Shown in pieces: positions 1 through 64,000 of a DNA stretch of 64,000 bases (the stretch's first letter is position 1; each line of letters begins with the position of its first letter). The stretch comes from Terriglobia bacterium (GTDB lineage Bacteria > Acidobacteriota > Terriglobia > Terriglobales > Acidobacteriaceae). The notes below the pieces were generated by a model. It was not told where the DNA came from, searched no databases, and saw only the letters and a program-made list of their open reading frames with translations. The stretch spans positions 1-64,000 of the forward strand of contig JAIQGK010000003.1 in assembly GCA_020072645.1 (NCBI GenBank), written 5' to 3'. The position numbers were made by a program, and so were the translations under genes.

Positions 1-1
1 G

Positions 2-136
2 CAACACCGTCACGAACATCTTCTTCCCTGGCTTCACCATTACAACTGGCACCGTCCTCATGGTAGCCTCAACCATGTTCCACCTATCAGCCGCTCCGGC
101 CTCGATCGGAACAACCTCTTGAGACTCCACATCTAA
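2..136 (+). pseudogene. C-terminal fragment of an IS481-type transposase
   Basis: The first 44 codons form an open frame ending in TAA at 134-136. The frame is open at the window edge, so the gene may be intact outside it. The translation contains HHYNWHRPHGSLNHVPPISR followed by a Leu- and Arg-rich tail. The YNxxRPHxSLxxxPP pattern is the hallmark C-terminal end of DDE transposases of the IS481/IS3 integrase-core group, and the ISR...NLLRLH ending is typical of IS481. The catalytic DDE residues would lie upstream, out of sight. No right terminal inverted repeat could be proven in the 130 bases that follow. Confidence 0.75.
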
Positions 137-271
137 CCCAATGCATCTGTGATTGGCGCGATTCGAAAAAATAGAAGAGCAGGAAAATACGGATGAACAC
201 AGATCATGCGGACCGCGAGATTGCCAATCGCGGACATTAAGAAAAATGGCGAACGTGGTAAAGTGAGCGCC

Positions 272-1072
272 ATGCCCACAATCAAGGTTAATGGCGTCAA
301 TCTCTTTTACAAGGAATCCGGCGACGGTCTGGAGACCATTGTCTTCTCCCACGGGCTGCTGATGGACCATTCCATGTTTGAGCCGCAACGCGCCGTGTTT
401 GAAAAGCAGTACCGCGTGATTGCCTATGACCATCGCGCGCAGGGCCAATCCGAAGACATAGGGCGTGGATACGACATGTCCACCATCGCTGACGACGCAG
501 CCCTGCTGATTCGCGCGCTCAAGGCCGCGCCCTGCCACTTCGCCGGTCTCTCCATGGGAGGATTCGCCGGCATGCGCGTGGCCGCGCATCATCCCGAGCT
601 GATTCGCACGCTCACGCTGATGAACACGACGGCGATGCAAGAAAAGCTTTCAAACCGCGTGCGCTACAACCTGCTTGCGCAAATGGTGAAGATCGTTGGT
701 CCGGCGCCGTTTACGCCGATCGCAGTGAAAGAACTCTTTGGCCGCACCACGCGCATGAGTGCGGAGCGCCGTCCCATGCTGGAGCAGTGGACTGGGAAAC
801 TGCGCGCCCGTCCGAAAAACATTGCGCCTTCACTGCAGGCGGTGATGAACCGGCGCCAGCTCCGGGCGGAGGAGATGGCCGCAATCCGTTGCCCCACGCT
901 GGTTATCACCGGTGAAGACGACACAGCCCAGCCGCCATCCAATTCAGCAAGCCTGATTGCCGGTATACGCGGCGCCCGCCATGTGAACATTCCCGGCGCG
1001 GGCCACAGCAGTTGCCTTGAAACTCCGGACGCAGTGATCATGGCAATGCGGGATTTCTTCCAGGCGGCATAA
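272..1072 (+). CDS. alpha/beta-fold hydrolase (3-oxoadipate enol-lactonase-like)
   Basis: A 266-residue cytosolic alpha/beta hydrolase. The oxyanion region SHGLLMDHSMF, the nucleophile elbow GLSMGG with its Ser, the acid in TGEDDTAQP and the catalytic His in PGAGHSS appear in the expected order and spacing of the catalytic triad. The closest recognisable families are 3-oxoadipate enol-lactonases and non-haem haloperoxidase-like esterases, which hydrolyse small esters or lactones; the substrate cannot be read from the sequence. The frame is open upstream to 206, but homologues begin near MPTIKVNG, so the ATG at 272 is preferred although no strong ribosome-binding site precedes it. It stands alone, with no co-oriented gene close enough to form an operon, so context gives no pathway. 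Confidence 0.85.
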   Translation: MPTIKVNGVNLFYKESGDGLETIVFSHGLLMDHSMFEPQRAVFEKQYRVIAYDHRAQGQSEDIGRGYDMSTIADDAALLIRALKAAPCHFAGLSMGGFAGMRVAAHHPELIRTLTLMNTTAMQEKLSNRVRYNLLAQMVKIVGPAPFTPIAVKELFGRTTRMSAERRPMLEQWTGKLRARPKNIAPSLQAVMNRRQLRAEEMAAIRCPTLVITGEDDTAQPPSNSASLIAGIRGARHVNIPGAGHSSCLETPDAVIMAMRDFFQAA

Positions 1073-1261
1073 AGGCCGGGAAGTTGTTTCTTGATTCCTG
1101 CCTGTGACGCAATGTCCGTTATCGAACACCGTTATGCCAATAGCGGTCAGTGCTTTTCAATGAAAGCCGCCTTTTCTCCTTGGATAATCAGCTATTTGGC
1201 TTGGCTTCTGCCGGCGGTAGACTGATTGCAAGAGAAGAAGACGTTTCCAAGGAGAGCATGC

Positions 1262-1903
1262 ATGAAAATTCTGTCCTTGCTCACGTTTGCCCTGGCGTTG
1301 CCCGCGCTCACGGCCAGACCTATATGCACTTATTCCGGCGATGAGCCGGCCATCAGCAGTTCTACAGTTTCAGTCCACACAGTTCAGCGCGGCACCATGC
1401 CGTTTCATACGTTGGGCCGGGGAATGATGGCTCGCATTGGCCCCAACGCAAGAGCCAGAGTCCAGATTCTGCTCCCGTTTGCCCGGAACCTGAAGATCGG
1501 ACACCCAGCATCCATAAAGATCGTTGGGGTATGCGGAGCTTTGACCGGCAAGGTCGCCATGATCGGCGAATTGGGGACGGAGGAACAGGTCCCGATCGAG
1601 CTGGTTTTTGACCAGCCTCTGCCCACGGGCGTACGGGTTGGAGACAGCTCTGATGCCGTGATTGAATATGGCAGGATCGAAAACACACTGTTCATGGAAA
1701 GGGGCGGCTTCGGCCAAGCCAACACAGATGCGGTTGTGTTTCGCGTGGATCCGGACAGGAAACAGGCCACGCGCGTGAATGTGCGGTTCGGCGCCATCGC
1801 TTCAGAAATGATTGAGATCAAGTCAGGGCTGCACGAAGGAGACAAAGTGATCGTCAGCGACATGAGCCGCTGGGTGAACTACGACCGAATACGTCTCGAC
1901 TAG
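1262..1903 (+). CDS. exported, shortened membrane-fusion-protein homologue
   Basis: A 213-residue protein with a hydrophobic N-terminal signal sequence (MKILSLLTFALALPAL). The ATG at 1262 is chosen because AAGGAG lies about 8 bases upstream. The mature part matches periplasmic adaptors of ABC/RND exporters: an N-terminal VHTVQRG strand, a beta-barrel segment (RARVQILLP to IEYGRI), then the membrane-proximal segment ending in GLHEGDKVIVSDMS and YDRIRL, a typical adaptor C-terminus. The lipoyl/barrel-sandwich domain and coiled-coil hairpin that normally sit between the first strand and the barrel are absent: the frame jumps straight from one to the other without a stop or shift. No transporter gene is adjacent. 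It may be a standalone envelope protein or a decayed adaptor. Confidence 0.7.
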   Translation: MKILSLLTFALALPALTARPICTYSGDEPAISSSTVSVHTVQRGTMPFHTLGRGMMARIGPNARARVQILLPFARNLKIGHPASIKIVGVCGALTGKVAMIGELGTEEQVPIELVFDQPLPTGVRVGDSSDAVIEYGRIENTLFMERGGFGQANTDAVVFRVDPDRKQATRVNVRFGAIASEMIEIKSGLHEGDKVIVSDMSRWVNYDRIRLD

Positions 1904-1947
1904 CAGGCTGACACTCTGCGTGTGGCGCGACAGCGAAGAGCTTCCGC

Positions 1948-1953
1948 TATAAT
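1948..1953 (+). promoter_or_regulatory. consensus -10 box immediately before the NTF2-like gene
   Basis: TATAAT at 1948-1953 ends 12 bases before the ATG at 1966. A transcript would therefore start about 5-7 bases before the start codon. The -35 region is not convincing (GCGCGA at a 17-base spacing). No Shine-Dalgarno sequence fits between the two elements, which suggests near-leaderless translation. Confidence 0.5.
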
Positions 1954-1965
1954 TTTCAGAAATTT

Positions 1966-2457
1966 ATGGAAAAACGCTCTCGCTTCGCCTTTGCATTTGT
2001 GGTCCTAGCTTTGAGTGGCTGGTTGATGCTCTCTGCCCAGCAACATAACACCCCTGCCGGCACGCCAGGGCAGATTAAGGATGAGCTGATCCGCATTGAG
2101 CATGAAATTGGCCGCGCCAATCTCCAGTGCGACTATCACTATTTTGAGCGCATCGAAGCGGAAGAATTCATTTTTACCGATGCCACAGGGCGTGTCTCAA
2201 ACAAAGAACAAGACCTGGCGGGAGAAAAGGATTGTCATAAATCCGATGCCACTTACGATATCGATGAAACGGATGTGCGCCTTTATCCTCTCTCCGCTGT
2301 TGTCACAGGCCGCGTGACCATCACCAGAAAAGATAAGGACGGCAAAATCGTGAGGCGGCAGAGCCGTTTTACCGATGTGTTTGTGTGGCGCGATGCAGTC
2401 TGGCAGCTCGTAGCGGGCCACTCATCGCGGATCCCCGACGCGGCGGCGCAAAAATAG
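1966..2457 (+). CDS. exported NTF2-like/DUF4440 family protein
   Basis: A 163-residue protein with an N-terminal signal sequence (basic MEKRSR, then FAFAFVVLALSGWLMLSA, cleavage near AQQ). The mature part has the SnoaL/DUF4440 pattern of the NTF2-like cone fold: an N-terminal helix with ELIRIEHEIGRA, the segment F-x-R-I-x-A-E-E-F-I-F-T-D followed by a G-x-V-x-N-K turn, the strand VRLYPLSAVVTGRVT and the closing strand SRFTDVFVWRDAVWQLVAGHSSRI. Many exported DUF4440 proteins have no assigned activity; the pocket residues here do not identify a substrate. A consensus -10 box lies just before the ATG, so the gene probably has its own transcript. Confidence 0.75.
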   Translation: MEKRSRFAFAFVVLALSGWLMLSAQQHNTPAGTPGQIKDELIRIEHEIGRANLQCDYHYFERIEAEEFIFTDATGRVSNKEQDLAGEKDCHKSDATYDIDETDVRLYPLSAVVTGRVTITRKDKDGKIVRRQSRFTDVFVWRDAVWQLVAGHSSRIPDAAAQK

Positions 2458-2487
2458 TGTCGCACAGTCCGTTCCGCGTCAGCCGCA

Positions 2488-2516
2488 TTGGCCAGGAAAC
2501 TTCCGGCGCTTATAAT
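2488..2516 (+). promoter_or_regulatory. sigma70-type promoter of the small exported protein gene
   Basis: TTGGCC (2488-2493), a 17-base spacer and TATAAT (2511-2516). The predicted start point is about 6-8 bases before the ATG at 2530, so there is no room for a normal ribosome-binding site. This resembles the arrangement at the preceding gene. Confidence 0.6.
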
Positions 2517-2529
2517 CTGTACAGCTCTT

Positions 2530-2952
2530 ATGAGACGAGTCTTCCAAGCCGCATCAGCCTGTGCTCTCCTGATTCTTGGGGCCACTCTGCTTTTCGCAGT
2601 GCGAGGCCAGCAGCCCGCCCAATCACAGAATCCCGACGATATCCCAGTAACCGACGGAAGCTCTGGCCCATGTTCCATTGAATTCTCCGTTACTGACTCA
2701 GACGGCAAGCCAGTGTACGCTGCCCGCATTGATGTCCATCTGGCATACGGTGCGTTTGGCGCTCATAAGCTTGATATGGGGGTTTACACCAACACGCAGG
2801 GAAAAGCCAGATTCACCGGGATCCCCGCTAAGGTAAAAAAACCGCCAGTTGAGTTCAACGCCAAAAAAGATGACCTGGTCGGCGTGGCCACCATGGATCC
2901 CGCCACGGAATGCCAGGCCAGGCACGATATTGTGATGGCAAAGATAAAGTAA
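2530..2952 (+). CDS. small exported protein with a carboxypeptidase-regulatory-like fold
   Basis: A 140-residue protein. The ATG at 2530 is preferred over the upstream frame opening at 2488 because a good promoter ends at 2516 and the protein then starts with a clear signal sequence (MRRVFQAASACALLILGA). The mature part contains CSIEFSVTDSDGKPVYAARIDVH and later GVYTNTQGKARFTGIP. This is the pattern of CarboxypepD_reg/transthyretin-like beta-sandwiches, in which a D-x-x-G-x-P turn is followed by a strand and then a T-(N/D)-x-x-G-x-x-x-F strand. Two Cys, near the start and end of the domain, could form a disulfide. Function is unknown; such domains usually mediate binding or stability in the envelope. 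Confidence 0.6.
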   Translation: MRRVFQAASACALLILGATLLFAVRGQQPAQSQNPDDIPVTDGSSGPCSIEFSVTDSDGKPVYAARIDVHLAYGAFGAHKLDMGVYTNTQGKARFTGIPAKVKKPPVEFNAKKDDLVGVATMDPATECQARHDIVMAKIK

Positions 2953-3282
2953 TCGGCCCACGCGCAACGAGTGGAGCGAGAACCTAGCGTTGACTGCTCT
3001 TACTCTTATTCAAGATCGCAAGGGTTGCGAACAGCGCTGAATTGCGCTTTGAAATGCTGCACTCGCGAACTCTGAAGACCCGCCAACCTCGGGACCGCAA
3101 AAGTCGATTATTCCTGTTATCTCTCCGTTTTGTTTCGAGTCAACTTCTGAACCCAGTAATGGCGGTTTTGCTTTGGTATATGCCCGTCGTAGCAATGCGA
3201 ACAGCGGTGCCAAAAACATCCATCGATGAAAATCGCAATCCTCAACTTTTCTCTTTATGCGCGGGCAGAATTTTTTGATCTT
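2953..3282. other. intergenic stretch without recognised genes
   Basis: These 330 bases between two convergent genes contain no convincing coding frame and no U-tract terminator. AGCGC...GCGCT near 3034 could form only a small hairpin. From about 3080 the sequence becomes AT-richer, and this continues through the HNH gene. Confidence 0.5.
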
Positions 3283-3936
3283 TCAAGCTTGGGGTTTACG
3301 CGAGGAATCAAATCCATCCAAAAGCGACCTAATCTCCATTTCGGCAAAGTTTTGGCAATCGGAGTAGAGCTTGCTCAATAATGCAGGATGGGTTGTCATA
3401 AGGGATAGGACAGCTCGCTCATATTCTGGAAATAAACTACGAAATGAACGAATTCTTTGTAAGTTCTCGCCTAATCGTAGTCTTCGTTCTGTTTCATCAT
3501 TCCAGATACTCTTCCAATATTGGCAGGTGTGGCATTGCGCAGGACAACGGGTACCGTCATGAGACAAAAAAGATTCCCACCCGGTTCTTGCAAGCGAAAG
3601 AACTTTCAATGAGTCGTCTCGGCGCTTCTCGCCGTTGCACCTTCTACACGCTATCAAAACGTTGCCCGGTACATGGAGGCCGACGCGATAACGGTTCATG
3701 CCGTCGAGATGTTCAACACCGTACACGGTATTGGTCAGATCGCAAGAGCAATATGGGCACTCGTTATTGAACCGCGCGCGGACAAGCCTTTCATACTCTT
3801 CCCCATCAACTTTAATCGGCCAGTTTTGGCTGATCTTGCGACTCAATTCGTGAAGAAACATGCTGATCAGCTTGTTCGCCACGTCAGACTTGGCCCGCCG
3901 AGTAGCAGAACGTAGTTTGAAAACTGGATCTTTCAC
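3283..3936 (-). CDS. HNH endonuclease family protein
   Basis: A 217-residue protein starting at a GTG (3936). A purine-rich stretch (GGCGGAAGTGAAGG) precedes it, so the start is plausible but not certain. Residues 59-107 hold a zinc-bound HNH module: C60-x2-C63, H76-x-D78 and N81 (VEHLDGMNRY), N92 and C97-x2-C100 followed by NGEKRRDD. A second cysteine cluster, CPAQCHTC at 131-138, could bind another metal or DNA. HNH nucleases cut DNA with one metal ion; free-standing ones occur in mobile elements, restriction systems and phage-defence loci. No methylase, ATPase or recombinase lies beside it. The gene is visibly AT-richer than its surroundings, which suggests acquisition. Confidence 0.8.
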   Translation of the reverse strand: MKDPVFKLRSATRRAKSDVANKLISMFLHELSRKISQNWPIKVDGEEYERLVRARFNNECPYCSCDLTNTVYGVEHLDGMNRYRVGLHVPGNVLIACRRCNGEKRRDDSLKVLSLARTGWESFLSHDGTRCPAQCHTCQYWKSIWNDETERRLRLGENLQRIRSFRSLFPEYERAVLSLMTTHPALLSKLYSDCQNFAEMEIRSLLDGFDSSRKPQA

Positions 3937-4014
3937 CCTTCACTTCCGCCGCAAAGTGGGACTTAAACCAAAAGAAAATCGCAGAGAGAAACCACCCTTG
4001 GATTCATGTTTTTT

Positions 4015-4039
4015 GAACACGTAGTTTAACTCCGTGTTC
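4015..4039. repeat. perfect 7-bp inverted repeat upstream of the small gene pair
   Basis: GAACACG (4015-4021) and CGTGTTC (4033-4039) are separated by 11 bases and followed by CTTTTCC on the plus strand and preceded by a T-run. It could be a weak plus-strand terminator, an operator for the gene pair starting at 4104, or the remnant of an element end. Confidence 0.5.
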
Positions 4040-4103
4040 TTTTCCATTCAAATCATCCACACTGGATCCCATGGCGAGGGAAGCGCAGACCGTTAGAGGA
4101 GCA

Positions 4104-4388
4104 ATGGCACAGTTGATTCCACCAGACGCAGCAGCAAACGAAGGAACCACCAACGACGACCGAGCGCTTTGGGCAGAAGCGGCCCTGCTCGCCTTTGCGC
4201 AGCGTACAGGACTCGCTAAAGAAACAGTTGGCGACAAGGAAGATCGTTTTCTCATCATCTCCGACTTGCTCGCCGACCTGGGCCATTGGTGCGACCGTAA
4301 TGAGATTGACTTGCCGGAGGCGCTGAAACATGCGGCCCAGCATTATCATGCAGAAACTCACGGAACCGGAAAGCAGTTTAACCCATGA
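4104..4388 (+). CDS. conserved hypothetical protein, first gene of a coupled pair
   Basis: A 94-residue, mostly helical acidic protein with no signal peptide. The frame opens at 4071, but the ATG at 4104 has a strong ribosome-binding site (GAGGAG, 3 bases upstream) and gives MAQLIPPDAAA. The C-terminal half contains LIISDLLADLGHWCDRNEID followed by an EALKHAAQHYHAE helix. To my knowledge this pattern is common among small unknown proteins of Acidobacteria and of plasmids or mobile regions, where it occurs without assigned function. Its stop overlaps the ATG of the next gene (ATGA), so the two are translationally coupled. No function is proposed. Confidence 0.65.
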   Translation: MAQLIPPDAAANEGTTNDDRALWAEAALLAFAQRTGLAKETVGDKEDRFLIISDLLADLGHWCDRNEIDLPEALKHAAQHYHAETHGTGKQFNP

Positions 4389-4663
4389 AGCCACGGCAGG
4401 GAAAAACCAAAGCGACAGGGCACACGCGCAAGCGCCCCGTGCCCACAGGATGTGTTCGGTATACGGAGATGAAAGGCCGCACAGTGGAACGGATTGATGT
4501 TTGTCTTTCATCCGACTACCACTGCGTCTCAATCCGCTTTGAGGACAAGACCGACTTTACGGTGGAAATCGACACGCGCCTGGTCTTGACGGCACTGCAT
4601 TCAGACTGGAAGGCAGGAAATCAGCGCGTGCTCAAGCGGTGGGCGACCATCCGGGAAGAGTAG
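4385..4663 (+). CDS. conserved hypothetical protein, second gene of a coupled pair
   Basis: A 92-residue protein beginning at the ATG inside the stop of the previous gene (4-base overlap). The N-terminus is basic and disordered (MKPRQGKTKATGHTRKRP). A compact beta-rich part follows (VERIDVCLSSDYHCVSIRF, then FTVEIDTRLVLTALHSDW). It is not recognised. The basic tail and tight coupling with the acidic partner suggest that the two products act together, possibly on nucleic acid; that is inference only. Confidence 0.6.
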   Translation: MKPRQGKTKATGHTRKRPVPTGCVRYTEMKGRTVERIDVCLSSDYHCVSIRFEDKTDFTVEIDTRLVLTALHSDWKAGNQRVLKRWATIREE

Positions 4664-5180
4664 TTCTGGGTCGCGTACCCGCAACGATTCTCCATTCCAA
4701 AACTGCTGCAAGGACACTCTTTATCCGGCCATTGACATCGCCCCGGAAGCTGTCCTGGAAATCGCCAACAAATGCCGCACCCTCAGGCCTTTTACACAAG
4801 CGGCTTGACATCACCCAGATGCGGTTTTGCTTGACGCGAAGGCGAACAAATGGTAAAGTACATTGGCCGGGTTCAACTAGGAATCTTATGTGGTGACGAG
4901 GGGATCGGAAACGAACCACAGCCCTCTGCCGATTCTTGGGTAGATTGGGTGACCTTGGGTGGAAATGGGTGGACATAGGGGTAGGGGAGGGGGTGCGCGA
5001 AGCGCGCCTATCGTAATCGGAAAGGCAAATACCGACTGCGAGGGGAGTTTCGTTAATTCTGCAAGAAGGGCTGGCAGCCTCAAGACCTTACCATTACTCA
5101 CACGTCTAAATTGAATCGGCGGCGGCTCGGCTTTAATCCAAATATCAGGTGCTCCCAAGTCAGGTAACATTAAAACATTG
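4664..5180. other. 517-base non-coding stretch before the RND operon
   Basis: No frame here has coding character. It holds a good sigma70-like promoter (4831-4859), a G-rich tract around 4960-4990, and nothing resembling a structured RNA that I can name. The distance from that promoter to the RND adaptor start is about 320 bases, so a long untranslated leader or a small RNA is possible. Confidence 0.5.
4831..4859 (+). promoter_or_regulatory. sigma70-type promoter upstream of the RND operon
   Basis: TTGACG (4831-4836), exactly 17 bases, then TAAAGT (4854-4859). It points towards the efflux operon, 320 bases downstream. No better promoter was seen closer to that operon. Confidence 0.45.
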
Positions 5181-6272
5181 ATGATGATAAAGAAGTTAGT
5201 CATACCAACGACCGCTCTACTGGCGGTGGCAATGCTGGTTGCAGGCTGCGGCAGCGGCGCCAAGGCCGGAACTCCGTCCGGCCCACAGGCTTTTCCGGTT
5301 AAAACAATGACGGCGCAGCCAGAAATGGTGCCGATCTCAACCGATTACCTGGCGACGCTGCGATCGCGCAATGCCGCAACGCTCCAGCCGCTGGTAGAAG
5401 GCGATATCACCGAGATTTTTGTGAATTCCGGTGACCGGGTTGCCGCTGGCGCGCCAATCCTGGAAATTGATCCGCGCAAGCAGCAGGCGACGGTGAATAA
5501 CCAGGAAGCGGGGCTGAAATCCAAACAGGCGGTGATGCAGCAGGCGGCGATTGACCTTGACCGCAAGAAAAAGCTTTATGCCGCCGGGGTGCTGGCCAAG
5601 GCCGATCTGGACACGGCGCAAAACACTTACGACGCCGCCAAAGCCGACGCCGAAGCGTTGCAGGCGGGAATCCGCGAGCAGCAGGTGCAACTGCATTACT
5701 ACACGGTGCGCGCTCCGGCGGCGGGTGTGATTGGCGATATCCCTGTCCATGTGGGTGACCACGTAAGCGCCCAGACCGTTCTTACCACGGTGGACAAAGG
5801 CGGCGCGCTGGAAGCTTATCTGAACGTTCCGGCAGAAAAATCCGGGGCACTAAAAATCGGTATGCCGGTGGATCTGGTCGATGATCAGGGCAAGCCGCTC
5901 ACACGCACAAAGATCACCTTTATCTCACCGCACGTTGATACCGACTCACAAACACTGCTGGTAAAAACCCAGGTGCCCAACACCGACATGAAGTTCCGCA
6001 ACGCGCAGCAGGTGCACGCACGCGTGGTGTGGTCTGAGCGCAAGGCCACGGTGATTCCGATTACCGCCGTGACGCGCCTGAGCGGAAAGCTTTTTGCCTT
6101 TGTGGCTGAAGGCAACGGGCAACAGGCCGTGGCGCGGCAGCGCGTGATCCAGGTGGGCGATCTGGTCGGAAACGATTACGTAGTGCTCGACGGCATCAAC
6201 GCCGGCGACAAAATCATTATCACCAGCGTGCAGATGCTGGCGGACGGCATGCCGGTGGTGCCGCAGTCGTAA
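5181..6272 (+). CDS. RND efflux periplasmic adaptor lipoprotein (AcrA/MexA-like)
   Basis: A 363-residue adaptor that links an inner-membrane RND pump to an outer-membrane channel. A lipobox (MLVAGC, lipidated C23) follows a hydrophobic signal. The barrel-sandwich half starts at ATLRSRNAATLQPLVEGDI with VNSGDRVAAGAPILEID. An alpha-hairpin rich in Gln, Ala and Lys (about residues 100-165) is followed by the second lipoyl half VRAPAAGVIGDIPVHVGDHV. The beta-barrel and membrane-proximal domains complete it (ITAVTRLSGKLFAFV, GLNAGDKIII-type ending). TTG, ATG and ATG codons occur in a row at 5178-5184; the first ATG is taken. There is no clear ribosome-binding site beyond AGGT. The pump gene follows after 149 bases that contain a palindromic repeat; no outer-membrane factor gene is nearby. 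Confidence 0.9.
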   Translation: MMIKKLVIPTTALLAVAMLVAGCGSGAKAGTPSGPQAFPVKTMTAQPEMVPISTDYLATLRSRNAATLQPLVEGDITEIFVNSGDRVAAGAPILEIDPRKQQATVNNQEAGLKSKQAVMQQAAIDLDRKKKLYAAGVLAKADLDTAQNTYDAAKADAEALQAGIREQQVQLHYYTVRAPAAGVIGDIPVHVGDHVSAQTVLTTVDKGGALEAYLNVPAEKSGALKIGMPVDLVDDQGKPLTRTKITFISPHVDTDSQTLLVKTQVPNTDMKFRNAQQVHARVVWSERKATVIPITAVTRLSGKLFAFVAEGNGQQAVARQRVIQVGDLVGNDYVVLDGINAGDKIIITSVQMLADGMPVVPQS

Positions 6273-6276
6273 ATCA

Positions 6277-6400
6277 GCAACTGGCAATTAGCCAAACAAC
6301 TCACCGCAAAGGACGCAAAGATCGCAAAGGAAAAAGGGGATTCGGATTTTTCCATTTTTCGCGTCTTTGGTGTGAACGGATTGGGCTAATTGCCAATTGC
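6277..6400. repeat. palindromic intergenic repeat splitting the RND operon
   Basis: Two 17-base arms at 6277-6293 and 6384-6400 are reverse complements except for one base (GGCAATTAGCC core). The 90 bases between them include a triplicated motif related to GCAAAGGACGCAAAGATCGCAAAGG and, further on, GCGTCTTTGG, which can pair with part of it. The whole can fold into one long hairpin between the adaptor stop and the pump start. Similar GCAAAG-type intergenic repeats are familiar from Acidobacteria genomes (recollection, not checked). Confidence 0.7.
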
Positions 6401-6421
6401 TAACCTGTTACAGGATTCTTC

Positions 6422-9400
6422 ATGGTCAATTTTTTCATTCGAAGGCCGGTTTTTGCCACGGTATGCTCGCTGCTGATTGTGCTGGGCGGGGCCGTGTGCA
6501 TTCCCACGCTGCCAATCGCGCAATATCCCAACCTGACGCCACCTGCGGTCAGCGTGAGCGCTTTCTATACCGGCGCAAACTCACAGGCGGTGGAAACCAG
6601 CGTGACTACGCTGCTGGAGCAGGCCATCAACGGCGCGGAAGGCATGCGCTATATGAGTTCCACCAGCGGCAATGACGGCACGGCTTCCATCAACGCCACT
6701 TTTGACCTTGACCGCAACCTTGACGTGGCCGCCGTGGACGTACAGAACCGCGCGTCGAGCGCGCTGGGACGGCTGCCGATTGAAGTGCAGACGACGGGCG
6801 TCAGCATCACCAAAAATACCGGCTCATTTGTGGTGGCTTACGGTTTCTACGCCGACAACAAAGAATACGACAACCTTTTTATCAGCAACTACCTTGACCT
6901 TTACGTGCGCGACGCGATTAAGCGCGTGAAGGGCGTAGGCAACGTAATCATCTTTGGCGAGCGCAAGTATTCCATGCGGTTGTGGCTTGATCCGGTGCGT
7001 CTGGCCGCTCGCGGCCTTACCGCCAGTGATGTAACAGCAGCTTTGCGCGAGCAAAACGTCCAGGTAGCTGCGGGACAAGTGGGACAGCCGCCTGCCCCGC
7101 CGAACCAGTCTTACCAGATCAGCGTGCGCGCCGTGGGACGGTTGAGCGATCCTAAAGAGTTTGAACACATTGTGATCAAGCGCACGACGAATGGATCATT
7201 GATCGAATTGCGCGATGTGGGCCGCGCTGAGCTGGGTGCGGAAAGTTATGGCGGCCAGCTGCGTTACAACGGCCAGGACGCAATGGGCCTGGGTGTAATG
7301 CAACTCTCCAATGCCAATGCGTTGCAGGTGCGCCGCGACGTGCAGACTGAGATCGAGCAACTGGCCAAGCGATTCCCCAAGGGACTGAAATATCAGGTGG
7401 CGTTTGATACCACGCGCGCCGTAGGTGAATCCATTCGCGAAGTGCTGAAGACGCTGGCAGAAGCAATCCTGATCGTAATCGTCGTGATTTTTCTTTTCCT
7501 GCAAGGCTGGCGCAGCACGGTGATTCCCGCCATCACGATTCCTGTTTCTCTGGTTGGAACATTTATCTTTGCCAAGTTCTTCGGCTTCTCTATTAATACG
7601 CTTACGCTGTTTGGCATCACCCTGGCTACTGGCTTGGTCGTAGACGACGCCATTGTCGTGATCGAAAACGTGGAGCGCCATATAGAAGAAGGAGTGAGCG
7701 ATCCGCGAGAAGCCACGCGGATTGGCATGCGCGAAGTTACAGGCGCGGTAGTAGCGACGTCGCTTGTGCTGATCGCCGTGTTTGTGCCTGTGTCATTGTT
7801 CCCGGGCAGCACCGGCAGGCTCTATCAGCAGTTTGCGCTGACCATCGCTTTCTCCATTGCGATTTCAGCTTTCAACGCGCTCACGCTTTCACCGGCGCTG
7901 GCCGCTTTGCTGCTGCGCCCCCGTGAAGGCCGGCAGAATCGATTTTTTTCCGGAATCAACTCTGCTATCCATAAAGGGACCACCGGTTATCAGTCGATAC
8001 TTCACCGGCTCACCAACTGGCGTGCCGCGGTTGTAGTGGTTTTTATTTTGGGTCTGGCAGCCACGTTCTTTGTCTACCAGAAGGTTCCTACCAGCTTTGT
8101 GCCACAGGAAGACCAGGGATACTTTTTTGTGATTGTGCAGGCGCCGCCCGGAGCGTCATTGCAGTACACCACCAAAGTGATGGATCGCGCAGCGGCCATG
8201 GTGAGCGCGAACCATGACGTTGAAGGCGTCTTCTCCGTTCCGGGATTCAGCTTTACCGGCAGCGCCGCGAACCAGGGAATTATTTTTGCCAGCCTGAAAG
8301 ACATTAGCCAACGCGGCGGAAAAGACCACAGCGCTTTTGCGGTGCTGAATACGCTGCGCGGGCAGTTGATGAGCATTCATGAAGCGATAGTAATTGCCTT
8401 TGATCCGCCCGCCATTCAGGGCCTGGGTCAGTTTGGCGGCTTTGCTTATGAACTGCAGCAGACCAGTGGCGGCAGCCTGGACGATCTGGAATCCGTGGTG
8501 CACCAGATCATCGCCAAGGCGAACACACGGCCGGAGCTGGCGCATCCTTTATTTACCACGTTCACCGCGCGCGATCCTCAATTTGTGGTGCAGATTGACC
8601 GTGAAAAAGCCAAGAGCCTCAACGTCCCGTTTTCGCAGATCACTTCCGCGCTCCAGATCTACATGGGATCGCAATACGTGAACGACTTTGATTTCAACAA
8701 TCGTTCCTACCGCGTGATGGTGCAGGCGGACCAGCAATACCGCTCGCAGCCGCGCGACCTGCGGCAGTTTTACGTGCGGTCAGACGATAATCGCATGATC
8801 TCACTGGACAACCTGGTCACGGTGAAAGAAGGGACCAACGCCAGTGTGATCAACCATTACAATCTGTTCCGCAGCGTTGAAATTGATGGCAGCGCCGCTC
8901 CCGGGTATAGCTCCGGCCAGGCGATTCAGGCCATGGAAGATATCTCAAAAGAAGTCCTGCATCAGGGTTATTCGTTTGAATGGACTGGAATTTCACTGGA
9001 AGAAATACAGTCCGGTGCGCAAACCGTAATGCTCTTTGGCCTGGGCTTGCTGGTGGTGTACCTGACGCTCTCCGCGCAGTATGAGAGCTTTGTGCTGCCG
9101 TTTATTATTCTGCTGGCTGTGCCCATGGCGGTGCTGGGCGCGCTGCTGGCACAATCCATGCGCGGCCTGCAAAACGACGTCTACTGCCAGATAGGACTAG
9201 TGATGCTGATTGGCCTGGCCAGCAAGAACGCCATCTTGATCGTGGAATTTGCCGAACAGTTGCAGCATCGCGGGCTGAGCCTTGTGGACTCCGCGATTGA
9301 AGCTGCGCGGCTGCGGTTGCGGCCCATCCTGATGACCTCAATCGCGTTTATTCTGGGCGTGCTGCCACTGGTCTTTGCCAGCGGCGCGGGCGCAGCAGGG

Positions 9401-9562
9401 CGGCACTCCGTCGGAACGACAGTGTTTGGAGGAATGATCATCTCCACGTTCCTCAACCTCTTTATTATCCCAGTGCTTTATATTCTGGTGCGCGGATGGC
9501 TCCCGATGAAACTCAAGCCTGAACTGGTGGAAACGCAAGAGCTGGTGGAAAAGAGCGCGTAA
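6422..9562 (+). CDS. RND multidrug efflux pump, HAE1 family (AcrB/MexB-like)
   Basis: A 1046-residue inner-membrane proton-driven exporter of the usual family length. The start MVNFFIRRPVFATVCSLLIV is the typical first helix, followed by the porter region PIAQYPNLTPPAVSVSA. TM4 carries the proton-relay pair D408-D409 in GLVVDDAIVVIENVERH. The second half repeats the architecture, with the LFGLGLLVVYLTLSAQYESF helix and the conserved MTSIAFILGVLPLVFASGAGA segment and GTTVFGGM near the end. The gene forms an operon with the adaptor 149 bases upstream; its ATG at 6422 is preceded only by a weak AGGA. The tripartite system needs an outer-membrane channel encoded elsewhere. Substrates are probably hydrophobic drugs or solvents, by family. 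Confidence 0.95.
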   Translation: MVNFFIRRPVFATVCSLLIVLGGAVCIPTLPIAQYPNLTPPAVSVSAFYTGANSQAVETSVTTLLEQAINGAEGMRYMSSTSGNDGTASINATFDLDRNLDVAAVDVQNRASSALGRLPIEVQTTGVSITKNTGSFVVAYGFYADNKEYDNLFISNYLDLYVRDAIKRVKGVGNVIIFGERKYSMRLWLDPVRLAARGLTASDVTAALREQNVQVAAGQVGQPPAPPNQSYQISVRAVGRLSDPKEFEHIVIKRTTNGSLIELRDVGRAELGAESYGGQLRYNGQDAMGLGVMQLSNANALQVRRDVQTEIEQLAKRFPKGLKYQVAFDTTRAVGESIREVLKTLAEAILIVIVVIFLFLQGWRSTVIPAITIPVSLVGTFIFAKFFGFSINTLTLFGITLATGLVVDDAIVVIENVERHIEEGVSDPREATRIGMREVTGAVVATSLVLIAVFVPVSLFPGSTGRLYQQFALTIAFSIAISAFNALTLSPALAALLLRPREGRQNRFFSGINSAIHKGTTGYQSILHRLTNWRAAVVVVFILGLAATFFVYQKVPTSFVPQEDQGYFFVIVQAPPGASLQYTTKVMDRAAAMVSANHDVEGVFSVPGFSFTGSAANQGIIFASLKDISQRGGKDHSAFAVLNTLRGQLMSIHEAIVIAFDPPAIQGLGQFGGFAYELQQTSGGSLDDLESVVHQIIAKANTRPELAHPLFTTFTARDPQFVVQIDREKAKSLNVPFSQITSALQIYMGSQYVNDFDFNNRSYRVMVQADQQYRSQPRDLRQFYVRSDDNRMISLDNLVTVKEGTNASVINHYNLFRSVEIDGSAAPGYSSGQAIQAMEDISKEVLHQGYSFEWTGISLEEIQSGAQTVMLFGLGLLVVYLTLSAQYESFVLPFIILLAVPMAVLGALLAQSMRGLQNDVYCQIGLVMLIGLASKNAILIVEFAEQLQHRGLSLVDSAIEAARLRLRPILMTSIAFILGVLPLVFASGAGAAGRHSVGTTVFGGMIISTFLNLFIIPVLYILVRGWLPMKLKPELVETQELVEKSA

Positions 9563-9632
9563 AGCCCGGAATGGCAACGCTTACCAAGCCCAATCGCCTT
9601 GAGTCTAATTTGAGACCACAGGAAACCTGCCG

Positions 9633-10364
9633 ATGAAAACATTCGCTCTGCTGTTTCTGCTTGTTGCCACTTCAGCCGCTACGTTTGCGAGCGCAAAACC
9701 GGAAAAGCAAACTATCGCATCTATGGGTGCGGAACGGACTTACTATACGTTTGTGCCGGAAAAACTTACCGCGCCGGCACCATTGCTGTTGCTTCTGCAC
9801 GGCTCTGGCCGTGACGGAATGTCACAAATCAACGAATGGAAAGACCTGGCGGAGAAAGAAGGCATCATCCTTGTCGCGCCTGACTCGGCAAACTCGCGCG
9901 AGTGGAGCATGAACACCGATGGTCCTGAATTTCTTCACGACATCGTGGAAGCGGTCCGCGCAAAGCATTCTGTTGATGGCGCCCGTTTATATATTTTTGG
10001 CCATTCCGCCGGCGCGGTTTTTGCTTTGTATATGGGGGGGATGGAGTCCAGATACTTTGCCGCAACGGGAGTCCATGCGGGCGCGATTGCTGAAGACTTC
10101 TATCCCACTCTGGATGTCGCGAAGCGCAAGATTCCCATCACCATATGGGTCGGCACGGAAGATCCGTACTTTAAACCGCCGCTGGTAAAAGCCACACAGA
10201 CTGAGTTGAACAAACACGGCTTTGACGCCAAGGTAATCGAAATCAAAGGGCACGACCACAACTATTACGCGGTATCGAAAGAACTGAATCCACAAATCTG
10301 GGATTTTTTACGCAGCAACAAGCTGGATGGAGAAGCGAACTGGCAGGTTTATCAACGTAAATAA
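9633..10364 (+). CDS. exported esterase of the PHB-depolymerase/LpqC type
   Basis: A 243-residue protein with a signal peptide (MKTFALLFLLVATSAATFASA) and AGGAAA before the ATG. The alpha/beta hydrolase core shows LLLLLHGSGRDG (oxyanion hole), the nucleophile elbow GHSAGA with its Ser, an acid in WVGTEDPYF and a His in IKGHDHNYY. This layout belongs to the poly(3-hydroxybutyrate) depolymerase-like/LpqC esterases, which usually act on acyl or feruloyl esters outside the cytoplasm. It is short for the family and lacks substrate-binding domains. It follows the efflux pump by 70 bases and could be read through from it. The actual substrate is unknown. Confidence 0.8.
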   Translation: MKTFALLFLLVATSAATFASAKPEKQTIASMGAERTYYTFVPEKLTAPAPLLLLLHGSGRDGMSQINEWKDLAEKEGIILVAPDSANSREWSMNTDGPEFLHDIVEAVRAKHSVDGARLYIFGHSAGAVFALYMGGMESRYFAATGVHAGAIAEDFYPTLDVAKRKIPITIWVGTEDPYFKPPLVKATQTELNKHGFDAKVIEIKGHDHNYYAVSKELNPQIWDFLRSNKLDGEANWQVYQRK

Positions 10365-10405
10365 AATCGGACGGCTGAAGATTTCTTCAAAACAAGAGAG
10401 GCGCT

Positions 10406-13045
10406 TCAGGTACGCAAAGGAGTGGCCATCAGGGTTTGGACCTTGCCTGCAAGGTCCTTCAGAGAATACGGCTTCTGAAGAAAAAACACGCCTTGCTTGG
10501 AAATGCCATTTTGCAGAACGATGTCGTCTGTATATCCGGAAACGTAAAGAAGCCGGGTGTTCGGCCTGAGTTGCAGCAACCGGTCGGCAAATTCGCGACC
10601 GCTCATTTTTGGCATCACCACGTCTGTAATGACCAGGTCAATCTGGCCGGCAGCCTTCAAAAGACCCAGCGCTTCCGGACCGCTGCCGGCGCATGTAACG
10701 GAATAGCCGAGCGCAGTCAGGAATTCGGCGTTAACGTTTCGCAAATCCATCTCGTCTTCCACCAGCAGGATGCCGCCATTGCCTCTCTTCATTTCCTGCG
10801 GACTGGCTTCGCTGGCGCTGGGAGCGTCAGAGACCGCTACCGGCAGCAGAATATTGACCTGTGTCCCTTTTCGGGGACTGGACTCAATTACGATCTCACC
10901 GTGGCATTGCTGGACGATGCCATACACGGTGGCAAGTCCGAGTCCGGTGCCGCGTCCGACCTCTTTCGTCGTGTAGAAAGGCTCAAAGGCATGCAAGCGC
11001 GTCTCTTCATCCATGCCAATGCCGGTATCGCGAATGCGTATGGCCACGTATTGACCGATCGCGACATTGCCAGAGGAAGTGAGCGCCGGACGTAGCACGT
11101 CTTCTGTGGTCACAAATATCTGGCCGCCCGCGGGCATTGCGTCGCGTGAATTGATGACGATGTTGAAGATGATCTGTTCGAAGTGTGTCTTGTCGATCAC
11201 CACAGTCCCCGTGGCGCGCAGGTCCACTGAGAGTTCAATGTCCTCCCCAATCAGCCGGGGAAGAATGGCGGTAAGCTCCTGAAGAGCTTCTCCGGTTTGC
11301 AGCGGTACGGGCCGCACGATTTCCTTGCGGCTGAAGGTGAGCAGTTGCCGGGTAAGGCCGCTGGCGCGTTGCGTGGTATCAATAATCTTGCTGCAATAGC
11401 GGCGCAGGCCCTCGGCGCTTTCCAGTTTGGCTTCCAGCAGTTCAGCATAGCCGCCAATCACTCCCAGCAGATTGTTGAAGTCATGCGCAACGCCTCCGGC
11501 CAGCCGGCCCAGGGCTTCCATTTTTTGCGCACGGAGGAATTTTGCTTCAAGGGCGCGCTGTTCCGTCTGGTCGAGTTGCATGCCAAAGATGCATTCCTTG
11601 TCGCCGATGCGCACCAGAGTAGCGAAGTACAGGGCAATGTGCTCAACTCCGTTTGCATCCCTAAATCTGATTTCCAGGTTTTGCACCGCTCCTTCTGCCC
11701 GGAGTCTCCGGTAGAACTCGTCGCGGTGGCTTTGCGAGTTCCAGAGGCCCAATTCAACCCCCGATTTTCCTATGACCTTTTCCGCAGGCAGGCCCAGCAT
11801 TCGCAGCAAACTCTCATTCACGTTGAGGAAGACGCCATCCAGCGTCACAATGCCGCAACCCACCGGGCTCTGGCGGAAAACGGTGGCAAACCTCTCCTCT
11901 GACTGCTTCAGCGCAATCTCGCTCTGCTTTCTTTCGGTTATATCAATGGCCGTGCCTTCAATGAAGCTGTTGCCGTCCGGGCCCTTGACGATGGTGGCGC
12001 GTTCGAGTATCCAGAACACCGTGCCATCCTGACGTCGTTGCTTGCATTCGTAGTTCAGCACCTGCCCCTCGCGTCCTAGGTCAATCAGAAATTGCTCGCG
12101 CTGCTCCGGTTCGGAATAAAAAAACACCGCTGAACACTCAAGCGCCTGTTCCTTGGACTGGAATCCGTACATCCTGAGAAAGGCGCTGTTGCAATTCAAC
12201 AACCTGCCTTCTGGACTGGAAACATAGACCGCAGCAAGGTTGTTTTCAAAAAGGACCTGATATTGGAGCGCCACGGTGGAAGCCACGTAAGTCTGGTTCT
12301 CAAACAGCGTCAGAATCATTCCAAAAGCCACGAAACATTTTGGCAAGTCCCAGAAAGAACTTCCTGGATCAGGCCCCGTACCGAGCGCAGAAAGAATGGC
12401 CGACAAGGGAAAAACGCAGCCCCAGGCCATAAACGCAGCGGAAGTCAGGATGACTCCTGGGGAGAACCTGCGAAAATGGCGGAAGTAGACCAAGCCGGTC
12501 ACGTAAAAGAACCCAAAGAGGTAAAAATTCATTCCGTGCCGCAAAGTTCCATGCATGGCCTGTTGCGCGGCCCATCCCCCGTAGGGGGCCAGAAGAAGTA
12601 ACGAATACAGGTATGGGCTCCGCCAGCCGTAGTAGCGTATCGCCTGGATCATGCCGTAACCAATGCTGATGAAGAGCAGGGAAAGGTAAATCCACGGAGT
12701 ACGAACATGAAGCAGCAAGATGGTGAGATAGAGCACGGCCGCCGCGCTCACGAACAAAACAAACCCAATCCGTCTGCGCCGCCAGATGAAAACTTCAGAC
12801 ACGGAAAGCAGAAAGAACGTCCCGGCAATAATCAGTGTGCAAACCTTGATCCACGACGTGAAAGGCGCCAGGCGGGGAAAGTCTGCGCTGAAAGCAGGAG
12901 CGGCAAAATGGACCAGGATCGCGATCCAACCCAGCATCCATAAGCGAGTCCTTTTTTGACGGTCCCGTAAGTAGATCCAGGCAAACAGTGATACCAGGAC
13001 GCTGATAATGCTAAAGGCAACGAGTGCTTCAAACCGCGAAGACAT
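10406..13045 (-). CDS. membrane-bound hybrid sensor histidine kinase
   Basis: An 879-residue sensor. Residues 1-245 contain about seven or eight hydrophobic helices, forming an integral membrane sensor. Two PAS domains follow (about 255-375, ending DITERKQSE, and 383-495). The HisKA helix carries the phosphorylation site H521 in AGGVAHDFNNLL. The ATPase domain has the N box NIVINSRDAM, G1 DTGIGM and G2 GRGTGLGL. A fused C-terminal receiver domain has LLVEDE, phospho-acceptor D808 in VITDVVMP and the KPYSLKDL lysine. It therefore phosphorylates itself and relays to its own receiver, probably onward to an unlinked phosphotransferase or regulator: there is no output domain and no response regulator next door. 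It converges with the esterase gene, 41 bases away. Confidence 0.92.
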   Translation of the reverse strand: MSSRFEALVAFSIISVLVSLFAWIYLRDRQKRTRLWMLGWIAILVHFAAPAFSADFPRLAPFTSWIKVCTLIIAGTFFLLSVSEVFIWRRRRIGFVLFVSAAAVLYLTILLLHVRTPWIYLSLLFISIGYGMIQAIRYYGWRSPYLYSLLLLAPYGGWAAQQAMHGTLRHGMNFYLFGFFYVTGLVYFRHFRRFSPGVILTSAAFMAWGCVFPLSAILSALGTGPDPGSSFWDLPKCFVAFGMILTLFENQTYVASTVALQYQVLFENNLAAVYVSSPEGRLLNCNSAFLRMYGFQSKEQALECSAVFFYSEPEQREQFLIDLGREGQVLNYECKQRRQDGTVFWILERATIVKGPDGNSFIEGTAIDITERKQSEIALKQSEERFATVFRQSPVGCGIVTLDGVFLNVNESLLRMLGLPAEKVIGKSGVELGLWNSQSHRDEFYRRLRAEGAVQNLEIRFRDANGVEHIALYFATLVRIGDKECIFGMQLDQTEQRALEAKFLRAQKMEALGRLAGGVAHDFNNLLGVIGGYAELLEAKLESAEGLRRYCSKIIDTTQRASGLTRQLLTFSRKEIVRPVPLQTGEALQELTAILPRLIGEDIELSVDLRATGTVVIDKTHFEQIIFNIVINSRDAMPAGGQIFVTTEDVLRPALTSSGNVAIGQYVAIRIRDTGIGMDEETRLHAFEPFYTTKEVGRGTGLGLATVYGIVQQCHGEIVIESSPRKGTQVNILLPVAVSDAPSASEASPQEMKRGNGGILLVEDEMDLRNVNAEFLTALGYSVTCAGSGPEALGLLKAAGQIDLVITDVVMPKMSGREFADRLLQLRPNTRLLYVSGYTDDIVLQNGISKQGVFFLQKPYSLKDLAGKVQTLMATPLRT

Positions 13046-13280
13046 AAAGCAGCCTGCAACTTCTATCCCAGGTCAGGGCCAAAACCTGGAGATCCTTGAA
13101 AAACGCTTTAAAGATGACAGGATGATAAGAATTATCTAATAAAGAACTGCTGGTGAACTCGCCATTGTTGAGAGACAAAATACCACCATTTCTATTTGTG
13201 TGCGGATTTATATTTCTATCAAGGCGGCGCGAAACCCCAGGCCCGTGAATACGGTTTGATCTTCGCAACCCTGCAAAAAA

Positions 13281-14531
13281 TTACCGCTTTTTGTCTGGCT
13301 TTTCCGCAGGATTCTCATGGACGCGCTCACGAAAGCTGCCGCCCATGGTCTTGGCCAGAAAGATTGCGGAGTCGCCGTATTTATCGCGCAGCCGATCAGA
13401 GGCGGATAGAGCGCGCGCCCATTTTTGTTTTTTGTCCCCTTCCAGCAAGTCCATCTGTTCCGGAAGGTCTTCAAAGTTTGATGCCTGCACCCCCAGCAGG
13501 CGCACTGCGCGACGCGGCTCCCAGTTGGCATGGAACAGCTTTGCGATGGCCGAAAAAATTTCCATATCCATTTGCGTGGGGCTGTTGAGCGAATGCGCCC
13601 GGGTGATGGTGGTGAAATCTGAATAGCGCAGCTTGAGTTGCAGCGTGCGGGCAATAAAGTTCTGTTCGCGCAAGCGGCGGCCCACTTTTTCCGACAAGTG
13701 CGCCAGCGTAGGCTCAATCTTGCCGAGTTCGGCTGTGTCGCGATCAAAGGTGTGTTCATGGCTGATGGATTTTGCCTGCCACTCTTCGCCCACGTCGCCT
13801 TCAAACCATGCACCCGCATCTTCACCGCGTGCTTTGCCGGCCAGCGTCGGGCCCCATTTGCCGAAATTTTCTTCCAGAACCCGCTCTTCCACCTTGAGCA
13901 GATCGCCAATGTAAACAATGCCGATATCATTGAGCCGCGCTTTGGTGACCTTGCCCACGCCCGGAATTTTGCCAACATCCAGCGGCGCAAGAAAACTCTG
14001 CTCCTGCCCGGCCAGCACATACAGGACGCCGTTGGGCTTGGCTTTATCTGAACTGATTTTTGCCATGAGCCTTGAGCTGCCAATCCCGATGGAACAATTC
14101 AGCCCGGTGCGTTCTTTCATCTGCTGATGCAGCTTATGCGCGGAGAGCAGTGGCGGCCCGTGCAGGCGCTCCGTACCCGTCATGTCCAGATAGGCCTCGT
14201 CAATGGAAGCCATCTCCACCGCGGGCGAGAAGTCATGCAGCACTTCCCGCGACTTGTGCGAGTATTCGCGATAAAGATCGGGATGACCATCGACAAAGAT
14301 GGCGTGCGGACACTGCTTCGCTGCTGTCCGCAGCGGCATGGCCGAATGCACGCCAAACTTGCGCGCTTCATACGACGCGGCCGACACTACGCCTCGCTCA
14401 TCCCGCTGGCCGCCAACCACCACGGCCTTGCCTTTCAGCGCCGGATTAAACAGCTCTTCCACGGAGACAAAGAAAGCGTCCATATCGACGTGAAAGATGA
14501 TTCGCCGGACCGTTGAATCTGCAGGTGTCAC
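13281..14531 (-). CDS. dinB: DNA polymerase IV (Y-family, translesion)
   Basis: A 416-residue Y-family polymerase. The metal-binding aspartates lie in FHVDMDAFFVSVEE (D16 and D18) and in ASIDEAYLDMTG (D111, with E112). GIGSSRLMAKISSDKAKPNG and the helix-hairpin-helix IPGVGKVTKARL complete the palm and thumb, and the little-finger domain occupies the last third. The start is a GTG at 14531; the next internal Met lies inside the first catalytic motif, so it cannot be the start. The enzyme copies past damaged bases without proofreading. The gene diverges from egtB across 245 bases; I saw no convincing LexA-type box there, so SOS control is not supported by sequence. Confidence 0.93.
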   Translation of the reverse strand: MTPADSTVRRIIFHVDMDAFFVSVEELFNPALKGKAVVVGGQRDERGVVSAASYEARKFGVHSAMPLRTAAKQCPHAIFVDGHPDLYREYSHKSREVLHDFSPAVEMASIDEAYLDMTGTERLHGPPLLSAHKLHQQMKERTGLNCSIGIGSSRLMAKISSDKAKPNGVLYVLAGQEQSFLAPLDVGKIPGVGKVTKARLNDIGIVYIGDLLKVEERVLEENFGKWGPTLAGKARGEDAGAWFEGDVGEEWQAKSISHEHTFDRDTAELGKIEPTLAHLSEKVGRRLREQNFIARTLQLKLRYSDFTTITRAHSLNSPTQMDMEIFSAIAKLFHANWEPRRAVRLLGVQASNFEDLPEQMDLLEGDKKQKWARALSASDRLRDKYGDSAIFLAKTMGGSFRERVHENPAEKPDKKR

Positions 14532-14776
14532 ATTCTTGAAGATACACCAGCCTGGCTGTAACTTTCGTTAAATTTTCACTCGGTGGGCGGAATGGGCGAT
14601 TTTCGGCCATAGGGAGCTTGGCCATTAACCTCAGGTCAATCACCGCGACAAAATCGAAACTTTGAATCAGCCTTGCGCATCATATGTTGACGGTCTTTTG
14701 TTGTGCCCAAGGTGCATTTTGTGGGCCAAAGATTTACTATGTCTGCCCTGTTGGTTTGAGTGACAGGATTCCCCCT

Positions 14777-16087
14777 ATGGCTCACCTGAAATCGGTTTTG
14801 ACATTTCCGCCCGCGTCGGCCGAAGAGCGCGCCCTGGCGTCGCTCGCCAGCCAGTATGTTTCCGTGCGCCAGCAGACGGACGCGCTCGCTGCCCCACTGA
14901 CTCCCGAAGATTTAATGGTGCAGTCCTGTCCGGAAGCGAGCCCGGGCAAGTGGCATCTGGCGCATACCAGTTGGTTCTTTGAGACGTTTATTCTTTCCAG
15001 CCATCTGCCAGGGTACCGATCTTTCCATCCGCAGTTTCGCGATCTATTTAATTCTTATTACAACGCGGTTGGCCAGCAGCCGGAAAAGGCTCTGCGCAAT
15101 ACCTTCTCGCGTCCTGCGCTGGAAGAAATCCGGAAGTATCGCGCGCACGTGGATGAACACATGCGCAAGCTGCTGCAATCAGGCGCGGTGGCCGCGGAAG
15201 CGCAGAAACTTGTAACGTTGGGGCTGAACCATGAGCAACAGCATCAGGAACTGATCGTTACCGATATCAAGCATGGGTTCTGGAGCAACCCACTGCATCC
15301 GGCATATCAGACGGCAGTGGCAGCGCCGACTACTGACAGCGCGCCGCAGCAGAAGCCGCAGCTTTATCCTGAAGGGCTGTATGAGATTGGCGCTGAAGGC
15401 GAGTCGTTCTATTTCGATAATGAAGGCTCGCGACACAAAGTTTTTCTGCGCCCATTCCGCTTTGCCATGCGCCTCGCAACGTGCGGCGAATATATCTCCT
15501 TCATGGAAGACGCCGGCTATTCGCGGCCTGAACTGTGGCTCTCTGACGGCTGGAAGGCCGTGCAGACGCATCGCTGGAAAGCGCCGCTATATTGGGAAAA
15601 ATCTGGCGGGAAGTGGATCCAGTTCACCTGCTCCGGCATGCGCAACGTGGAAGAAGCCGAGCCGGTCTGCCATGTGAGTTATTACGAAGCCGACGCGTTT
15701 GCCCGCTGGGCCGGTGCCCGCCTCCCTACCGAGTTTGAGTGGGAAGTGGCCGCAAGCCGAGTCCCCACCGTCGAGGGCAATCTTTTGGAGAACGGCAGGT
15801 TTCATCCCGTAGCGGCTCCTATGTCGCTGGAGAACGGTGTGCCGCTCCAACTCTTTGGCGATGTCTGGGAGTGGACGGCAAGCGCCTATCTTCCATATCC
15901 CGGCTATAAGCCCGCTGCCGGCGCGCTGGGTGAATACAACGGCAAATTCATGAGCGGACAGATGGTCCTGCGTGGCGGATCGTGCGCCACGCCGCGCTCG
16001 CACATTCGCGCCACGTACCGCAATTTTTTCCCTCCAGAAACACGCTGGCAATTTTCCGGAATAAGGCTGGCTGACGATGGCAGTTAA
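14777..16087 (+). CDS. egtB: ergothioneine sulfoxide synthase EgtB
   Basis: A 436-residue iron enzyme that joins trimethyl-histidine (hercynine) to a sulfur donor thiol with oxygen, the key step of ergothioneine synthesis. The N-terminal DinB-like domain holds the iron ligands: a His in HLAHTSWFFE (about residue 63) and the pair in LNHEQQHQEL (H152, H156, plus E158). The C-terminal formylglycine-synthase-like domain includes RLPTEFEWEVAA, DVWEWTASAY and the closing RGGSCATPRSHIRATYRNF. The frame opens at 14684, but the ATG at 14777 with AGGA upstream is chosen because homologues start near here. It overlaps egtD by 11 bases, so the two are translated together. No egtA, egtC or egtE is adjacent. 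Confidence 0.92.
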   Translation: MAHLKSVLTFPPASAEERALASLASQYVSVRQQTDALAAPLTPEDLMVQSCPEASPGKWHLAHTSWFFETFILSSHLPGYRSFHPQFRDLFNSYYNAVGQQPEKALRNTFSRPALEEIRKYRAHVDEHMRKLLQSGAVAAEAQKLVTLGLNHEQQHQELIVTDIKHGFWSNPLHPAYQTAVAAPTTDSAPQQKPQLYPEGLYEIGAEGESFYFDNEGSRHKVFLRPFRFAMRLATCGEYISFMEDAGYSRPELWLSDGWKAVQTHRWKAPLYWEKSGGKWIQFTCSGMRNVEEAEPVCHVSYYEADAFARWAGARLPTEFEWEVAASRVPTVEGNLLENGRFHPVAAPMSLENGVPLQLFGDVWEWTASAYLPYPGYKPAAGALGEYNGKFMSGQMVLRGGSCATPRSHIRATYRNFFPPETRWQFSGIRLADDGS

Positions 16088-17033
16088 AAGCCCTGCACTA
16101 CTTGTTAGTCCTATTGCGGAAGAAGTATTGCGCGGACTGACCGCGCGACCGCGGCGGCTGCCGCCTAAACTTTTCTACGATGCCGCCGGGTCGCACCTGT
16201 TCGAGCAAATCACTGAGACTCCAGAGTATTATCCCACGCGCACCGAGCGCGCCATCCTGAAGAAATATGCGGGCGAGATCATTCGCCAGGCTGGGGTCAA
16301 TATCACTCTGCTGGAACTGGGCGCCGGCAGCGCCAGCAAGACCCAAGTCCTGATTGAAGCGCTGCTGCGCCGCCAGCTGCGCGCGGATTTTTATCCCGTG
16401 GATGTTTCGTCTTCGGCCTTGCAGGGCGCTCTGAAAACTTTAAACGGGCATTTTCCACGGCTGCGCGTGAGCCCAATCGTTGCAGACTACACTCATAGAA
16501 TCCCAGACCTCAGCTCGCTTCCCGGACGCAAGCTGGTGCTCTTCATCGGCTCGACCATCGGCAACTTTGAGCCTGATGAAGCTATGGCGTTCCTCAAGAG
16601 CGTGCATAGTTCACTTCAACCGGGCGACGCATTGCTCATCGGCTTTGATCTCATCAAAGACGGAGATGTCCTCCACGCGGCTTATAACGACGCACAGGGC
16701 GTGACCGCCGCTTTCAACAAGAACATGCTGGTGCGCATCAATCGCGAACTGGGTGGCAGCTTTGACGTTGATTCTTTTGAGCACGTGGCCCTGTGGAACC
16801 GCAGAAAGTCACGCATTGAAATGCACATGGAAAGCCTGTATGAACAAACCGTGTGGGTGCAGGACCTGGGCCGCGGCTTCCACTTTGAAAAAGGCGAGCG
16901 CATCCATACTGAGAACAGCTACAAGTTCAATACCGCCTCCATTGCGCGGCTGCTGCGCCGCAGCGGCTTCAAGCTGGAAACGCAATGGACTGACGCGCAA
17001 CGCTGGTTCTGCGAGGCGCTGGCCAGGGTGTAG
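16077..17033 (+). CDS. egtD: L-histidine N-alpha-methyltransferase EgtD
   Basis: A 318-residue SAM-dependent enzyme that trimethylates histidine to hercynine, the substrate of EgtB. Diagnostic segments are LPPKLFYDAAGSHLFEQITETPEYYPTRTE near the N-terminus (given here only as an approximate span, residues 24-53), the SAM loop LELGAGSASKT, DVSSSAL, FIGSTIGNFEPDEA and the C-terminal RIHTENSYKF that closes the histidine pocket. Length matches the family. The start ATG lies inside the last codons of egtB, an 11-base overlap, so expression is coupled. Ergothioneine is a cytosolic antioxidant, consistent with an aerobic soil lifestyle. Confidence 0.94.
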   Translation: MAVKSPALLVSPIAEEVLRGLTARPRRLPPKLFYDAAGSHLFEQITETPEYYPTRTERAILKKYAGEIIRQAGVNITLLELGAGSASKTQVLIEALLRRQLRADFYPVDVSSSALQGALKTLNGHFPRLRVSPIVADYTHRIPDLSSLPGRKLVLFIGSTIGNFEPDEAMAFLKSVHSSLQPGDALLIGFDLIKDGDVLHAAYNDAQGVTAAFNKNMLVRINRELGGSFDVDSFEHVALWNRRKSRIEMHMESLYEQTVWVQDLGRGFHFEKGERIHTENSYKFNTASIARLLRRSGFKLETQWTDAQRWFCEALARV

Positions 17034-17367
17034 CATGCGATAGTCTTGCCGAAGATGGCGGGATTAACACGTTTTTTTCACGCGCGTAGTCCAACCCTCT
17101 CGCCTGCGCTCGATGTAGATTGAAACTGGATCAAGCGCCGGTTCAGTGGCTCTTCTGTCCCTGACCATCACCATAAATTCTTAAATTAAGAATCTGCTGC
17201 GCTCGGGGTAAGCGCGAAGCGAGGGCCGTTGGCGGACTAGCAAGGTATTACCTGCAATCCCTAATGTCAGCGGGCATGCTATCCTGACATTCTTGGTTCG
17301 ATTAGAAGAATCTGACGGCATTATGGCGTCAGTGAAAACATGATGCCCTTTCGGAAGATGACCGCAA
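17034..17367. other. intergenic stretch with a palindrome and an inverted repeat
   Basis: These 334 bases separate egtD from a metallophosphoesterase gene on the same strand. They contain an A/T palindrome of 8+1+8 bases at 17177-17193 (ATTCTTAA-A-TTAAGAAT) and an 8-base inverted repeat at 17263-17291 (AATGTCAG / CTGACATT, 13-base loop). No coding frame is credible. Either site could be an operator for the downstream gene. Confidence 0.55.
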
Positions 17368-18126
17368 ATGCGAGTATTTGCCTTATCGGATATCCATATT
17401 GACTACAGCGAAAACGCCAAGTGGATTCAAAACTTATCCGTGGCTGAATATCAGGATGATGTCCTCATTCTTGCCGGCGATATGAGTGATATCCAGAAGC
17501 TGCTTGATTGGGGTCTCAACATTCTCACAAAGCGCTTCAAGAAAGTCTTGTTCGTCCCCGGGAATCACGAATTGTGGGTGAGACGCGAGGACCCTGAAAA
17601 GAATTCATTGCAGAAGTTCGACGACATATGTGCAGCGGTTAAATCGGCCGGGGCATCCATGGAGGCATTTCACGAGCGCGGTGTCTCAATCATTCCGCTG
17701 CTCGGATGGTACGATTACTCCTTTGGCGAGCCGAGCAAGGAACTTCGAGCCACTTGGATGGACTACCATTCGTGCCGCTGGCCGAATGGCTTTACTGACC
17801 AGGATATTGCGGCGCACTTTGCTGCCTTCAATGAAGAACGAAACAGCGTGGCAGGCAACAAGGTCATTACTTACTCGCACTTTTTACCCCGCATTGATCT
17901 GATGCCCGAGTTCATTCCGAGCGCGCACAGGGTTTTGTATCCGGTCCTGGGTTCCGTGCAGCTTGAGCGCCAGTTGCGCAGGCTCAACCCAGCCATTCAT
18001 GTTTACGGCCACAGCCATGTGAATCGCCAGGTGAAGATCGACGGCGTTTCTTACATCAATAATGCTTTTGGCTATCCGGGTGAGACCCGGACGTCGAAGC
18101 AATTGATGTGTATTCTTGAATGCTAG
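17368..18126 (+). CDS. cytosolic metallophosphoesterase
   Basis: A 252-residue calcineurin-like phosphoesterase. All metal-binding blocks are present: D8-x-H10 in ALSDIHIDYS, AGDMSD, PGNHELW, a His in ITYSHFLPR and the final YGHSHVNRQ. There is no signal peptide. The family hydrolyses phosphomonoesters or diesters with two metal ions; the substrate is not evident. The ORF ends EC-TAG, and that TAG is the first three bases of a MITE-like element, so the original C-terminus may have been longer or different. A possible operator lies 77 bases upstream. Confidence 0.85.
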   Translation: MRVFALSDIHIDYSENAKWIQNLSVAEYQDDVLILAGDMSDIQKLLDWGLNILTKRFKKVLFVPGNHELWVRREDPEKNSLQKFDDICAAVKSAGASMEAFHERGVSIIPLLGWYDYSFGEPSKELRATWMDYHSCRWPNGFTDQDIAAHFAAFNEERNSVAGNKVITYSHFLPRIDLMPEFIPSAHRVLYPVLGSVQLERQLRRLNPAIHVYGHSHVNRQVKIDGVSYINNAFGYPGETRTSKQLMCILEC

Positions 18127-18269
18127 TGTGGTGTCTCACAAATACCTTACAAAGAGTTGGCCCGATACGTGCTTTCCAAAAGATTATTCCGCGCAGCCGA
18201 GGGCGGCTGCGGTCCACAATGATTTGTTTATTGCATGCATTGTCGAGTTATTTCAGCGACACCACACTA
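18124..18269. mobile_element. MITE-like element with 12-bp terminal inverted repeats
   Basis: TAGTGTGGTGTC at 18124-18135 is perfectly inverted as GACACCACACTA at 18258-18269, giving a 146-base unit with no coding capacity. Similarity continues imperfectly inward (both ends have AAATA-x-CT about 20 bases in). Both outer ends are TA, matching the TA target duplication of IS630/Tc1-mariner elements, so it is best read as a non-autonomous derivative of such an element. No transposase of that family is in the window. The left end supplies the stop codon of the preceding gene. Confidence 0.75.
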
Positions 18270-18447
18270 ACAGGGGTCGCACGGCAATTCCTTCGCGTTC
18301 CCCCAAAATAGACAATCCCGTGTCTGGATTCGAGTTTTCTTCCGGTTCACTTTACCCTCAAATCTACATTCAGCGTAGATCCCTCACCCAAGGTGGCCGT
18401 CATCCTGTGCTGCTGCATCTTAAGCATGAGGGGAAGGACGGTCCTGC

Positions 18448-20325
18448 GTGACACGAAAATCCGAGCTTGAGACCATGTCTGCTGCTGCGCAGCCTGTCTC
18501 CAGAAAAGCTGATGCAGAGAAAATCGCGGACAGACCGAAGAAGCGTAAGCGCCTGACAATGCGGACGTTGCTACGTCCCCATGCCGGAGCGCTTGCTCTT
18601 GGGTTCCTTGCGGTATTGGGTGAAGCTATTGCGAACCTGCTGCAGCCGTGGCCGCTTAAGATCGTCCTGGATGAGGTATTTAAGAATCACGCTGGCAGAT
18701 CTGATCTGCCTCACTTCGTCTATACATTCGTGGGAGCCGATAAGTTTGCCACCATCAAGTTTGCCTGCATTGCGGTGATGGCCATCGCTCTTCTTGATGC
18801 CATCTCTACCTACGGAGAAAAGTACCTGACCACCAGCGTTGGGCAATGGGTCACATACGATCTGCGGCGCGCAATTTATGCTCACATGCAGCGCCTGTCT
18901 CTGGCTTTCCACGATCAGAGCCGGACTGGCGACCTCATCAGCCGAGTTACAACCGACGTGGACGACATCCAGACCTTTATCGCTTCAGGTCTGTTGAGTT
19001 CAGTGATCAATGTGCTGACTCTTGTTGGCATGATCGGCGTGATGTTCTGGCTGAACTGGCGTTTTACGTTGATTGCGCTTTCCGTTGCGCCGATTCTCTT
19101 TCTGGTGGTTTATAGCTACACGCGCCGCATCAAGAAAGCCGCGCGCAAAGTCAGGAAAAAAGAGAGCGCAGTTTTCTCTGTGGTGGAAGAAGTCTTGTCT
19201 TCCATTCGCGTCGTCAAGGCTTTTGCGCGGGAAAGATATGAGCAGGAGAGGCTGGAAGAAGCCAGCCTTGCCGAAGTGGAATCGTCACTGCGTGCCCGCA
19301 GCCTGAAAGCAAAACTCACGCCGCTGGTGGATGTGATTGTTGCTGCCGGAACGTGCCTGGTGTTGTGGTTCGGCGCGCGGCTTACGCTTAGCGGCACTTT
19401 GTCAGTAGGATCGATGGTGCTCTTTGTGCAATACCTGAGCAAGATGTACAAGCCCATGCAGGAACTTTCCAAGATGACCGACACCTATTCCAAGGCCGCC
19501 GTGGGCTATGAGCGCATCCAGGAAATCCTGCAAACCGATAATGAAGTTCACGATCTTCGCGGCGCCAAGGCCGTAAAAAAACTAAAAGGGAAGATTGAGT
19601 TTGAGCACGTTTCCTTTGCCTACTTGCCTGACCAGCCCATTATCCAGAACATGAGTTTTTGTATTGCGCCGGGACAGGTCGCGGCTGTGGTTGGCCCCAC
19701 CGGTGTTGGCAAGACGACAATTTTAAGCCTGGTGCCGCGGTTCTACGATCCCAATGAAGGCGTAATAAAAATTGACGGCATAGACGTGAGAAAGATCAAG
19801 CAACAATCGCTCCGGCAGCACATCAGCTATGTCTTGCAGGAGAACGTGCTATTTCACGGGCCGCTGTGGCAGAACATTGCGTATGGCAAGCCGGAAGCGT
19901 CGAGGAAAGAGATTGAGCGGGCCGCCGAACAGGCCAATGCCATGGAATTTATTGAAAAACTGTCACAAGGTTTTGACACGATCGTGGGTGAACGCGGCAT
20001 GACACTTTCCGGCGGACAGCGTCAACGGATCGCGATTGCTCGCGCCATCATCCGCAATACGCCGATCCTGATGCTGGATGAGCCGACGTCAGGGCTGGAC
20101 GCGGCGTCTGAAAAATTGGTATTTGAGGCGCTGGACCGGCTGATGGAAGGGAAAACCACCATCGTGGTTGCACACCGCCTTTCAACCATTCGCCGCGCTG
20201 ATGTAATTTTTGTTGTGAATGAAGGCGCCATTGTGGAGCAAGGCGGGCATGAAGAACTGCTCAAAGCACGTGGCCTGTATTCGGAATTACATAAACTTCA
20301 GTTCAAGGGCGAGGAAGCCGCCTAG
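18448..20325 (+). CDS. ABC exporter, fused permease and ATPase (MsbA-like)
   Basis: A 625-residue half-transporter that works as a homodimer in the inner membrane. About 35 basic residues precede six transmembrane helices (roughly residues 40-330), with the conserved loop YDLRRAIYAHMQRLSLAFHD (residues about 135-154). The ATPase has Walker A GPTGVGKTT near 414, the Q-loop YVLQENVLF, the signature LSGGQRQR near 521 and Walker B ILMLDEPTSGLD near 540, then the H-loop VAHRLST. The GTG start at 18448 is favoured by GGGAAGGA 9 bases upstream; an ATG nine codons later is possible. The family exports lipids, glycolipids or peptides; the cargo is not given by its neighbours. Confidence 0.9.
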   Translation: MTRKSELETMSAAAQPVSRKADAEKIADRPKKRKRLTMRTLLRPHAGALALGFLAVLGEAIANLLQPWPLKIVLDEVFKNHAGRSDLPHFVYTFVGADKFATIKFACIAVMAIALLDAISTYGEKYLTTSVGQWVTYDLRRAIYAHMQRLSLAFHDQSRTGDLISRVTTDVDDIQTFIASGLLSSVINVLTLVGMIGVMFWLNWRFTLIALSVAPILFLVVYSYTRRIKKAARKVRKKESAVFSVVEEVLSSIRVVKAFARERYEQERLEEASLAEVESSLRARSLKAKLTPLVDVIVAAGTCLVLWFGARLTLSGTLSVGSMVLFVQYLSKMYKPMQELSKMTDTYSKAAVGYERIQEILQTDNEVHDLRGAKAVKKLKGKIEFEHVSFAYLPDQPIIQNMSFCIAPGQVAAVVGPTGVGKTTILSLVPRFYDPNEGVIKIDGIDVRKIKQQSLRQHISYVLQENVLFHGPLWQNIAYGKPEASRKEIERAAEQANAMEFIEKLSQGFDTIVGERGMTLSGGQRQRIAIARAIIRNTPILMLDEPTSGLDAASEKLVFEALDRLMEGKTTIVVAHRLSTIRRADVIFVVNEGAIVEQGGHEELLKARGLYSELHKLQFKGEEAA

Positions 20326-20337
20326 AAAAGTTTTCCA

Positions 20338-21354
20338 TCATAATTGGTTCAGCTCGGCAATGCGGACCTGTACAACTTTGGTGAAGGCTGCTGCTTTGTC
20401 TGGCGGATAGCCGCCGGCGCGAAAGGCATCGAGGATTTGGTCCGTGGAGAGATGGGCGAGCAAAGATCCCAGCCACTTTGCGTCAGCCCGCGGCACGTGG
20501 TTTCCGACCCATCGCATATGGACTTGGTGAATGTAGCTGGGCAGGACAAGCAGGTGGAGCAGCGGCGGCCGGCGAGGGAAGTTGAAGTCCACATGATCCG
20601 GCGCGACCCTGGAGATGAACCTGGCCTTTCTGTATTCCTTCAAATTATTTTTTGACGCGGCTTCGGTCCAGTGCTTGCCGGAAGCGCCGAAAGCTGTGCC
20701 CACGTCAGTGACAAGATACTGTTGCTGGCCGTTTTTGTCGGTGAAGATGCCGTTGTTCTCGTCCTTGAGGTCCCAGTTGCTCAATAAAACCATCATTACC
20801 CGCAGCCCATTGAACTCGCGTGTGCCGAAAAATGGATTGTGGCGCCAGCTCCAGTTGGCTTCTTTCTTTTCATCACCACGGTGCCGCTGAAGGCGGGCTC
20901 CATCAATATGGTCCGGAGAAATCACGTGCCCTTGCCCGCGGTGCAGGTGGCCGGGAAGGCCCTTCACTTCCAGGTCGGCACAGAAATAGTTTTCATTGGT
21001 GAAATAGCCTATGGCCCATAGCAGCCGGGTGGCTACTACTTCTGGCTGGGCCTCAATTCCCAGCTTGGCTTTCCACTTTGTCCCATTCGCGTCCTCAACA
21101 TCGAACTTGGAATTTTGTCCGTGCTTATCTTCTTTCAAGAATTTCAGCGGCAATTGCGGACGATGCTTTTCTCCGCCGGGACCGTTCAACAGGTCTTTTG
21201 ACTTGATGTCGCCAGGTTCATGCCAGATAGCGTGTGCGACGGACGAACTATCCCCGTTCTCTTTTTGGCCCAACGCGGGCAAAGCTGTGGCGACGACCAG
21301 CACGGCGAGTGCAAATAGCCATCGGCGAAAAGACGCGTAACCGCAAGAAGGCAT
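20338..21354 (-). CDS. exported protein with protein-kinase-like catalytic motifs, function unknown
   Basis: A 338-residue protein. The frame opens at 21495, but the ATG at 21354 gives a clear signal sequence (RRWLFALAVLVVATALPALG). I do not recognise a named family. The layout suggests a kinase fold: a strand with K95/K97 (GTKWKAKLG) followed by a Glu-bearing helix (E101/E105, RLLWAIGYFTNENYF), then a catalytic-loop-like NWDLKDEN (D195, K197, N200), which parallels the HRDLKxEN loop of Ser/Thr kinases, then VTDVG (D217-V-G219), which parallels the DFG metal-binding motif. Exported kinases of the Fam20 and CotH types are known, so this could modify secreted proteins or sugars. It converges with the ABC exporter (12 bases apart) and diverges from the phospholipase D-like gene. 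Confidence 0.6.
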   Translation of the reverse strand: MPSCGYASFRRWLFALAVLVVATALPALGQKENGDSSSVAHAIWHEPGDIKSKDLLNGPGGEKHRPQLPLKFLKEDKHGQNSKFDVEDANGTKWKAKLGIEAQPEVVATRLLWAIGYFTNENYFCADLEVKGLPGHLHRGQGHVISPDHIDGARLQRHRGDEKKEANWSWRHNPFFGTREFNGLRVMMVLLSNWDLKDENNGIFTDKNGQQQYLVTDVGTAFGASGKHWTEAASKNNLKEYRKARFISRVAPDHVDFNFPRRPPLLHLLVLPSYIHQVHMRWVGNHVPRADAKWLGSLLAHLSTDQILDAFRAGGYPPDKAAAFTKVVQVRIAELNQL

Positions 21355-21505
21355 GAGAGTACCCGAAAGTTGGATGCTGATTTCGGGGCGGAGGAACAGC
21401 CAAAGCCACGGCCAAAGCCGCAGGCCAGAGCTGCATCTAACTATTCTGGTAGGCGCGCGGCCACCAGGAAGTCTCAATTCACTATGTGGAGACAAAGGAG
21501 CACCA

Positions 21506-22588
21506 TTGAAGCTGATCGTTCAGCCGGCGGATGGCGCCGCGCCCCTGCTCAAAGCCATCAAACGGGCCAAGAAAAGTATTGAAATTGTTATTTTCCGCTT
21601 CGATCAGACAGAGATCGAGCACGCACTGGAAGATGCCGCCCAGCGAGGCGTTTTTGTCCATGCGCTGATCGCATTTACCAATCGCGGTGGTGAGAAAAAT
21701 CTGCGCAAGCTGGAAATGCGGTTCCTGGAAAAAGGAATCACGGTCGCGCGGACCGCGGACGACCTGATCCGCTATCACGGCAAAATGATGCTTGTGGACG
21801 GCAAGGAACTCTATTTGCTGACCTACAACTTTACCCATCTGGACACGGAGCGGAGCCGCAGCTTTGGCATTGTGACCAGAAACCGCGAACTGGTAAAGGA
21901 AGCATCGCGACTTTTTGCCTGTGACACGCAGCGGCAAACTTATAAATCCAGTTCGAAGAAGTTTCTGGTTAGCCCGGTGAATGCGCGGCAGGTCCTAGAG
22001 ACGTTCCTGAAGGGAGCCAAGAAGGAACTTCTGATTTATGACGTCGACATCGCGGACAAAGAAATCCTGCGCATCTTGCAGGAGCGATTGCAGGTGGGAG
22101 TGCAGGTCAAGATCATCGGGCACGTTTCCCGCAACCGGCATCTTTCCGCGCGCGTATTTAAGCGCATGCGGCTGCACACGCGGGTGATCATTCGGGATTG
22201 TAAACAGGCATTTCTGGGCAGCCAGAGTATGCGCAAGCTTGAACTGGATGAGCGGCGCGAAATCGGCATGATTGTGAACAACGCCAAGGTCGTCAGTTCC
22301 ATGGTTACGGTTTTTGAAGATGACTGGAAGGCATCAACGCCGGCGGACCGTCGCGCTGACAAGAAACGCGTGAGTGCGAAGGCGGAACGGACATCGAGGA
22401 AAGTCAGCAAGGCTGTGAGAAAAAAGCTTGCCCCGGCCACGGTGGTGCAACAGGTGGTTAAGGTCATCGAGAAGGAAGCAAACGTGGAAGTAGATCGCGA
22501 CGAAGCGCGCGAAATGGTAAAAGGCGCGCTGGCGAAAGCAGTGAAGAAGACAGCGGCAAAGATCGTGGAAGAAGCGGTAGCGGAGTAG
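21506..22588 (+). CDS. phospholipase D-like protein with a basic C-terminal tail
   Basis: A 360-residue PLD-superfamily protein. The start is set at a TTG (21506) because a strong ribosome-binding site, AAAGGAG, lies 5 bases upstream and the protein fold begins there (LKLIVQPADGAAPLLKAI); the frame is open back to 21353 without a good start. The first half has a complete HxKx4D motif (HGKMMLVD near residue 91) followed by LLTYNFT. The second half has HTRVIIRD near residue 224, where Arg replaces the Lys, followed by FLGSQSM. The last 85 residues are rich in Lys, Arg and Ala. There is no signal peptide. Relatives include cardiolipin synthase-like and nuclease-like enzymes; the altered second motif makes activity uncertain. 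Confidence 0.75.
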   Translation: MKLIVQPADGAAPLLKAIKRAKKSIEIVIFRFDQTEIEHALEDAAQRGVFVHALIAFTNRGGEKNLRKLEMRFLEKGITVARTADDLIRYHGKMMLVDGKELYLLTYNFTHLDTERSRSFGIVTRNRELVKEASRLFACDTQRQTYKSSSKKFLVSPVNARQVLETFLKGAKKELLIYDVDIADKEILRILQERLQVGVQVKIIGHVSRNRHLSARVFKRMRLHTRVIIRDCKQAFLGSQSMRKLELDERREIGMIVNNAKVVSSMVTVFEDDWKASTPADRRADKKRVSAKAERTSRKVSKAVRKKLAPATVVQQVVKVIEKEANVEVDRDEAREMVKGALAKAVKKTAAKIVEEAVAE

Positions 22589-22635
22589 CAGTTCGGCCGG
22601 CATATTGAGGTTGCTGCATCTAAGCACTAATAAGG

Positions 22636-23208
22636 ATGATGTTCTTTATGAAGCTTCACGCTTCCACAAGTTGGCTGTCATTGAGCTTGCTCGTGGTTTT
22701 CTTGTTCTCGTGCGCGATGGCGCAAGAAGGAAACGACGGCGCGGTCAAGGAGTTCCAGGACCGGATAGGCAACTATCTATCGGCGAAGAAGAAACAAGAC
22801 ATCGTGAAGAAGCCGACTGACTCTCCCGGCAAGCTCGCTGAAGAAAAGCAAAAGACGGCAGAAAAGACCCAGCAGGCACGCCCAGAGGCCCAACGCGGAG
22901 ATATCTTTACGCCGGCGGTTTCGGCTTATTTCAAAAAGCAGATTGAGAGCACGTTGCGTGGACCCGAGGGCGGCAAAATCCGCGCAAGCCTCCGGCATGC
23001 CGAGCCGTTGCCAAACGTGCAACTGCGGGTGAATGCAAAATATCCCAGGAACCTGCCGCTGCAATCGACCCCTCCGACGCTGCTGAAGCACCTGCCGCCA
23101 CTTCCCAAAGAGCTTCAATACCGGATCGTGGGTTCAACGCTGTTGCTCTATGACATGGCTTCCGGTCTAGTTGTGGACTTTATTCCCGGAGCGGTACCGG
23201 CGGCATGA
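22636..23208 (+). CDS. exported hypothetical protein, coupled to a phosphoesterase
   Basis: A 190-residue protein with a signal sequence (LSLLVVFLFSCAMA). ATG codons at 22636, 22639 and 22648 compete; AAGG at 22632-22635 fits the last one best by spacing. The mature part is a charged, helix-prone Lys/Glu/Gln segment (about residues 30-85) and a C-terminal globular part with LPPLPKELQYRIVGSTLLLYDMASGLVVDFIPGAV, read here as residues 154-187. That last segment (a strand ending L-L-D-x-x-x-x-x-V-V-D) resembles the last strand of small periplasmic proteins of unknown role. Its TGA overlaps the ATG of the metallophosphoesterase (ATGA), so they are made together and probably act together. Not otherwise recognised. 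Confidence 0.65.
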   Translation: MMFFMKLHASTSWLSLSLLVVFLFSCAMAQEGNDGAVKEFQDRIGNYLSAKKKQDIVKKPTDSPGKLAEEKQKTAEKTQQARPEAQRGDIFTPAVSAYFKKQIESTLRGPEGGKIRASLRHAEPLPNVQLRVNAKYPRNLPLQSTPPTLLKHLPPLPKELQYRIVGSTLLLYDMASGLVVDFIPGAVPAA

Positions 23209-24131
23209 AACAAAGCAGAGTAACGATCTACCGAAACGTGATGATGCTTGTTGCAACGCTGGCATTGGCGCTGGTGGGACACGTGCGAGTGGCCCAGGCA
23301 GATCCAGGAGCAGTAGCATCGCAAGCGGAGTCCGCGGGCAAGCTTGATGTCAGAATTCCGCTGCTGGACAAGTCAGTGCGATTTGCCGTGATCGGAGACA
23401 GTGGGACCGGCGCTCGGGCGCAATATGAAGTGGCGCAGATGATGGAAGCCTATCAGCAAGCTACAAAATTCGATTTCGTAATCATGCTGGGTGACAACAT
23501 TTACGGCAGCCACTCGCCGAGAGACTTTGTTAAAAAATTTGAGCAGCCTTACAAGCCTCTGTTGGATGCGGGGGTGAAGTTTTACGCGTCGCTGGGCAAC
23601 CACGACGATCCCGACGACGAACGGCTCTACAAGCCCTTCAACATGGGCGGTGAACGTTATTATGCGTTTCGCAAAGGCGAAGCAGCGTTTTTTGCGCTGG
23701 ACAGCAATTACATGGACCCCAGACAGCTCAGCTGGCTCGACCAGAACCTGAAGAACTCGCAAGGCACATGGAAAATCTGTTTCTTCCACCATCCTTTATA
23801 TAATGATGGCCGTCACCATGGCGCTGACTCTGATTTGCGCACGCAGGTGCTTCCCCTGTTTGAGCGCTACGGCGTGAATGCTGTGTTCTCAGGCCATGAA
23901 CACGTCTACCAGAGAATCAAGCCGGAAAATAATATCTACTACTTTGTTCTGGGCAATTCCGGCAAGCTGATGACGCATGACTTTGGCGAAGCCAGAGAGC
24001 GGGTGAAAGGCTTTGATTCCGACCAGAGTTTCATGCTGGTGGAGATTGCGGGCGACAAGCTGTACTTCCAGACAATTTCACGCAGCGGTGAAACTATTGA
24101 TTCCGGCGAGCTGCCGCGAATTCATCCATAG
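23205..24131 (+). CDS. exported metallophosphoesterase (purple acid phosphatase-like)
   Basis: A 308-residue protein with a signal sequence (MMLVATLALALVGHVRVAQA). Metal-binding blocks appear in order: FAVIGDSGTG, MLGDNIYG, SLGNHDDPDD, ICFFHHPLY and FSGHEHVYQR. This is the set used by tartrate-resistant/purple acid phosphatase-type enzymes, which hydrolyse phosphate esters in the periplasm. The gene is translationally coupled to the preceding exported protein through a 4-base overlap. A short hairpin with a U-tract lies 27 bases after the stop. Confidence 0.87.
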   Translation: MKQSRVTIYRNVMMLVATLALALVGHVRVAQADPGAVASQAESAGKLDVRIPLLDKSVRFAVIGDSGTGARAQYEVAQMMEAYQQATKFDFVIMLGDNIYGSHSPRDFVKKFEQPYKPLLDAGVKFYASLGNHDDPDDERLYKPFNMGGERYYAFRKGEAAFFALDSNYMDPRQLSWLDQNLKNSQGTWKICFFHHPLYNDGRHHGADSDLRTQVLPLFERYGVNAVFSGHEHVYQRIKPENNIYYFVLGNSGKLMTHDFGEARERVKGFDSDQSFMLVEIAGDKLYFQTISRSGETIDSGELPRIHP

Positions 24132-24158
24132 AATTTTTTGGTCAACTAGTTTTCAGGA

Positions 24159-24186
24159 AGCCAGTGGCCATCGGCTTTTTATTTTG
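24159..24186 (+). terminator. possible terminator of the phosphoesterase pair
   Basis: AGCC (24159-24162) pairs with GGCT (24173-24176) around a partly paired loop, followed by TTTTTATTTT. The stem is short, so this is tentative; it overlaps the end of the convergent foldase gene. Confidence 0.4.
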
Positions 24187-25312
24187 GCGAAGCAGGTTGT
24201 TGCGCGGGATTTCCAGTTGGGACGCCTGGCGCCGGAGTTCCCGGCGTGACAGGTTGGGGATAGATCGCACCCGATGACGGTGGATTTCGCAGGATTGGGC
24301 CGGCCGTTCTGCCGGTAGGACCAAAAAACTGCTCGTTGAACTCCGGATGTATGTTTCCGGTCACGGCCTTTAGGGTAGCTTCCATATTCTTCTGATGCAG
24401 ATCGCGCACGATTTCGGCTTTGACATATTCAAGCGGAATGGTATCGCGGCTGCGAAGCTTATAAATATTTACTCCGGACATTTCATTCTCAAGTTTGGTA
24501 ACTTCACCCGGCTTCAAAGCGAGCAGGTCCTTTTCAATCCCCGCCGGCAGGCCGCCTCTGCGCTTCATCCCAAGATCGGTCTTTGGAGGAGAGGGGAGAG
24601 AGAGAGTTTTATAGACTTCATCCTGGAGCTTTTGTGTTTCTTCACCCCGGGCTGCCCGCTCGTGAATGTCATTGGCCATTTGCTGGAATTTCTTTTGGTA
24701 CTCAGCGCGCGCGGCGGGCGTGCGATTGGTGTTGATTGAAGGAATGATGATGCGCTCAACTTTAAAGGAATCGTATTTGGAAATATTTTCCTTGTAGTAG
24801 GCCTCAATCTCTTCCTGCGGCGGGTTGCTGAATTTTTCTTCAAGGGAATGGCGGTAGGTGTCAGCCAACGCCCGGACGCGCGCTATCCTCATCAATTCCT
24901 GGAAGCGCGGATCGTTTTCTGCGCCGGCCTTTTCACCTTCACTAGCCAGGGCCAGCAACTGGGCATAACTTTCCGCAAAACTTCGCATTGCGGCTGGATT
25001 GGAGATTTGCGCCGCGAGATTCATCCCGGAGAGCATGCTGTTGAACTGCTCTTTGGTGATCACGGTCTGGCAAGAATCAGATTTGGCAGCGCCACTTTTC
25101 GCGGAAGCCGTGGTCCTTGGGCAAACACCTTGAATTGTCACGACCGGGGCACCCGGGGCCACGTTATCGGGATTAAAAGACTGTTGCGGTAAAGGAGGTG
25201 CGGGCTGCTGGGCGAGGGGTGGACGAGAAAGACCTTGCGCCGGAGGAGCGATCGATGTCTGAGCGAACGCACATGTTCCAGCCAGAAGAGTGGTAATAAG
25301 AATTCGGATCAT
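24179..25312 (-). CDS. periplasmic SurA-like foldase / parvulin-type peptidyl-prolyl isomerase
   Basis: A 377-residue protein beginning at the ATG at 25312, with GAGGAAGG about 11 bases upstream and a signal sequence (MIRILITTLLAGTCAFA). After a Pro/Gln-rich linker comes a SurA_N-like helical part (ITKEQFNSMLSGM through EEIEAYYKENISKY). A parvulin-like part follows, with FKVERIIIPS, ERAARGEE...LQDEVYK, a GGLPAGIEKDLLALKPGEVT segment equal to the usual GxLGxfxxxxL...GxxS region, and YKLRSRDTIPLEYVKAEI. It should assist folding of exported and outer-membrane proteins, which fits the abundance of secreted proteins downstream. The C-terminal tail is Pro-rich and low in complexity. Confidence 0.8.
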   Translation of the reverse strand: MIRILITTLLAGTCAFAQTSIAPPAQGLSRPPLAQQPAPPLPQQSFNPDNVAPGAPVVTIQGVCPRTTASAKSGAAKSDSCQTVITKEQFNSMLSGMNLAAQISNPAAMRSFAESYAQLLALASEGEKAGAENDPRFQELMRIARVRALADTYRHSLEEKFSNPPQEEIEAYYKENISKYDSFKVERIIIPSINTNRTPAARAEYQKKFQQMANDIHERAARGEETQKLQDEVYKTLSLPSPPKTDLGMKRRGGLPAGIEKDLLALKPGEVTKLENEMSGVNIYKLRSRDTIPLEYVKAEIVRDLHQKNMEATLKAVTGNIHPEFNEQFFGPTGRTAGPILRNPPSSGAIYPQPVTPGTPAPGVPTGNPAQQPASPK

Positions 25313-25568
25313 GAATGACGAGACCTTCCTCAGCAACGATAGCAAGAAATTTGGGGGAGATGCGCTATCCTACCATATGTTGTTTTCCGGTGGGGCGACT
25401 TCCTTTACATCCCGCATTGGCGTTATAGGGTGATCACCTGATGCGACATCACCACAATGAGTGCTGTTGAGGATGGAGGCACAGCCGCCCATGCGGATTT
25501 TCCGCTCAGCCAAACTGCTAAAAGGTGATACAAACATCAGGAAGACCACGGAGGTCGATAATTCACGC

Positions 25569-26144
25569 ATGAAATCTTTATTCTTTCGCGCAATTTTTCC
25601 TGCTCTATTGCTTTGCCAACTGGCAGCCGCCCAGCAAAACGTGCGCACCGTATTCCTGGTGCGACACGCGGAGAAGGCTTCTGCCGCCGCAGACGCGCCG
25701 CTGAGCGCTGAAGGGGAAAAGCGGGCAGAATGCCTGGCCACCACCCTTAAGGACGCTGGCATAAAACAGATCTATGTGACGGACGTTCTACGCACACAGC
25801 AAACAGCGGCGCCACTAGCCAAAGCGCTAAAAATCAAGCCGACAATTCTTCCCGCCAAAGACCCCAACGCACTGATCAAGAACCTGGTTTATACGGGCGG
25901 CGGAAACATTCTGGTGGTGGGACACAGTGACACAGTGCCCTTTGTGATCGCCCGCCTTCAGGGTGGCACAGTGGCGCCCATCGGCGAAAATGAATATGAC
26001 CGACTGTTCGTGATGACTATTGCGGAAGCTGCCGGCATGCCAGCTTCGACTTTGCACTATTGCAGCGCGGGCACTCCGGCCAAGGCCACGCCCACACCGG
26101 CGCATCCGGCCAAGAAGAAGGCCCCGGCAAAAAAAATGTACTAA
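25569..26144 (+). CDS. exported histidine phosphatase (phosphoglycerate-mutase-like, SixA type)
   Basis: A 191-residue protein. The ATG at 25569 gives a signal sequence (MKSLFFRAIFPALLLCQLAAA); GGAGG occurs about 14 bases upstream. The catalytic motif is VRHAEK with H33, an Arg follows in DVLRTQQTA, and the second His is H119 in VVGHSDT. This is the branch-1 histidine phosphatase core in its short SixA-like form. It removes phosphate from small molecules or proteins in the periplasm; the substrate is unknown. The tail is rich in Lys, Ala and Pro. A strong terminator follows 18 bases after the stop. Confidence 0.85.
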   Translation: MKSLFFRAIFPALLLCQLAAAQQNVRTVFLVRHAEKASAAADAPLSAEGEKRAECLATTLKDAGIKQIYVTDVLRTQQTAAPLAKALKIKPTILPAKDPNALIKNLVYTGGGNILVVGHSDTVPFVIARLQGGTVAPIGENEYDRLFVMTIAEAAGMPASTLHYCSAGTPAKATPTPAHPAKKKAPAKKMY

Positions 26145-26162
26145 GTTCTTACCACCTGAAAC

Positions 26163-26195
26163 AAAGGCGGGTCTAATGCAGACCCGCCTTTTGTT
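26163..26195 (+). terminator. rho-independent terminator after the histidine phosphatase gene
   Basis: AAAGGCGGGTCT (26163-26174) pairs perfectly with AGACCCGCCTTT (26180-26191) around a 5-base loop, followed by TTTTGTT. It is strong and unambiguous on the plus strand. Confidence 0.93.
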
Positions 26196-26307
26196 ATGTG
26201 TGGCCGCAGTCCTTTGGTAAGGAGGCTTATGAGCCGATCTACATCTTGTCTAGGTTGCACAGTCCAAACTGCCGAAGCCTGATTGCGCGTCGGCAGTCCG
26301 GAGCTGG

Positions 26308-28950
26308 TTAATGGACTCGGATCGTTATAGTTGCCGTCGGATTTGACGTATCGATCCCGTCAAAGCTGACTGTGCCTGTGGGCAGCAACTGCAAGTTGTT
26401 CTGGTTGGGCGCGGTGATGTTGACCGTCACTTTCATGACCGTAACCGGGTTTGCCGATTTGGGGCCGCCGAGGCTGGCAATGCTGCAGAGCACCAGGTTT
26501 GTGTTGATCAATCCCGGAACAGGTGCATTGCATGTGACGGGATTGCTGCCGCTATTTGGAGTGGCGGTCACTCCAGTAATCGTCAGCAGGCTGTCAATGT
26601 TCAGCGCGAGCAGGAGATTGTTTGCCTGAACGCCTGTAGTGTTTTGGACCGTCCAGGTCAGAGTTCCCGCCTGTCCTGGGTTGAGGCTGGTGGGCAGGCC
26701 ATTGCCTGAAATCGGGACGGAGATTTGCGCCGAGCCGGTTGGCGGAGGCGCTCCAGGAGGCGAAGTAGTGCGGTGCTCCTCCTTGAAAGTGGTGGATGAC
26801 CCGGCCACATCATTTGCCGTGACGCGCGAGGTGAGCGTGATCTGCGCTTTCTGCATTTGCACAGCCACATCAATGACAACCACCTGGCCAGGAGCCATGT
26901 TACCTAGCCCACAAGCCACGTTTGTTACGCCCGTCCCGCCCGCCGTGCAGGTTCCCTGTGGCGGCTCAGTAACAATGATGAATGCTCCGTCCGTGGTGCT
27001 GAGAACGTTGTTCACGATCACATTAGTGACCGGGAAGAGCGAGGTATTTGTGACCGTGACTTCATAGGAGACAATCGCCGGTACAGGATTTTGCGAAGGC
27101 GGTCCCGAGACCAGGATTTTCATCACCGGGACGTTGGCGGCTGAAGGCGTGATTGGAGCTGAAGGATCCGATTCCAGACCATCTCCTCCAGCACTTGTGG
27201 CATGGACGGTGAAGCTGTACGCCGTGCCGTCAGTGAGTCCGGAGACGATGGTATTCACGCTGCTGCTGCTCGGGGCGGCAATGGTTGAACTGATACCCGT
27301 GGGAACGCCGTTCACCAGAGCGGTCACCGTATAAGAAGTAATCAGCGTGCCGTTGCTATTGATGGGAGCTGTCCAGGAGACATATGCCTGCGTGTCTCCG
27401 GCAATCGCACCGACGCCGGTTGGCGCGGCAGGAATTCCGGCGCCTAGCGGCACCACATTGCTGGGTGCTGATAGCGGACTGGAACCCTGTGCATTGCTGG
27501 CGGAAACCTGGAATTGATATGCCACGTTTTGCGCAACATTAATGTTGGCGGATGTGGGCGGGAAGAGACCGCCACCAAGCGGGGCGACCAACACGTCTGG
27601 AAGCAGAAGACCGTTGGACGCGAAGTTGTTATGGACGGTATAGCTGGTGATCGGCTGGGCCACCTGCGCGGGACTCCATGCGATAGCTGCAGGTAACGTG
27701 CCGCCGCCGGTAGCGATGACATCGAGCGGAGCTCCGGGAGGCGCGGGCGCGGCGGATGTTTGTGTGGTCTGGAACAATCTTCCGGCTCCGGCTGTGCCAA
27801 GAGCGCTGGGATCGTCACCAGCGTACACAATGAGGTTCGCAGGATCGGTCCCATCAATTCCTACGGACGTGACATTGGAAAGCGGATTCGCAGACGAGTT
27901 GGTGTAGGTGAGAGTAAGGGTCTGACCTGCCGAACCACCCGTGACGTTCCCGACCCACGCGACATCCGTGGGCAAGCCAATATAAAGATTGTTGCCATTG
28001 ATGGCGGGATAGAACTGGTCGCCAGTCATGGCCGTAGCGCCAACGATAGAGGGAAGGGTGAGCTTGATTGTGCCATTGCTGGAACTGCACGCCGGGTTGG
28101 TGCCAACGAGGCAAACCGTATCAGCATTGGGAATTACGAATACAGATTCAGGACTGGCGCCCCAAAGATCGTGTCCCATCCATGCAATGCCCGCGCCCAC
28201 GCGATTATTGGGGATGGTGGCAACGTTCTGCATGAACTGGCTGCACGTTCCAAAGTTCGTAGATGTAACGGCACCTGGATTGTTGAACTTAAATATCAGC
28301 GCAGCCTTGGCCAGGCCGACCCAGAGATTACCTTCAGGATCGAGAGCGGCGGAGTTAGGAAAGAGCTGAGAGCCGGGCAAAGCGCAACCGGTCTGTCCTG
28401 CGGGAAAGATGCTGCCGGATGGACTGCCGCCCAGACTGAAGAGCGATGTTTGATCCAACGATCCATTGCCGTTGTCTCCGGCGGGAAGATAGCTGATTCT
28501 AAAAATACCTTGAGAGACGCGCTGATTGTCGACGAAGTAAAGCAGGTTGTTGCCCGGGTCAAGGGCCATGGCTCCGCCCAGAATGGCAAAACCCGAGAGG
28601 CAGGTTGCAGGATTGATGGCATAAGGCCCCGGAGAATCGAGATCGGGATCCATGCGGCAGAGGCCCGCGGTGGCGTCGCCTACCCAAAGGTGGCGGATTG
28701 GTTGATTTGTGACCGGGCTCAGAGCTGTGCCATAAAGCACCTGAGCGCCCGTGGGAGCGGTGATTGAACTCTGTGCAGGTGTGCCGGCAAACTGGATTGT
28801 GCTGGTAGTTGGGGTGATCGTTGATTGGGCGTTTGCTGAAAAAGTTGCAAACGCGAAGAAAACTGCAAGGCAAAACAAAACTGCCGTGGACTTTCCGCGC
28901 AAAACAGATTTGCTTGCCGCCAATGTAACAGCCGTAATATAGGGTCTCAC
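26308..28950 (-). CDS. secreted beta-propeller/FN3/DUF11 protein
   Basis: An 880-residue exported protein starting at a GTG (28950) with GGAAGG 7 bases upstream. Order of parts: signal sequence (LFCLAVFFAFATFSANA), a propeller-like region of about 350 residues with HLWVGDATAGLCRMDPD (near 87-103), DPEGNLWVGL and GHDLWG blades, two fibronectin type III domains (about 400-600; PITSYTV, GTAYSFTVHAT), then two DUF11-type domains (SYEVTVTNTSLFPVT and LTWTVQNTTGVQ). There is no membrane anchor or sorting signal at the C-terminus. It is a close paralogue of the next gene upstream. Propeller plus FN3 and DUF11 suggests a surface or matrix protein. It has a conserved hairpin leader. Confidence 0.75.
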   Translation of the reverse strand: MRPYITAVTLAASKSVLRGKSTAVLFCLAVFFAFATFSANAQSTITPTTSTIQFAGTPAQSSITAPTGAQVLYGTALSPVTNQPIRHLWVGDATAGLCRMDPDLDSPGPYAINPATCLSGFAILGGAMALDPGNNLLYFVDNQRVSQGIFRISYLPAGDNGNGSLDQTSLFSLGGSPSGSIFPAGQTGCALPGSQLFPNSAALDPEGNLWVGLAKAALIFKFNNPGAVTSTNFGTCSQFMQNVATIPNNRVGAGIAWMGHDLWGASPESVFVIPNADTVCLVGTNPACSSSNGTIKLTLPSIVGATAMTGDQFYPAINGNNLYIGLPTDVAWVGNVTGGSAGQTLTLTYTNSSANPLSNVTSVGIDGTDPANLIVYAGDDPSALGTAGAGRLFQTTQTSAAPAPPGAPLDVIATGGGTLPAAIAWSPAQVAQPITSYTVHNNFASNGLLLPDVLVAPLGGGLFPPTSANINVAQNVAYQFQVSASNAQGSSPLSAPSNVVPLGAGIPAAPTGVGAIAGDTQAYVSWTAPINSNGTLITSYTVTALVNGVPTGISSTIAAPSSSSVNTIVSGLTDGTAYSFTVHATSAGGDGLESDPSAPITPSAANVPVMKILVSGPPSQNPVPAIVSYEVTVTNTSLFPVTNVIVNNVLSTTDGAFIIVTEPPQGTCTAGGTGVTNVACGLGNMAPGQVVVIDVAVQMQKAQITLTSRVTANDVAGSSTTFKEEHRTTSPPGAPPPTGSAQISVPISGNGLPTSLNPGQAGTLTWTVQNTTGVQANNLLLALNIDSLLTITGVTATPNSGSNPVTCNAPVPGLINTNLVLCSIASLGGPKSANPVTVMKVTVNITAPNQNNLQLLPTGTVSFDGIDTSNPTATITIRVH

Positions 28951-28965
28951 TTTTTAGCCTTCCCG

Positions 28966-28989
28966 TCCCGGAACCCTTGGATCCCGGGA
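28966..28989 (-). promoter_or_regulatory. conserved leader hairpin before the first FN3/DUF11 gene
   Basis: Read on the minus strand, TCCCGG and CCGGGA pair around a 12-base loop. The stem is followed by a purine-rich stretch and the ribosome-binding site of the gene at 28950. The same arrangement precedes the paralogue at 32456, with one stem pair changed from C-G to U-G and much of the flanking sequence preserved. Confidence 0.5.
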
Positions 28990-29254
28990 TCTTTTGCTGA
29001 CATTCAAAAAGAAGGCATCATCCAAACTGCCCGGCACCATTTACATCCGGAAGTGCCGTAAAACTCATTAGTGTTGCGAATCACGGCGTCAGATCTTTAC
29101 GCCTTTCACCTCATCAATTCTGGTTTCAAAAACGGCGAATATTTTTAACGCTTGCACAATTGGTAACAGAGTTTCCCAAGTTGGACTTTCATTCTTCAAT
29201 CAAGAGAGGAATGAACGTGGTCAGTAGCGGTTGGCAATAAAGTCTTTTTCAGGC
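28990..29254. other. upstream region of the first FN3/DUF11 gene
   Basis: No coding frame. It should hold the promoter of the gene at 28950. An A/T-rich run, AATATTTTTAA, lies near 29138. Otherwise nothing recognised. Confidence 0.4.
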
Positions 29255-29292
29255 GCAAAAAAAGCGGGCCCATGGATGAGCCCGTATTTTTT
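29255..29292 (-). terminator. bidirectional terminator after the second FN3/DUF11 gene
   Basis: On the minus strand GGGCTCAT and ATGGGCCC pair (one U-G) around a 2-base turn and are followed by a run of seven T. On the plus strand the same stem is followed by TATTTTTTG. It lies about 90 bases past the stop of the gene at 29382. Confidence 0.8.
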
Positions 29293-29381
29293 GCGCGAAT
29301 AATACTAAAGCAAAAACCTTTCTTTTCTGGTATCGCAGAACTGCCGGGACGTTGTTCACCTCCCGGCAGCCCGCGTTTGTT

Positions 29382-32300
29382 CTATCTCACGGTGATGACC
29401 ACAGTTTTCGAGTTAGGTAACGTATCGGTGCCTCCCGGTCCGAAAGTGACCGTGCCAATCACGTTGAACACCGCTTTGGACGTGCCCGCTGCCGGAGTCA
29501 CGTTCTGAGTGACGATCATGGTTTGCGGTGGTTTGGCGCCGCCTTTGGTGGATCCGCCAAGGGCCGCGGTTGGATTTGTCGCGGTTGCGGTGACGGAGCA
29601 AACGAACTGCGTCCCGTTGACGCCATTCACGGTTGCCGCTGTACCAGCCGCACAAACAGCAGAGCCTCCGTTGTTTACCGTCACACTCGGCGGATTTGGC
29701 GAATTGATGATTAACCCGTTTGGAGTGAAGAGGGTGAACACAACATTTGGAGCGGGTGTGAAGCTTGTGTTGGAGATGGTCCAGGTGATGTTACCTGCCT
29801 GGCCCACGTTAGGATTTGGAGCCTGTGCGTTGCCCGCCACTGAGACAGCCGTCGATATAGTTGAAACTGTCGGCAATGGCACGGTGGTTGCTTCGCTGGT
29901 AGTTGCGTTTGCCAGCAGCGTACCGGCCTGGTCAGTTCCGCTTGCGACCACAGTGTTGAGGATGGCCTGGTTCTGGACTTGCACGGTCACGGTCATGGTT
30001 GCCGAAGATCCGGCATTCAGGACTCCCTGATTGCAGCTAACGCTTATCACGCCAGAGCCCCCTGCAGTGCACGTACCCTGACTGGTTTGAGCCACCAGAA
30101 TGTTAGACAGCGGCAAACCGGTAATGGTTCCGGAACCGCTGGTAGCCGCGGCACCTGCCTGAGCATATGTCAGCGTGGTGGCGGTTGGAACATCCTGGAT
30201 CGTAAATGTTCCGTTGAACGATGCATCGGTAACTCCAGCAATGGTTATGCTCTGTCCGATGTTCAATCCGTGCGGGCTGCTCGTAGTGATTGTGACGATG
30301 CCCGTAGCCACATTGCGCGATGCGCCGCCAGCAACGATCGTGGCGGGAATCGGGGACAAGGTGTGAGTTACTGACACGTTAGCAGGGAAGTTCGACGTGG
30401 CAGTAATCGGATTGGAAACAGTGATCGTATAAGTGGCCTGCGACGGCACGCTAGAAACCGACGAGGGACCGCTCATCGTTACGTTTAGAACCGGCACATG
30501 AGTTGCTGACGGAGTGACGGCATTCGAAGGCGCGGAAGGCAAGCTCGGACCAGCAAGGTTGATGGCCTGGACCGTAAATGTGTAGCTCACGCCGTTGGTA
30601 AGACCGCCGACCAATGCCGTGCCGATATTTCCGGTTGCTGGTGGCGGAATGCTGGCCAGAATTCCACCAGGACTCGACGTCACCAGATAACTAGTGATGG
30701 GCGCGCCTTGTGGAGGCGGTGAGACTGTGAATGATACGGATGCCTGTGTGTCACCAGGAATGGCCGATACGCCCGTGGGAGCCGCAGGAATTGCGATGCC
30801 CGGAGGAGTAACCGGAGCGCTCGGAGCCGAATCCGGGCTGGTGCCTGAGGCATTTGTGGCGCTGACGGTGAAGGTATACGTGGTGCCATTTGTCAGGCCG
30901 CCGATAAAAACAGAGGTGGGCGGGAAGAGAGAGCCAGCGGCCGGAACAACAGCTTGTGAACCAGCTGCAACGCCGCCAATCAAGGTGTTCACGGTATAGC
31001 TGGTGACCGGCTGATTCGATTGTGCCGGACTCCAATTTACCGTGACGGCATTATTGCTGGCGACTCCAAAAACGTTGAGCGGAGCGCCGGGAGCAGCCGT
31101 GGCGGGAGGAGTCGGACAATTGAGCACGTAAGGTGCAGGCGCCGGCGCAGGGACCGGACCAGGGATGCCCTGGCAAGTCTGGAACCACATGCCTTGCCCG
31201 AGCAAACCCGCGCCGCCGTAATCGTCAGCGCTATAAAGCACAATGTTGGCGGGATCACTGGCATCCACACCCAGGCCATTGATGTTTGCAATTGCCTGGC
31301 TGGGGCCGCCCACGGGATTGAACGTGCCGTAAAAAGTCGTATCGAGAGTCGTTGCCGCCATGCCAGCGTCGGCAGCCGAGGCGTTTCCTAACCATGCAGT
31401 GTTGAAAGGACCACCCGCGGGAGAGAGCGAGAAATACACGTTGTTGCCGTTGACGGCGGGATAATACTGGTCGCTCATGGTGGCCGTGGGAGCCGCGCCA
31501 ATTGGTCCGGCCAACACATTGATCACGTCCGTTGGGGCAAGGCACAATCCGTGCGGAGGAACGGCGCAGGTGGTGTCGGCATTTTTTACAAAGAAAGGCG
31601 ACGTGCCGTCCGCGCCCCACAAATCATGGCCAACAAAAGCCAGGCCATTGGATATTTTGTTGACCGTGGCAACAGGCGTGATGAACTGGTCGCAAGTGCC
31701 GAAGCCGGTTTCAGACGCGGTGCCCGGCTGGTTGAAACGAACGATCGAGCCGCTCTTCTTGAAGCCGACCCAGAGATCGCCGAGAGGACTAAGAGTCGCC
31801 GCAGCCGGCAGACCGGGATTTCCAGGAAGTGGGCAACCTGTAGTGCCTCCGCCGAAGCGCGCGCCGGTAGTGTTGCCTGCCATTACAAATACACTGGAGA
31901 AATCCAGAAAGCCATGGCCGCTGTCACCGGTGGCGATATAGCCAATTCGCATGATGCCCTGTGACGCGCGCTGCTCATCTACGAAATAGAGATAATTCGT
32001 TGCGACCGTAGGATTCGCGGGATCAAGGAAATGCGGCGTGGGATCAAACGCCATGGGGCCGCCGGTAATGGACGCGCCATTAATCTTGAACGGGCAAGTT
32101 TGCAGGTTCATTGCGTATGGTCCGGGCGAATCCAGGTCCGGATCCACACGGCAGATCCCTGAAGTAGCATCCGCCACCCACAGGTGGCGTTCCGGTTGGC
32201 CGGTAGCGGGACTGAGCGCCGTCCCCGTTAAAATAATGCCGCCCAAAGGTGCGGTGACCGCGGCATCGGTGGTGCCCTGCGGGTTAGGTACGCCAAGATA

Positions 32301-32456
32301 TTGAACTGTTGTAGTGGGTGGCGTGACGATGGTTTGGGCTTTCGCCGTGACAATGGCGAGCATCAGAATTGTTACCAGACAGAACAAATTGCGCGCTGAG
32401 AGTGTTTGAACGCAGTTTTTGCCCTGGGCAGCTGTAGTCCGTGTGGAGGAGCTCAT
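29382..32456 (-). CDS. secreted beta-propeller/FN3/DUF11 protein, paralogue of the previous
   Basis: A 1024-residue exported protein with the same order as its neighbour: signal sequence (LFCLVTILMLAIVTAKA), a propeller region with HLWVADATSGICRVDPD and GHDLWGADG, two FN3 domains (TSYTVNTLIGG; TYTFTVSATNASG; VSYTFTVQAINLAG), then two DUF11-type domains. The first DUF11 domain is interrupted by an inserted unit of about 70 residues (VTITTSSPHGLNIGQSI ... SFNGTFTI ... TTLTY) of a kind that also occurs in the giant protein. No anchor is visible. The two paralogues probably arose by tandem duplication. The ATG at 32456 has AAGGCG about 7 bases upstream and a conserved hairpin leader. Confidence 0.75.
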   Translation of the reverse strand: MSSSTRTTAAQGKNCVQTLSARNLFCLVTILMLAIVTAKAQTIVTPPTTTVQYLGVPNPQGTTDAAVTAPLGGIILTGTALSPATGQPERHLWVADATSGICRVDPDLDSPGPYAMNLQTCPFKINGASITGGPMAFDPTPHFLDPANPTVATNYLYFVDEQRASQGIMRIGYIATGDSGHGFLDFSSVFVMAGNTTGARFGGGTTGCPLPGNPGLPAAATLSPLGDLWVGFKKSGSIVRFNQPGTASETGFGTCDQFITPVATVNKISNGLAFVGHDLWGADGTSPFFVKNADTTCAVPPHGLCLAPTDVINVLAGPIGAAPTATMSDQYYPAVNGNNVYFSLSPAGGPFNTAWLGNASAADAGMAATTLDTTFYGTFNPVGGPSQAIANINGLGVDASDPANIVLYSADDYGGAGLLGQGMWFQTCQGIPGPVPAPAPAPYVLNCPTPPATAAPGAPLNVFGVASNNAVTVNWSPAQSNQPVTSYTVNTLIGGVAAGSQAVVPAAGSLFPPTSVFIGGLTNGTTYTFTVSATNASGTSPDSAPSAPVTPPGIAIPAAPTGVSAIPGDTQASVSFTVSPPPQGAPITSYLVTSSPGGILASIPPPATGNIGTALVGGLTNGVSYTFTVQAINLAGPSLPSAPSNAVTPSATHVPVLNVTMSGPSSVSSVPSQATYTITVSNPITATSNFPANVSVTHTLSPIPATIVAGGASRNVATGIVTITTSSPHGLNIGQSITIAGVTDASFNGTFTIQDVPTATTLTYAQAGAAATSGSGTITGLPLSNILVAQTSQGTCTAGGSGVISVSCNQGVLNAGSSATMTVTVQVQNQAILNTVVASGTDQAGTLLANATTSEATTVPLPTVSTISTAVSVAGNAQAPNPNVGQAGNITWTISNTSFTPAPNVVFTLFTPNGLIINSPNPPSVTVNNGGSAVCAAGTAATVNGVNGTQFVCSVTATATNPTAALGGSTKGGAKPPQTMIVTQNVTPAAGTSKAVFNVIGTVTFGPGGTDTLPNSKTVVITVR

Positions 32457-32472
32457 TTTTTTCGCCTTTTTG

Positions 32473-32493
32473 TCCCGGAGCTTAGCCCCAGGA
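32473..32493 (-). promoter_or_regulatory. conserved leader hairpin before the second FN3/DUF11 gene
   Basis: On the minus strand TCCTGG pairs with CCGGGA (one U-G) around a 9-base loop, 17 bases before the start codon, with flanking AGATCC and AAAGGC-AAAAA shared with the leader at 28966-28989. Confidence 0.5.
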
Positions 32494-32954
32494 TCTTCCT
32501 TGCTTTTTTATGATGGCAAGGTTTCATCCGTGCAAAACAACGACTGCCGCATTGCGAGCTACTCCCTCGAGAGTGCGGACAGTTGCGATCTTCACCAAGC
32601 CCAGCTTCGCAAACATCGGAAGAGCGAGCTGTGCCCATTAAAAAGGCGAAGATTCGCCAATTAGTGTCCTCAGTTTTAGGCCTTAGGAATTAGACCGACA
32701 TTGGAGAATCATTAAAGTTTTTAATCTGGAGAAAATTTGCAGTGTTTGCGCGTGTTTGCCAGCGTGCGGTGTCAGAATTTTTCCTATTTGTCTGGAATAA
32801 GGCAGCCGAATATTCCTGGCAGCCTTTGCTCAAGGATTTATCTGATGTCGGGGCAATTAGGTATGAGGAGCGTAAAAAAGGGATCGACCCTAGGCCGTCC
32901 CTTTTCTGCTCTTGCGTTGTTGGTTGAGATTGACTCGCCGGGATTTTGAAGAAT
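32494..32954. other. intergenic region between the giant gene and the second FN3/DUF11 gene
   Basis: No coding frame is convincing. It contains the A/T palindrome ATTAAA-GTT-TTTAAT at 32711-32725, similar to one upstream of the peroxidase operon, and should hold the promoter for the gene at 32456. Confidence 0.5.
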
Positions 32955-32988
32955 TCCAGGGCCGACTGAACGATCAGCCAGCCCTGGA
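32955..32988. terminator. hairpin at the 3' end of the giant gene
   Basis: TCCAGGGC (32955-32962) pairs with GCCCTGGA (32981-32988), with further pairing inside (CTGA/TCAG). It starts 11 bases past the stop of the giant gene. The long T-run (TTTTTTT) is on the plus-strand side; for the minus-strand gene the tail is ATTCTTC, so efficiency there is uncertain. Confidence 0.65.
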
Positions 32989-32998
32989 TTTTTTTCGT

Positions 32999-35900
32999 TT
33001 ACTGCAAGGTCAGCGTTCCATTGATCAACGTCACCGCGTAGTTCCCAAGCGCGGGGCTCGGGTCCGCTGCGGGGATGATTGGGTACTGTCCAGCCGGGCT
33101 GGTGGCATCTGCCGTAGTGCTGTAGGACGCCGTGATTACGTCTGAATTCTTCAGGCCGGTAATCGTCCCTGTGAAGGCTGGGAACGGTCCGCCGACCGGC
33201 GCCGTAGCGTCATTGGCCTGGATGGTCAGTGGCGCTGGGCTTACGGTAAGCGTTCCATTGGTTGAAGTCACTACGTAGTTCGCCAGCTTATTCGTGGGAT
33301 CAGCCAGAGCGGGCACGATTGGATACGTTCCCACAGGGCTGGTTGGATCAGCCGCGCTGCTGAAGCTGGCAGTGATGTTATCGCCGTTCTTAATGCCCGT
33401 CAGAGTGCCGGTGAATGCAGGGTTGGGATCGCCATACAAGCGGGAAGCATCGGCGGCAACTACGCTCAGCGGCGCCGGAGCAACCGTGAGTACGCCATTG
33501 TTGAGAGTGACCGAGTAGTTGCTCAGCTGATTGTTCGGATCAGTCAGGGTCGGAATGATTGCATAGTTTCCGACCGGGCTGGTTGGATCGGCAGCCGCCG
33601 AGAAGATGGCGCCAATGGTGTCACCATTCTTCAAGCCGGTGATGGTGCCGGTAAATGCAGGATTCGGATCGCCATACAGGCGGCTGGCGTTGGCTGCGGT
33701 CACAACCAGCGGAGCCGGGCTAATGGTGAGCGTGCCATTGTTGATTACGACCGTGTAGTTCGCCAAGGTGCCGGTCGCGTTATCCGAGACTGCGGGCACG
33801 ATTGGATACGTTCCAACCGGGCTCGCCGAGGTGGCGCTGGTGCTGTAGGTTGCGGTGATGTTATCGCCATTCTTGATTCCGGAGATCGTCCCGCTGAGAG
33901 CTGGAACTGGATCACCGAAAACCATGCTGGCGTTAGCTGCGGTGACGGTCAGCGTGGCCGGAGTCACCGTCAGCGTGGCGTTGGTGATGGTCACGCTGTA
34001 GTTGCCCAGCTTGCTGGTTGGATCAAGCAGGGAAGCCGTGATCGGATAGGTTCCTGGTGCGCTGGTGGCGGTGGCCGTGGTGCTGTAAACCGCGGTGATG
34101 TTGTCACCGTTCTTCACGCCAGTGAGCGTCCCGCTCAGATTGTTTGGATCACCATAAGCGCGGGTTGAGTTTGCAGCAACCAGGCTCAACGGCGCAGGAG
34201 TTACAGTCAGTGTGCCGTTGGTCGAGGTTACGGTGTAGTTGCCGAGCTTGTTGGTAGGATCAACCAGCGTGGGCACGATTGGATACGTTCCCACGGCGGT
34301 CGTCGGATCGGCGCTGGAGTAAGTTGCGGTGATGTTGTCACCGTTCTTGATTCCAGTGATGGTTCCGCTCAGGTTGCTTGGATCGCCATACAAACGAGTC
34401 GCGTCAGCTGCCGCGACCGTCAGCGGCGCTGGCGTAATCGTCAGCGTTCCATTATTCGACGTGACAGTGTAGTTGCCGAGCTTGTTCGTGGGATCAACCA
34501 GAGCAGGCACGATTGGATACGTTCCCACTGCGGCTGTGGCATCTACGCTGGAGTAAGTCGCGGTGATGTTATCGCCGTTCTTAATTCCAGTGAGCGTGCC
34601 GGTGAAGACCGGGTTCGGATCGCCATAAACGCGCGTGGCGTTGGCGGCTGAAACCGTCAGCGGAGCCGGGTTGATGGTCAGATTGCCATTGACGAGTGTG
34701 ACAGTGTAGTTGGCCAGAGCGCCGCTGGCGTTATCCGACGGCGTGGGCACAATGGGATAGGTTCCCACTGGGCTGGCCGAGGTTGCCGTGGTGCTGTAAG
34801 TGGCCGTGATGTTGTCGCCGTTTTTGATTCCAATGATCGTGCCGCTGAAAGCCGGCAGAGGATCGCCGTAGATCATGCTGGCGTTGGCCGCAGTTACAGT
34901 CAACGGAGCAGGTGTAATCGTCAGTGTGCCATTGACGCTCGTCACGGTGTAATTGGCCAGGGCTCCTGTAGCGTTGTCAGACAGCGTGGGCACGATGGGA
35001 TAAGTGCCCACGTTGCTGGTAGAGGTCGCCGTGGTGCTGTAAGTGGCGGTGATGTTGTTGCCGTTCCTGATCCCGCTGATCGTGCCGCTCAGCGCCGGAA
35101 CCGGATCACCGAACACCATGCTGGCGTTGGCCGCGGTTACGGTCAGCGGGGCCGGGTTGATGGTGAGCGCGCCGTTGTTGAGCGCGACCGTATAGTTCAC
35201 CAGGGCGCCCGTACCGTTGTCAGACACTGCAGGCACGATGGGATAAGTGCCCACGTTGCTGGTTGAGGTCGCCGTGGTGCTGTAGCTGGCCGTAATGTTC
35301 TCACCGTTCTTGATTCCGGTGACAGTGCCGCTCAGGGCCGGAACTGGATCGCCGAAGATCATGCTGGCGTTGGCCGCGGTTACGGTCAACACAGCCGGAT
35401 TAACGGTGAGCGTACCGTTGTTGAGCGTGACAGTGTAGTTCGCCAGCGCGCCGGTACCGTTGTCAGACGCCGTGGGCACGATGGCATACGTTCCCACAGG
35501 ACTGGTGGCGATGGCGGTGGCGCTATACGTTGCGGTGATGTTGTCGCCGTTCTGGATGCCAGTGATGGTACCGGTGAACGCCGGGTTCGGGTCTCCATAC
35601 GCTCTGCTGGCATTGGCCGCAGTGATGATCAACAGCGCGGGATTGACGGTCAGGCTGCCGCTGCCGCTGGCGGCCTGGTTGTTTGCGTCGCCGGCAAAGC
35701 TGGCAGTCACGGCCCCAGGATGCGAGCCTGCCCCGATCGTGCCGAGGCTGGTGGTGAGTGAAGCAACGCCGGAGGCGTTCGTTACTGCGCTACCCACAGG
35801 CGTGCCGTTCAGCGTGAAGCTGAGCGTCTTGCCGGACAGAGGACCGCTGGTTGCGCTCAAGGTCGCCGAGAACGTGGTGCTGCCGCCGTAAGTGCCGGTG

Positions 35901-38900
35901 GCCGCTGCCACCGCTATCGTGGTGGTAGAAGGCTGGGCCACAGTGACGCTGACGCTGGCCGAGTTGTTGGCGGCATTCGGATCAACCGCGGAGCTGCTGC
36001 TGATGCTCGCGCTGTTGCTGGCGATGGTGCCGTCAGGAATCGACAGGCTGGTGGAAGTCACCAGAGTCACAGTTTGCGTCTCGCCGCTTTGCAGCAGGTA
36101 GAACATTGCCGCACCAGTGTTGCCGATGCAGGCGCCGTTGCCCGTCGCCGAGCAGGATACAACGCTGAAGCCTGAAGGCAGAGCGTCAGTGACGGTCGCC
36201 GCCGCCGGATCAGCTCCGTTGTTGGTAACTGAGATGGTGAAGGTCACGTTCTGGCCGGCTACCACGTTGGGCGACGAAGCCGAAATCGCGACGCTCAGAT
36301 CTGCGTTGCTGGCCATGCGCGGCGGATAGGCAACCAGGTCCTGGACCTGGCCTGCGCCGCTGATGGCTGTGTCATTCAGTTGTGAGAGCGAGCCCGCGCC
36401 ACTGATGCTGAACACGGCCACGCCGAAGGTATCGTCAGCCACAAAGAGCAGGCTGCCGGAACGATCAGTCGCCATGCCCACAGGAGCGTGCAGCGAACCG
36501 AAGCTGCCGAGGCTGGTGAGGCTGCCCGCGGCCACGCTGAACGAAGTCAGGCTGGCGCTGCCCTGGTTACTGGCAAACAAGAAGCCATCGTTCGGGCTGA
36601 GTAGAACAACGTTGGAGTTAACCGCACCGATGCTGAACGGGCTGCCGGTTATGGCCGAGAGAGCACCATTGCCACCCACGGTCCAGGCATCCGCCAGGGA
36701 AGCCGTTGCGCTGGCTTCTGCACCGAACAGCAGGCCGCTGGTGGAACTGAAGTCCAGACCCGCAAGCGTTCCGGTTCCGGCCTCTGCGAACGGTGAGCCT
36801 GCGACTGCAGTCAGAGAACCATCAGGATTGATGGTGTAGACCGAGGCGCTGGTCTGGTTCGAGACGGCCAGGAACTGTCCGTTGGCTGAAATCTTCATGC
36901 CGGCGTTCGGCACAACCGGGTTTGCAGCGGTGGAGAGCGAAGCAAGTACGCCACCCGCGCCAATGCTGAACGTCTTGATCTGGCCGTTGCTGGATGCCAT
37001 CAGGAAGCGTCCGTCAGGGGTTGCGCTCAGCGAAATTCCGCTGCACGCATCAAGAGTAAGGCCGGAGGCAACCGGCGCTCCCGCAGCCGTCAACGCACCG
37101 CTTGTGGGATCGATGGAGAATGCGCTGATGGTCTGGTCACCGCCGTTGGAGACAAACAGCAGGTTGTTACCCGCGCTCAGAGCCAGACGGCTCACAGAAG
37201 AGCAAGCTGCATTCGCACCCAGACCGCCAGTTGCTACCGGCGAACCGGCCAGCGCCGTCAGCGTGCCGTTAGCGGCCACCGAGTAGCCATTGATGCTGTT
37301 GCCGGTTGCTGCCTGGTTGTTGACGAACACGAAGTTGGCCGTTGGGGCTGCGTTCACCGTCAACGTGCCGTTATTTGAAGTTACGGTGTAGTTGCCGAGC
37401 TTGCCTGCGGGATCAACCAGAGCAGGCGTGATCGGATACGTGCCCACCGGACTGGTAGCGGTTGCGGTGGTCGAGTACGTCGCCGTAATCGAGTCGCTAT
37501 TCTTGATTCCCGTAATCACACCGGTGAAGAGCGGATTCGGCGTGCCAAACAGGCGGCTTGCGTTGTCAGCCGTTACCGTCAGCGGAGCAGGATTGATTGT
37601 GAGGACTCCGTTGCTGGAAGTGACGGTGTAGTTGCCAAGTTTGTTCGTCGGATCAAGCAGAGTCGGGACGATTGGATACGTTCCGACTGGGCTGGCCGAA
37701 GTTGCCGTAGTGCTGAACGTGGCGGTGATGCTATCACCGTTCTTGATGCCCACAATGCTGCCAGTCAACAGCGGCAGAGGATCACCGTAGATCATGCTGG
37801 CGTTCGCGGCAGCCACGTTCAGAGGCGCCGGGTTGATGGTCAGCACGCCATTGTTAATCACAACGGTGTAGTTGGCCAGGGCGCCAGTGCCGTTGTCAGA
37901 CAGCACAGGCACGATGGCGTAAGTTCCGATCGGGCTGGCAGAAGTGGCAACCGTGGTGTAAGTCGCGGTGATGTTGTCGCCATTCTGGATGCCGGTAATT
38001 GTTCCGGTCAGCAGCGGCAATGGATCGCCATAAATCATGCTGGCATTGGCCGCCGTCACCGTTAGAACGGATTGGGTAATTGTCAGCGTACCGTTGTTGC
38101 TGGTTACGGTGTAGTTGCCCAGCTTGCCGGTTGGATCAACCAGCGCGGGTACGATGGGATAAGTTCCCGCCGGGCTGGCAGAAGTCGCCGTGGTGCTATA
38201 GGTCGCGGTGATGTTATCGCCGTTCTTGATTCCGGTGATCGTGCCAGTCAGGGCCGGAACCGGTCCACCGAAAGCCATGGTTGCGTTAGCGGCCGTAACC
38301 GTCAGGGGGGCCGGGTTGATGGTGAGCGTTCCATTGTTCAACGTGACTATGTAGTTGCCCAGCTTGTTGGTCGGGTCAACCAGGCCAACCGTGATGGCAT
38401 AGGTTCCAACCGGGCTGGTCTGGATTGCCGTGGTCGAATAAACCGCAGTTATGTTGTCGCCATTCTTGATGCCAGTGATCGTGCCGGTAAACGTTGGGTT
38501 CGGGTCACCGTACAGGCGGTTGGCGTTGGCTGCGGTTGCCGTCAGTGAAGCCGGCGAAATCGTCAGAGTTCCGCTTACGAATGTGAACGTGTAATTCGAG
38601 GCCGCGAGAGTACCCTGAGCGCAGGTGATTGCGTACGAGCCAATCGGGCTGGTCGGATCAGCAAGGGTAGTGCAATTCGGACTGCCGGTGAGGACCGCCG
38701 CGGTCTCACCATTTACAAAGCCGGCGATGGAGAAAGCAAACACAGGATTCGGATCGCCATAGACCCTGGTGGCGTTGCTTGCCGTCACCGTCAGCAGTAC
38801 AGGATTGACCGTCAGATCTGCACTGCCGCTGGCAGGTTTGTTGTTCGGGTCGCCGGCGAAGCTGGCAGTTATGCCGCCGGTGTAGGTTCCGGCGTTGATG

Positions 38901-41900
38901 CCAACCAGGCTGGCAGGAATTGTCGCCAGGCCGAACGTATCAGTCACAGCGCTGCCTACCTGGGTCCCGTTCAGCGAGAAGACTATCGTCTTCCCGGCGA
39001 TTGGGTTGTTAGTCGAGTTCGTCAACGTAGCCGATAGCGTCGTGCTTCCGCCGTAGGCCCCGCTGGCTGCCGAAACTGTGAGGACCGTAGTAATCGGCTG
39101 GGCCACGGTGACGCTGACGCTGGCTGAGTTGTTTGCGGCATTCGCATCAACCGCTGAGCTGTTGCTGATGCTCGCGCTGTTGCTGGCGATGGTGCCGTCA
39201 GGAATTGACAGGCTGGTGGAAGTCACCAGGGTCACAGTTTGCGTCTCGCCGCTTTGCAGCAGGTAGAAGGTTGCCGCACCAGTGTTGCCGATGCAGGCGC
39301 CGTTGCCGGTGGCTGTGCAGGACACAACGCTGAAGCCTGAAGGCAGAGCGTCAGTGACAGTGGCCGATGCCGGATCAGCTCCGTTGTTGGTTACCGTAAT
39401 AGTGAAGCTTACGTTCTGGCCGGCCACCACGTTGGGCGAGGAAGCCGAAATGGCGACGCTCAGATCTGCGTTGCTGGCCATGCGCGGCGGATAGGCAACC
39501 AGGTCCTGGACCTGGCCTGCGCCGGTAATGGCTGTGTCATTCAGTTGTGAGAGCGAGCCCGCGCCATTGATGCTGAACACGGCGACGCCGAAGGTATCGT
39601 CAGCCACATAGAGCAGGCTGCCGGAACGATCGGTCGCCATGCCCACAGGGGCGTGCAGAGCACCGAAGCTGGAGACGCCGGTCAGAGCGCCACCCAGGCC
39701 TACGCCGTAGGAGCTGACGCTTGCGCTGCCGGTGTTGCTGGCAAACAGGAAGCTGTCGTTCGGGCTGAGCAGAACCACGTTGGAGTTAATCGCCGTGGTG
39801 CTGAACGGGCTGCCGGCCACTGCCGAAAGTGCTCCGCTCGTGCCTACAGTCCAGGCATCCGCGAAAGCGCCGGTTGCGCTGGCTTCGGCTCCGTACAGCA
39901 ATCCGCTGGTGGAGCTGAAGTCAAGACCGGCCAAGGTAGCCGTGCCAGTCTCCGCGAACGGCGAGCCCGCGACCGCGGTCAGAGAACCATCGCCATTGAT
40001 GGTGTAGACCGAAACGCTGGTCTGGTTCGAGACTGCCAGGAACTGTCCGTTGGCCGAAATCTTCATGCCGGCATTCGGGAGAACTGGGTTTGCGGCGGTG
40101 GAGAGCGCAGTCAATATGCCACCCGCGCCGATGCTGAAGGTCTTGATCTGGCCATTGCTGGAAGCCATCAGGAACTGTCCATCAGGCGTGGCGCTCAGCG
40201 AAATTCCGCTGCACGCATCCAGCGTGAGGCCGGAAGCGAACGGAGATCCGGCTGCCGCCGTCAACGCGCCGCTTGTCGGATCGATCGCGAATGCGCTGAT
40301 GGTCTGGTCGCCGCCGTTTGAGACAAAGAGCAGGTTGTTGCCGGCGCTCAGAGCCAGACGGTTCACAGAAGAGCAGGCTGCGTTCGCACCCAGACCGCCA
40401 GTTGCTACCGGCGAACCGGCCAGCGCGGTCAGCGTGCCATCAGCGGCCACCGAGTAGCCGTTGATGTTGTTTGTAGTCGCTCCCTGGTTGTTGACGAACA
40501 CGAAGTTGGCCGTCGGGGCCGCATTCACCGTCAGGGTGCCGTTGTTCGAAGTTACCGTGTAGTTGCCGAGCTTCCCTGCGGGGTCAACCAGTGCAGGAGT
40601 GATCGGATACGTTCCCACCGGGCTGGTTGCGGTAGCCGTAGTGGAATAAGTGGCCGTGATCGGGTCGGCGTTCTTGATTCCAGCAATCACGCCACTCAGT
40701 GGCGGATTGACCGTGCCAAACAGCTTGCTGGCGTTATCGGCCGTCACCGTCAGCGGTGCCGGATTGATGGTCAGGATTCCGTTGACCGAGATGACGGTGT
40801 AGTTGCCCAGCACATTGTTCGGATCAATCAGAGTCGGGACGATTGGATACGTTCCGACCGGGCTGGCCGAGGTTGCCGTGGTGCTGAAGGTTGCCGTGAT
40901 GTTGTCGCCGTTCTTAATGCCTACAATGCTGCCTGTCAACACCGGCAGCGGATCGCCATAGATCATGCTGGCGTTGGCGGCCGTTACAGTCAGAGGCGCC
41001 CCGGTGATGGTAAGAACGCCGTTATTAATTACGACAATGTAGTTCGCCAGAGCGCCCGTACCGTTGTCAGAAACAGTGGCCGTGATGGGATATGTTCCCA
41101 CCGGGCTGGCCGAGGTTGCCGTGGTGCTGTAAGTGGCCGTGATGTTGTTGCCGTTCACGATGCCGGCGATGGTTCCGGTAAAGACCGGGAGCGGATCGCC
41201 ATAGATCATGCTGGCATTGTTCACCGTCACTGTGAGAATTGCCTGGGTCACAGTGAGAGTTCCATTGATGAGCGTCACCGAATAATTGGAAAGGACGCCG
41301 GTGCCGTTGTCGGAGACCGCGGGCACGATGGGATAAGTTCCTGCCGGGCTCGTAACAGTGGCCGTGGTGCTATAAGTGGCCGTGATGTTATCGGCATTTT
41401 TGATGCCGACAATCGAGCCGGTCAGGACTGGTATTGGACCACCGTAAGGCATGGTGGCGTTAGCCGCTGTTACTGTCAGCGGAGCCGGGCTAATAACAAG
41501 TGACCCGTTGTTCGTCGTGACGACATAGTTCACCAGCGTGCCGGTGCCGTTGTCCGTCAGCGTCGGAATAATCGGATACGTTCCGATGGGGCTGGCCGGC
41601 GTGGCGGTAGTTGTATAGATGGCGGTGATGTTGTCGCCATTCTTGATTCCAGCAATGGTCCCGCTGAAAGGCGGATTCGGATCGCCATAGAGACGCGCCG
41701 CGTTATTGGCCGTCACCACCAGGGCCGCGGGCGTAATCGTCAGCGTGCCGTTATTGATTGTGACTGCGTAATTCGTCAGGGTCCCAGTGCCGTTGTCAGA
41801 CAGGGTCGCAGTGATCGGGTATGTTCCTACGAAGCTGGTGATCGTGGCCGTGGTGCTGTAAGTTGCCGTGATGTTGTCGCCGTTCTTGATTCCGGTGATC

Positions 41901-44900
41901 GTGCCGGTGAAGACCGGGTTGGGATCGCCATAGGGGCGCGATACGCTGTCCACGTTCACGGTCAAGGGCGCCGGATTTACCGTGAGAGTGCCGTCCACGA
42001 ATACGAACACGTAATTCTGCGCGGAAAGAGTTCCAACAGTGCACGTGATTGGATAGGTTCCAACCGGGCTTGCCGGGGTGGCGGCGCTGGTGCAATCCGC
42101 TGTTCCGCTTACCACTGAGATATCGTCGCCGTTAACAAAACCGGTGATGGTGTAAGTGAAAGGCGGATTTGGATCGCCATACAGCCTGGACTGATTGTCC
42201 GCCGTGACGGTCAACTGCGCCTTGGTTACGATCAAGTCGCCCAGAGCGCTGCTGGCGGCAAAGCTCGCATCGCCACCAAAAGTTACGGTGAAAGCTTGTG
42301 GGTGCGTGCCGACTGTGGTGAAGCCGAGCGGGACCAGAACCGTGGCTACGCCGTTGGCGTCCGTTACCGCGTTGTAGTTGCTGTTGTTCTGGTTGAAGTT
42401 GAATCCAATTGTTTCGTTCGGAACCGGTGTGCCGCTGCTGGTTTTCAGCGTTGCAGTCACAGTGGCATTGCCGCCGTAAGGGCCGGTGGCAGTCGGGACA
42501 GTTAGCGTGGTCCCGCTTTGCGTGCCAATCGTGATGGGTGCGCTGGCGGTGTTGTCATTCGGATTCGGGTCCACCGTGGATTTGTTACTGATATTTGCTG
42601 TGTTGATAACGACGGTCCCGTTGGTCAAAGTGCCTTTGGTCGTCGCGTTCAGCAGGACGGTACGCGTTTCATTGAAGCCCAGGTTCGGGAACGTAATTAA
42701 CTGGGCCTGCGTGGCAGGGACACTCACGCTGCCGCCGCCGCTGATTGCGTTGGCCGCGGTCTGGTTATAAGTAAATGTCGTGGGAGAAGGAACTGACTTC
42801 ACCACGAATGCTCCATTAAACGTGGTGTTCGCTACGCCGCTGATGGTGGCTGTCTGTCCGGCAAAAATCTGATGCGGCGCCGTGGTGGTGATGGTGACCA
42901 CATTGCTGGCACGATTTGCGCCTGTGCCGGCGACGATCACCGGATGCGGAGCGAAGTTAAAGAAGCCGCAAGTGCCCGGGCCAGTGGTTACAAGGCAGGT
43001 TGCAAGATTGGTGCTTCCACCGCCCGCCTTATCTGAAGAAGGCACATTGTTGGGCGCGATGGCACTTCCACCACCGCTTAAAGCGTCCGGCAGGCCCGGC
43101 TGCTGATAGGTAAATTTGTTGGACGCAATTTGCGTGACGGCAACTCCGGGGTCCGGTACGTTGAAACTTGGGTTACCCACGTTGGCAATCGTCAGGGTCT
43201 CGCCCGCCGGGAGCTGGAATATCTGCGTGGTTGTGATTGTTACGGTGCCATTCAAACGCTGCGCGCCGTTGGTGGGAGCGATCACAAGTGTCGGCCGCGG
43301 GAACGACGAGGTTGTAAGCGACTGCTGGTAGGTAAAGGTGTTGGCGGTGGTCGTTAAAACCTGATACACGCCGTTGAATGTGGGATCTGTCAGGAAGAAG
43401 CCGGACTGGATCGGGTTCGGCGTGGTGGGCGCGGGCACTGAGCTGATGGTAACGTTTTCACCGGGCTGTAACAGATGGGGGACGGTGGTTGTGATCGTGA
43501 CAGTGCTGGGGCCCGTAACGCTGTTTTGACGCGATGCGCCTGCTGGATTCACGATGGGCGAACTTCCGCCGGCGCTGAGCGTGGGCGGGAACGTGTCTGA
43601 CACCACAGCCGATGAAATTGTGGTGCTGCTGTTGTTGGTGATGTTCAGCGTATATTGGACCGGGGCGCCCGCCTGAACGGCGCCGGGAACCACCGACATC
43701 GTGAGCGTAAGGTCCGCCGTGGTGCAACTGCGCGCCGGATACGCCACCAGATCCTGAATTTCACCGGGGCGATTGATGGCAACGTCACTCAATCCCATCA
43801 GCACGCCGCCATTGCCGATCCTGAATACCGCGACTCCAAAAGCGTCGTCCGCTACATAAAGGAAGGTGCCGGTAGCATCGGTGGCCATTCCCGCGGGCGT
43901 GTGTACCTGGGTGGTTGTGCCGAATTTTCCAACATTCACCAGGCTGCCATCAGGATTCACCGTGAAAGAGTTGATGCTGTTGGTGAACTGATTGCTTTGG
44001 AAAAGCAAACTATTGTCCGGACTATATAAGACCAGGTTGGAATTGTTTCCTGAAGAAGTGAACGGCGTTCCCGGCACTGGTGTAAGAACTCCCAGTGTGG
44101 GGCTGCCCAGCGCGTTATCTATGGTCCACCCGTCCGCAAGGGCGGGACTGCCGGTGGCTTCACCGGCGTAGAGACGATCCGCGGCGCAACTGAAATCCAA
44201 ACCGGAAAGACTTCCTGAACCTGTCTTGGCAAATGGTGAACCCGTGACCTGCGTCAATACCCCGGCGTTGATGGTAAACATCGATACGCTGGTTTGATTT
44301 GAGATTGCCAGGAACTGGCCGTTGGGAGAAACCACCATGCCGGCGTTGGGCGAGCAGCAGTTCGGCGTAAGAGGCGTCGCCAATGGAGTCAGCGTACCAC
44401 CGGCGTTGATGGTGAAAGTTTCAATCTGGCCATTGCTTGAAGCAAACAGGAAATTGCCGTCCGGCGTTGCCGCCAATGAAATGCCCTGGCATGAATCCAG
44501 CGTGAGCAGCGTGGGAAATGGCGAACCGGCAACGCGGGTGAGTATTCCGGTTGCGGGATTGATCTGGAACGAGGTGATAGTGCGGTCGCCCGTGTTGGCC
44601 ACAAACACCAGGTTGTTGATCTGGCTGAGGGTGATCCGGTTGAGTCCGTAGCACACCACATTCGCGCCCACTCCGCCGGTGGCAAAGGGCGAGCCGCTCA
44701 ATTGCGTGAGCGCACCCGTGGCGGAGACTGAATAGCCAGAGACCGAGTTGGCGGCCGTCTGGTTATTCACATAGACATAATTCCCCTGGGCCTGCGCGGC
44801 CAGAGGAGACAGGACCGCCATTAGCATCACTAACATGGCTAAAAGCCGGAGCAATCCGGCAGGCTTGGTTCCTGTATTGATTCGCGTGGAAATTTGGGCG

Positions 44901-44905
44901 CGCAT
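32999..44905 (-). CDS. giant secreted protein: three beta-propellers, DUF11 domains and 24 MBG repeats
   Basis: A 3968-residue exported protein. The true start is the ATG at 44905, because the TTG further upstream lies within the ribosome-binding site TTTGGAGG. A signal sequence (LLAMLVMLMAVLSPLAAQA) is followed by three modules. Each has a lactonase-like seven-bladed propeller (FVFVNNQ...NGYSV, GSPVATGG, LLFVSNGGDQTISAF, LYVADDTFGVAVF), a DUF11 domain, an Ig-like domain (YGGSTTLSATL) and a run of MBG-type repeats of about 75 residues (ASMIYGDPLP...GTITGIKNGDNITATYS...GTYPIVP...NYTVTSNNGTLTI): 7, 6 and 11 repeats. The first DUF11 region carries three inserted VTITT-PH units. There is no C-terminal anchor or sorting domain. 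MBG arrays occur in adhesins, so a fibrous adhesin or matrix role is likely. It is encoded 24 bases after a small exported partner. Confidence 0.85.
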   Translation of the reverse strand: MRAQISTRINTGTKPAGLLRLLAMLVMLMAVLSPLAAQAQGNYVYVNNQTAANSVSGYSVSATGALTQLSGSPFATGGVGANVVCYGLNRITLSQINNLVFVANTGDRTITSFQINPATGILTRVAGSPFPTLLTLDSCQGISLAATPDGNFLFASSNGQIETFTINAGGTLTPLATPLTPNCCSPNAGMVVSPNGQFLAISNQTSVSMFTINAGVLTQVTGSPFAKTGSGSLSGLDFSCAADRLYAGEATGSPALADGWTIDNALGSPTLGVLTPVPGTPFTSSGNNSNLVLYSPDNSLLFQSNQFTNSINSFTVNPDGSLVNVGKFGTTTQVHTPAGMATDATGTFLYVADDAFGVAVFRIGNGGVLMGLSDVAINRPGEIQDLVAYPARSCTTADLTLTMSVVPGAVQAGAPVQYTLNITNNSSTTISSAVVSDTFPPTLSAGGSSPIVNPAGASRQNSVTGPSTVTITTTVPHLLQPGENVTISSVPAPTTPNPIQSGFFLTDPTFNGVYQVLTTTANTFTYQQSLTTSSFPRPTLVIAPTNGAQRLNGTVTITTTQIFQLPAGETLTIANVGNPSFNVPDPGVAVTQIASNKFTYQQPGLPDALSGGGSAIAPNNVPSSDKAGGGSTNLATCLVTTGPGTCGFFNFAPHPVIVAGTGANRASNVVTITTTAPHQIFAGQTATISGVANTTFNGAFVVKSVPSPTTFTYNQTAANAISGGGSVSVPATQAQLITFPNLGFNETRTVLLNATTKGTLTNGTVVINTANISNKSTVDPNPNDNTASAPITIGTQSGTTLTVPTATGPYGGNATVTATLKTSSGTPVPNETIGFNFNQNNSNYNAVTDANGVATVLVPLGFTTVGTHPQAFTVTFGGDASFAASSALGDLIVTKAQLTVTADNQSRLYGDPNPPFTYTITGFVNGDDISVVSGTADCTSAATPASPVGTYPITCTVGTLSAQNYVFVFVDGTLTVNPAPLTVNVDSVSRPYGDPNPVFTGTITGIKNGDNITATYSTTATITSFVGTYPITATLSDNGTGTLTNYAVTINNGTLTITPAALVVTANNAARLYGDPNPPFSGTIAGIKNGDNITAIYTTTATPASPIGTYPIIPTLTDNGTGTLVNYVVTTNNGSLVISPAPLTVTAANATMPYGGPIPVLTGSIVGIKNADNITATYSTTATVTSPAGTYPIVPAVSDNGTGVLSNYSVTLINGTLTVTQAILTVTVNNASMIYGDPLPVFTGTIAGIVNGNNITATYSTTATSASPVGTYPITATVSDNGTGALANYIVVINNGVLTITGAPLTVTAANASMIYGDPLPVLTGSIVGIKNGDNITATFSTTATSASPVGTYPIVPTLIDPNNVLGNYTVISVNGILTINPAPLTVTADNASKLFGTVNPPLSGVIAGIKNADPITATYSTTATATSPVGTYPITPALVDPAGKLGNYTVTSNNGTLTVNAAPTANFVFVNNQGATTNNINGYSVAADGTLTALAGSPVATGGLGANAACSSVNRLALSAGNNLLFVSNGGDQTISAFAIDPTSGALTAAAGSPFASGLTLDACSGISLSATPDGQFLMASSNGQIKTFSIGAGGILTALSTAANPVLPNAGMKISANGQFLAVSNQTSVSVYTINGDGSLTAVAGSPFAETGTATLAGLDFSSTSGLLYGAEASATGAFADAWTVGTSGALSAVAGSPFSTTAINSNVVLLSPNDSFLFASNTGSASVSSYGVGLGGALTGVSSFGALHAPVGMATDRSGSLLYVADDTFGVAVFSINGAGSLSQLNDTAITGAGQVQDLVAYPPRMASNADLSVAISASSPNVVAGQNVSFTITVTNNGADPASATVTDALPSGFSVVSCTATGNGACIGNTGAATFYLLQSGETQTVTLVTSTSLSIPDGTIASNSASISNSSAVDANAANNSASVSVTVAQPITTVLTVSAASGAYGGSTTLSATLTNSTNNPIAGKTIVFSLNGTQVGSAVTDTFGLATIPASLVGINAGTYTGGITASFAGDPNNKPASGSADLTVNPVLLTVTASNATRVYGDPNPVFAFSIAGFVNGETAAVLTGSPNCTTLADPTSPIGSYAITCAQGTLAASNYTFTFVSGTLTISPASLTATAANANRLYGDPNPTFTGTITGIKNGDNITAVYSTTAIQTSPVGTYAITVGLVDPTNKLGNYIVTLNNGTLTINPAPLTVTAANATMAFGGPVPALTGTITGIKNGDNITATYSTTATSASPAGTYPIVPALVDPTGKLGNYTVTSNNGTLTITQSVLTVTAANASMIYGDPLPLLTGTITGIQNGDNITATYTTVATSASPIGTYAIVPVLSDNGTGALANYTVVINNGVLTINPAPLNVAAANASMIYGDPLPLLTGSIVGIKNGDSITATFSTTATSASPVGTYPIVPTLLDPTNKLGNYTVTSSNGVLTINPAPLTVTADNASRLFGTPNPLFTGVITGIKNSDSITATYSTTATATSPVGTYPITPALVDPAGKLGNYTVTSNNGTLTVNAAPTANFVFVNNQAATGNSINGYSVAANGTLTALAGSPVATGGLGANAACSSVSRLALSAGNNLLFVSNGGDQTISAFSIDPTSGALTAAGAPVASGLTLDACSGISLSATPDGRFLMASSNGQIKTFSIGAGGVLASLSTAANPVVPNAGMKISANGQFLAVSNQTSASVYTINPDGSLTAVAGSPFAEAGTGTLAGLDFSSTSGLLFGAEASATASLADAWTVGGNGALSAITGSPFSIGAVNSNVVLLSPNDGFLFASNQGSASLTSFSVAAGSLTSLGSFGSLHAPVGMATDRSGSLLFVADDTFGVAVFSISGAGSLSQLNDTAISGAGQVQDLVAYPPRMASNADLSVAISASSPNVVAGQNVTFTISVTNNGADPAAATVTDALPSGFSVVSCSATGNGACIGNTGAAMFYLLQSGETQTVTLVTSTSLSIPDGTIASNSASISSSSAVDPNAANNSASVSVTVAQPSTTTIAVAAATGTYGGSTTFSATLSATSGPLSGKTLSFTLNGTPVGSAVTNASGVASLTTSLGTIGAGSHPGAVTASFAGDANNQAASGSGSLTVNPALLIITAANASRAYGDPNPAFTGTITGIQNGDNITATYSATAIATSPVGTYAIVPTASDNGTGALANYTVTLNNGTLTVNPAVLTVTAANASMIFGDPVPALSGTVTGIKNGENITASYSTTATSTSNVGTYPIVPAVSDNGTGALVNYTVALNNGALTINPAPLTVTAANASMVFGDPVPALSGTISGIRNGNNITATYSTTATSTSNVGTYPIVPTLSDNATGALANYTVTSVNGTLTITPAPLTVTAANASMIYGDPLPAFSGTIIGIKNGDNITATYSTTATSASPVGTYPIVPTPSDNASGALANYTVTLVNGNLTINPAPLTVSAANATRVYGDPNPVFTGTLTGIKNGDNITATYSSVDATAAVGTYPIVPALVDPTNKLGNYTVTSNNGTLTITPAPLTVAAADATRLYGDPSNLSGTITGIKNGDNITATYSSADPTTAVGTYPIVPTLVDPTNKLGNYTVTSTNGTLTVTPAPLSLVAANSTRAYGDPNNLSGTLTGVKNGDNITAVYSTTATATSAPGTYPITASLLDPTSKLGNYSVTITNATLTVTPATLTVTAANASMVFGDPVPALSGTISGIKNGDNITATYSTSATSASPVGTYPIVPAVSDNATGTLANYTVVINNGTLTISPAPLVVTAANASRLYGDPNPAFTGTITGLKNGDTIGAIFSAAADPTSPVGNYAIIPTLTDPNNQLSNYSVTLNNGVLTVAPAPLSVVAADASRLYGDPNPAFTGTLTGIKNGDNITASFSSAADPTSPVGTYPIVPALADPTNKLANYVVTSTNGTLTVSPAPLTIQANDATAPVGGPFPAFTGTITGLKNSDVITASYSTTADATSPAGQYPIIPAADPSPALGNYAVTLINGTLTLQ
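36310..40520. repeat. internal duplication inside the giant gene (modules 2 and 3)
   Basis: The propeller-to-DUF11 stretches around 36300-37340 and 39470-40510 are nearly identical over long runs. For example the segment starting GCCATGCGCGGCGGATAGG occurs at 36312 and again at 39477, and the GAGTAGCC stretch at 37281 and 40452, offsets of 3165 and 3171 bases. The first module (43720-44830) is clearly more diverged. This indicates a recent tandem duplication or ongoing gene conversion. Confidence 0.8.
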
Positions 44906-44929
44906 GGGTGTTGCCTCCAAAGGGGGTGC

Positions 44930-45337
44930 TTAGAACTGAATAAATGTCTGGACCGAATTGCCTTGAGCATCGCTGTACGTAACGCTCATGGCCGGACTGC
45001 TGCCTTTTTGCCAGGACTCGTACAAGGCCCGGGGCACGCGGAATGATCCGTTTACCTGCGTGCTCTTGCCGGCGACAAGAGAAAGTCCCGCCAGTTGCCC
45101 ATAAACAATGCGGCCGGCCTGCGGCTCATGCAGTGCAATGGTGGCGTTGCCGATGCTGGAGGAAGTATTGTTGGCGACGTTCAGCATGATCGTGAGCTGT
45201 ACGTCTTTTCCCGCGGCTGCGGCTGCGCCCAGTGTGTAGGTACCGCTGAAATCACTGGCGGGCGCGGCAAACGCGCTCAACGCGAGCGCAAGCAATAGAA
45301 CAGCGGAAATTCGCAGGGATGTGCGTGCGGAAATCAT
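44930..45337 (-). CDS. small exported protein encoded just upstream of the giant protein
   Basis: A 135-residue protein with a signal sequence (RISAVLLLALALSAFAAPA) and GGAGGAG before the ATG. The mature part is beta-rich, with DVQLTIMLNVANNTSSSIGNATI and VNGSFRVPRALYESW; it looks like a single immunoglobulin-like domain with paired strands and no Cys. It is not a recognised family. Only 24 bases separate its stop from the giant gene, so they form an operon. It could be a chaperone, a cap or a subunit for the giant protein; that is inference from position. Confidence 0.65.
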   Translation of the reverse strand: MISARTSLRISAVLLLALALSAFAAPASDFSGTYTLGAAAAAGKDVQLTIMLNVANNTSSSIGNATIALHEPQAGRIVYGQLAGLSLVAGKSTQVNGSFRVPRALYESWQKGSSPAMSVTYSDAQGNSVQTFIQF

Positions 45338-45351
45338 GGGGACTCCTCCAT

Positions 45352-45375
45352 TGGCTTCAGCCGTGGCTGAAGCCA
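45352..45375. repeat. perfect 11-bp palindrome in the leader of the giant-protein operon
   Basis: TGGCTTCAGCC (45352-45362), GT, then GGCTGAAGCCA (45365-45375). It lies just before the ribosome-binding site of the small exported protein gene, so it would be a stable hairpin in the mRNA leader. The GGCTTCAGCC-type palindrome is one I associate with dispersed repeats of Acidobacteria (recollection, not checked). Confidence 0.8.
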
Positions 45376-46032
45376 GACAAAATGAAAGCCTTGTTTGAAA
45401 CTGCTTTAGGGATGGGAGCCCGGAAGGGACTTTCCTCTTATCCCGATACTTCGTGTTGCGATACTCGTAAAGCGATACTTAATATCCGTGGCATTAAGGG
45501 CGGCTTGGAGACGGATTAAATTTTCAAATGTTGGTGATTTAGCTCGTCAAATACTGCCAAAGCCTTTTCTGCCGTCGCATTGCAAGTCAACGCGCGCTTG
45601 CCGCATTGCATTGCATGACATTCCTGTTTTGTGGAGCAACAGAGATATCGCCGCAAAATAAAACAACTCAACAAAAAAGCGGGTGTCGAGACCGGAAGGG
45701 AATGCCGCTATCTCTATCCCCGTAAAAAATTCAGACTGCAGTGCGTGGATCCAGCCCGGAAGGAGCCGGAACCTGAAGTTCGTACTACCAGACATGGCAA
45801 GAATAGGCAGGCGGAATTAGGCTGCCGTTAAGGACAAATTAAAAATTCAAAAGATTGATCGCAGTGCGAGAGAAGGGAAACCGGTGCGTCGATGGGCGAG
45901 GGAATAATATGCGTGGTTCGCTCTTTTTTCGTTGCTTCCACTTCACGCGGAGTGTATAAAGCAAGTCGGGACGCTCCCGGTGGATAAGACCGGGTAACGT
46001 CCCTAACCAAAGCACCTAGCGACGAGGCGACA
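45376..46032. other. divergent control region with triple CGATACT repeat and a long hairpin
   Basis: This region separates the giant-protein operon from a small plus-strand gene. CGATACT occurs three times in direct orientation at 45444, 45459 and 45473, that is at 15- and 14-base spacing. A two-part hairpin lies at 45968-46003. Between them I see no coding frame; repeats of GCATTGCA occur near 45608. Confidence 0.6.
45968..46003 (+). promoter_or_regulatory. two-stage leader hairpin before the small plus-strand gene
   Basis: GGGACG (45968-45973) pairs with CGTCCC (45998-46003), and inside it CCCGGT (45976-45981) pairs with ACCGGG (45989-45994), leaving a GGATAAG loop and small internal loops. 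It ends 29 bases before the ATG at 46033. It has no U-tract, so it is more like a regulatory or processing structure than a terminator. Confidence 0.55.
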
Positions 46033-46371
46033 ATGGCTACTATTGATGTTACTCAAAAGTCCCAGATTTATCACACCCTCTCAGAACTCAACACAGCGTT
46101 TGCGGCGATTGTGGGCCACTGCGACACATTGCAGCAGACCGGATTATTCAATTCAAAAGCGGCAAAGCGGTTCGCCAGTTTCACGCAGGAGCTGCAGGCG
46201 GAAATGAACCAGGAATTTCTGGAAGACCTGCACCAGCTTGAGCTGGACGACTGGAGCCGCTACGGCAAAGTCCGCCAGAAGTGGGAAAAGCATCTCAGGG
46301 ACCCTGACGACGTTTTTATTCATGCGGAAGAACGCAGGAAAGAACTGGCCAAGCAGCGCAAGGAACACTAG
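46033..46371 (+). CDS. small helical hypothetical protein
   Basis: A 112-residue cytosolic protein with no signal peptide, predicted to be almost wholly helical with long charged stretches (FASFTQELQAEMNQEFLEDL; HAEERRKELAKQRKE at the end). It has a single CysHis pair (GHCDTLQQ). I do not recognise a family. It stands alone among exported-protein genes on the other strand, with its own structured leader and its own strong terminator, so it is an independent small transcription unit. Coding character is supported by the well-placed terminator and the helical periodicity. Confidence 0.65.
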   Translation: MATIDVTQKSQIYHTLSELNTAFAAIVGHCDTLQQTGLFNSKAAKRFASFTQELQAEMNQEFLEDLHQLELDDWSRYGKVRQKWEKHLRDPDDVFIHAEERRKELAKQRKEH

Positions 46372-46394
46372 CGCACAAGGGATTCAGACGAGAT

Positions 46395-46423
46395 AACCCG
46401 CCGAAAACGGCGGGTTGTTTATT
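46395..46423 (+). terminator. rho-independent terminator of the small helical protein gene
   Basis: AACCCGCCG (46395-46403) pairs with CGGCGGGTT (46408-46416) around an AAAA loop, followed by GTTTATTT. It begins 24 bases after the stop. Confidence 0.9.
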
Positions 46424-46475
46424 TAGCGCAGCGTGGTTCGAGCGCAATAAAGATGCCGGAAATCGCCGGTTGAGT

Positions 46476-46997
46476 TTACTGCGCTTTCTCCGGGCACCAG
46501 TCTTCATCTTCAGTATGAACGGGCCGCTTGGTGGCGCGGGCCTGGACGTCACGCAGAAAACACTCGAGTTCGATCAGCGACTTGGGATACGTGGGGCGTT
46601 GTGTGTTCAGCATGGGATAGAAATTCTTAATCGCGATCGTCTGCCGGTCAGAACCATGCCGGAAATTAAGTTGCGCTTCCCAGTCAAAATCCACGACTCG
46701 AATCTGTGAAGGGATCTCAGCCGGCACGGTGCGCATTTCTTTGCTGTTCAGCAAGGCCGTCAATCGATGCAACTGCGCAGGCGTGAGCCTGATGTTAAAA
46801 GTGCCCGTTTTGCGATCGTTGCCGGACTCGCTGTACCGCACGCGTCCGTCCGCAAATATTTCAAAGTCCTCTGTGTGAGCGAACCCGATGATGGGCCCCT
46901 TGATGTCATTGTGTACTACCAACATTGCCTTTGGTGTGTCTTTAGCGAATGACAGCAAGCCAGATAAAAATATGACAGCCAGAAAAATGAATCGCAT
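46476..46997 (-). CDS. exported hypothetical protein
   Basis: A 173-residue protein. The ATG at 46997 gives a signal sequence (MRFIFLAVIFLSGLLSFA), with GAGGAGG about 13 bases upstream. The mature part has a strand-rich N-terminus (EDFEIFADGRVRYSESGNDRK), a helical TPAQLHRLTALLNS segment and a middle beta part (NFRHGSDRQTIAIKNF). The pattern of a F-x-I-x-x-D-G-x-V-x-Y strand with a later L-x-x-L-L-x-x helix is common in small lipoprotein-like DUFs that I cannot name. One Cys near the C-terminus is preceded by ELE, the other by EDW. Function unknown. Confidence 0.65.
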   Translation of the reverse strand: MRFIFLAVIFLSGLLSFAKDTPKAMLVVHNDIKGPIIGFAHTEDFEIFADGRVRYSESGNDRKTGTFNIRLTPAQLHRLTALLNSKEMRTVPAEIPSQIRVVDFDWEAQLNFRHGSDRQTIAIKNFYPMLNTQRPTYPKSLIELECFLRDVQARATKRPVHTEDEDWCPEKAQ

Positions 46998-47017
46998 AAG
47001 CAGCAGTTTACCTCCTC

Positions 47018-47057
47018 GGGATTGCAATAAAAAAGGCTGGCGATCTTCCGCCAGCCT
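47018..47057 (-). terminator. rho-independent terminator of the peroxidase operon
   Basis: On the minus strand AGGCTGGCG (47057-47049) pairs with CGCCAGCCT (47042-47034) around a 6-base loop and is followed by TTTTTTATTGC. It begins 18 bases after the stop of the gene at 47075. Confidence 0.9.
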
Positions 47058-47074
47058 GTTGGTTAAGGTTGAAG

Positions 47075-49621
47075 TTACGGAACGATGAAAACGTGTCCCT
47101 GTCCGTGCTGCCCGGTTGTAGGCGGCACGAGCTGGCTTTTTTGCAGCGTCTGATCGGGAACGACCAACGTTGGATCGTCAGCAATTGCCAGTGTCGCTCT
47201 GGAATCGGTCAGGCTGTTGAACGCCAGCGCTGTTACCGGTCCAAATGGCACGTTCAGGCTCCGCAGCGGATCAAGAGCGCCTTCAGCCACCCAGTCAATC
47301 ATGGTGGTGCAGATAGATCCGTACTGGGTTACCTCAGGCGGCTGGGCCAAACCGCCGCTTACCGCGCTGTCCGGCGGAAGTCCCATGCTGCCCATGTAAA
47401 GGCCAGGAGCGGTCCCGGGATCAGCCGGTACGATGGCTGACAGCTTTACGCCGAGCGGCGGCAGGCAACGTTCACGATCGCCAACCGGGCCGACGGCAAA
47501 AGCTGCAGGATTAATGAAGACCTGCGGGCTGGTCGCAAGTTGCGGATCAGGGCTTTGCAAACGCGAGATGGGTTTATTCACTTCGCGCGCTCCGCCCCTC
47601 TGTGTGCTGGGTGAGGCTGCCTGAATCACGGTGACTTGGCTGCCTTTGACGAGTTGCCCAGCGGGGTTGGCCGGTGGTCCAAGTTCGGCCAGATAGAGAT
47701 CATTCCCCATGAAGGCCATGCTGAGGACTCCAACACCCTTGCTGAGTCCACCTACCGGGATGGTTGCAGTTGGTGCCGTTGCCGGAAACTGGATTTTATT
47801 GATTGACCCGACGTTGTAGTAGCCGATGTAAACGGCTCCATCGTTGAACGGGCCGGTCGGAATGGCCACTGCTGAAGGCACGCCTCTGCCGGAATTCAGC
47901 ACGCCAGTTTGTGACACCGTACCGCCGGTGCCATCTGGGATAAAGACGAGCCGCGCGATGCTGCCGGTCTGACCGCAAGGCAGAATCACGCAACCCGAAG
48001 AATCCGGGACATAGACGTTCTGGTGGCCGAGTGCATCGGGCGCAGAGGCCGCTGGCTGTCCGGGTACAAAGCTGCCCGGTTTGAAGCAATGGGTCATGGA
48101 TGCCGCGCCGGTGATCGGGTTCTGATCGATGCGGCAGAAGCCATGGTCTTCGTCAGAGACCCACCAGTTGGTCTGCAACCAGAGCAAGCCTCGCGCATGG
48201 GTGACTCCGCTCAGGAGCAGGACCGAGCGCCTTGCTGCGTCGTTGCTGGGAGCGCTAGTAGGCGGATTGTCATTGCCAATCTGGCTGTTGACGCATGGCG
48301 GCGGGTTGGGTGGCGTGTTAATTGGGCTAAGCGGACTGCAAGGCTCCTGAACCATCGCGGAGAAGGCCGGGTACAGCCACGCTCTGCCGGTCTTAGGCAG
48401 AATTCCAGCCAGGGCCGGAGGCGGAGCTTCAATGATCGGGTCAGTGGTGACGGTCATGTCCTCAATAAAGGCCGGAGTACCGTCAGAGTTGGGCGAGGAA
48501 GTGAGCGTTGTTGGAGTTGCGGTCTGAATAAAGTTAATGCCGAACACCAGACTGTATTCCTGAGGAAGCGGGCTGGGCGCGCAGGGCGGGCCGACCTTAG
48601 GTACTGCGCAAGGAAAACCGCCCTGGTTCCAGACCTGCATATTATCCGCGCTGAAAGTGTCATAGCGGATGATGCGGTTGCCGTTGCCCCAATACAGCCA
48701 ACGTCCATTGGGAATGGAGGAAATGAACTGGTCAGAAGCCAATCCCTGCTGGGTCTGCAATTTGCCGAACTCCAGAATGGCCTGGCAGGCAGGCAGCGTG
48801 TACTTGCACTTGTCGGCATTCTGAATCCGGTTGATAAAGCCGGCTTGCGTCAGCCACAGATCGTTGCCAACAAAGGCGATGCTGAGAACCGTATTTCCGT
48901 CGAATGAGGTTCCCACGCGCTCCACTGTGTTTCCGGCAGGGGTAAAGTTCGGAGTCAGCGGATTGTTGACGCGCCAAATGTCGCCGCTGCCCTGGAAGCA
49001 GAAATACAGCTTGCCATCGGGTCCCATTCTTACGTCGCGTACAAAGCGAGCGCCATTCACCGGCGCGCCATTGGTGAACCGCGATTTTGCGCCGTCGTAA
49101 ATGCTGATCTGCGCCTTTGCATTGATAACGGTTCTGCCCGGTTCAGTGGGGGAGGGCATGAATTCAAGGCGGGTAATTTCTTTAATTCCAGCAACGAAAA
49201 CATAACCGTTGGTGGGAACGCCCTGATTGTTGAGGATACCGCGAGTTTCTACCTGGTAATCCACCGGAGCGAACGTTCCCGGCAGGTAGCAGGTGCTGAG
49301 GTTCAGAATACCGTTGGAAGGTCCGGTGGCCGGCCCGGCATATGGGCCAGTGTTATCCAGGCGGCAAAAGCCCGAAGCTTCATCCGCCACCCACCAGTCG
49401 TGTAATGGAGCTCCACCGGCAACTGGGTTGGGCACTGTGGCTAGAATCAACCCACTGGGACGGAACATGTTTTGGTTGGCTATTTGCACGCCCGGTCCTG
49501 CAAACGCGCTGGATACACACATTAGGGTAACCAGAGCCAGCATCAGGCTGCGTTTCCATGAGCGAGTTAGCAAGGTCTGTTTGCTGTCCTTGCTTGCGGC
49601 CCGCATAAAGTTCGAGTTCAT
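47075..49621 (-). CDS. secreted propeller-like protein, third gene of the peroxidase operon
   Basis: An 848-residue exported protein. The ATG at 49621 is chosen because AGAGGA lies 6 bases upstream; a long open frame extends further upstream without a signal. The signal sequence is SLMLALVTLMCVSSAFA. Two propeller-like halves each open with the cysteine signature: DWWVADEASGFCRLD with a following STCYLPGTF, and NWWVSDEDHGFCRID with THCFKPGSF. The repeated blade motifs include VAFVGNDLWLTQAG and MAFMGNDLYLAELG. The same W-V-x-D...G-x-C-R-x-D motif is found in the two FN3/DUF11 proteins. It ends with a terminator. It lies 119 bases after the PKD-like gene; a strong hairpin lies between them. 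A role with the peroxidase in the cell envelope is inferred from the operon. Confidence 0.7.
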   Translation of the reverse strand: MNSNFMRAASKDSKQTLLTRSWKRSLMLALVTLMCVSSAFAGPGVQIANQNMFRPSGLILATVPNPVAGGAPLHDWWVADEASGFCRLDNTGPYAGPATGPSNGILNLSTCYLPGTFAPVDYQVETRGILNNQGVPTNGYVFVAGIKEITRLEFMPSPTEPGRTVINAKAQISIYDGAKSRFTNGAPVNGARFVRDVRMGPDGKLYFCFQGSGDIWRVNNPLTPNFTPAGNTVERVGTSFDGNTVLSIAFVGNDLWLTQAGFINRIQNADKCKYTLPACQAILEFGKLQTQQGLASDQFISSIPNGRWLYWGNGNRIIRYDTFSADNMQVWNQGGFPCAVPKVGPPCAPSPLPQEYSLVFGINFIQTATPTTLTSSPNSDGTPAFIEDMTVTTDPIIEAPPPALAGILPKTGRAWLYPAFSAMVQEPCSPLSPINTPPNPPPCVNSQIGNDNPPTSAPSNDAARRSVLLLSGVTHARGLLWLQTNWWVSDEDHGFCRIDQNPITGAASMTHCFKPGSFVPGQPAASAPDALGHQNVYVPDSSGCVILPCGQTGSIARLVFIPDGTGGTVSQTGVLNSGRGVPSAVAIPTGPFNDGAVYIGYYNVGSINKIQFPATAPTATIPVGGLSKGVGVLSMAFMGNDLYLAELGPPANPAGQLVKGSQVTVIQAASPSTQRGGAREVNKPISRLQSPDPQLATSPQVFINPAAFAVGPVGDRERCLPPLGVKLSAIVPADPGTAPGLYMGSMGLPPDSAVSGGLAQPPEVTQYGSICTTMIDWVAEGALDPLRSLNVPFGPVTALAFNSLTDSRATLAIADDPTLVVPDQTLQKSQLVPPTTGQHGQGHVFIVP

Positions 49622-49702
49622 TTTGGTTCCTCTCTTCGATGAATGCTTCTTGTTGCCGATCCCGCTTCTTCGAGCCCGATGCGGGGGAAGTACTTTCTGC
49701 TT

Positions 49703-49732
49703 GGGGCTGCCGGACCTAAGTCCGGCAGCCCC
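49703..49732. repeat. perfect 13-bp hairpin between operon genes two and three
   Basis: GGGGCTGCCGGAC (49703-49715) and GTCCGGCAGCCCC (49720-49732) pair perfectly around a 4-base loop. It begins 9 bases past the stop of the PKD-like gene and has no U-tract on the minus strand, so it could protect the upstream part of the transcript or reduce read-through. Confidence 0.85.
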
Positions 49733-49740
49733 GGGTTCGG

Positions 49741-52509
49741 TTACCGCAGGAACGTGATGCCACCCTGAGCAAATCCACCAGCGTCCGAAGTGATGGTCAC
49801 TTGGTTCGGCGGCGGTATGTTGCTGAAGCGGATTGAGAACACGCCCTGTGCGAATGGGATGATTGGTCCCATCACGCCTTGCCACTGGAGTCCGGTGGCG
49901 GGGTTGATGATGTCCAAAGTGCACGTCAGCGTGACGTTCGGCGTAAAGTCGCTAACGTTCACAATCAGACGGCCCTTGGTGCGGCGATAGACAATGTTGC
50001 TGATCACGATCGTGTCAGTGGCCGGACGGACAATTACGGTTACGAGTGCAGGCGCGCTAACCAGATTCGGGGCTACGCTGCTGGTTGCCGTCACCTGGAA
50101 GACGAAGGTTTGTGCTGGCGTGAGCTCCGGCACTGTACCCGCGGTGAAGATCACCGGTGAGCCTGTCGTCGACGAGAGTGAAGCGTCGGGAGGCAGAGCC
50201 GCCGGGGATACTAAGGTCCAATTGAAGGTGGCGTTGCATGGTGCACCCGGCGCTAGTGCAGGATCAACACAGGTTGCGCTGAGGGTTACCGGTGCGCCGC
50301 TGGCAACGGTGATGGTTGTTCCCGTCACAGGGCCTGGAGGCACAATCGGTCCACCGGGAAGTTGAACGTCAGGGTTCGGACCAGAAGCCGTTGCATTGAC
50401 AACAGGCGCCGTACCGGGCGGAGCAATTATCACCGGCACGATCAGAGTTGCCAGAGCAGAGGGTGGGACGCTGCTGCCGTTGCTGCCATTGTCCCCGACC
50501 AGAAGCGAGAACGTCAGGTTCTGCGCTGCTGCTATTGTCGGGACCACAAAGGTCGGCTGCGCGGCATTTACGTCGCTGATGGTTACGATTGGATCGCCAG
50601 GATTGATGACCTGGGCCCAGGTAAATGGACCGGTTGGCGGATTGCTGCCGGTACCGTCAAGCGTGACTGTAACTCCAGCGAATGGCGGATTCGGGTTAGA
50701 GGTGAACTTCGGCACGGCGAGCGTTGTAATCGCGCCAGGCACGCAGGTCAGCGGAGGCAACGTATTTTCCGGGAACGGATTCAATTGCCCCATCACCTGA
50801 TTGGGGTAGAACGGCAACGGCTGTTGGCCCAACTGGATCTGGCTGCTGTCGAAAACGTCACTCACCATCGGCAATTGGCCCATGCCGTTATCCAGCCACA
50901 GGATGTCAGCAAAGTTGGACCTCGGCTGACGGGTGCCCGGCACCTGGTTTTCAGGGAAGATAAACTCGCTGCTGGGCAATTGGTATTCGGAATAGGTCAG
51001 ACCATTCTTGTTCTTACCCGGAACGCTGCCGCTAATGCGTGATCCAACGTTCTGCACGGCGGGCAGGAAGTTGCCGCCCTGCGGGAAGCGCATGCGCCAG
51101 CGGCCTTTCAATCCGATGCCCGGAGGTCCCGGCTCAACCGGGAAGTTTGCCGCCCATGCTGGCTCGCGGAATGTCAGGTTGCCGTTGCAGTCCTGATCAA
51201 TCGCTGAGACGTCAACCTGGCGTCCAACGTCCGTGGTGAAGCCTTCCACCCTGGTGCGCACGCCGGCTTCCTGCGGGAAAAAGGCTGGATCCACTCCGCC
51301 GGTGCCCTGGATGACTACTTCTTCGTGAATGTAGGCTGGATCAGATCCGGGCCACGTATAAGCGCCCACTGTCAGGGCTTCAACGTCGGTTGCCGTAATG
51401 AAAGGTCCCTGGTCATCCATCTCCAGCGTGCCAATGATGTTGACGAAATCACCTACTTCGAAAGGCACTTCCAGGTAGGGGTCCTGCGGAAACGGGTTCT
51501 CTACCGTCGGCGCAGCGCCCGGCAGGTTCATGGTGAAGATGGGTTGCAATACGGTCCCGCTGATGGCGTCACGAGGACGGTTTATTTCAGGGCACTGCGG
51601 ATCGTCATTCCCCCCAAGATATGGATCAGGAATGCCCGGAGTACCCAGCTCGCCGTTATAAGCGCCGGGGGCCGTGACTGGTATGCACATCGGATAGCCG
51701 ATCTGCGAGTTTACGGTAGGGTTGTTCTGGTCAACGGCGAAACGGGGATCAGCCGACTTTCCAATGCTGTAGCGGCCTTTCGTCAGCACGATCGGATTCC
51801 CAGAGCCATCCAGAAGCGGCGTGCCATCCGGATTCGGTACCGTGAACGTGATGGGCGGATCATTGATTTGAACCCGCATTCCATTCACGACCATGACGCC
51901 GTTCGCGTAATCGAGTTTCTCGATATAGCCCTGCGTGAAGTTCGCCGGGTCTTGAGAGAAGTAAACAATGCCGGCGATGTATTGTCCGTTGACAATGTTT
52001 CCCTGGATGCTGGCTTGATACGTTCCGGGGAAGCGCACCGTGTCGGCCATCGCCAGTCCCGTTTGAAAAACCGGGTCGGTCTGGTGCGTGTTCGGGTTCA
52101 ACTCAAATGCTTCTTCCCAGGTCAAGAGCGTGTTGGGGAAGATGACCACGGTGCTCTGCGGAATGCGGATGACGTTATTGTTTACCTCAACCCAGCCGCC
52201 CGTAATCTTGCACTGCGCCGGCAGTGGGGGGTTGTCCGGCGTGGGTGCAGGATTATCATCCTTGTTGCACAGCCCCGGAGTTGCGTCCAGTGAAGCGTAC
52301 TGGATGAACCCGGTGATTTGAAAGCCGGTTGGCTCATTGCCTTCACGCGGCGGTTGTATCGGCGTCGGCGCCGGGACCGCAGCCGGCGTCGGCCACGGAA
52401 TTGGGTTCAGGCTCTGGGCTTGTGCTTTCGTGCCCAGACCCATAATCAGCAGCAGCAGTACAACTCCCGCCACTTTGAATCTTTTGGTTAGTTGCTCAAA
52501 TCCCCGCAT
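49741..52509 (-). CDS. exported PKD-like protein, second gene of the peroxidase operon
   Basis: A 922-residue exported protein. The ATG at 52509 has GGAAGGAG about 7 bases upstream and gives a signal sequence (GVVLLLLIMGLGTKAQA). A Pro-rich linker precedes a beta-rich region with QITGFIQYASLD, GGWVEVNNNVIRIPQSTVVIFPN and a later FEVGDFVNIIGTLEMDDQGPF segment (approximately residues 295-325), which looks OB-fold-like. The C-terminal third has PKD/REJ-type domains (PPFAGVTVTLDGTGSNPP; APVTLSATCVDPALAPG) and a final beta domain. Cys are scattered in pairs (GLCNKDDN...AQCKITG; DPQCPEI). There is no anchor. Relatives of this architecture are, as far as I know, uncharacterised. The operon links it to a di-haem peroxidase and a propeller protein. 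Confidence 0.65.
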   Translation of the reverse strand: MRGFEQLTKRFKVAGVVLLLLIMGLGTKAQAQSLNPIPWPTPAAVPAPTPIQPPREGNEPTGFQITGFIQYASLDATPGLCNKDDNPAPTPDNPPLPAQCKITGGWVEVNNNVIRIPQSTVVIFPNTLLTWEEAFELNPNTHQTDPVFQTGLAMADTVRFPGTYQASIQGNIVNGQYIAGIVYFSQDPANFTQGYIEKLDYANGVMVVNGMRVQINDPPITFTVPNPDGTPLLDGSGNPIVLTKGRYSIGKSADPRFAVDQNNPTVNSQIGYPMCIPVTAPGAYNGELGTPGIPDPYLGGNDDPQCPEINRPRDAISGTVLQPIFTMNLPGAAPTVENPFPQDPYLEVPFEVGDFVNIIGTLEMDDQGPFITATDVEALTVGAYTWPGSDPAYIHEEVVIQGTGGVDPAFFPQEAGVRTRVEGFTTDVGRQVDVSAIDQDCNGNLTFREPAWAANFPVEPGPPGIGLKGRWRMRFPQGGNFLPAVQNVGSRISGSVPGKNKNGLTYSEYQLPSSEFIFPENQVPGTRQPRSNFADILWLDNGMGQLPMVSDVFDSSQIQLGQQPLPFYPNQVMGQLNPFPENTLPPLTCVPGAITTLAVPKFTSNPNPPFAGVTVTLDGTGSNPPTGPFTWAQVINPGDPIVTISDVNAAQPTFVVPTIAAAQNLTFSLLVGDNGSNGSSVPPSALATLIVPVIIAPPGTAPVVNATASGPNPDVQLPGGPIVPPGPVTGTTITVASGAPVTLSATCVDPALAPGAPCNATFNWTLVSPAALPPDASLSSTTGSPVIFTAGTVPELTPAQTFVFQVTATSSVAPNLVSAPALVTVIVRPATDTIVISNIVYRRTKGRLIVNVSDFTPNVTLTCTLDIINPATGLQWQGVMGPIIPFAQGVFSIRFSNIPPPNQVTITSDAGGFAQGGITFLR

Positions 52510-52630
52510 TTTGAAGCTCCTTCCGTCGGTGTACTGCAATTTCGTACTGCTCTGCCTTGCTGATGTGTTGTCTAGATCTTGCTGCCCTGACCACGCCGGA
52601 GGCTGGGTCGAGGCTCTGTCCATTGCGAAC

Positions 52631-55240
52631 CTAGTTGGAGCCGGCATTTTGGCCTCCCAACAGGTTCTCCAGGAATGTGGGAAGAGGCTTGCCGCCTTTG
52701 GCTCCCACTGCCGGAATTTCCATAAGCTGGTCTGTCGCACGGTCCGGATGTTTCGGGTCGGGCGTAATCGGATAGCCGTTCGCGCTGTGCGGATGACCGT
52801 TTGGCGTGAACAACTGCGGATGATCGAACGGGGCCGCTTGCGCGACGGTCCGTGGGTCCGTAAGGCCGTTGCGCAGGAAATCAACCAGGTCGATCTTTTC
52901 CTGTGCGGTCAGGCCCAGCAACTCGATGTCCGGGTCCATGTACTTGACTTCTTCAACTGTGTTGAAGTCGCCACCGCGGTTGTAGAACTCCACTACCTGC
53001 TCCAGCGTGAGCTGGCTGCCGTTGTGGAAATACGGCGCCGTAAGGGCAACGTTGCGAAGCTGCGGGGCCTTGAAGAACCCGCCGCGCGCAATGTCGTCGC
53101 TGCAATTCATCGGTGAGGGAGCGATTCCGTCACCGCGGCGTCCAGGCACCAGAGCCATTTCATAGCCGCCGTCGCAAGCGTGCTGACGCATGAGTTCTGC
53201 TTGTGATAGTGGAAGTCCGGCTACCGGATCGGTCCCTGCCAGGCCGCCATCTTCCGCCGCCGGCCGTACACCAATGTGGTAATAACCCGTGTCATAAACG
53301 CGAGCGCTGTCGTCTTCCATGATCATCCGTTCCACCGGGAAGCCGGTCACGGTTCCTACGGAAGCGTTGGACAACTCAGGTCCGCCGTGGCAAACCACGC
53401 AGCCTGCTTTACCCTGGAAGAGGTGCAAGCCGCGAAGCTGTCCTTCAGTCAACGGAACGGCTCCCACGGAGTAGTTAATCTGGACTGGGACTTGGGAGAC
53501 CGGCGGGTCGGAGAAGAAGATATTCAACGTGCCGCTGGCGTAATCAATGGTGGCCCCATTGACTCCGCCGCCCATCACGCGTCCCTGGCCATCGTCAAAC
53601 GCGTAAGTATCCTGGTCGCTGGCATCCAGAGTCGGGTTCAAGCCAATGACTGAGAGTGTGTAAGGCGTAATGCCGGGCTGCAACTGAATGGTGTACTGGT
53701 TCTTCAGGTTGTCGCCAATCAGCGTGTATGTTTGCTGCTGCTCCAGGTATTTATCGAATGGCGTCTGGTCGGCCACCAGAGTGCTTTCATACATCTGGAC
53801 CGCTACGCCCCAGAACAGCGAGAAGTTGTATTCCATCAGGCTGTAATCGCTGGTGCCGGCTGGGCAGGTCTCTAAGTTTGCCGGATCAACCGTGCCAGTC
53901 ATGGTTCCGTCGGCGGCTTCACAAATGTGCTGCGAGAACTGCCACCATTCCGGCTGGAACGCTTTTTGCACCAGCGCTGAATAGCTGGTCTTCAGTCCTT
54001 TGTCGGGGGATTTTGAAAAAACGCCCAGGACGCTGTCGGTCGGATCAACCAGCTGGTTTGCCAAAGGCACGCGAGCGAGCAATTTCTTGCCGACCTGGTG
54101 GAAGTTGCGGTTGTCAGCCGACATTTCTGTCGAGCTCAAAATCGGGCCCAGCGATTGCGAGCACAGGGCCGAATTCACCATGTTGACTTGCGTCGGTCCC
54201 AGCTTGCCGTCGATCGCATCTACTACCAGCAGGTGGTTTGCTTTATCGCGGGTGCCGAATGGATTCGCGCCGTTGCAAACGTTCTGCGCGCGCCCATCCC
54301 AGAAATTGCGGAAATTGAAGACTGCATCCACAGCGCTGGGTGTATTGCGGCCGGTTACCCTGCGGGTGTTGATTCGCTGCGTCGGGTCCGCTTCACTCGG
54401 GTAAGAGAAAACCGGATCAACCACTGGAGTGGTGGATTCTACGCTGGTGGCGTTGCCGCTGGCTCCGCTATTTTGCTTCTTGCTGCCTGATTGGCTGTTG
54501 TTGCTGGTGTTCGTGCCCTTGTTCGAACTGTTCGTGGGCCCGGGCTTGCGGCCCGGCAAGCCTGGCCTGCCATTTCCGAAAGTTAACCCGTTGTCGTTGC
54601 CATCGTCCGTGGTTCTGTGCCCATCAACCTGGCCGGAATTGCCGTCGCCAAGGGCATGCTCACCCGTCTGAGTCACCGTGATCGTGTCATTGGTCAACCC
54701 AAACTGCCCTTGCGAACCGGAAACGTCGTTGACGTCGGAAGTTACGCTGAAGCGGTCGTTAACGTCGGCCACTTTGCGAAACGGATAGTCTCCGTCGTGG
54801 TAGCCGCCAAATCCCGCGTCAGCAGAGCCTGCTTTGTAGTGGTAGTTCGGTCCCAGTGAACCGTTGAAAGGAACGCCGAGCTGGAAGGTGCTATCGCCGC
54901 CCGCCTGGCCTGGATTTACTTCGTTATTGGCGCGGCTGTCTGCTCCTGCATTGAAGTGGCAGCTGGCGCAGGCCTGAATGTCATCGCTGCCGGCCTGCAT
55001 GTCCCAGAACAGCGCTTTGCCCAGCTCAATGGCCGCTGTTTTGTCGGCAAGGATTCCTTCCATGCCGAATACCGGGGGAATGGGAACGGTTGAGAGTGGC
55101 GCGAGAGGCCGTAATGGAACTCTTACTGAACCAGTACCGCTCTGCGCTCGAACGTGGCCGTAGTAGCCCACCGTAAAAACGAGTGCAACTACACATACGA
55201 AGACGCGCAGGAACCAGAGAGTCCCGGAAGACGGTTTCAT
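52631..55240 (-). CDS. di-haem cytochrome c peroxidase family protein with large insertions
   Basis: An 869-residue exported haem protein and the first gene of a three-gene operon; AGGAG lies 8 bases before the ATG. The signal sequence (FLRVFVCVVALVFTVGYYG) is followed by haem-binding CASCH at 91-95 and CVVCH at 614-618. MauG/CcpA-type peroxidases have these two motifs in about 330 residues; here they are over 500 residues apart. Two insertions explain part of this: a low-complexity Gly/Asn/Ser region at about 195-275 and a beta-rich unit at about 510-590 (NGATIDYASGTLNIFF). The rest of the family's signatures are present: RNTPSAVDAVFNFRNFWDGRA, GGFFKAPQLRNVALTAPYFHNG and LGLTAQEKIDLVDFLRNGL. 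It probably reduces peroxide or oxidises a partner in the periplasm or at the surface. Confidence 0.85.
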   Translation of the reverse strand: MKPSSGTLWFLRVFVCVVALVFTVGYYGHVRAQSGTGSVRVPLRPLAPLSTVPIPPVFGMEGILADKTAAIELGKALFWDMQAGSDDIQACASCHFNAGADSRANNEVNPGQAGGDSTFQLGVPFNGSLGPNYHYKAGSADAGFGGYHDGDYPFRKVADVNDRFSVTSDVNDVSGSQGQFGLTNDTITVTQTGEHALGDGNSGQVDGHRTTDDGNDNGLTFGNGRPGLPGRKPGPTNSSNKGTNTSNNSQSGSKKQNSGASGNATSVESTTPVVDPVFSYPSEADPTQRINTRRVTGRNTPSAVDAVFNFRNFWDGRAQNVCNGANPFGTRDKANHLLVVDAIDGKLGPTQVNMVNSALCSQSLGPILSSTEMSADNRNFHQVGKKLLARVPLANQLVDPTDSVLGVFSKSPDKGLKTSYSALVQKAFQPEWWQFSQHICEAADGTMTGTVDPANLETCPAGTSDYSLMEYNFSLFWGVAVQMYESTLVADQTPFDKYLEQQQTYTLIGDNLKNQYTIQLQPGITPYTLSVIGLNPTLDASDQDTYAFDDGQGRVMGGGVNGATIDYASGTLNIFFSDPPVSQVPVQINYSVGAVPLTEGQLRGLHLFQGKAGCVVCHGGPELSNASVGTVTGFPVERMIMEDDSARVYDTGYYHIGVRPAAEDGGLAGTDPVAGLPLSQAELMRQHACDGGYEMALVPGRRGDGIAPSPMNCSDDIARGGFFKAPQLRNVALTAPYFHNGSQLTLEQVVEFYNRGGDFNTVEEVKYMDPDIELLGLTAQEKIDLVDFLRNGLTDPRTVAQAAPFDHPQLFTPNGHPHSANGYPITPDPKHPDRATDQLMEIPAVGAKGGKPLPTFLENLLGGQNAGSN

Positions 55241-55292
55241 CGTTTTTCTCCTAAATCGCTAGTGCCGCCGGATCACACGAGTCCTGTCCGGA

Positions 55293-55308
55293 GTGCATTG
55301 CAATGCAC
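55293..55308. promoter_or_regulatory. 16-bp palindromic operator candidate
   Basis: GTGCATTGCAATGCAC is exactly self-complementary and lies 52 bases upstream of the peroxidase start codon. Length and symmetry fit the binding site of a dimeric regulator; which one is not known. Confidence 0.6.
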
Positions 55309-55345
55309 ATTCTGGGGGGTGGTGATTAAGGTTTCATTGGGGGTG

Positions 55346-55362
55346 TATTAAAACTTTTAATA
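55346..55362. promoter_or_regulatory. A/T palindrome upstream of the peroxidase operon
   Basis: TATTAAAA-C-TTTTAATA is symmetric over 17 bases, 105 bases before the start codon. A similar site (ATTAAA-GTT-TTTAAT) occurs upstream of the FN3/DUF11 gene at 32456. Confidence 0.5.
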
Positions 55363-55883
55363 ACGAGGCCAGACTTTGAGGCAGACAGTGGATGTTACCT
55401 AAGTGATATCTTATGAGCAGTTTAGGCGGTTCTTTCCTCTCGTCTCTAGCTTGGACGAAGAGGTCGTAATAGGGGCGAATATTAATCGGCAGGACATGTA
55501 CCATTCCAATGTGCCGCTATGAACCTATGCCCGATTTTTTATTCGGTCGGGTGTGCTAAGGGCCGACTTGCCCCTGATCATGGCACCCTGACGGCCTAAT
55601 TGCTTCCCGGTCCCGATCCGGAACGGGAATGTATTGGTTGGGCGGACAAGTTTGGCAGGAGGAAAGGCAAGCCGCTGCTTAAACCTTATATAAAGGTGTG
55701 CCATTAAGAACCGGAGCGAACGGTCAATAAGCAGTCCACTCTTAAGTTCGGAACAATGTTTTGGGCTCGGCGATCACGCTCGACAAGTGGATGACTGCTT
55801 TTGGATGTTGGTCAAGTGCAAAGTGGCCGATAAACGCTCACCTAACTTGCGTCTCACGCCCTCATTGCTAAAATTGCGCTCAC

Positions 55884-56875
55884 ATGTATGCTACTTTGAT
55901 CGCATTTATTTTGGGCTTCCTAGCACGAGGAAAAAACTCTGATCGCGATAACGTCAATAATGAATCCAGCGACGGCCAAAGCAAATCCCTGCCAAACGGG
56001 CCTATCGCCGTAGTGAGCATCCCACCACCTAAAACCGACGAGAGCGAGCCAAGGACAAAAAGGAGCAGTTCCGCAAAACGATAAAGTTTTATACGGAAGT
56101 GATTGGGGTCATTATTCTGGCGTTCTACACTTGTTTCACCTACAGAGCTATGCGCGCCAACGTCGATGCCGCTAATGCTTCCAAAGCAAGTGCCGATGCG
56201 GCCAACAAAGCCGCCGACACATCTCTCAAGCAACTTGAGCTGAGTGAGCGTCCCTGGATCAAAATTGTCGATGTTCAACCGAGAGGGAACTTCCCAGTAG
56301 TGGGTGATATCGGTTTCATTAAAGCTCTCCCTAACTCTCAGGGAATCGAAGCGAATGCCACCATTCAGTTCAAGTTGTCTTTTACAAATGTTGGCCACTC
56401 CGTCGCTGATGTGAGTCAAAGTGAAGAATTTTTCATGCCACAATTCAGCAATAGCGAATATTGGAATCGAGTAGCTGCTGAAGAAGACCGATTCTGTAGC
56501 TCCCCTGACATGAAGGCCGTAACTTCGCAAAAGGTAGTTGTGTTCCCCGGTGAACCCCGGCCGTTTGATTTGAATATTGGCATTACTGCCCCTATACGGC
56601 CAGAGAATATCAACCACCTGTCCGAGGGTACCGGAATATTTCCGGCACTGATTGTTTGTGTTAACTATCACCAGAAAGGACTGCCGAGCATTTATCAAAC
56701 CCGAGCGGTCTATGAGATTTCCCGGGCTGACACTCACAGCCGCATCTTTGGTTTTGGGAAGTGCAACCTTCAGCCATTCAAGAATGCTCCCTCCACTTTT
56801 ACTTTCTGTGAGGGGAGTGTTCCGGCCAGACTCCTTAAGTTTGATCGAAACACAATGGGAGATGACGCCTACTAA
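55884..56875 (+). pseudogene. membrane protein gene apparently split by a -1 frameshift
   Basis: Two consecutive frames look like one gene. The first, ATG 55884 to TAA 56084 (66 residues), begins MYATLIAFILGFLARG, a membrane helix, then a polar linker. The second, open from 56033 to 56875 with its only start codon a GTG at 56099, carries the basic segment KDKKEQFRKTIKFYTEV, a hydrophobic helix VIGVIILAFYTCFTYRAM, an Ala-rich helix with several Asp and Lys, then SERPWIKIVDVQPRG and a beta-rich domain. The basic segment before the second helix is in frame with it and would be lost if translation began at 56099, which points to a frameshift between 56030 and 56084. A short poly-A run (CTAAAACC) sits there. 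Frameshift mutation, sequencing error and programmed slippage are all possible. The domain after RPWIKI is not assigned. Confidence 0.55.
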
Positions 56876-56899
56876 CCCGTCACAGTTATCTGGCGACAA

Positions 56900-56919
56900 A
56901 ACCCGCCTTTCAGCGGGTT
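56900..56919. repeat. small hairpin after the split membrane protein gene
   Basis: AACCCGC (56900-56906) pairs with GCGGGTT (56913-56919), 25 bases after the stop; the following CAGGTTTG is a poor U-tract. Confidence 0.45.
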
Positions 56920-56959
56920 CAGGTTTGATGTTGGAACGATCTTCAGCAAGGATTTTGTG

Positions 56960-56981
56960 GCATAGGCACTCTTGCCTGTGC
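56960..56981. repeat. REP-like palindrome
   Basis: GCATAGGCA and TGCCTGTGC pair (one G-U) around CTCT. Palindromes around AGGCACTCTTGCCTGTGC are, from memory, dispersed repeats in Acidobacteria genomes. Only one copy is present in this window. Confidence 0.5.
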
Positions 56982-57016
56982 TGTCGGGGGCAGCTTCATA
57001 GACTTTTCTGTATCCA

Positions 57017-57047
57017 AACAAAAATGGGGCTGTCAAAAGGCAGCCCC
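57017..57047 (-). terminator. rho-independent terminator of the UDP-glucose dehydrogenase gene
   Basis: On the minus strand GGGGCTG (57047-57041) and CAGCCCC (57032-57026) pair around an 8-base loop and are followed by ATTTTTGTTT. It begins about 44 bases after the stop. Confidence 0.9.
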
Positions 57048-57090
57048 TCATCGATCCAAAAATTCTGTGATAAACGAAATGTCTTCGCTT

Positions 57091-58491
57091 CTATCTTGCG
57101 CTCTGGCCTTTCTTGAGCAAACTGCGGGAAGCTTCGAGCGCCGGACGACCGACGCTGAAATAGGAGAGACCTGCTTCAGCCATTTCCGCTTGCGAGAAAA
57201 CGTTGCGGCCATCCAACACAATGGGAGAGCGCAGGAGGTTCTTGATGCGGACCAGGTCAAGGTTCGCAAATTCCTTCCATTCCGTCAGGATCAGCAGCGC
57301 GTCGGCGCCTTCCATGGCTGCGTAAGCATCGGCGGCATATTTAATTCTGCTGCCCAGGATCTGCCGTGCCCGGTCCATGGCGGCTGGATCAAAAGCAGTT
57401 ATCTGGCACTTTTCTTCAAGTAATTGCTCGATCACATTGATTGCCGGTGATTCGCGCACATCATCTGTGCCATCCTTAAAAGCCAACCCAAGCACGGCCA
57501 GTTTCTTGCCTTTGATCGTCCGCAATGCGCTCCGGACTTTGCCGATAAACCGTACACGCTGCCCGTCGTTGATTCTTTTGATTTCGTCGAGCAACGGAAA
57601 TTCGAATCCGAATTCGTGCGTCACCGCGCGGAATGCCGCAACGTCCTTGGGGAAACATGAACCGCCATAGCCAATGCCGGCCCGCAGGAATTCCGGACCA
57701 ATGCGGCTGTCACTGCCGATCCCCTTTGAGACTTCTTCAATGTTTGCTCCCACAGATTCACAAAAGCTTGCCACCGCGTTGATGAATGAGATCTTCAATG
57801 CCAGATACGCATTGGACGCATGCTTGATCAGCTCTGCGCTGCGTGGGGAAGTCTCAATGTACATCGGGATGGCGCGTGCCGGCTCCGGTTTGGGGACCGC
57901 GCTCGCCAGTTGAGCGTAGGAACCGTCAACCAGCGGGGCATAAATCTCCCGCATGATTGCCGCTGCCCGTTCGCTGCCGGATCCCACAACGATTCTGTCG
58001 GGATACAGAAAATCCGTAACGGCAGTGCCTTCACGCAGAAATTCAGGATTTGAAACCACGTCAAATTCTGCTTTCGCGTGGCCTTTGGGGCTGAGCGCGT
58101 TATGCACCCGCTCGCTGGTGTAGACCGGGACCGTACTCTTTTCCACGATGACCTTGTACCCATTCATCGCGGTGGCAAGCGATTGAACAACCGCTTCAAC
58201 ACACGACAGATCAACGGCGCCATTTTCAGCGGAGGGAGTTCCCACCGCAATAAAAATGACAACGGAATTTCGCGCCGCTGACTGAAGGTCGGTGGAAAAT
58301 GAAAGGCGGTTGCCGCGATGCCTGCTTAACAGCTCTTGTAAATAGTCTTCATGGATCAGGGTTTCGCCGGCATTCAAGGCTGCAATCTTAGCTGAATCAC
58401 TGTCAACGCAAATTACCTTGTGACCCAACTCCGCTAGGCATGTTGCTGCAACCAGACCCACGTAGCCCGAACCGATTACAGAGATTTGCAT
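57091..58491 (-). CDS. ugd: UDP-glucose 6-dehydrogenase
   Basis: A 466-residue cytosolic enzyme that oxidises UDP-glucose to UDP-glucuronate with NAD, a precursor for acidic exopolysaccharide. The ATG at 58491 is chosen because MQISVIGSGYVGLVAATCLAEL is the canonical N-terminus; the frame continues nine codons upstream without merit. NAD-binding GSGYVG (7-12), FIAVGTPSAENG, VEKSTVPVYT, SNPEFLREGTAV and the catalytic Cys C279 in GYGGSCFPKDV are all present, as is the C-terminal LAFKDGTDDVRESPA. It carries an unusual Pro/Arg-rich stretch of roughly 20 residues before the SAELIKHASNA helix. It is transcribed away from the polysaccharide operon and ends with its own terminator. Confidence 0.95.
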   Translation of the reverse strand: MQISVIGSGYVGLVAATCLAELGHKVICVDSDSAKIAALNAGETLIHEDYLQELLSRHRGNRLSFSTDLQSAARNSVVIFIAVGTPSAENGAVDLSCVEAVVQSLATAMNGYKVIVEKSTVPVYTSERVHNALSPKGHAKAEFDVVSNPEFLREGTAVTDFLYPDRIVVGSGSERAAAIMREIYAPLVDGSYAQLASAVPKPEPARAIPMYIETSPRSAELIKHASNAYLALKISFINAVASFCESVGANIEEVSKGIGSDSRIGPEFLRAGIGYGGSCFPKDVAAFRAVTHEFGFEFPLLDEIKRINDGQRVRFIGKVRSALRTIKGKKLAVLGLAFKDGTDDVRESPAINVIEQLLEEKCQITAFDPAAMDRARQILGSRIKYAADAYAAMEGADALLILTEWKEFANLDLVRIKNLLRSPIVLDGRNVFSQAEMAEAGLSYFSVGRPALEASRSLLKKGQSAR

Positions 58492-59228
58492 GTTCTTGCT
58501 TTTCTCCAAGCAAAACAAATCCCGCTACCAGTTACTTGGGATTATTTGTCGTGTCAGTATCTATTCTTAAAGGCGTGATCGTCAATCAGAACTGCTGGCT
58601 TTGTAGTACCTGCTCTGATCCGGATCGTGTGCGGCAATTTGAGTTGGTCACAACTTGGCAACTCAAACGCCCAAAAACCCTTGACTATCAGTGCAAGCGG
58701 AAGACCATTTCGTGCGGCGCTAAGACCGCGCTAAAACAACGCTAAAAACAACGCTAGATACGCGTTACATGCCTGTTGCTTTTCCACCCACATGTGTGGG
58801 GCACTGCTTCAAACCGACACACCAAGGGTACTGAACCAAATCTGGTGCAGTCACCTCTCTCGTCAATGGAGAATGCTGCTGCGGAGGTTTATAATCTGGA
58901 TTCGTAACCTGTTTGCCTCATGGCTAACTTGCTCTGCCGATTTAAGGTAAGCTGAGTGGTTATACAAATGCAGTAGTGTTGAAACAGCATTTGGCTCTTG
59001 GCAGGGAAGAGGCGCTTTTTTTAAAGCTTCTCTCAGAGTGAAACGGTGTTCTCTCTACCTAGGGCGGCAACAGTTTGGTTTTGTTCTGCAACTTTATATG
59101 ATGGAAGACGTTTAAGACGTTTGGAAGGGGATTGGACGTAAATTGGAAGTTCTAAAATCTGGTCCGCTGAAAATTGTGGGGAATTGGATCGCTAGGCCCG
59201 CTTGGATGTATGCAAGGGAGGCTGGCGG
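58492..59228. other. divergent regulatory region of the exopolysaccharide locus
   Basis: These 737 bases separate ugd from the Wzz-like gene. They hold four direct CGCTA repeats at 58718-58756, a short palindrome CCCACA-TG-TGTGGG at 58787-58800, and a weak GG-N10-GC pattern at 59000-59013 that only loosely resembles a sigma54 promoter. A/T-rich CTTTATATGATGG near 59090 may be a -10 region. No coding frame is convincing. Confidence 0.5.
58718..58756. repeat. helically phased CGCTA direct repeats
   Basis: CGCTA occurs at 58718, 58729, 58740 and 58752, spacing 11, 11 and 12 bases, with surrounding AAAACAA in the middle copies. The spacing equals one DNA turn, as in arrays of regulator sites. 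Confidence 0.6.
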
Positions 59229-60542
59229 ATGCCGCTAAGCGAGGCCGAAAGAGAAGTTCTCAGAAGTGAAGCCAATGGGACCCAACTGTCTGCGCCCAGC
59301 CCAGGCTGGCTGCGGTGGACAGATGCGCTTTACCATCTCTGGCTCCAGCGCCGCCAGATCTTTCGATGGGTGCTCCTCGGCTTTGTCCTGTCCCTGATCG
59401 TCGCCTGGCGTTATCCCAAATATGAAAGCACTGCCCAGATCATGCCCCCGGATAGCGGCGGTTCTGGGCTAGCTTCACTTGTTCCCGCTCTTTCAAAATC
59501 GCCTGGCCTTATTGGCATGGCGGGCGACCTCATGGGGATGAAAAGCACGAGCGCCATTTTCGCCAGAGTGCTGGAAAGCCGCACCGTTCAGGACAACCTG
59601 ATCAACCGTTTTGATCTGCGCAAGAGGTACGACAAGTCCTACATGGAAGATGCACGAAAGAAACTTTCGTCTCGCACCGCGATTAGTGAAGATAAAAAGA
59701 GCGGCGTGATTGCCATCTCCGTGCGCGACCATGACGCCGCATTGGCCGCTGAACTTGCCAATGCCTATGTAGAGGAACTCGGTTCGGTCATGGCCAAGGT
59801 TTCCACCTCAGCAGCGCGCCGCGAACGCATTTTTATCGAGGGCCGGCTGGCCGATGAAAACAGCAATCTGCAGGATGCGGAGCGGCAATTCAGCCAATTT
59901 GCCAGTACCAACATGGCATTGGATGTGCCGGAACAGACCAAAGTCACAGTCGAGGCCGCAGCCAGGCTTCAGGGTGAGTTGATCGCGGCAAAGGCGCAAC
60001 TGGAAGGACTGAAGCAGACTTACACGGAAGAGAATATTCGCGTAAAGAGCGTGCAGGCCCATGTGAATGAACTGGAACGCGCATTGGCCAAGCTCAATTC
60101 GGGCCGCGCGTCGGGCGTCCAGGATCCCACCAGTCCCTACCCTTCAGTCAAGAACCTGCCATTGCTGGGAGTGAAGTGGGCCGATCTTTATCGTCAAACT
60201 AAGATTCGCGAAACGGTAGTCGAATTGCTTACACAGCAATATGAAATGGCCAGAATCCAGGAAGCCAAGGAAATCCCGTCCGTCAAAATATTGGATCCCG
60301 CTTCAACCCCGGAGAGAAGAGAACCTTCATGGAAGGTCATTATTCCTCTGGGAACATTGCTGAGCGCGTTGCTGGCTTGCCTGGGTTACGTCATCAAAAA
60401 CTGGTGGGACCGCTGGGACCAGGATGATCCAAGGCGCATATTGATTTCCCAGGTGCTTCGCGTTGGCCGTAGAAATTCAAGCTCCGTGAGCAGCATCCCG
60501 CGCCATCGTGCAGGACGGCCGGACGAGATTTCGCAGGCATGA
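59229..60542 (+). CDS. Wzz-like polysaccharide co-polymerase / chain-length determinant
   Basis: A 437-residue inner-membrane protein. The ATG at 59229 has AAGGGAGG 7 bases upstream, which decides against the TTG at 59202. The first helix (IFRWVLLGFVLSLIVAW) is near residues 40-56, followed by the periplasmic YPKYESTAQIMPP start typical of Wzz domains, a long coiled-coil region (residues about 185-290: GRLADENSNLQDAERQFSQF, VQAHVNELERALAKL), and the second helix near 375-396 (WKVIIPLGTLLSALLACLGYVI), preceded by the conserved DPASTPERR-EPS. There is no fused tyrosine kinase. It sets chain length in Wzy-dependent export; it is the first gene of the plus-strand polysaccharide operon, 25 bases before the next. 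Confidence 0.87.
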   Translation: MPLSEAEREVLRSEANGTQLSAPSPGWLRWTDALYHLWLQRRQIFRWVLLGFVLSLIVAWRYPKYESTAQIMPPDSGGSGLASLVPALSKSPGLIGMAGDLMGMKSTSAIFARVLESRTVQDNLINRFDLRKRYDKSYMEDARKKLSSRTAISEDKKSGVIAISVRDHDAALAAELANAYVEELGSVMAKVSTSAARRERIFIEGRLADENSNLQDAERQFSQFASTNMALDVPEQTKVTVEAAARLQGELIAAKAQLEGLKQTYTEENIRVKSVQAHVNELERALAKLNSGRASGVQDPTSPYPSVKNLPLLGVKWADLYRQTKIRETVVELLTQQYEMARIQEAKEIPSVKILDPASTPERREPSWKVIIPLGTLLSALLACLGYVIKNWWDRWDQDDPRRILISQVLRVGRRNSSSVSSIPRHRAGRPDEISQA

Positions 60543-60567
60543 GCACAGACACAGTCAGGAGGCTACG

Positions 60568-62055
60568 GTGTCTACACAAGAGGTAATAAAGGAACAAGGT
60601 AATCTCTTGGAAGTGTCGCACTTTGCAGGGACCCAGATTCATCGTGCTCTGGCACATGAAAAAGGGACCGGGCTCGGTGCGGCCGTTGCCATGTTGGAGG
60701 CCCTGATCGTAATCGTTTCCGGTTACGCGGCTTATTCAGGCCGTGACTTTCTGGGCGATCTCGTTGGAGTCTCGCCCGTGGATGTCACCACTCCGCCTCT
60801 TCGTCTGTTTGTATTCCTGCTTACCTATGCCTGCCTCACTGTGATCTGCAACGCCGCCCAAAACCTTTATTCTGATGCTGCAATTCGTTCAGCCAGGGGC
60901 GCACGCGTAAGAATCCTGAAGGGTTTCATGGTGTCTTCCATGATTTCCATCATGATAGTGTTCATCGCGGGCGAACAAGCTGTTCCGCGGTTGATTGTCG
61001 CCAGCACGCCGCTTTTCAGTCTGGCGGGCGTTCTTTGCCTGCGCTACGTGATGGAGCGCTATAACCTGAAGCGGATTGAGCGCGGCATTGGCAATCAGCA
61101 CATCCTTATTGTTGGCAGCGGAGAAGTGGGACAAGCGTTCCGCTCTTATTTACAAAGCCACACTCAGTTGGGCAAAACATTCTGCGGATTTGTAGATTGG
61201 GAACCCGGCACACGGCCTTTCTGCCTGGGCACGCCCGATGATCTGCCGCGCATCCTCACTGAAAACTTTATCGACGAAATTTATTTCACTCCATCCATCA
61301 GCCGTGACTTGGTTGTTCGGATCGTTCTGGAGGCTCGCCGCCAGCGCATTGGCGTTAAGGTTGTCCCTGATCTCTACGGAGGCCTAGCCATCGGCGCCGG
61401 CATGAATTACATCGGCTCCGTTCCAGTGTTGGAACTCAATCGCCAGCCAATACCTGCTCTTGGCCTTTTTGTGAAGCGCCTGATGGACCTGTTTATCAGC
61501 ATCGTTACCTTGACAGTTACTTCTCCTTTGTTGCTGTTGACTGCCATTGCAGTCAAGATCGACTCGCCAGGGCCAATCCTCTATAAAGCATGGCGTGTGG
61601 GCCGCAAAGGACGTAAATTCCGGTGCTATAAATTCCGTACTATGTGTGCCGATGCCGATGCACAAAAGAATGGCCTGATGCATATGAATGAGCGCAACGG
61701 CGCTACCTTCAAGATCGTGGACGATCCTCGCATCACCCGCCTCGGCCGCTTCCTCCGTAAGTACAGCATTGACGAGCTTCCACAACTCTTTAACGTCTTC
61801 AAGGGCGATATGAGCGTGGTGGGGCCGCGTCCGCATCCTGAAGATGATTTCAAGCGCTATGATCTGGAACACTTCCGCCGGCTCGACGTCACGCCCGGAC
61901 TTACTGGTCTTTGGCAGGTGACCGCCCGCCATGATCCATCTTTCGAAAAAAATGTCATGCTTGATCTGGAGTACATTGAAAACTGGAACGTGTTTTTGGA
62001 CCTGAAAATTCTTTGCAAGACCGTTCCTGTCGTCTTTCGAGGCTCTGGTCACTGA
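60568..62055 (+). CDS. polyprenyl-phosphate sugar-1-phosphate transferase (WcaJ/WbaP type)
   Basis: A 495-residue priming enzyme that places the first sugar phosphate on undecaprenyl phosphate. The GTG at 60568 follows AGGAGG by 5 bases; the frame open upstream to 60508 overlaps the previous gene and is not used. Four N-terminal membrane helices (about 45-165) are followed by a cytosolic CoA-binding-like domain ([17 protein letters not shown]) and then a final helix ([24 protein letters not shown]). The catalytic domain contains [41 protein letters not shown] and [11 protein letters not shown]. Which sugar is used cannot be read, but glucose or galactose is usual in this group. Confidence 0.92.
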
Positions 62056-62219
62056 TCATCCGGGCCAATCAGATTTCTCTCCGGAACCGTGCCTGCGCCG
62101 GCGCGTGCAAAGCGCTCTTACTCACTTACAATAGGAAGGCTCAAGTCCAGGAAACAGGAAGAAACCTGTCTTGTGCATATGAGCCGCGTTTAACATGGGC
62201 CTGATGATGGAGAAGCAGC

Positions 62220-63305
62220 ATGGCGCTTAAGCGGGCAGTGATCACTGGCGTGACGGGCCAGGATGGTTCCTATCTCGCGGAGCTTCTTCTGCAAAAGGGC
62301 TATGAAGTCCACGGAATCAGGCGCCGTTCGTCTTCATTCAACACCGGTAGAATCGACCATCTGGTCCAGGACCCGCACACTGAAGGCTGCCGTTTTTTTC
62401 TCCATTATGGTGACATGACTGATTTCAGCAGTCTGAAGCGCACCATACAACTGGTCGAGCCCGATGAAATTTATAACCTCGCGGCCCAAAGCCACGTAGC
62501 TGTATCGTTTGAGCAGCCTGAATACACCGTGGCGTCAGACGCGCTGGGCCCGTTGCGCATGCTGGAAGCGGTCCGCAGTCTCGGCCTGCAGCGCAAAACG
62601 CGGTTCTACCAGGCCTCAACGTCAGAAATGTTCGGCAAAGCGCAGGAAGTTCCCCAGAGTGAGACCACGGCCTTTTATCCGCGATCGCCGTACGGCGTTG
62701 CCAAACTTTATGCTCACTGGATTACTGCCACCTATCGCGAAACGTATGGCATCTACGCCTGCAGCGGGATTCTTTTTAACCATGAGTCGCCGGTGCGCGG
62801 CGAAACCTTTGTTACGCGCAAGATCGTCCGCGCTCTTACGCGCATCCAGTTGGGCGCTCAGGACTGCCTCTATCTCGGCAACCTTGAGGCCAGGCGGGAT
62901 TGGGGCCACGCCCGCGATTACGTGGAAGCGATGTGGCTGATGCTGCAACAGGACCGTCCTGAAGACTACGTGATCGCCACGGGCAAGCAGCATTCGGTTC
63001 GTGACTTTGTTTGTGCCGTGGCGCAAAAGCTTGGGATGGGGCTTCGCTGGGAAGGGAAAGGCCAGGATGGAGCAGCCTTTGACGTTACGACAGGCGAGCG
63101 TATCGTGGCGATTGATCCCCGCTATTTTCGACCGGCCGAAGTTGAAAACCTTTTAGGGAATGCCGCCAAGGCCAGAGAAAAACTTGGATGGACTCCGCGC
63201 ACCACGTTTGACGAACTGGTGACCGAAATGGTGCGGGAAGAATTGGAGATTGCAAAGATGGAAACCTCTGGAAAGAGACAAAGGCCCGCGCGCTTGCTTC
63301 TCTAG
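62220..63305 (+). CDS. gmd: GDP-mannose 4,6-dehydratase
   Basis: A 361-residue short-chain dehydrogenase/reductase-type enzyme converting GDP-D-mannose to GDP-4-keto-6-deoxymannose, the precursor of GDP-L-fucose or GDP-rhamnose. NADP-binding [12 protein letters not shown] (10-21) and [15 protein letters not shown], the active-site Thr, Ser and Glu in STSEMFGK (T134/S135/E136) and the pair Y158 and K162 in [12 protein letters not shown] are present, as is [16 protein letters not shown]. The ATG at 62220 has GGAGA about 8 bases upstream. A reductase such as fcl/wcaG or rmd is expected further along the operon outside the window. It lies 164 bases after the transferase. Confidence 0.95.
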
Positions 63306-63322
63306 CGCGAAGCAGACAAAGA

Positions 63323-64000
63323 ATGAAGACCATCCCACAAGATATATCTTTAGCCTCGGAGAACCTTGATCCGGAAGTCGTATCTTTCGATACCGCGGTG
63401 CCGAGCGGGCGCTCTCTTGCCGGAAATACTCTGTGGAACCTCTTCGGCAATTGCTTTCCAGTAGTCGTGGCGGTGGTGTGTTTGCCCGTGCTCAAACGCG
63501 GTTTGGGTACGGAACGCCTGGGAATCATCAGCCTGGCATGGGTCGTGATCGGATATTTTAGTTTGTTCGATCTCGGACTTTCACGGGCGCTGACCAAACT
63601 GGTGGCTGAACGACTTGGCCAGCGCCGTCAAGCTGAAATCCCGTCCTTGATCTGGACCTCACTTTTCCTCATGACGGGAGTGGGACTGGTCGGATCAATC
63701 CTGACCCTCTTCCTTACGCCGCTTCTCGTTGAGCGATTGCTAAAAGTCCCAGCTTCGCTTTCTCATGAAGCGCTGGGCTCGTTTTATTGGCTTGGCGCGG
63801 CGGTTCCGATAGTGGTGATTACTGCCGGGCTCCGCGGAGTGCTTGAGGCTGTGCAGCATTTCCGTTTGGCAACCGCCATCCGTGTTCCCATGGGGATCTT
63901 CAGTTATCTGGGACCGGTTGCCCTTCTGCCCTTCACCCATAGCCTGATTCCAATTATTGCGGTACTTGTAGCGGCAAGAATTGTTGCCTGTGCCGCCCAT
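63323..64000 (+). CDS. polysaccharide flippase (Wzx-like), 3' end outside the window
   Basis: The frame opens at ATG 63323, 17 bases after gmd, and stays open to the window edge (226 residues seen). After a polar N-terminus it has GRSLAGNTLWNLFGNCFPVV, a first membrane helix, then VLKRGLGTERLGIISLAWVVIGYFSLFDLGLSRALTK, read as residues about 53-90, and several further helices. The LFDLGLSRALTKLVAE pattern belongs to the PST/MATE-type oligosaccharide flippases that move lipid-linked repeat units across the inner membrane. Homologues have 12-14 helices and about 450 residues, so roughly half is visible. It shares the operon with the Wzz-like and transferase genes. Confidence 0.85.
   Translation, partial: MKTIPQDISLASENLDPEVVSFDTAVPSGRSLAGNTLWNLFGNCFPVVVAVVCLPVLKRGLGTERLGIISLAWVVIGYFSLFDLGLSRALTKLVAERLGQRRQAEIPSLIWTSLFLMTGVGLVGSILTLFLTPLLVERLLKVPASLSHEALGSFYWLGAAVPIVVITAGLRGVLEAVQHFRLATAIRVPMGIFSYLGPVALLPFTHSLIPIIAVLVAARIVACAAH

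What the first reader, a model, noticed from the sequence alone, without database searches (positions are those of the whole stretch)
20338..21354. Possible exported protein kinase of a new family
A signal peptide is followed by Lys and Glu in the right order, NWDLKDEN (like the HRDLKxEN catalytic loop) and, 22 residues after its Asp, DVG (like DFG). I know no named bacterial family with this set that is exported. It lies beside an exporter and a PLD-like enzyme and could phosphorylate secreted proteins or glycans.
Basis: inference. Interest (0 to 1): 0.75.

Follow-up and report, generated by a model that had tools for sequence, protein, structure and literature searches.

The report
Exported kinase family beside polyphosphate enzymes
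A soil bacterium carries a secreted-looking protein that resembles a working kinase of an unnamed family, and its relatives often sit beside genes for polyphosphate-type enzymes much as an unrelated spore-coat kinase does elsewhere, which hints at a phosphate-transfer system outside the cell.

Summary
Window 20338-21354 (minus strand) encodes a 338-residue protein with a signal-peptide-like start, K97, E101/E105, NWD195LKDEN200 and D217VG. In 87 aligned relatives K97, E101, D195 and D217 are invariant, E105 is kept in 86, N200 in 78. No Pfam, NCBIfam, PHROGs or PDB sequence family claims it. Two AlphaFold2 models (pLDDT 89.7, 92.8) match kinases; the second ranks CtkA, HipT, Fam20C and HipA highest. 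So the kinase reading is well supported. The family, found here only in Acidobacteriota, is not a sequence member of CotH, HipA or Fam20.

The gene context adds to this. Relatives sit beside PPK1, a PLD-like enzyme and/or membrane protein DUF4956. Of 73 DUF4956 genes in 396 Acidobacteriota genomes, 31 have a CotH-type gene within 5 kb (two of them doubtful), 21 this family or a sister, none both. CotH pairs with VTC or PLD-like; the new kinases with PPK1 or PLD-like. A CotH / polyphosphate-polymerase / DUF4956 set is published (PMC7112168). I read the protein as the extracytoplasmic kinase of a CotH-like, polyphosphate-linked module; the window's lineage has an ABC exporter and no DUF4956. Export, activity, donor and substrate are unproven.

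The parts
20338..21354 (-). Exported-looking kinase-like protein, 338 aa (P0001); founding member here of family 'kinA'
   Evidence: Translation; conserved motifs; AlphaFold2 model pLDDT 89.7; Foldseek hits
21268..21354 (-). Signal-peptide-like N terminus (residues 1 to about 29, ends ALG)
   Evidence: Read from the sequence. Crude hydropathy test on relatives: 63 of 78 N-terminal stretches pass, 10 of 78 have a lipobox-like motif
21064..21066 (-). K97, beta-3-type lysine
   Evidence: 87 of 87
21040..21042 (-). E105, likely alpha-C glutamate (E101 also invariant)
   Evidence: 86 of 87; lines up with a Glu of sister families
20770..20772 (-). D195, catalytic-loop aspartate of NWDLKDEN
   Evidence: 87 of 87
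20755..20757 (-). N200, catalytic-loop asparagine
   Evidence: 78 of 87; 8 Gln, 1 Gly
20704..20706 (-). D217 of DVG, likely metal-binding aspartate
   Evidence: 87 of 87, with G219 87 of 87
18448..20325 (+). ABC exporter (MsbA-type by domain order, recalled), recurrent neighbour, convergent with the kinase
   Evidence: PF00664/PF00005; ABC within 5 kb of 20 of 70 well-flanked kinA genes
21500..22588 (+). PLD-like enzyme, divergent from the kinase; also scores just above the Pfam cut-off of PP_kinase_C_1 (26.0 against 25.7 bits)
   Evidence: PLD-like within 5 kb of 19 of 70; HxKxxxx[DEN] pattern in 21 of 21 proteins of the PLD set
22636..23208 (+). Small exported-looking protein (sp190), recurrent neighbour; possible substrate (inference)
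   Evidence: No credible Pfam family (relative); within 5 kb of 13 of 70, some of these frames overlap others and were not checked singly
23205..24131 (+). Exported-looking calcineurin-like phosphoesterase (MPP), recurrent neighbour
   Evidence: PF00149 E 4e-20; within 5 kb of 17 of 70

Best explanation
The protein is a signal-peptide-bearing atypical kinase of the protein-kinase-like fold (HipA/Fam20/CotH side of that fold), of an unnamed family found so far only in Acidobacteriota. It works outside the cytoplasm. There K97/E105 hold the nucleotide, D217 the metal, and D195 activates an acceptor hydroxyl of a protein or glycan. It does the job that CotH does in a module made of an exported kinase, a membrane protein (DUF4956; in the window's lineage an ABC exporter instead) and a polyphosphate-type phosphoryl-transfer enzyme (VTC, PPK1 or PLD-like). 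Shown here: sequence conservation, predicted fold, recurrent gene context and swapping of parts. Inferred: export itself, catalytic activity, acceptor, phosphate donor, the equivalence of ABC exporter and DUF4956, and the polyphosphate link of the PLD-like version.
For: Invariant catalytic residues in 87 members. AlphaFold2 models of two members at pLDDT 89.7 / pTM 0.85 and 92.8 / 0.88. Foldseek in the PDB: the listed hits that name a molecule are kinases, led in the second search by CtkA (E 8e-6), HipT, Fam20C and HipA. Sister families with the same motif order, some with a literal DFG. Gene context: of 70 distinct kinA genes with at least 4 kb held on both sides, 33 have DUF4956, PPK1, VTC or PLD-like within 5 kb, 38 if ABC is counted. 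Six loci have PPK1, kinA and DUF4956 in that order on one strand (L036, L038, L039, L214, L216, L217; frames 0-24 bp and 0-1146 bp apart). DUF4956-centred test: of 73 DUF4956 genes in 396 genomes, 31 have a CotH-type gene, 21 have kinA and/or kinB, 0 both, 21 neither. PLD-like, VTC and PPK1 alternate in one slot. The quick tree needs at least 12 changes of the enzyme slot and 10 of DUF4956. A second kinA copy of the window's genome follows an ABC gene on the same strand with abutting frames. Published precedent CotH / polyphosphate polymerase / DUF4956 (PMC7112168, passages).
Against: No sequence-family match to a known kinase beyond one HipA_C hit at E 0.05 in 87. Profile-profile scores to HipA, HipA_2 and CotH are weak and unstable: CotH 54% with A1 but 2-3% with A2. 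TM-scores are only about 0.2-0.5 with rmsd of 7-26 A. N200 is replaced in 9 of 87. 25 of 89 distinct kinA genes have none of the tracked partners within 5 kb. In the window's genome there is no DUF4956 (0 matches) and the one PPK1 lies on another contig, so the polyphosphate link of the window's own copy rests on its kin. 21 of 73 DUF4956 genes have no such kinase nearby, and of 18 CotH-type frames rechecked with Pfam one is under the cut-off and one has no CotH match. ATP is not expected to be plentiful outside the cytoplasm (general knowledge).
Confidence: 0.6

Rival explanations
1. An exported kinase that phosphorylates an envelope glycan or lipid rather than protein, in the way that Fam20B phosphorylates xylose (recalled); ABC exporter and PLD-like enzyme would then serve the same envelope lipid or glycan.
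For: The Terriglobia version couples the kinase to an ABC exporter and a PLD-like enzyme, a set that would fit envelope lipids. Fam20C structures are among the fold hits.
Against: Other branches have PPK1, DUF4956 and DSP/PTP-type phosphatases. None of the ten recurrent neighbour clusters whose representative I scanned is a glycosyltransferase; clusters 9, 11 and 12 were not scanned.
Confidence: 0.22
2. The kinase fold has been turned to another transfer (AMP as in SelO, glutamate as in SidJ; recalled) or the protein is a pseudokinase that regulates a neighbouring enzyme.
For: N200 is lost in 9 of 87 members, including three that sit beside PPK1 (L214, L216, L217). Fold similarity alone does not give the chemistry.
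Against: K97, E101, D195 and D217 are invariant in 87 of 87, unusual for a pseudokinase. A signal peptide would separate it from cytoplasmic PPK1.
Confidence: 0.13
3. Not a kinase: an unrelated exported alpha/beta protein with chance motifs.
For: No accepted Pfam kinase match in 36 or 87 members; modest TM-scores.
Against: Two confident models whose named PDB hits are kinases, and invariance of exactly the kinase residues.
Confidence: 0.04

Closest known systems
CotH kinases (PF08757; Bacillus spore-coat kinase)
   Same: Kinase-like fold (5jd9 among the hits); in the same phylum the same partners DUF4956 and PLD-like, with VTC where kinA has PPK1. Export of CotH proteins in some bacteria is general knowledge.
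   Different: No CotH match in 36 or 87 members; profile-profile score 54% with 36 rows but 2-3% with 87 rows; different polymerase partner (PPK1).
CotH / poly-phosphate polymerase / DUF4956 accessory gene set next to pel genes of streptococci, clostridia and bifidobacteria (PMC7112168, passages read)
   Same: CotH-type kinase + polyphosphate polymerase + DUF4956.
   Different: Here the kinase is kinA or kinB and the polymerase slot holds PPK1 or a PLD-like enzyme. Whether pel genes lie near was not searched.
HipA / HipT / CtkA kinases
   Same: Best structural matches of the second model.
   Different: HipA and HipT are cytoplasmic toxin-antitoxin kinases (general knowledge); HipA_C matches 1 of 87 members, at E 0.05 only.
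HipA_2 (PF20613, HipA-like kinase)
   Same: Sister family C approaches it: one member at E 9e-4 under the Pfam cut-off, hhalign 93.5% against 0.7% for the reversed control.
   Different: kinA alone scores 0.5-0.7%; a mixed A+C profile 75%.
Fam20C secretory-pathway kinase
   Same: Acts on secreted material in animals (general knowledge); structural hits 5yh0, 4kqa and 4kqb.
   Different: Eukaryotic, 9-13% identity in the hit lists, no Pfam match.

Membership tests
Protein-kinase-like (PKL) fold | Conserved Lys, Glu, catalytic Asp, Asn, metal Asp in order | tested here: met
   87 of 87 for K97, D195, D217; 86 for E105; 78 for N200
Protein-kinase-like (PKL) fold | Two-lobe kinase architecture | tested here: met
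   On predicted models only: Foldseek hits that name a molecule are kinases, E down to 8e-6, TM up to 0.50/0.53. Coordinates could not be inspected.
Protein-kinase-like (PKL) fold | Phosphate transfer | not testable with these tools
   Needs an assay
CotH (PF08757) | Sequence match to the family model | tested here: not met
   0 of 36 at E up to 1 and 0 of 87 at E up to 0.1
CotH (PF08757) | Profile-profile similarity | tested here: inconclusive
   54% with A1 against 13 CotH rows; 2.2% and 3.1% with A2 against 13 and 39 rows; reversed controls 0.1-0.2%
CotH / polymerase / DUF4956 module | Kinase beside DUF4956 | tested here: met
   For the family: 15 of 70 well-flanked kinA genes; 16 of 73 DUF4956 genes. 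Not met for the window's own copy (no DUF4956 in G000).
CotH / polymerase / DUF4956 module | Kinase beside a polyphosphate polymerase | tested here: met
   For the family: PPK1 within 5 kb of 8 of 70. Not met for the window's own copy, which has the PLD-like gene.
HipA (PF07804) | Sequence match to HipA_C | tested here: not met
   0 of 36 at E up to 1; 1 of 87 at E 0.05
HipA (PF07804) | HipB antitoxin partner | not tested
   No HipB model was run; not among the ten neighbour clusters scanned
HipA_2 (PF20613) | Sequence or profile match | tested here: not met
   0 of 36 and 0 of 87 in Pfam; hhalign 0.5-0.7%
Fam20C | Pfam match | tested here: not met
   Not among the families listed for 36 or 87 members
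PI3/PI4 kinases (PF00454) | Pfam match | tested here: not met
   Not among the families listed for 36 or 87 members

The most novel reading that the evidence does not exclude
The module exports phosphoryl groups: the polymerase (VTC, PPK1 or the PLD-like enzyme) with DUF4956 or the ABC exporter delivers polyphosphate across the membrane, and the exported kinase uses it, in place of scarce external ATP, as donor or attaches it to surface proteins or glycans. This would be a kinase-fold enzyme that runs on polyphosphate outside the cell, arrived at by two kinase families (CotH and this one).
Probability: 0.12. Interest if true: 0.92.

Novelty: new variant of a known kind. Interest (0 to 1): 0.62.

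Why it matters
Exported kinases seem to be few in bacteria, and where their phosphate donor comes from outside the cytoplasm is an open question (general knowledge). Here two kinase families that do not match each other by sequence, CotH and this one, are tied to the same membrane protein and to three alternative phosphoryl-transfer enzymes. That makes the idea of a polyphosphate-linked extracytoplasmic phosphorylation system directly testable, for instance in culturable Terriglobus strains, gives DUF4956 a functional setting, and adds an unnamed kinase family that is spread through Acidobacteriota.

Tried and rejected
Pfam best hit of the window protein, B3 DNA-binding (E 0.079, far below cut-off), rejected as noise. 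The PDB sequence search found nothing with the protein and one irrelevant hit at E 1.2 with A1. Plasmid tblastn and one IMG/VR scan found no relative, so no sign of mobile carriage there. PHROGs none. PI3/PI4K family in 60 genomes of the phylum: matches in 4, none over the cut-off. CotH homology by profile looked promising with 36 rows (54%) but fell to 2-3% with 87 rows, so I do not claim common descent beyond the fold. HipA_2 is approached by sister family C only. sp190 as substrate is an untested idea. Paper searches for an earlier description. From the listings, titles and abstract starts I saw no paper on this family; of the papers opened only PMC7112168 links CotH, a polyphosphate polymerase and DUF4956, and PMC11677781 (passages) names CotH and polyphosphate polymerase genes in one C. 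perfringens locus. Absence from print is limited to those searches of an open-licence library.

Rows dropped. From the first alignment: L008, L033, L034, L045 (fragments, contig ends or a broken frame), L009 (partial, sister type), L032 (protein identical to L026) and repeat loci of the same genes (L012, L014, L015). From the second: L033 and L034. In the neighbourhood count 2 of 91 kinA genes as duplicates (L032; L041 or L187, identical). Well-flanked counts leave out 19 of 89 genes with under 4 kb held on a side, and the short loci L046-L075 were not used for them. The 60 wide loci were picked by hand from the stronger rows, so the kinA counts are not a census; the DUF4956 test used all 73 places. 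CotH-type genes there were assigned by a profile at E up to 1e-6: 18 were rechecked with Pfam, 16 over the cut-off, L273 under it, L271 without a CotH match. VTC was assigned by a profile of three proteins that Pfam confirms; the other VTC frames were not rechecked.

Full report
1. The observation. The minus-strand frame 20338-21354 codes for 338 residues. A basic, hydrophobic N terminus ending in ALG looks like a Sec signal peptide (read from the sequence). Pfam, NCBIfam, PHROGs and a PDB sequence search give nothing credible.

2. Relatives. A peptide-pattern and tblastn search of the GTDB species genomes found 30 loci, all with titles that I know as Acidobacteriota (one, L045, matches over 43 residues only). 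In the window's genome and its relatives 9 of 61 genomes match. A profile of 36 members (A1) matches 66 of 396 genomes sampled over the phylum at E up to 0.001; the weaker of these rows are sister families. The window's genome has three copies. None was found in the plasmid collection or in one IMG/VR scan. Presence in other phyla was tested only by the short-peptide scan, which reaches close kin.

3. Conservation. Over 87 members (A2) K97, E101, D195, D217 and G219 are identical in 87, E105 in 86, N200 in 78 (8 Gln, 1 Gly). Three of the Gln rows (L214, L216, L217) sit beside PPK1, so that branch may have altered chemistry. N-terminal hydropathy, a crude test, passes in 63 of 78 stretches and 10 of 78 have a lipobox-like motif; of the 15 failures several are stretches that my script cut short.

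4. Fold. The window protein with A1 gave pLDDT 89.7, pTM 0.85. The 50 PDB rows shown are kinases wherever a molecule is named: DAPK family, VPS34, Golgi casein kinase (Fam20 type), PI4K, RIO2, CotH 5jd9 and, with the best TM-scores (0.43/0.50), CtkA. In the viral library hits include PI3/4-kinase-like and Ser/Thr kinase proteins but also long phage proteins with other or no names and two nidovirus polyproteins. A second member, from a PPK1 operon (L217), with A2 gave pLDDT 92.8, pTM 0.88; its list is led by CtkA (E 8e-6), a kinase 7wcf, HipT, Fam20C and HipA. Some rows carry only inhibitor or 'MDT protein' titles; that these are PI3K-type and HipA entries is recalled. TM-scores of about 0.2-0.5 with rmsd of 7-26 A mean fold-level kinship, not close relation. 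Coordinates could not be inspected.

5. Sister families and known families. The A1 profile finds two more families, B (frames of 361-446 residues, one of 742; 12 rows) and C (492-617, one of 901; 7 rows), with the same motif order; some of C have a literal DFG and HDDxxxxN. Some of the printed members start with a signal peptide or lipobox by eye; this was not tested for all. hhalign gives A-B 99.8%, A-C 99.1%. C reaches HipA_2 at 93.5% against 0.7% for the reversed control, and one C member matches HipA_2 in Pfam at E 9e-4, under its cut-off. A alone does not: HipA_2 0.5-0.7%, HipA 7-33%, CotH 54% with A1 but 2-3% with A2; the reversed controls of A and A2 are all under 1%. So membership is claimed for the kinase-like fold only.

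6. Neighbours. In the window lineage MPP - sp190 - PLD-like - kinase - ABC recurs (8 of 89 genes have all four partners, 10 more ABC and PLD-like). In other branches the kinase lies directly after PPK1 on the same strand and before DUF4956, with a DSP/PTP-type phosphatase nearby on the other strand: L036, L038, L039, L214, L216, L217 (L039 is titled Pyrinomonadaceae, L036 and L038 are alike). Two loci join both worlds as PPK1-kinase-ABC on one strand (L043, L209). Of 89 distinct kinA genes, 70 have at least 4 kb held on both sides. Within 5 kb these 70 have ABC 20, PLD-like 19, metallophosphoesterase 17, DUF4956 15, DSP 13, sp190 13, PPK1 8; any of DUF4956/VTC/PPK1/PLD 33, with ABC 38. 25 of the 89 have none of the tracked partners. 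Of 19 PPK1 rows printed (several the same gene twice) 16 show the KTHxK motif, the other three being cut frames; my pattern for the second His motif is found in 9 (that these His residues are catalytic is recalled). PPK1 is present twice in G083, G096, G171 and G406; in G133 the only copy is the one beside a kinase; G413, G253 and the window's genome have one copy each, on a contig without a kinA hit, in the window's case C6 while its kinA genes are on C3 and C7.

7. An independent test from the partner's side. PF16316 (DUF4956) has 73 places in 396 genomes of the phylum. I took about 6 kb on each side where the contig allowed and scored kinases and enzymes with profiles. Within 5 kb: CotH-type 31 (17 with VTC, 11 with PLD-like, 3 without), kinA 16 (3 PPK1, 6 PLD-like, one of these also with kinB, 7 without), kinB alone 5 (3 PLD-like, 1 PPK1, 1 without), none 21 (8 with VTC, 1 PLD-like, 12 without). 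CotH and kinA/kinB never share a DUF4956 place (0 of 52). A Pfam recheck of 18 CotH-type frames put 16 over the cut-off, L273 under it and L271 without a match, so CotH is 29 to 31. By my own arithmetic a chance meeting within 5 kb in a 5 Mb genome is of the order of 0.2% per gene copy, so under one of 73 would be expected. Pfam confirms VTC next to CotH in L229, L231 and L240, and PLD-like next to CotH in L233, L296 and L309. On a quick kinA tree (SH-aLRT support only) the enzyme slot needs at least 12 changes and DUF4956 at least 10, so these ties were made or lost several times.

8. What it most likely does. A CotH / poly-phosphate polymerase / DUF4956 set is in print next to pel genes of streptococci, clostridia and bifidobacteria; the authors suggest that the CotH-like kinase may regulate Pel (PMC7112168, passages). 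CotH of B. subtilis phosphorylates serines of coat proteins CotB and CotG, and a D228Q mutant is inactive (PMC7821199, passages). The Acidobacteriota data show the same three-part module with another kinase and other enzymes. I therefore read the window protein as the extracytoplasmic kinase of such a module, with the ABC exporter perhaps standing where DUF4956 stands elsewhere. The step from context to mechanism is inference. PLD-like enzymes, PPK1 and VTC share phosphoryl transfer (general knowledge), and the window's PLD-like protein just passes the Pfam cut-off of PP_kinase_C_1 (26.0 against 25.7 bits), which hints, no more, at polyphosphate.

9. Novelty. The searches list no paper that I recognise as describing this family. 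The kind of thing (exported atypical kinase in a polymerase/DUF4956 module) is known; the family and the partner swaps are new to me. Hence 'new variant of a known kind', interest 0.62.

Noticed in passing
window 21500-22588: The PLD-like neighbour also passes the Pfam cut-off of polyphosphate kinase C-terminal domain 1 (26.0 against 25.7 bits); its second HKD-like half seems to lack the His (read from the sequence).
   Followed up: partly
L296, L298, L300, L302, L304, L305, L307, L308, L309, L311, L233: CotH loci in which a PLD-like protein takes the place of the VTC polymerase beside DUF4956.
   Followed up: partly
L280, L281, L284, L286, L289, L295, L299, L320: VTC plus DUF4956 without any of the tracked kinase types within 5 kb; an unrecognised kinase could be there, or contig ends hide it.
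   Followed up: no
L282, L290, L293, L301, L303, L306, L312, L313, L315, L317, L318, L319: DUF4956 genes with neither kinase nor polymerase recognised within 5 kb.
   Followed up: no
L271:6489-9170, L272, L275, L276, L277: Proteins beside VTC and DUF4956 with a C-terminal beta-helix region and a weak or (L271) no Pfam CotH match; a divergent CotH branch or another kinase type.
   Followed up: partly
L083:1506-3245 and relatives (family C): Kinase-like family of about 490-620 residues, some with a DFG motif, that links to HipA_2.
   Followed up: partly
L225 (G000:C7:199637-212572): Second kinA copy of the window's genome: ABC, kinase and an sp190-like gene on one strand with abutting or nearly abutting frames.
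   Followed up: partly
window 14684-17033: Two adjacent ORFs that look like EgtB- and EgtD-type ergothioneine genes (recalled, no search run).
   Followed up: no
window 26308-28950 (minus): Large 880-residue exported-looking repeat protein with fibronectin-like segments (read from the translation).
   Followed up: no
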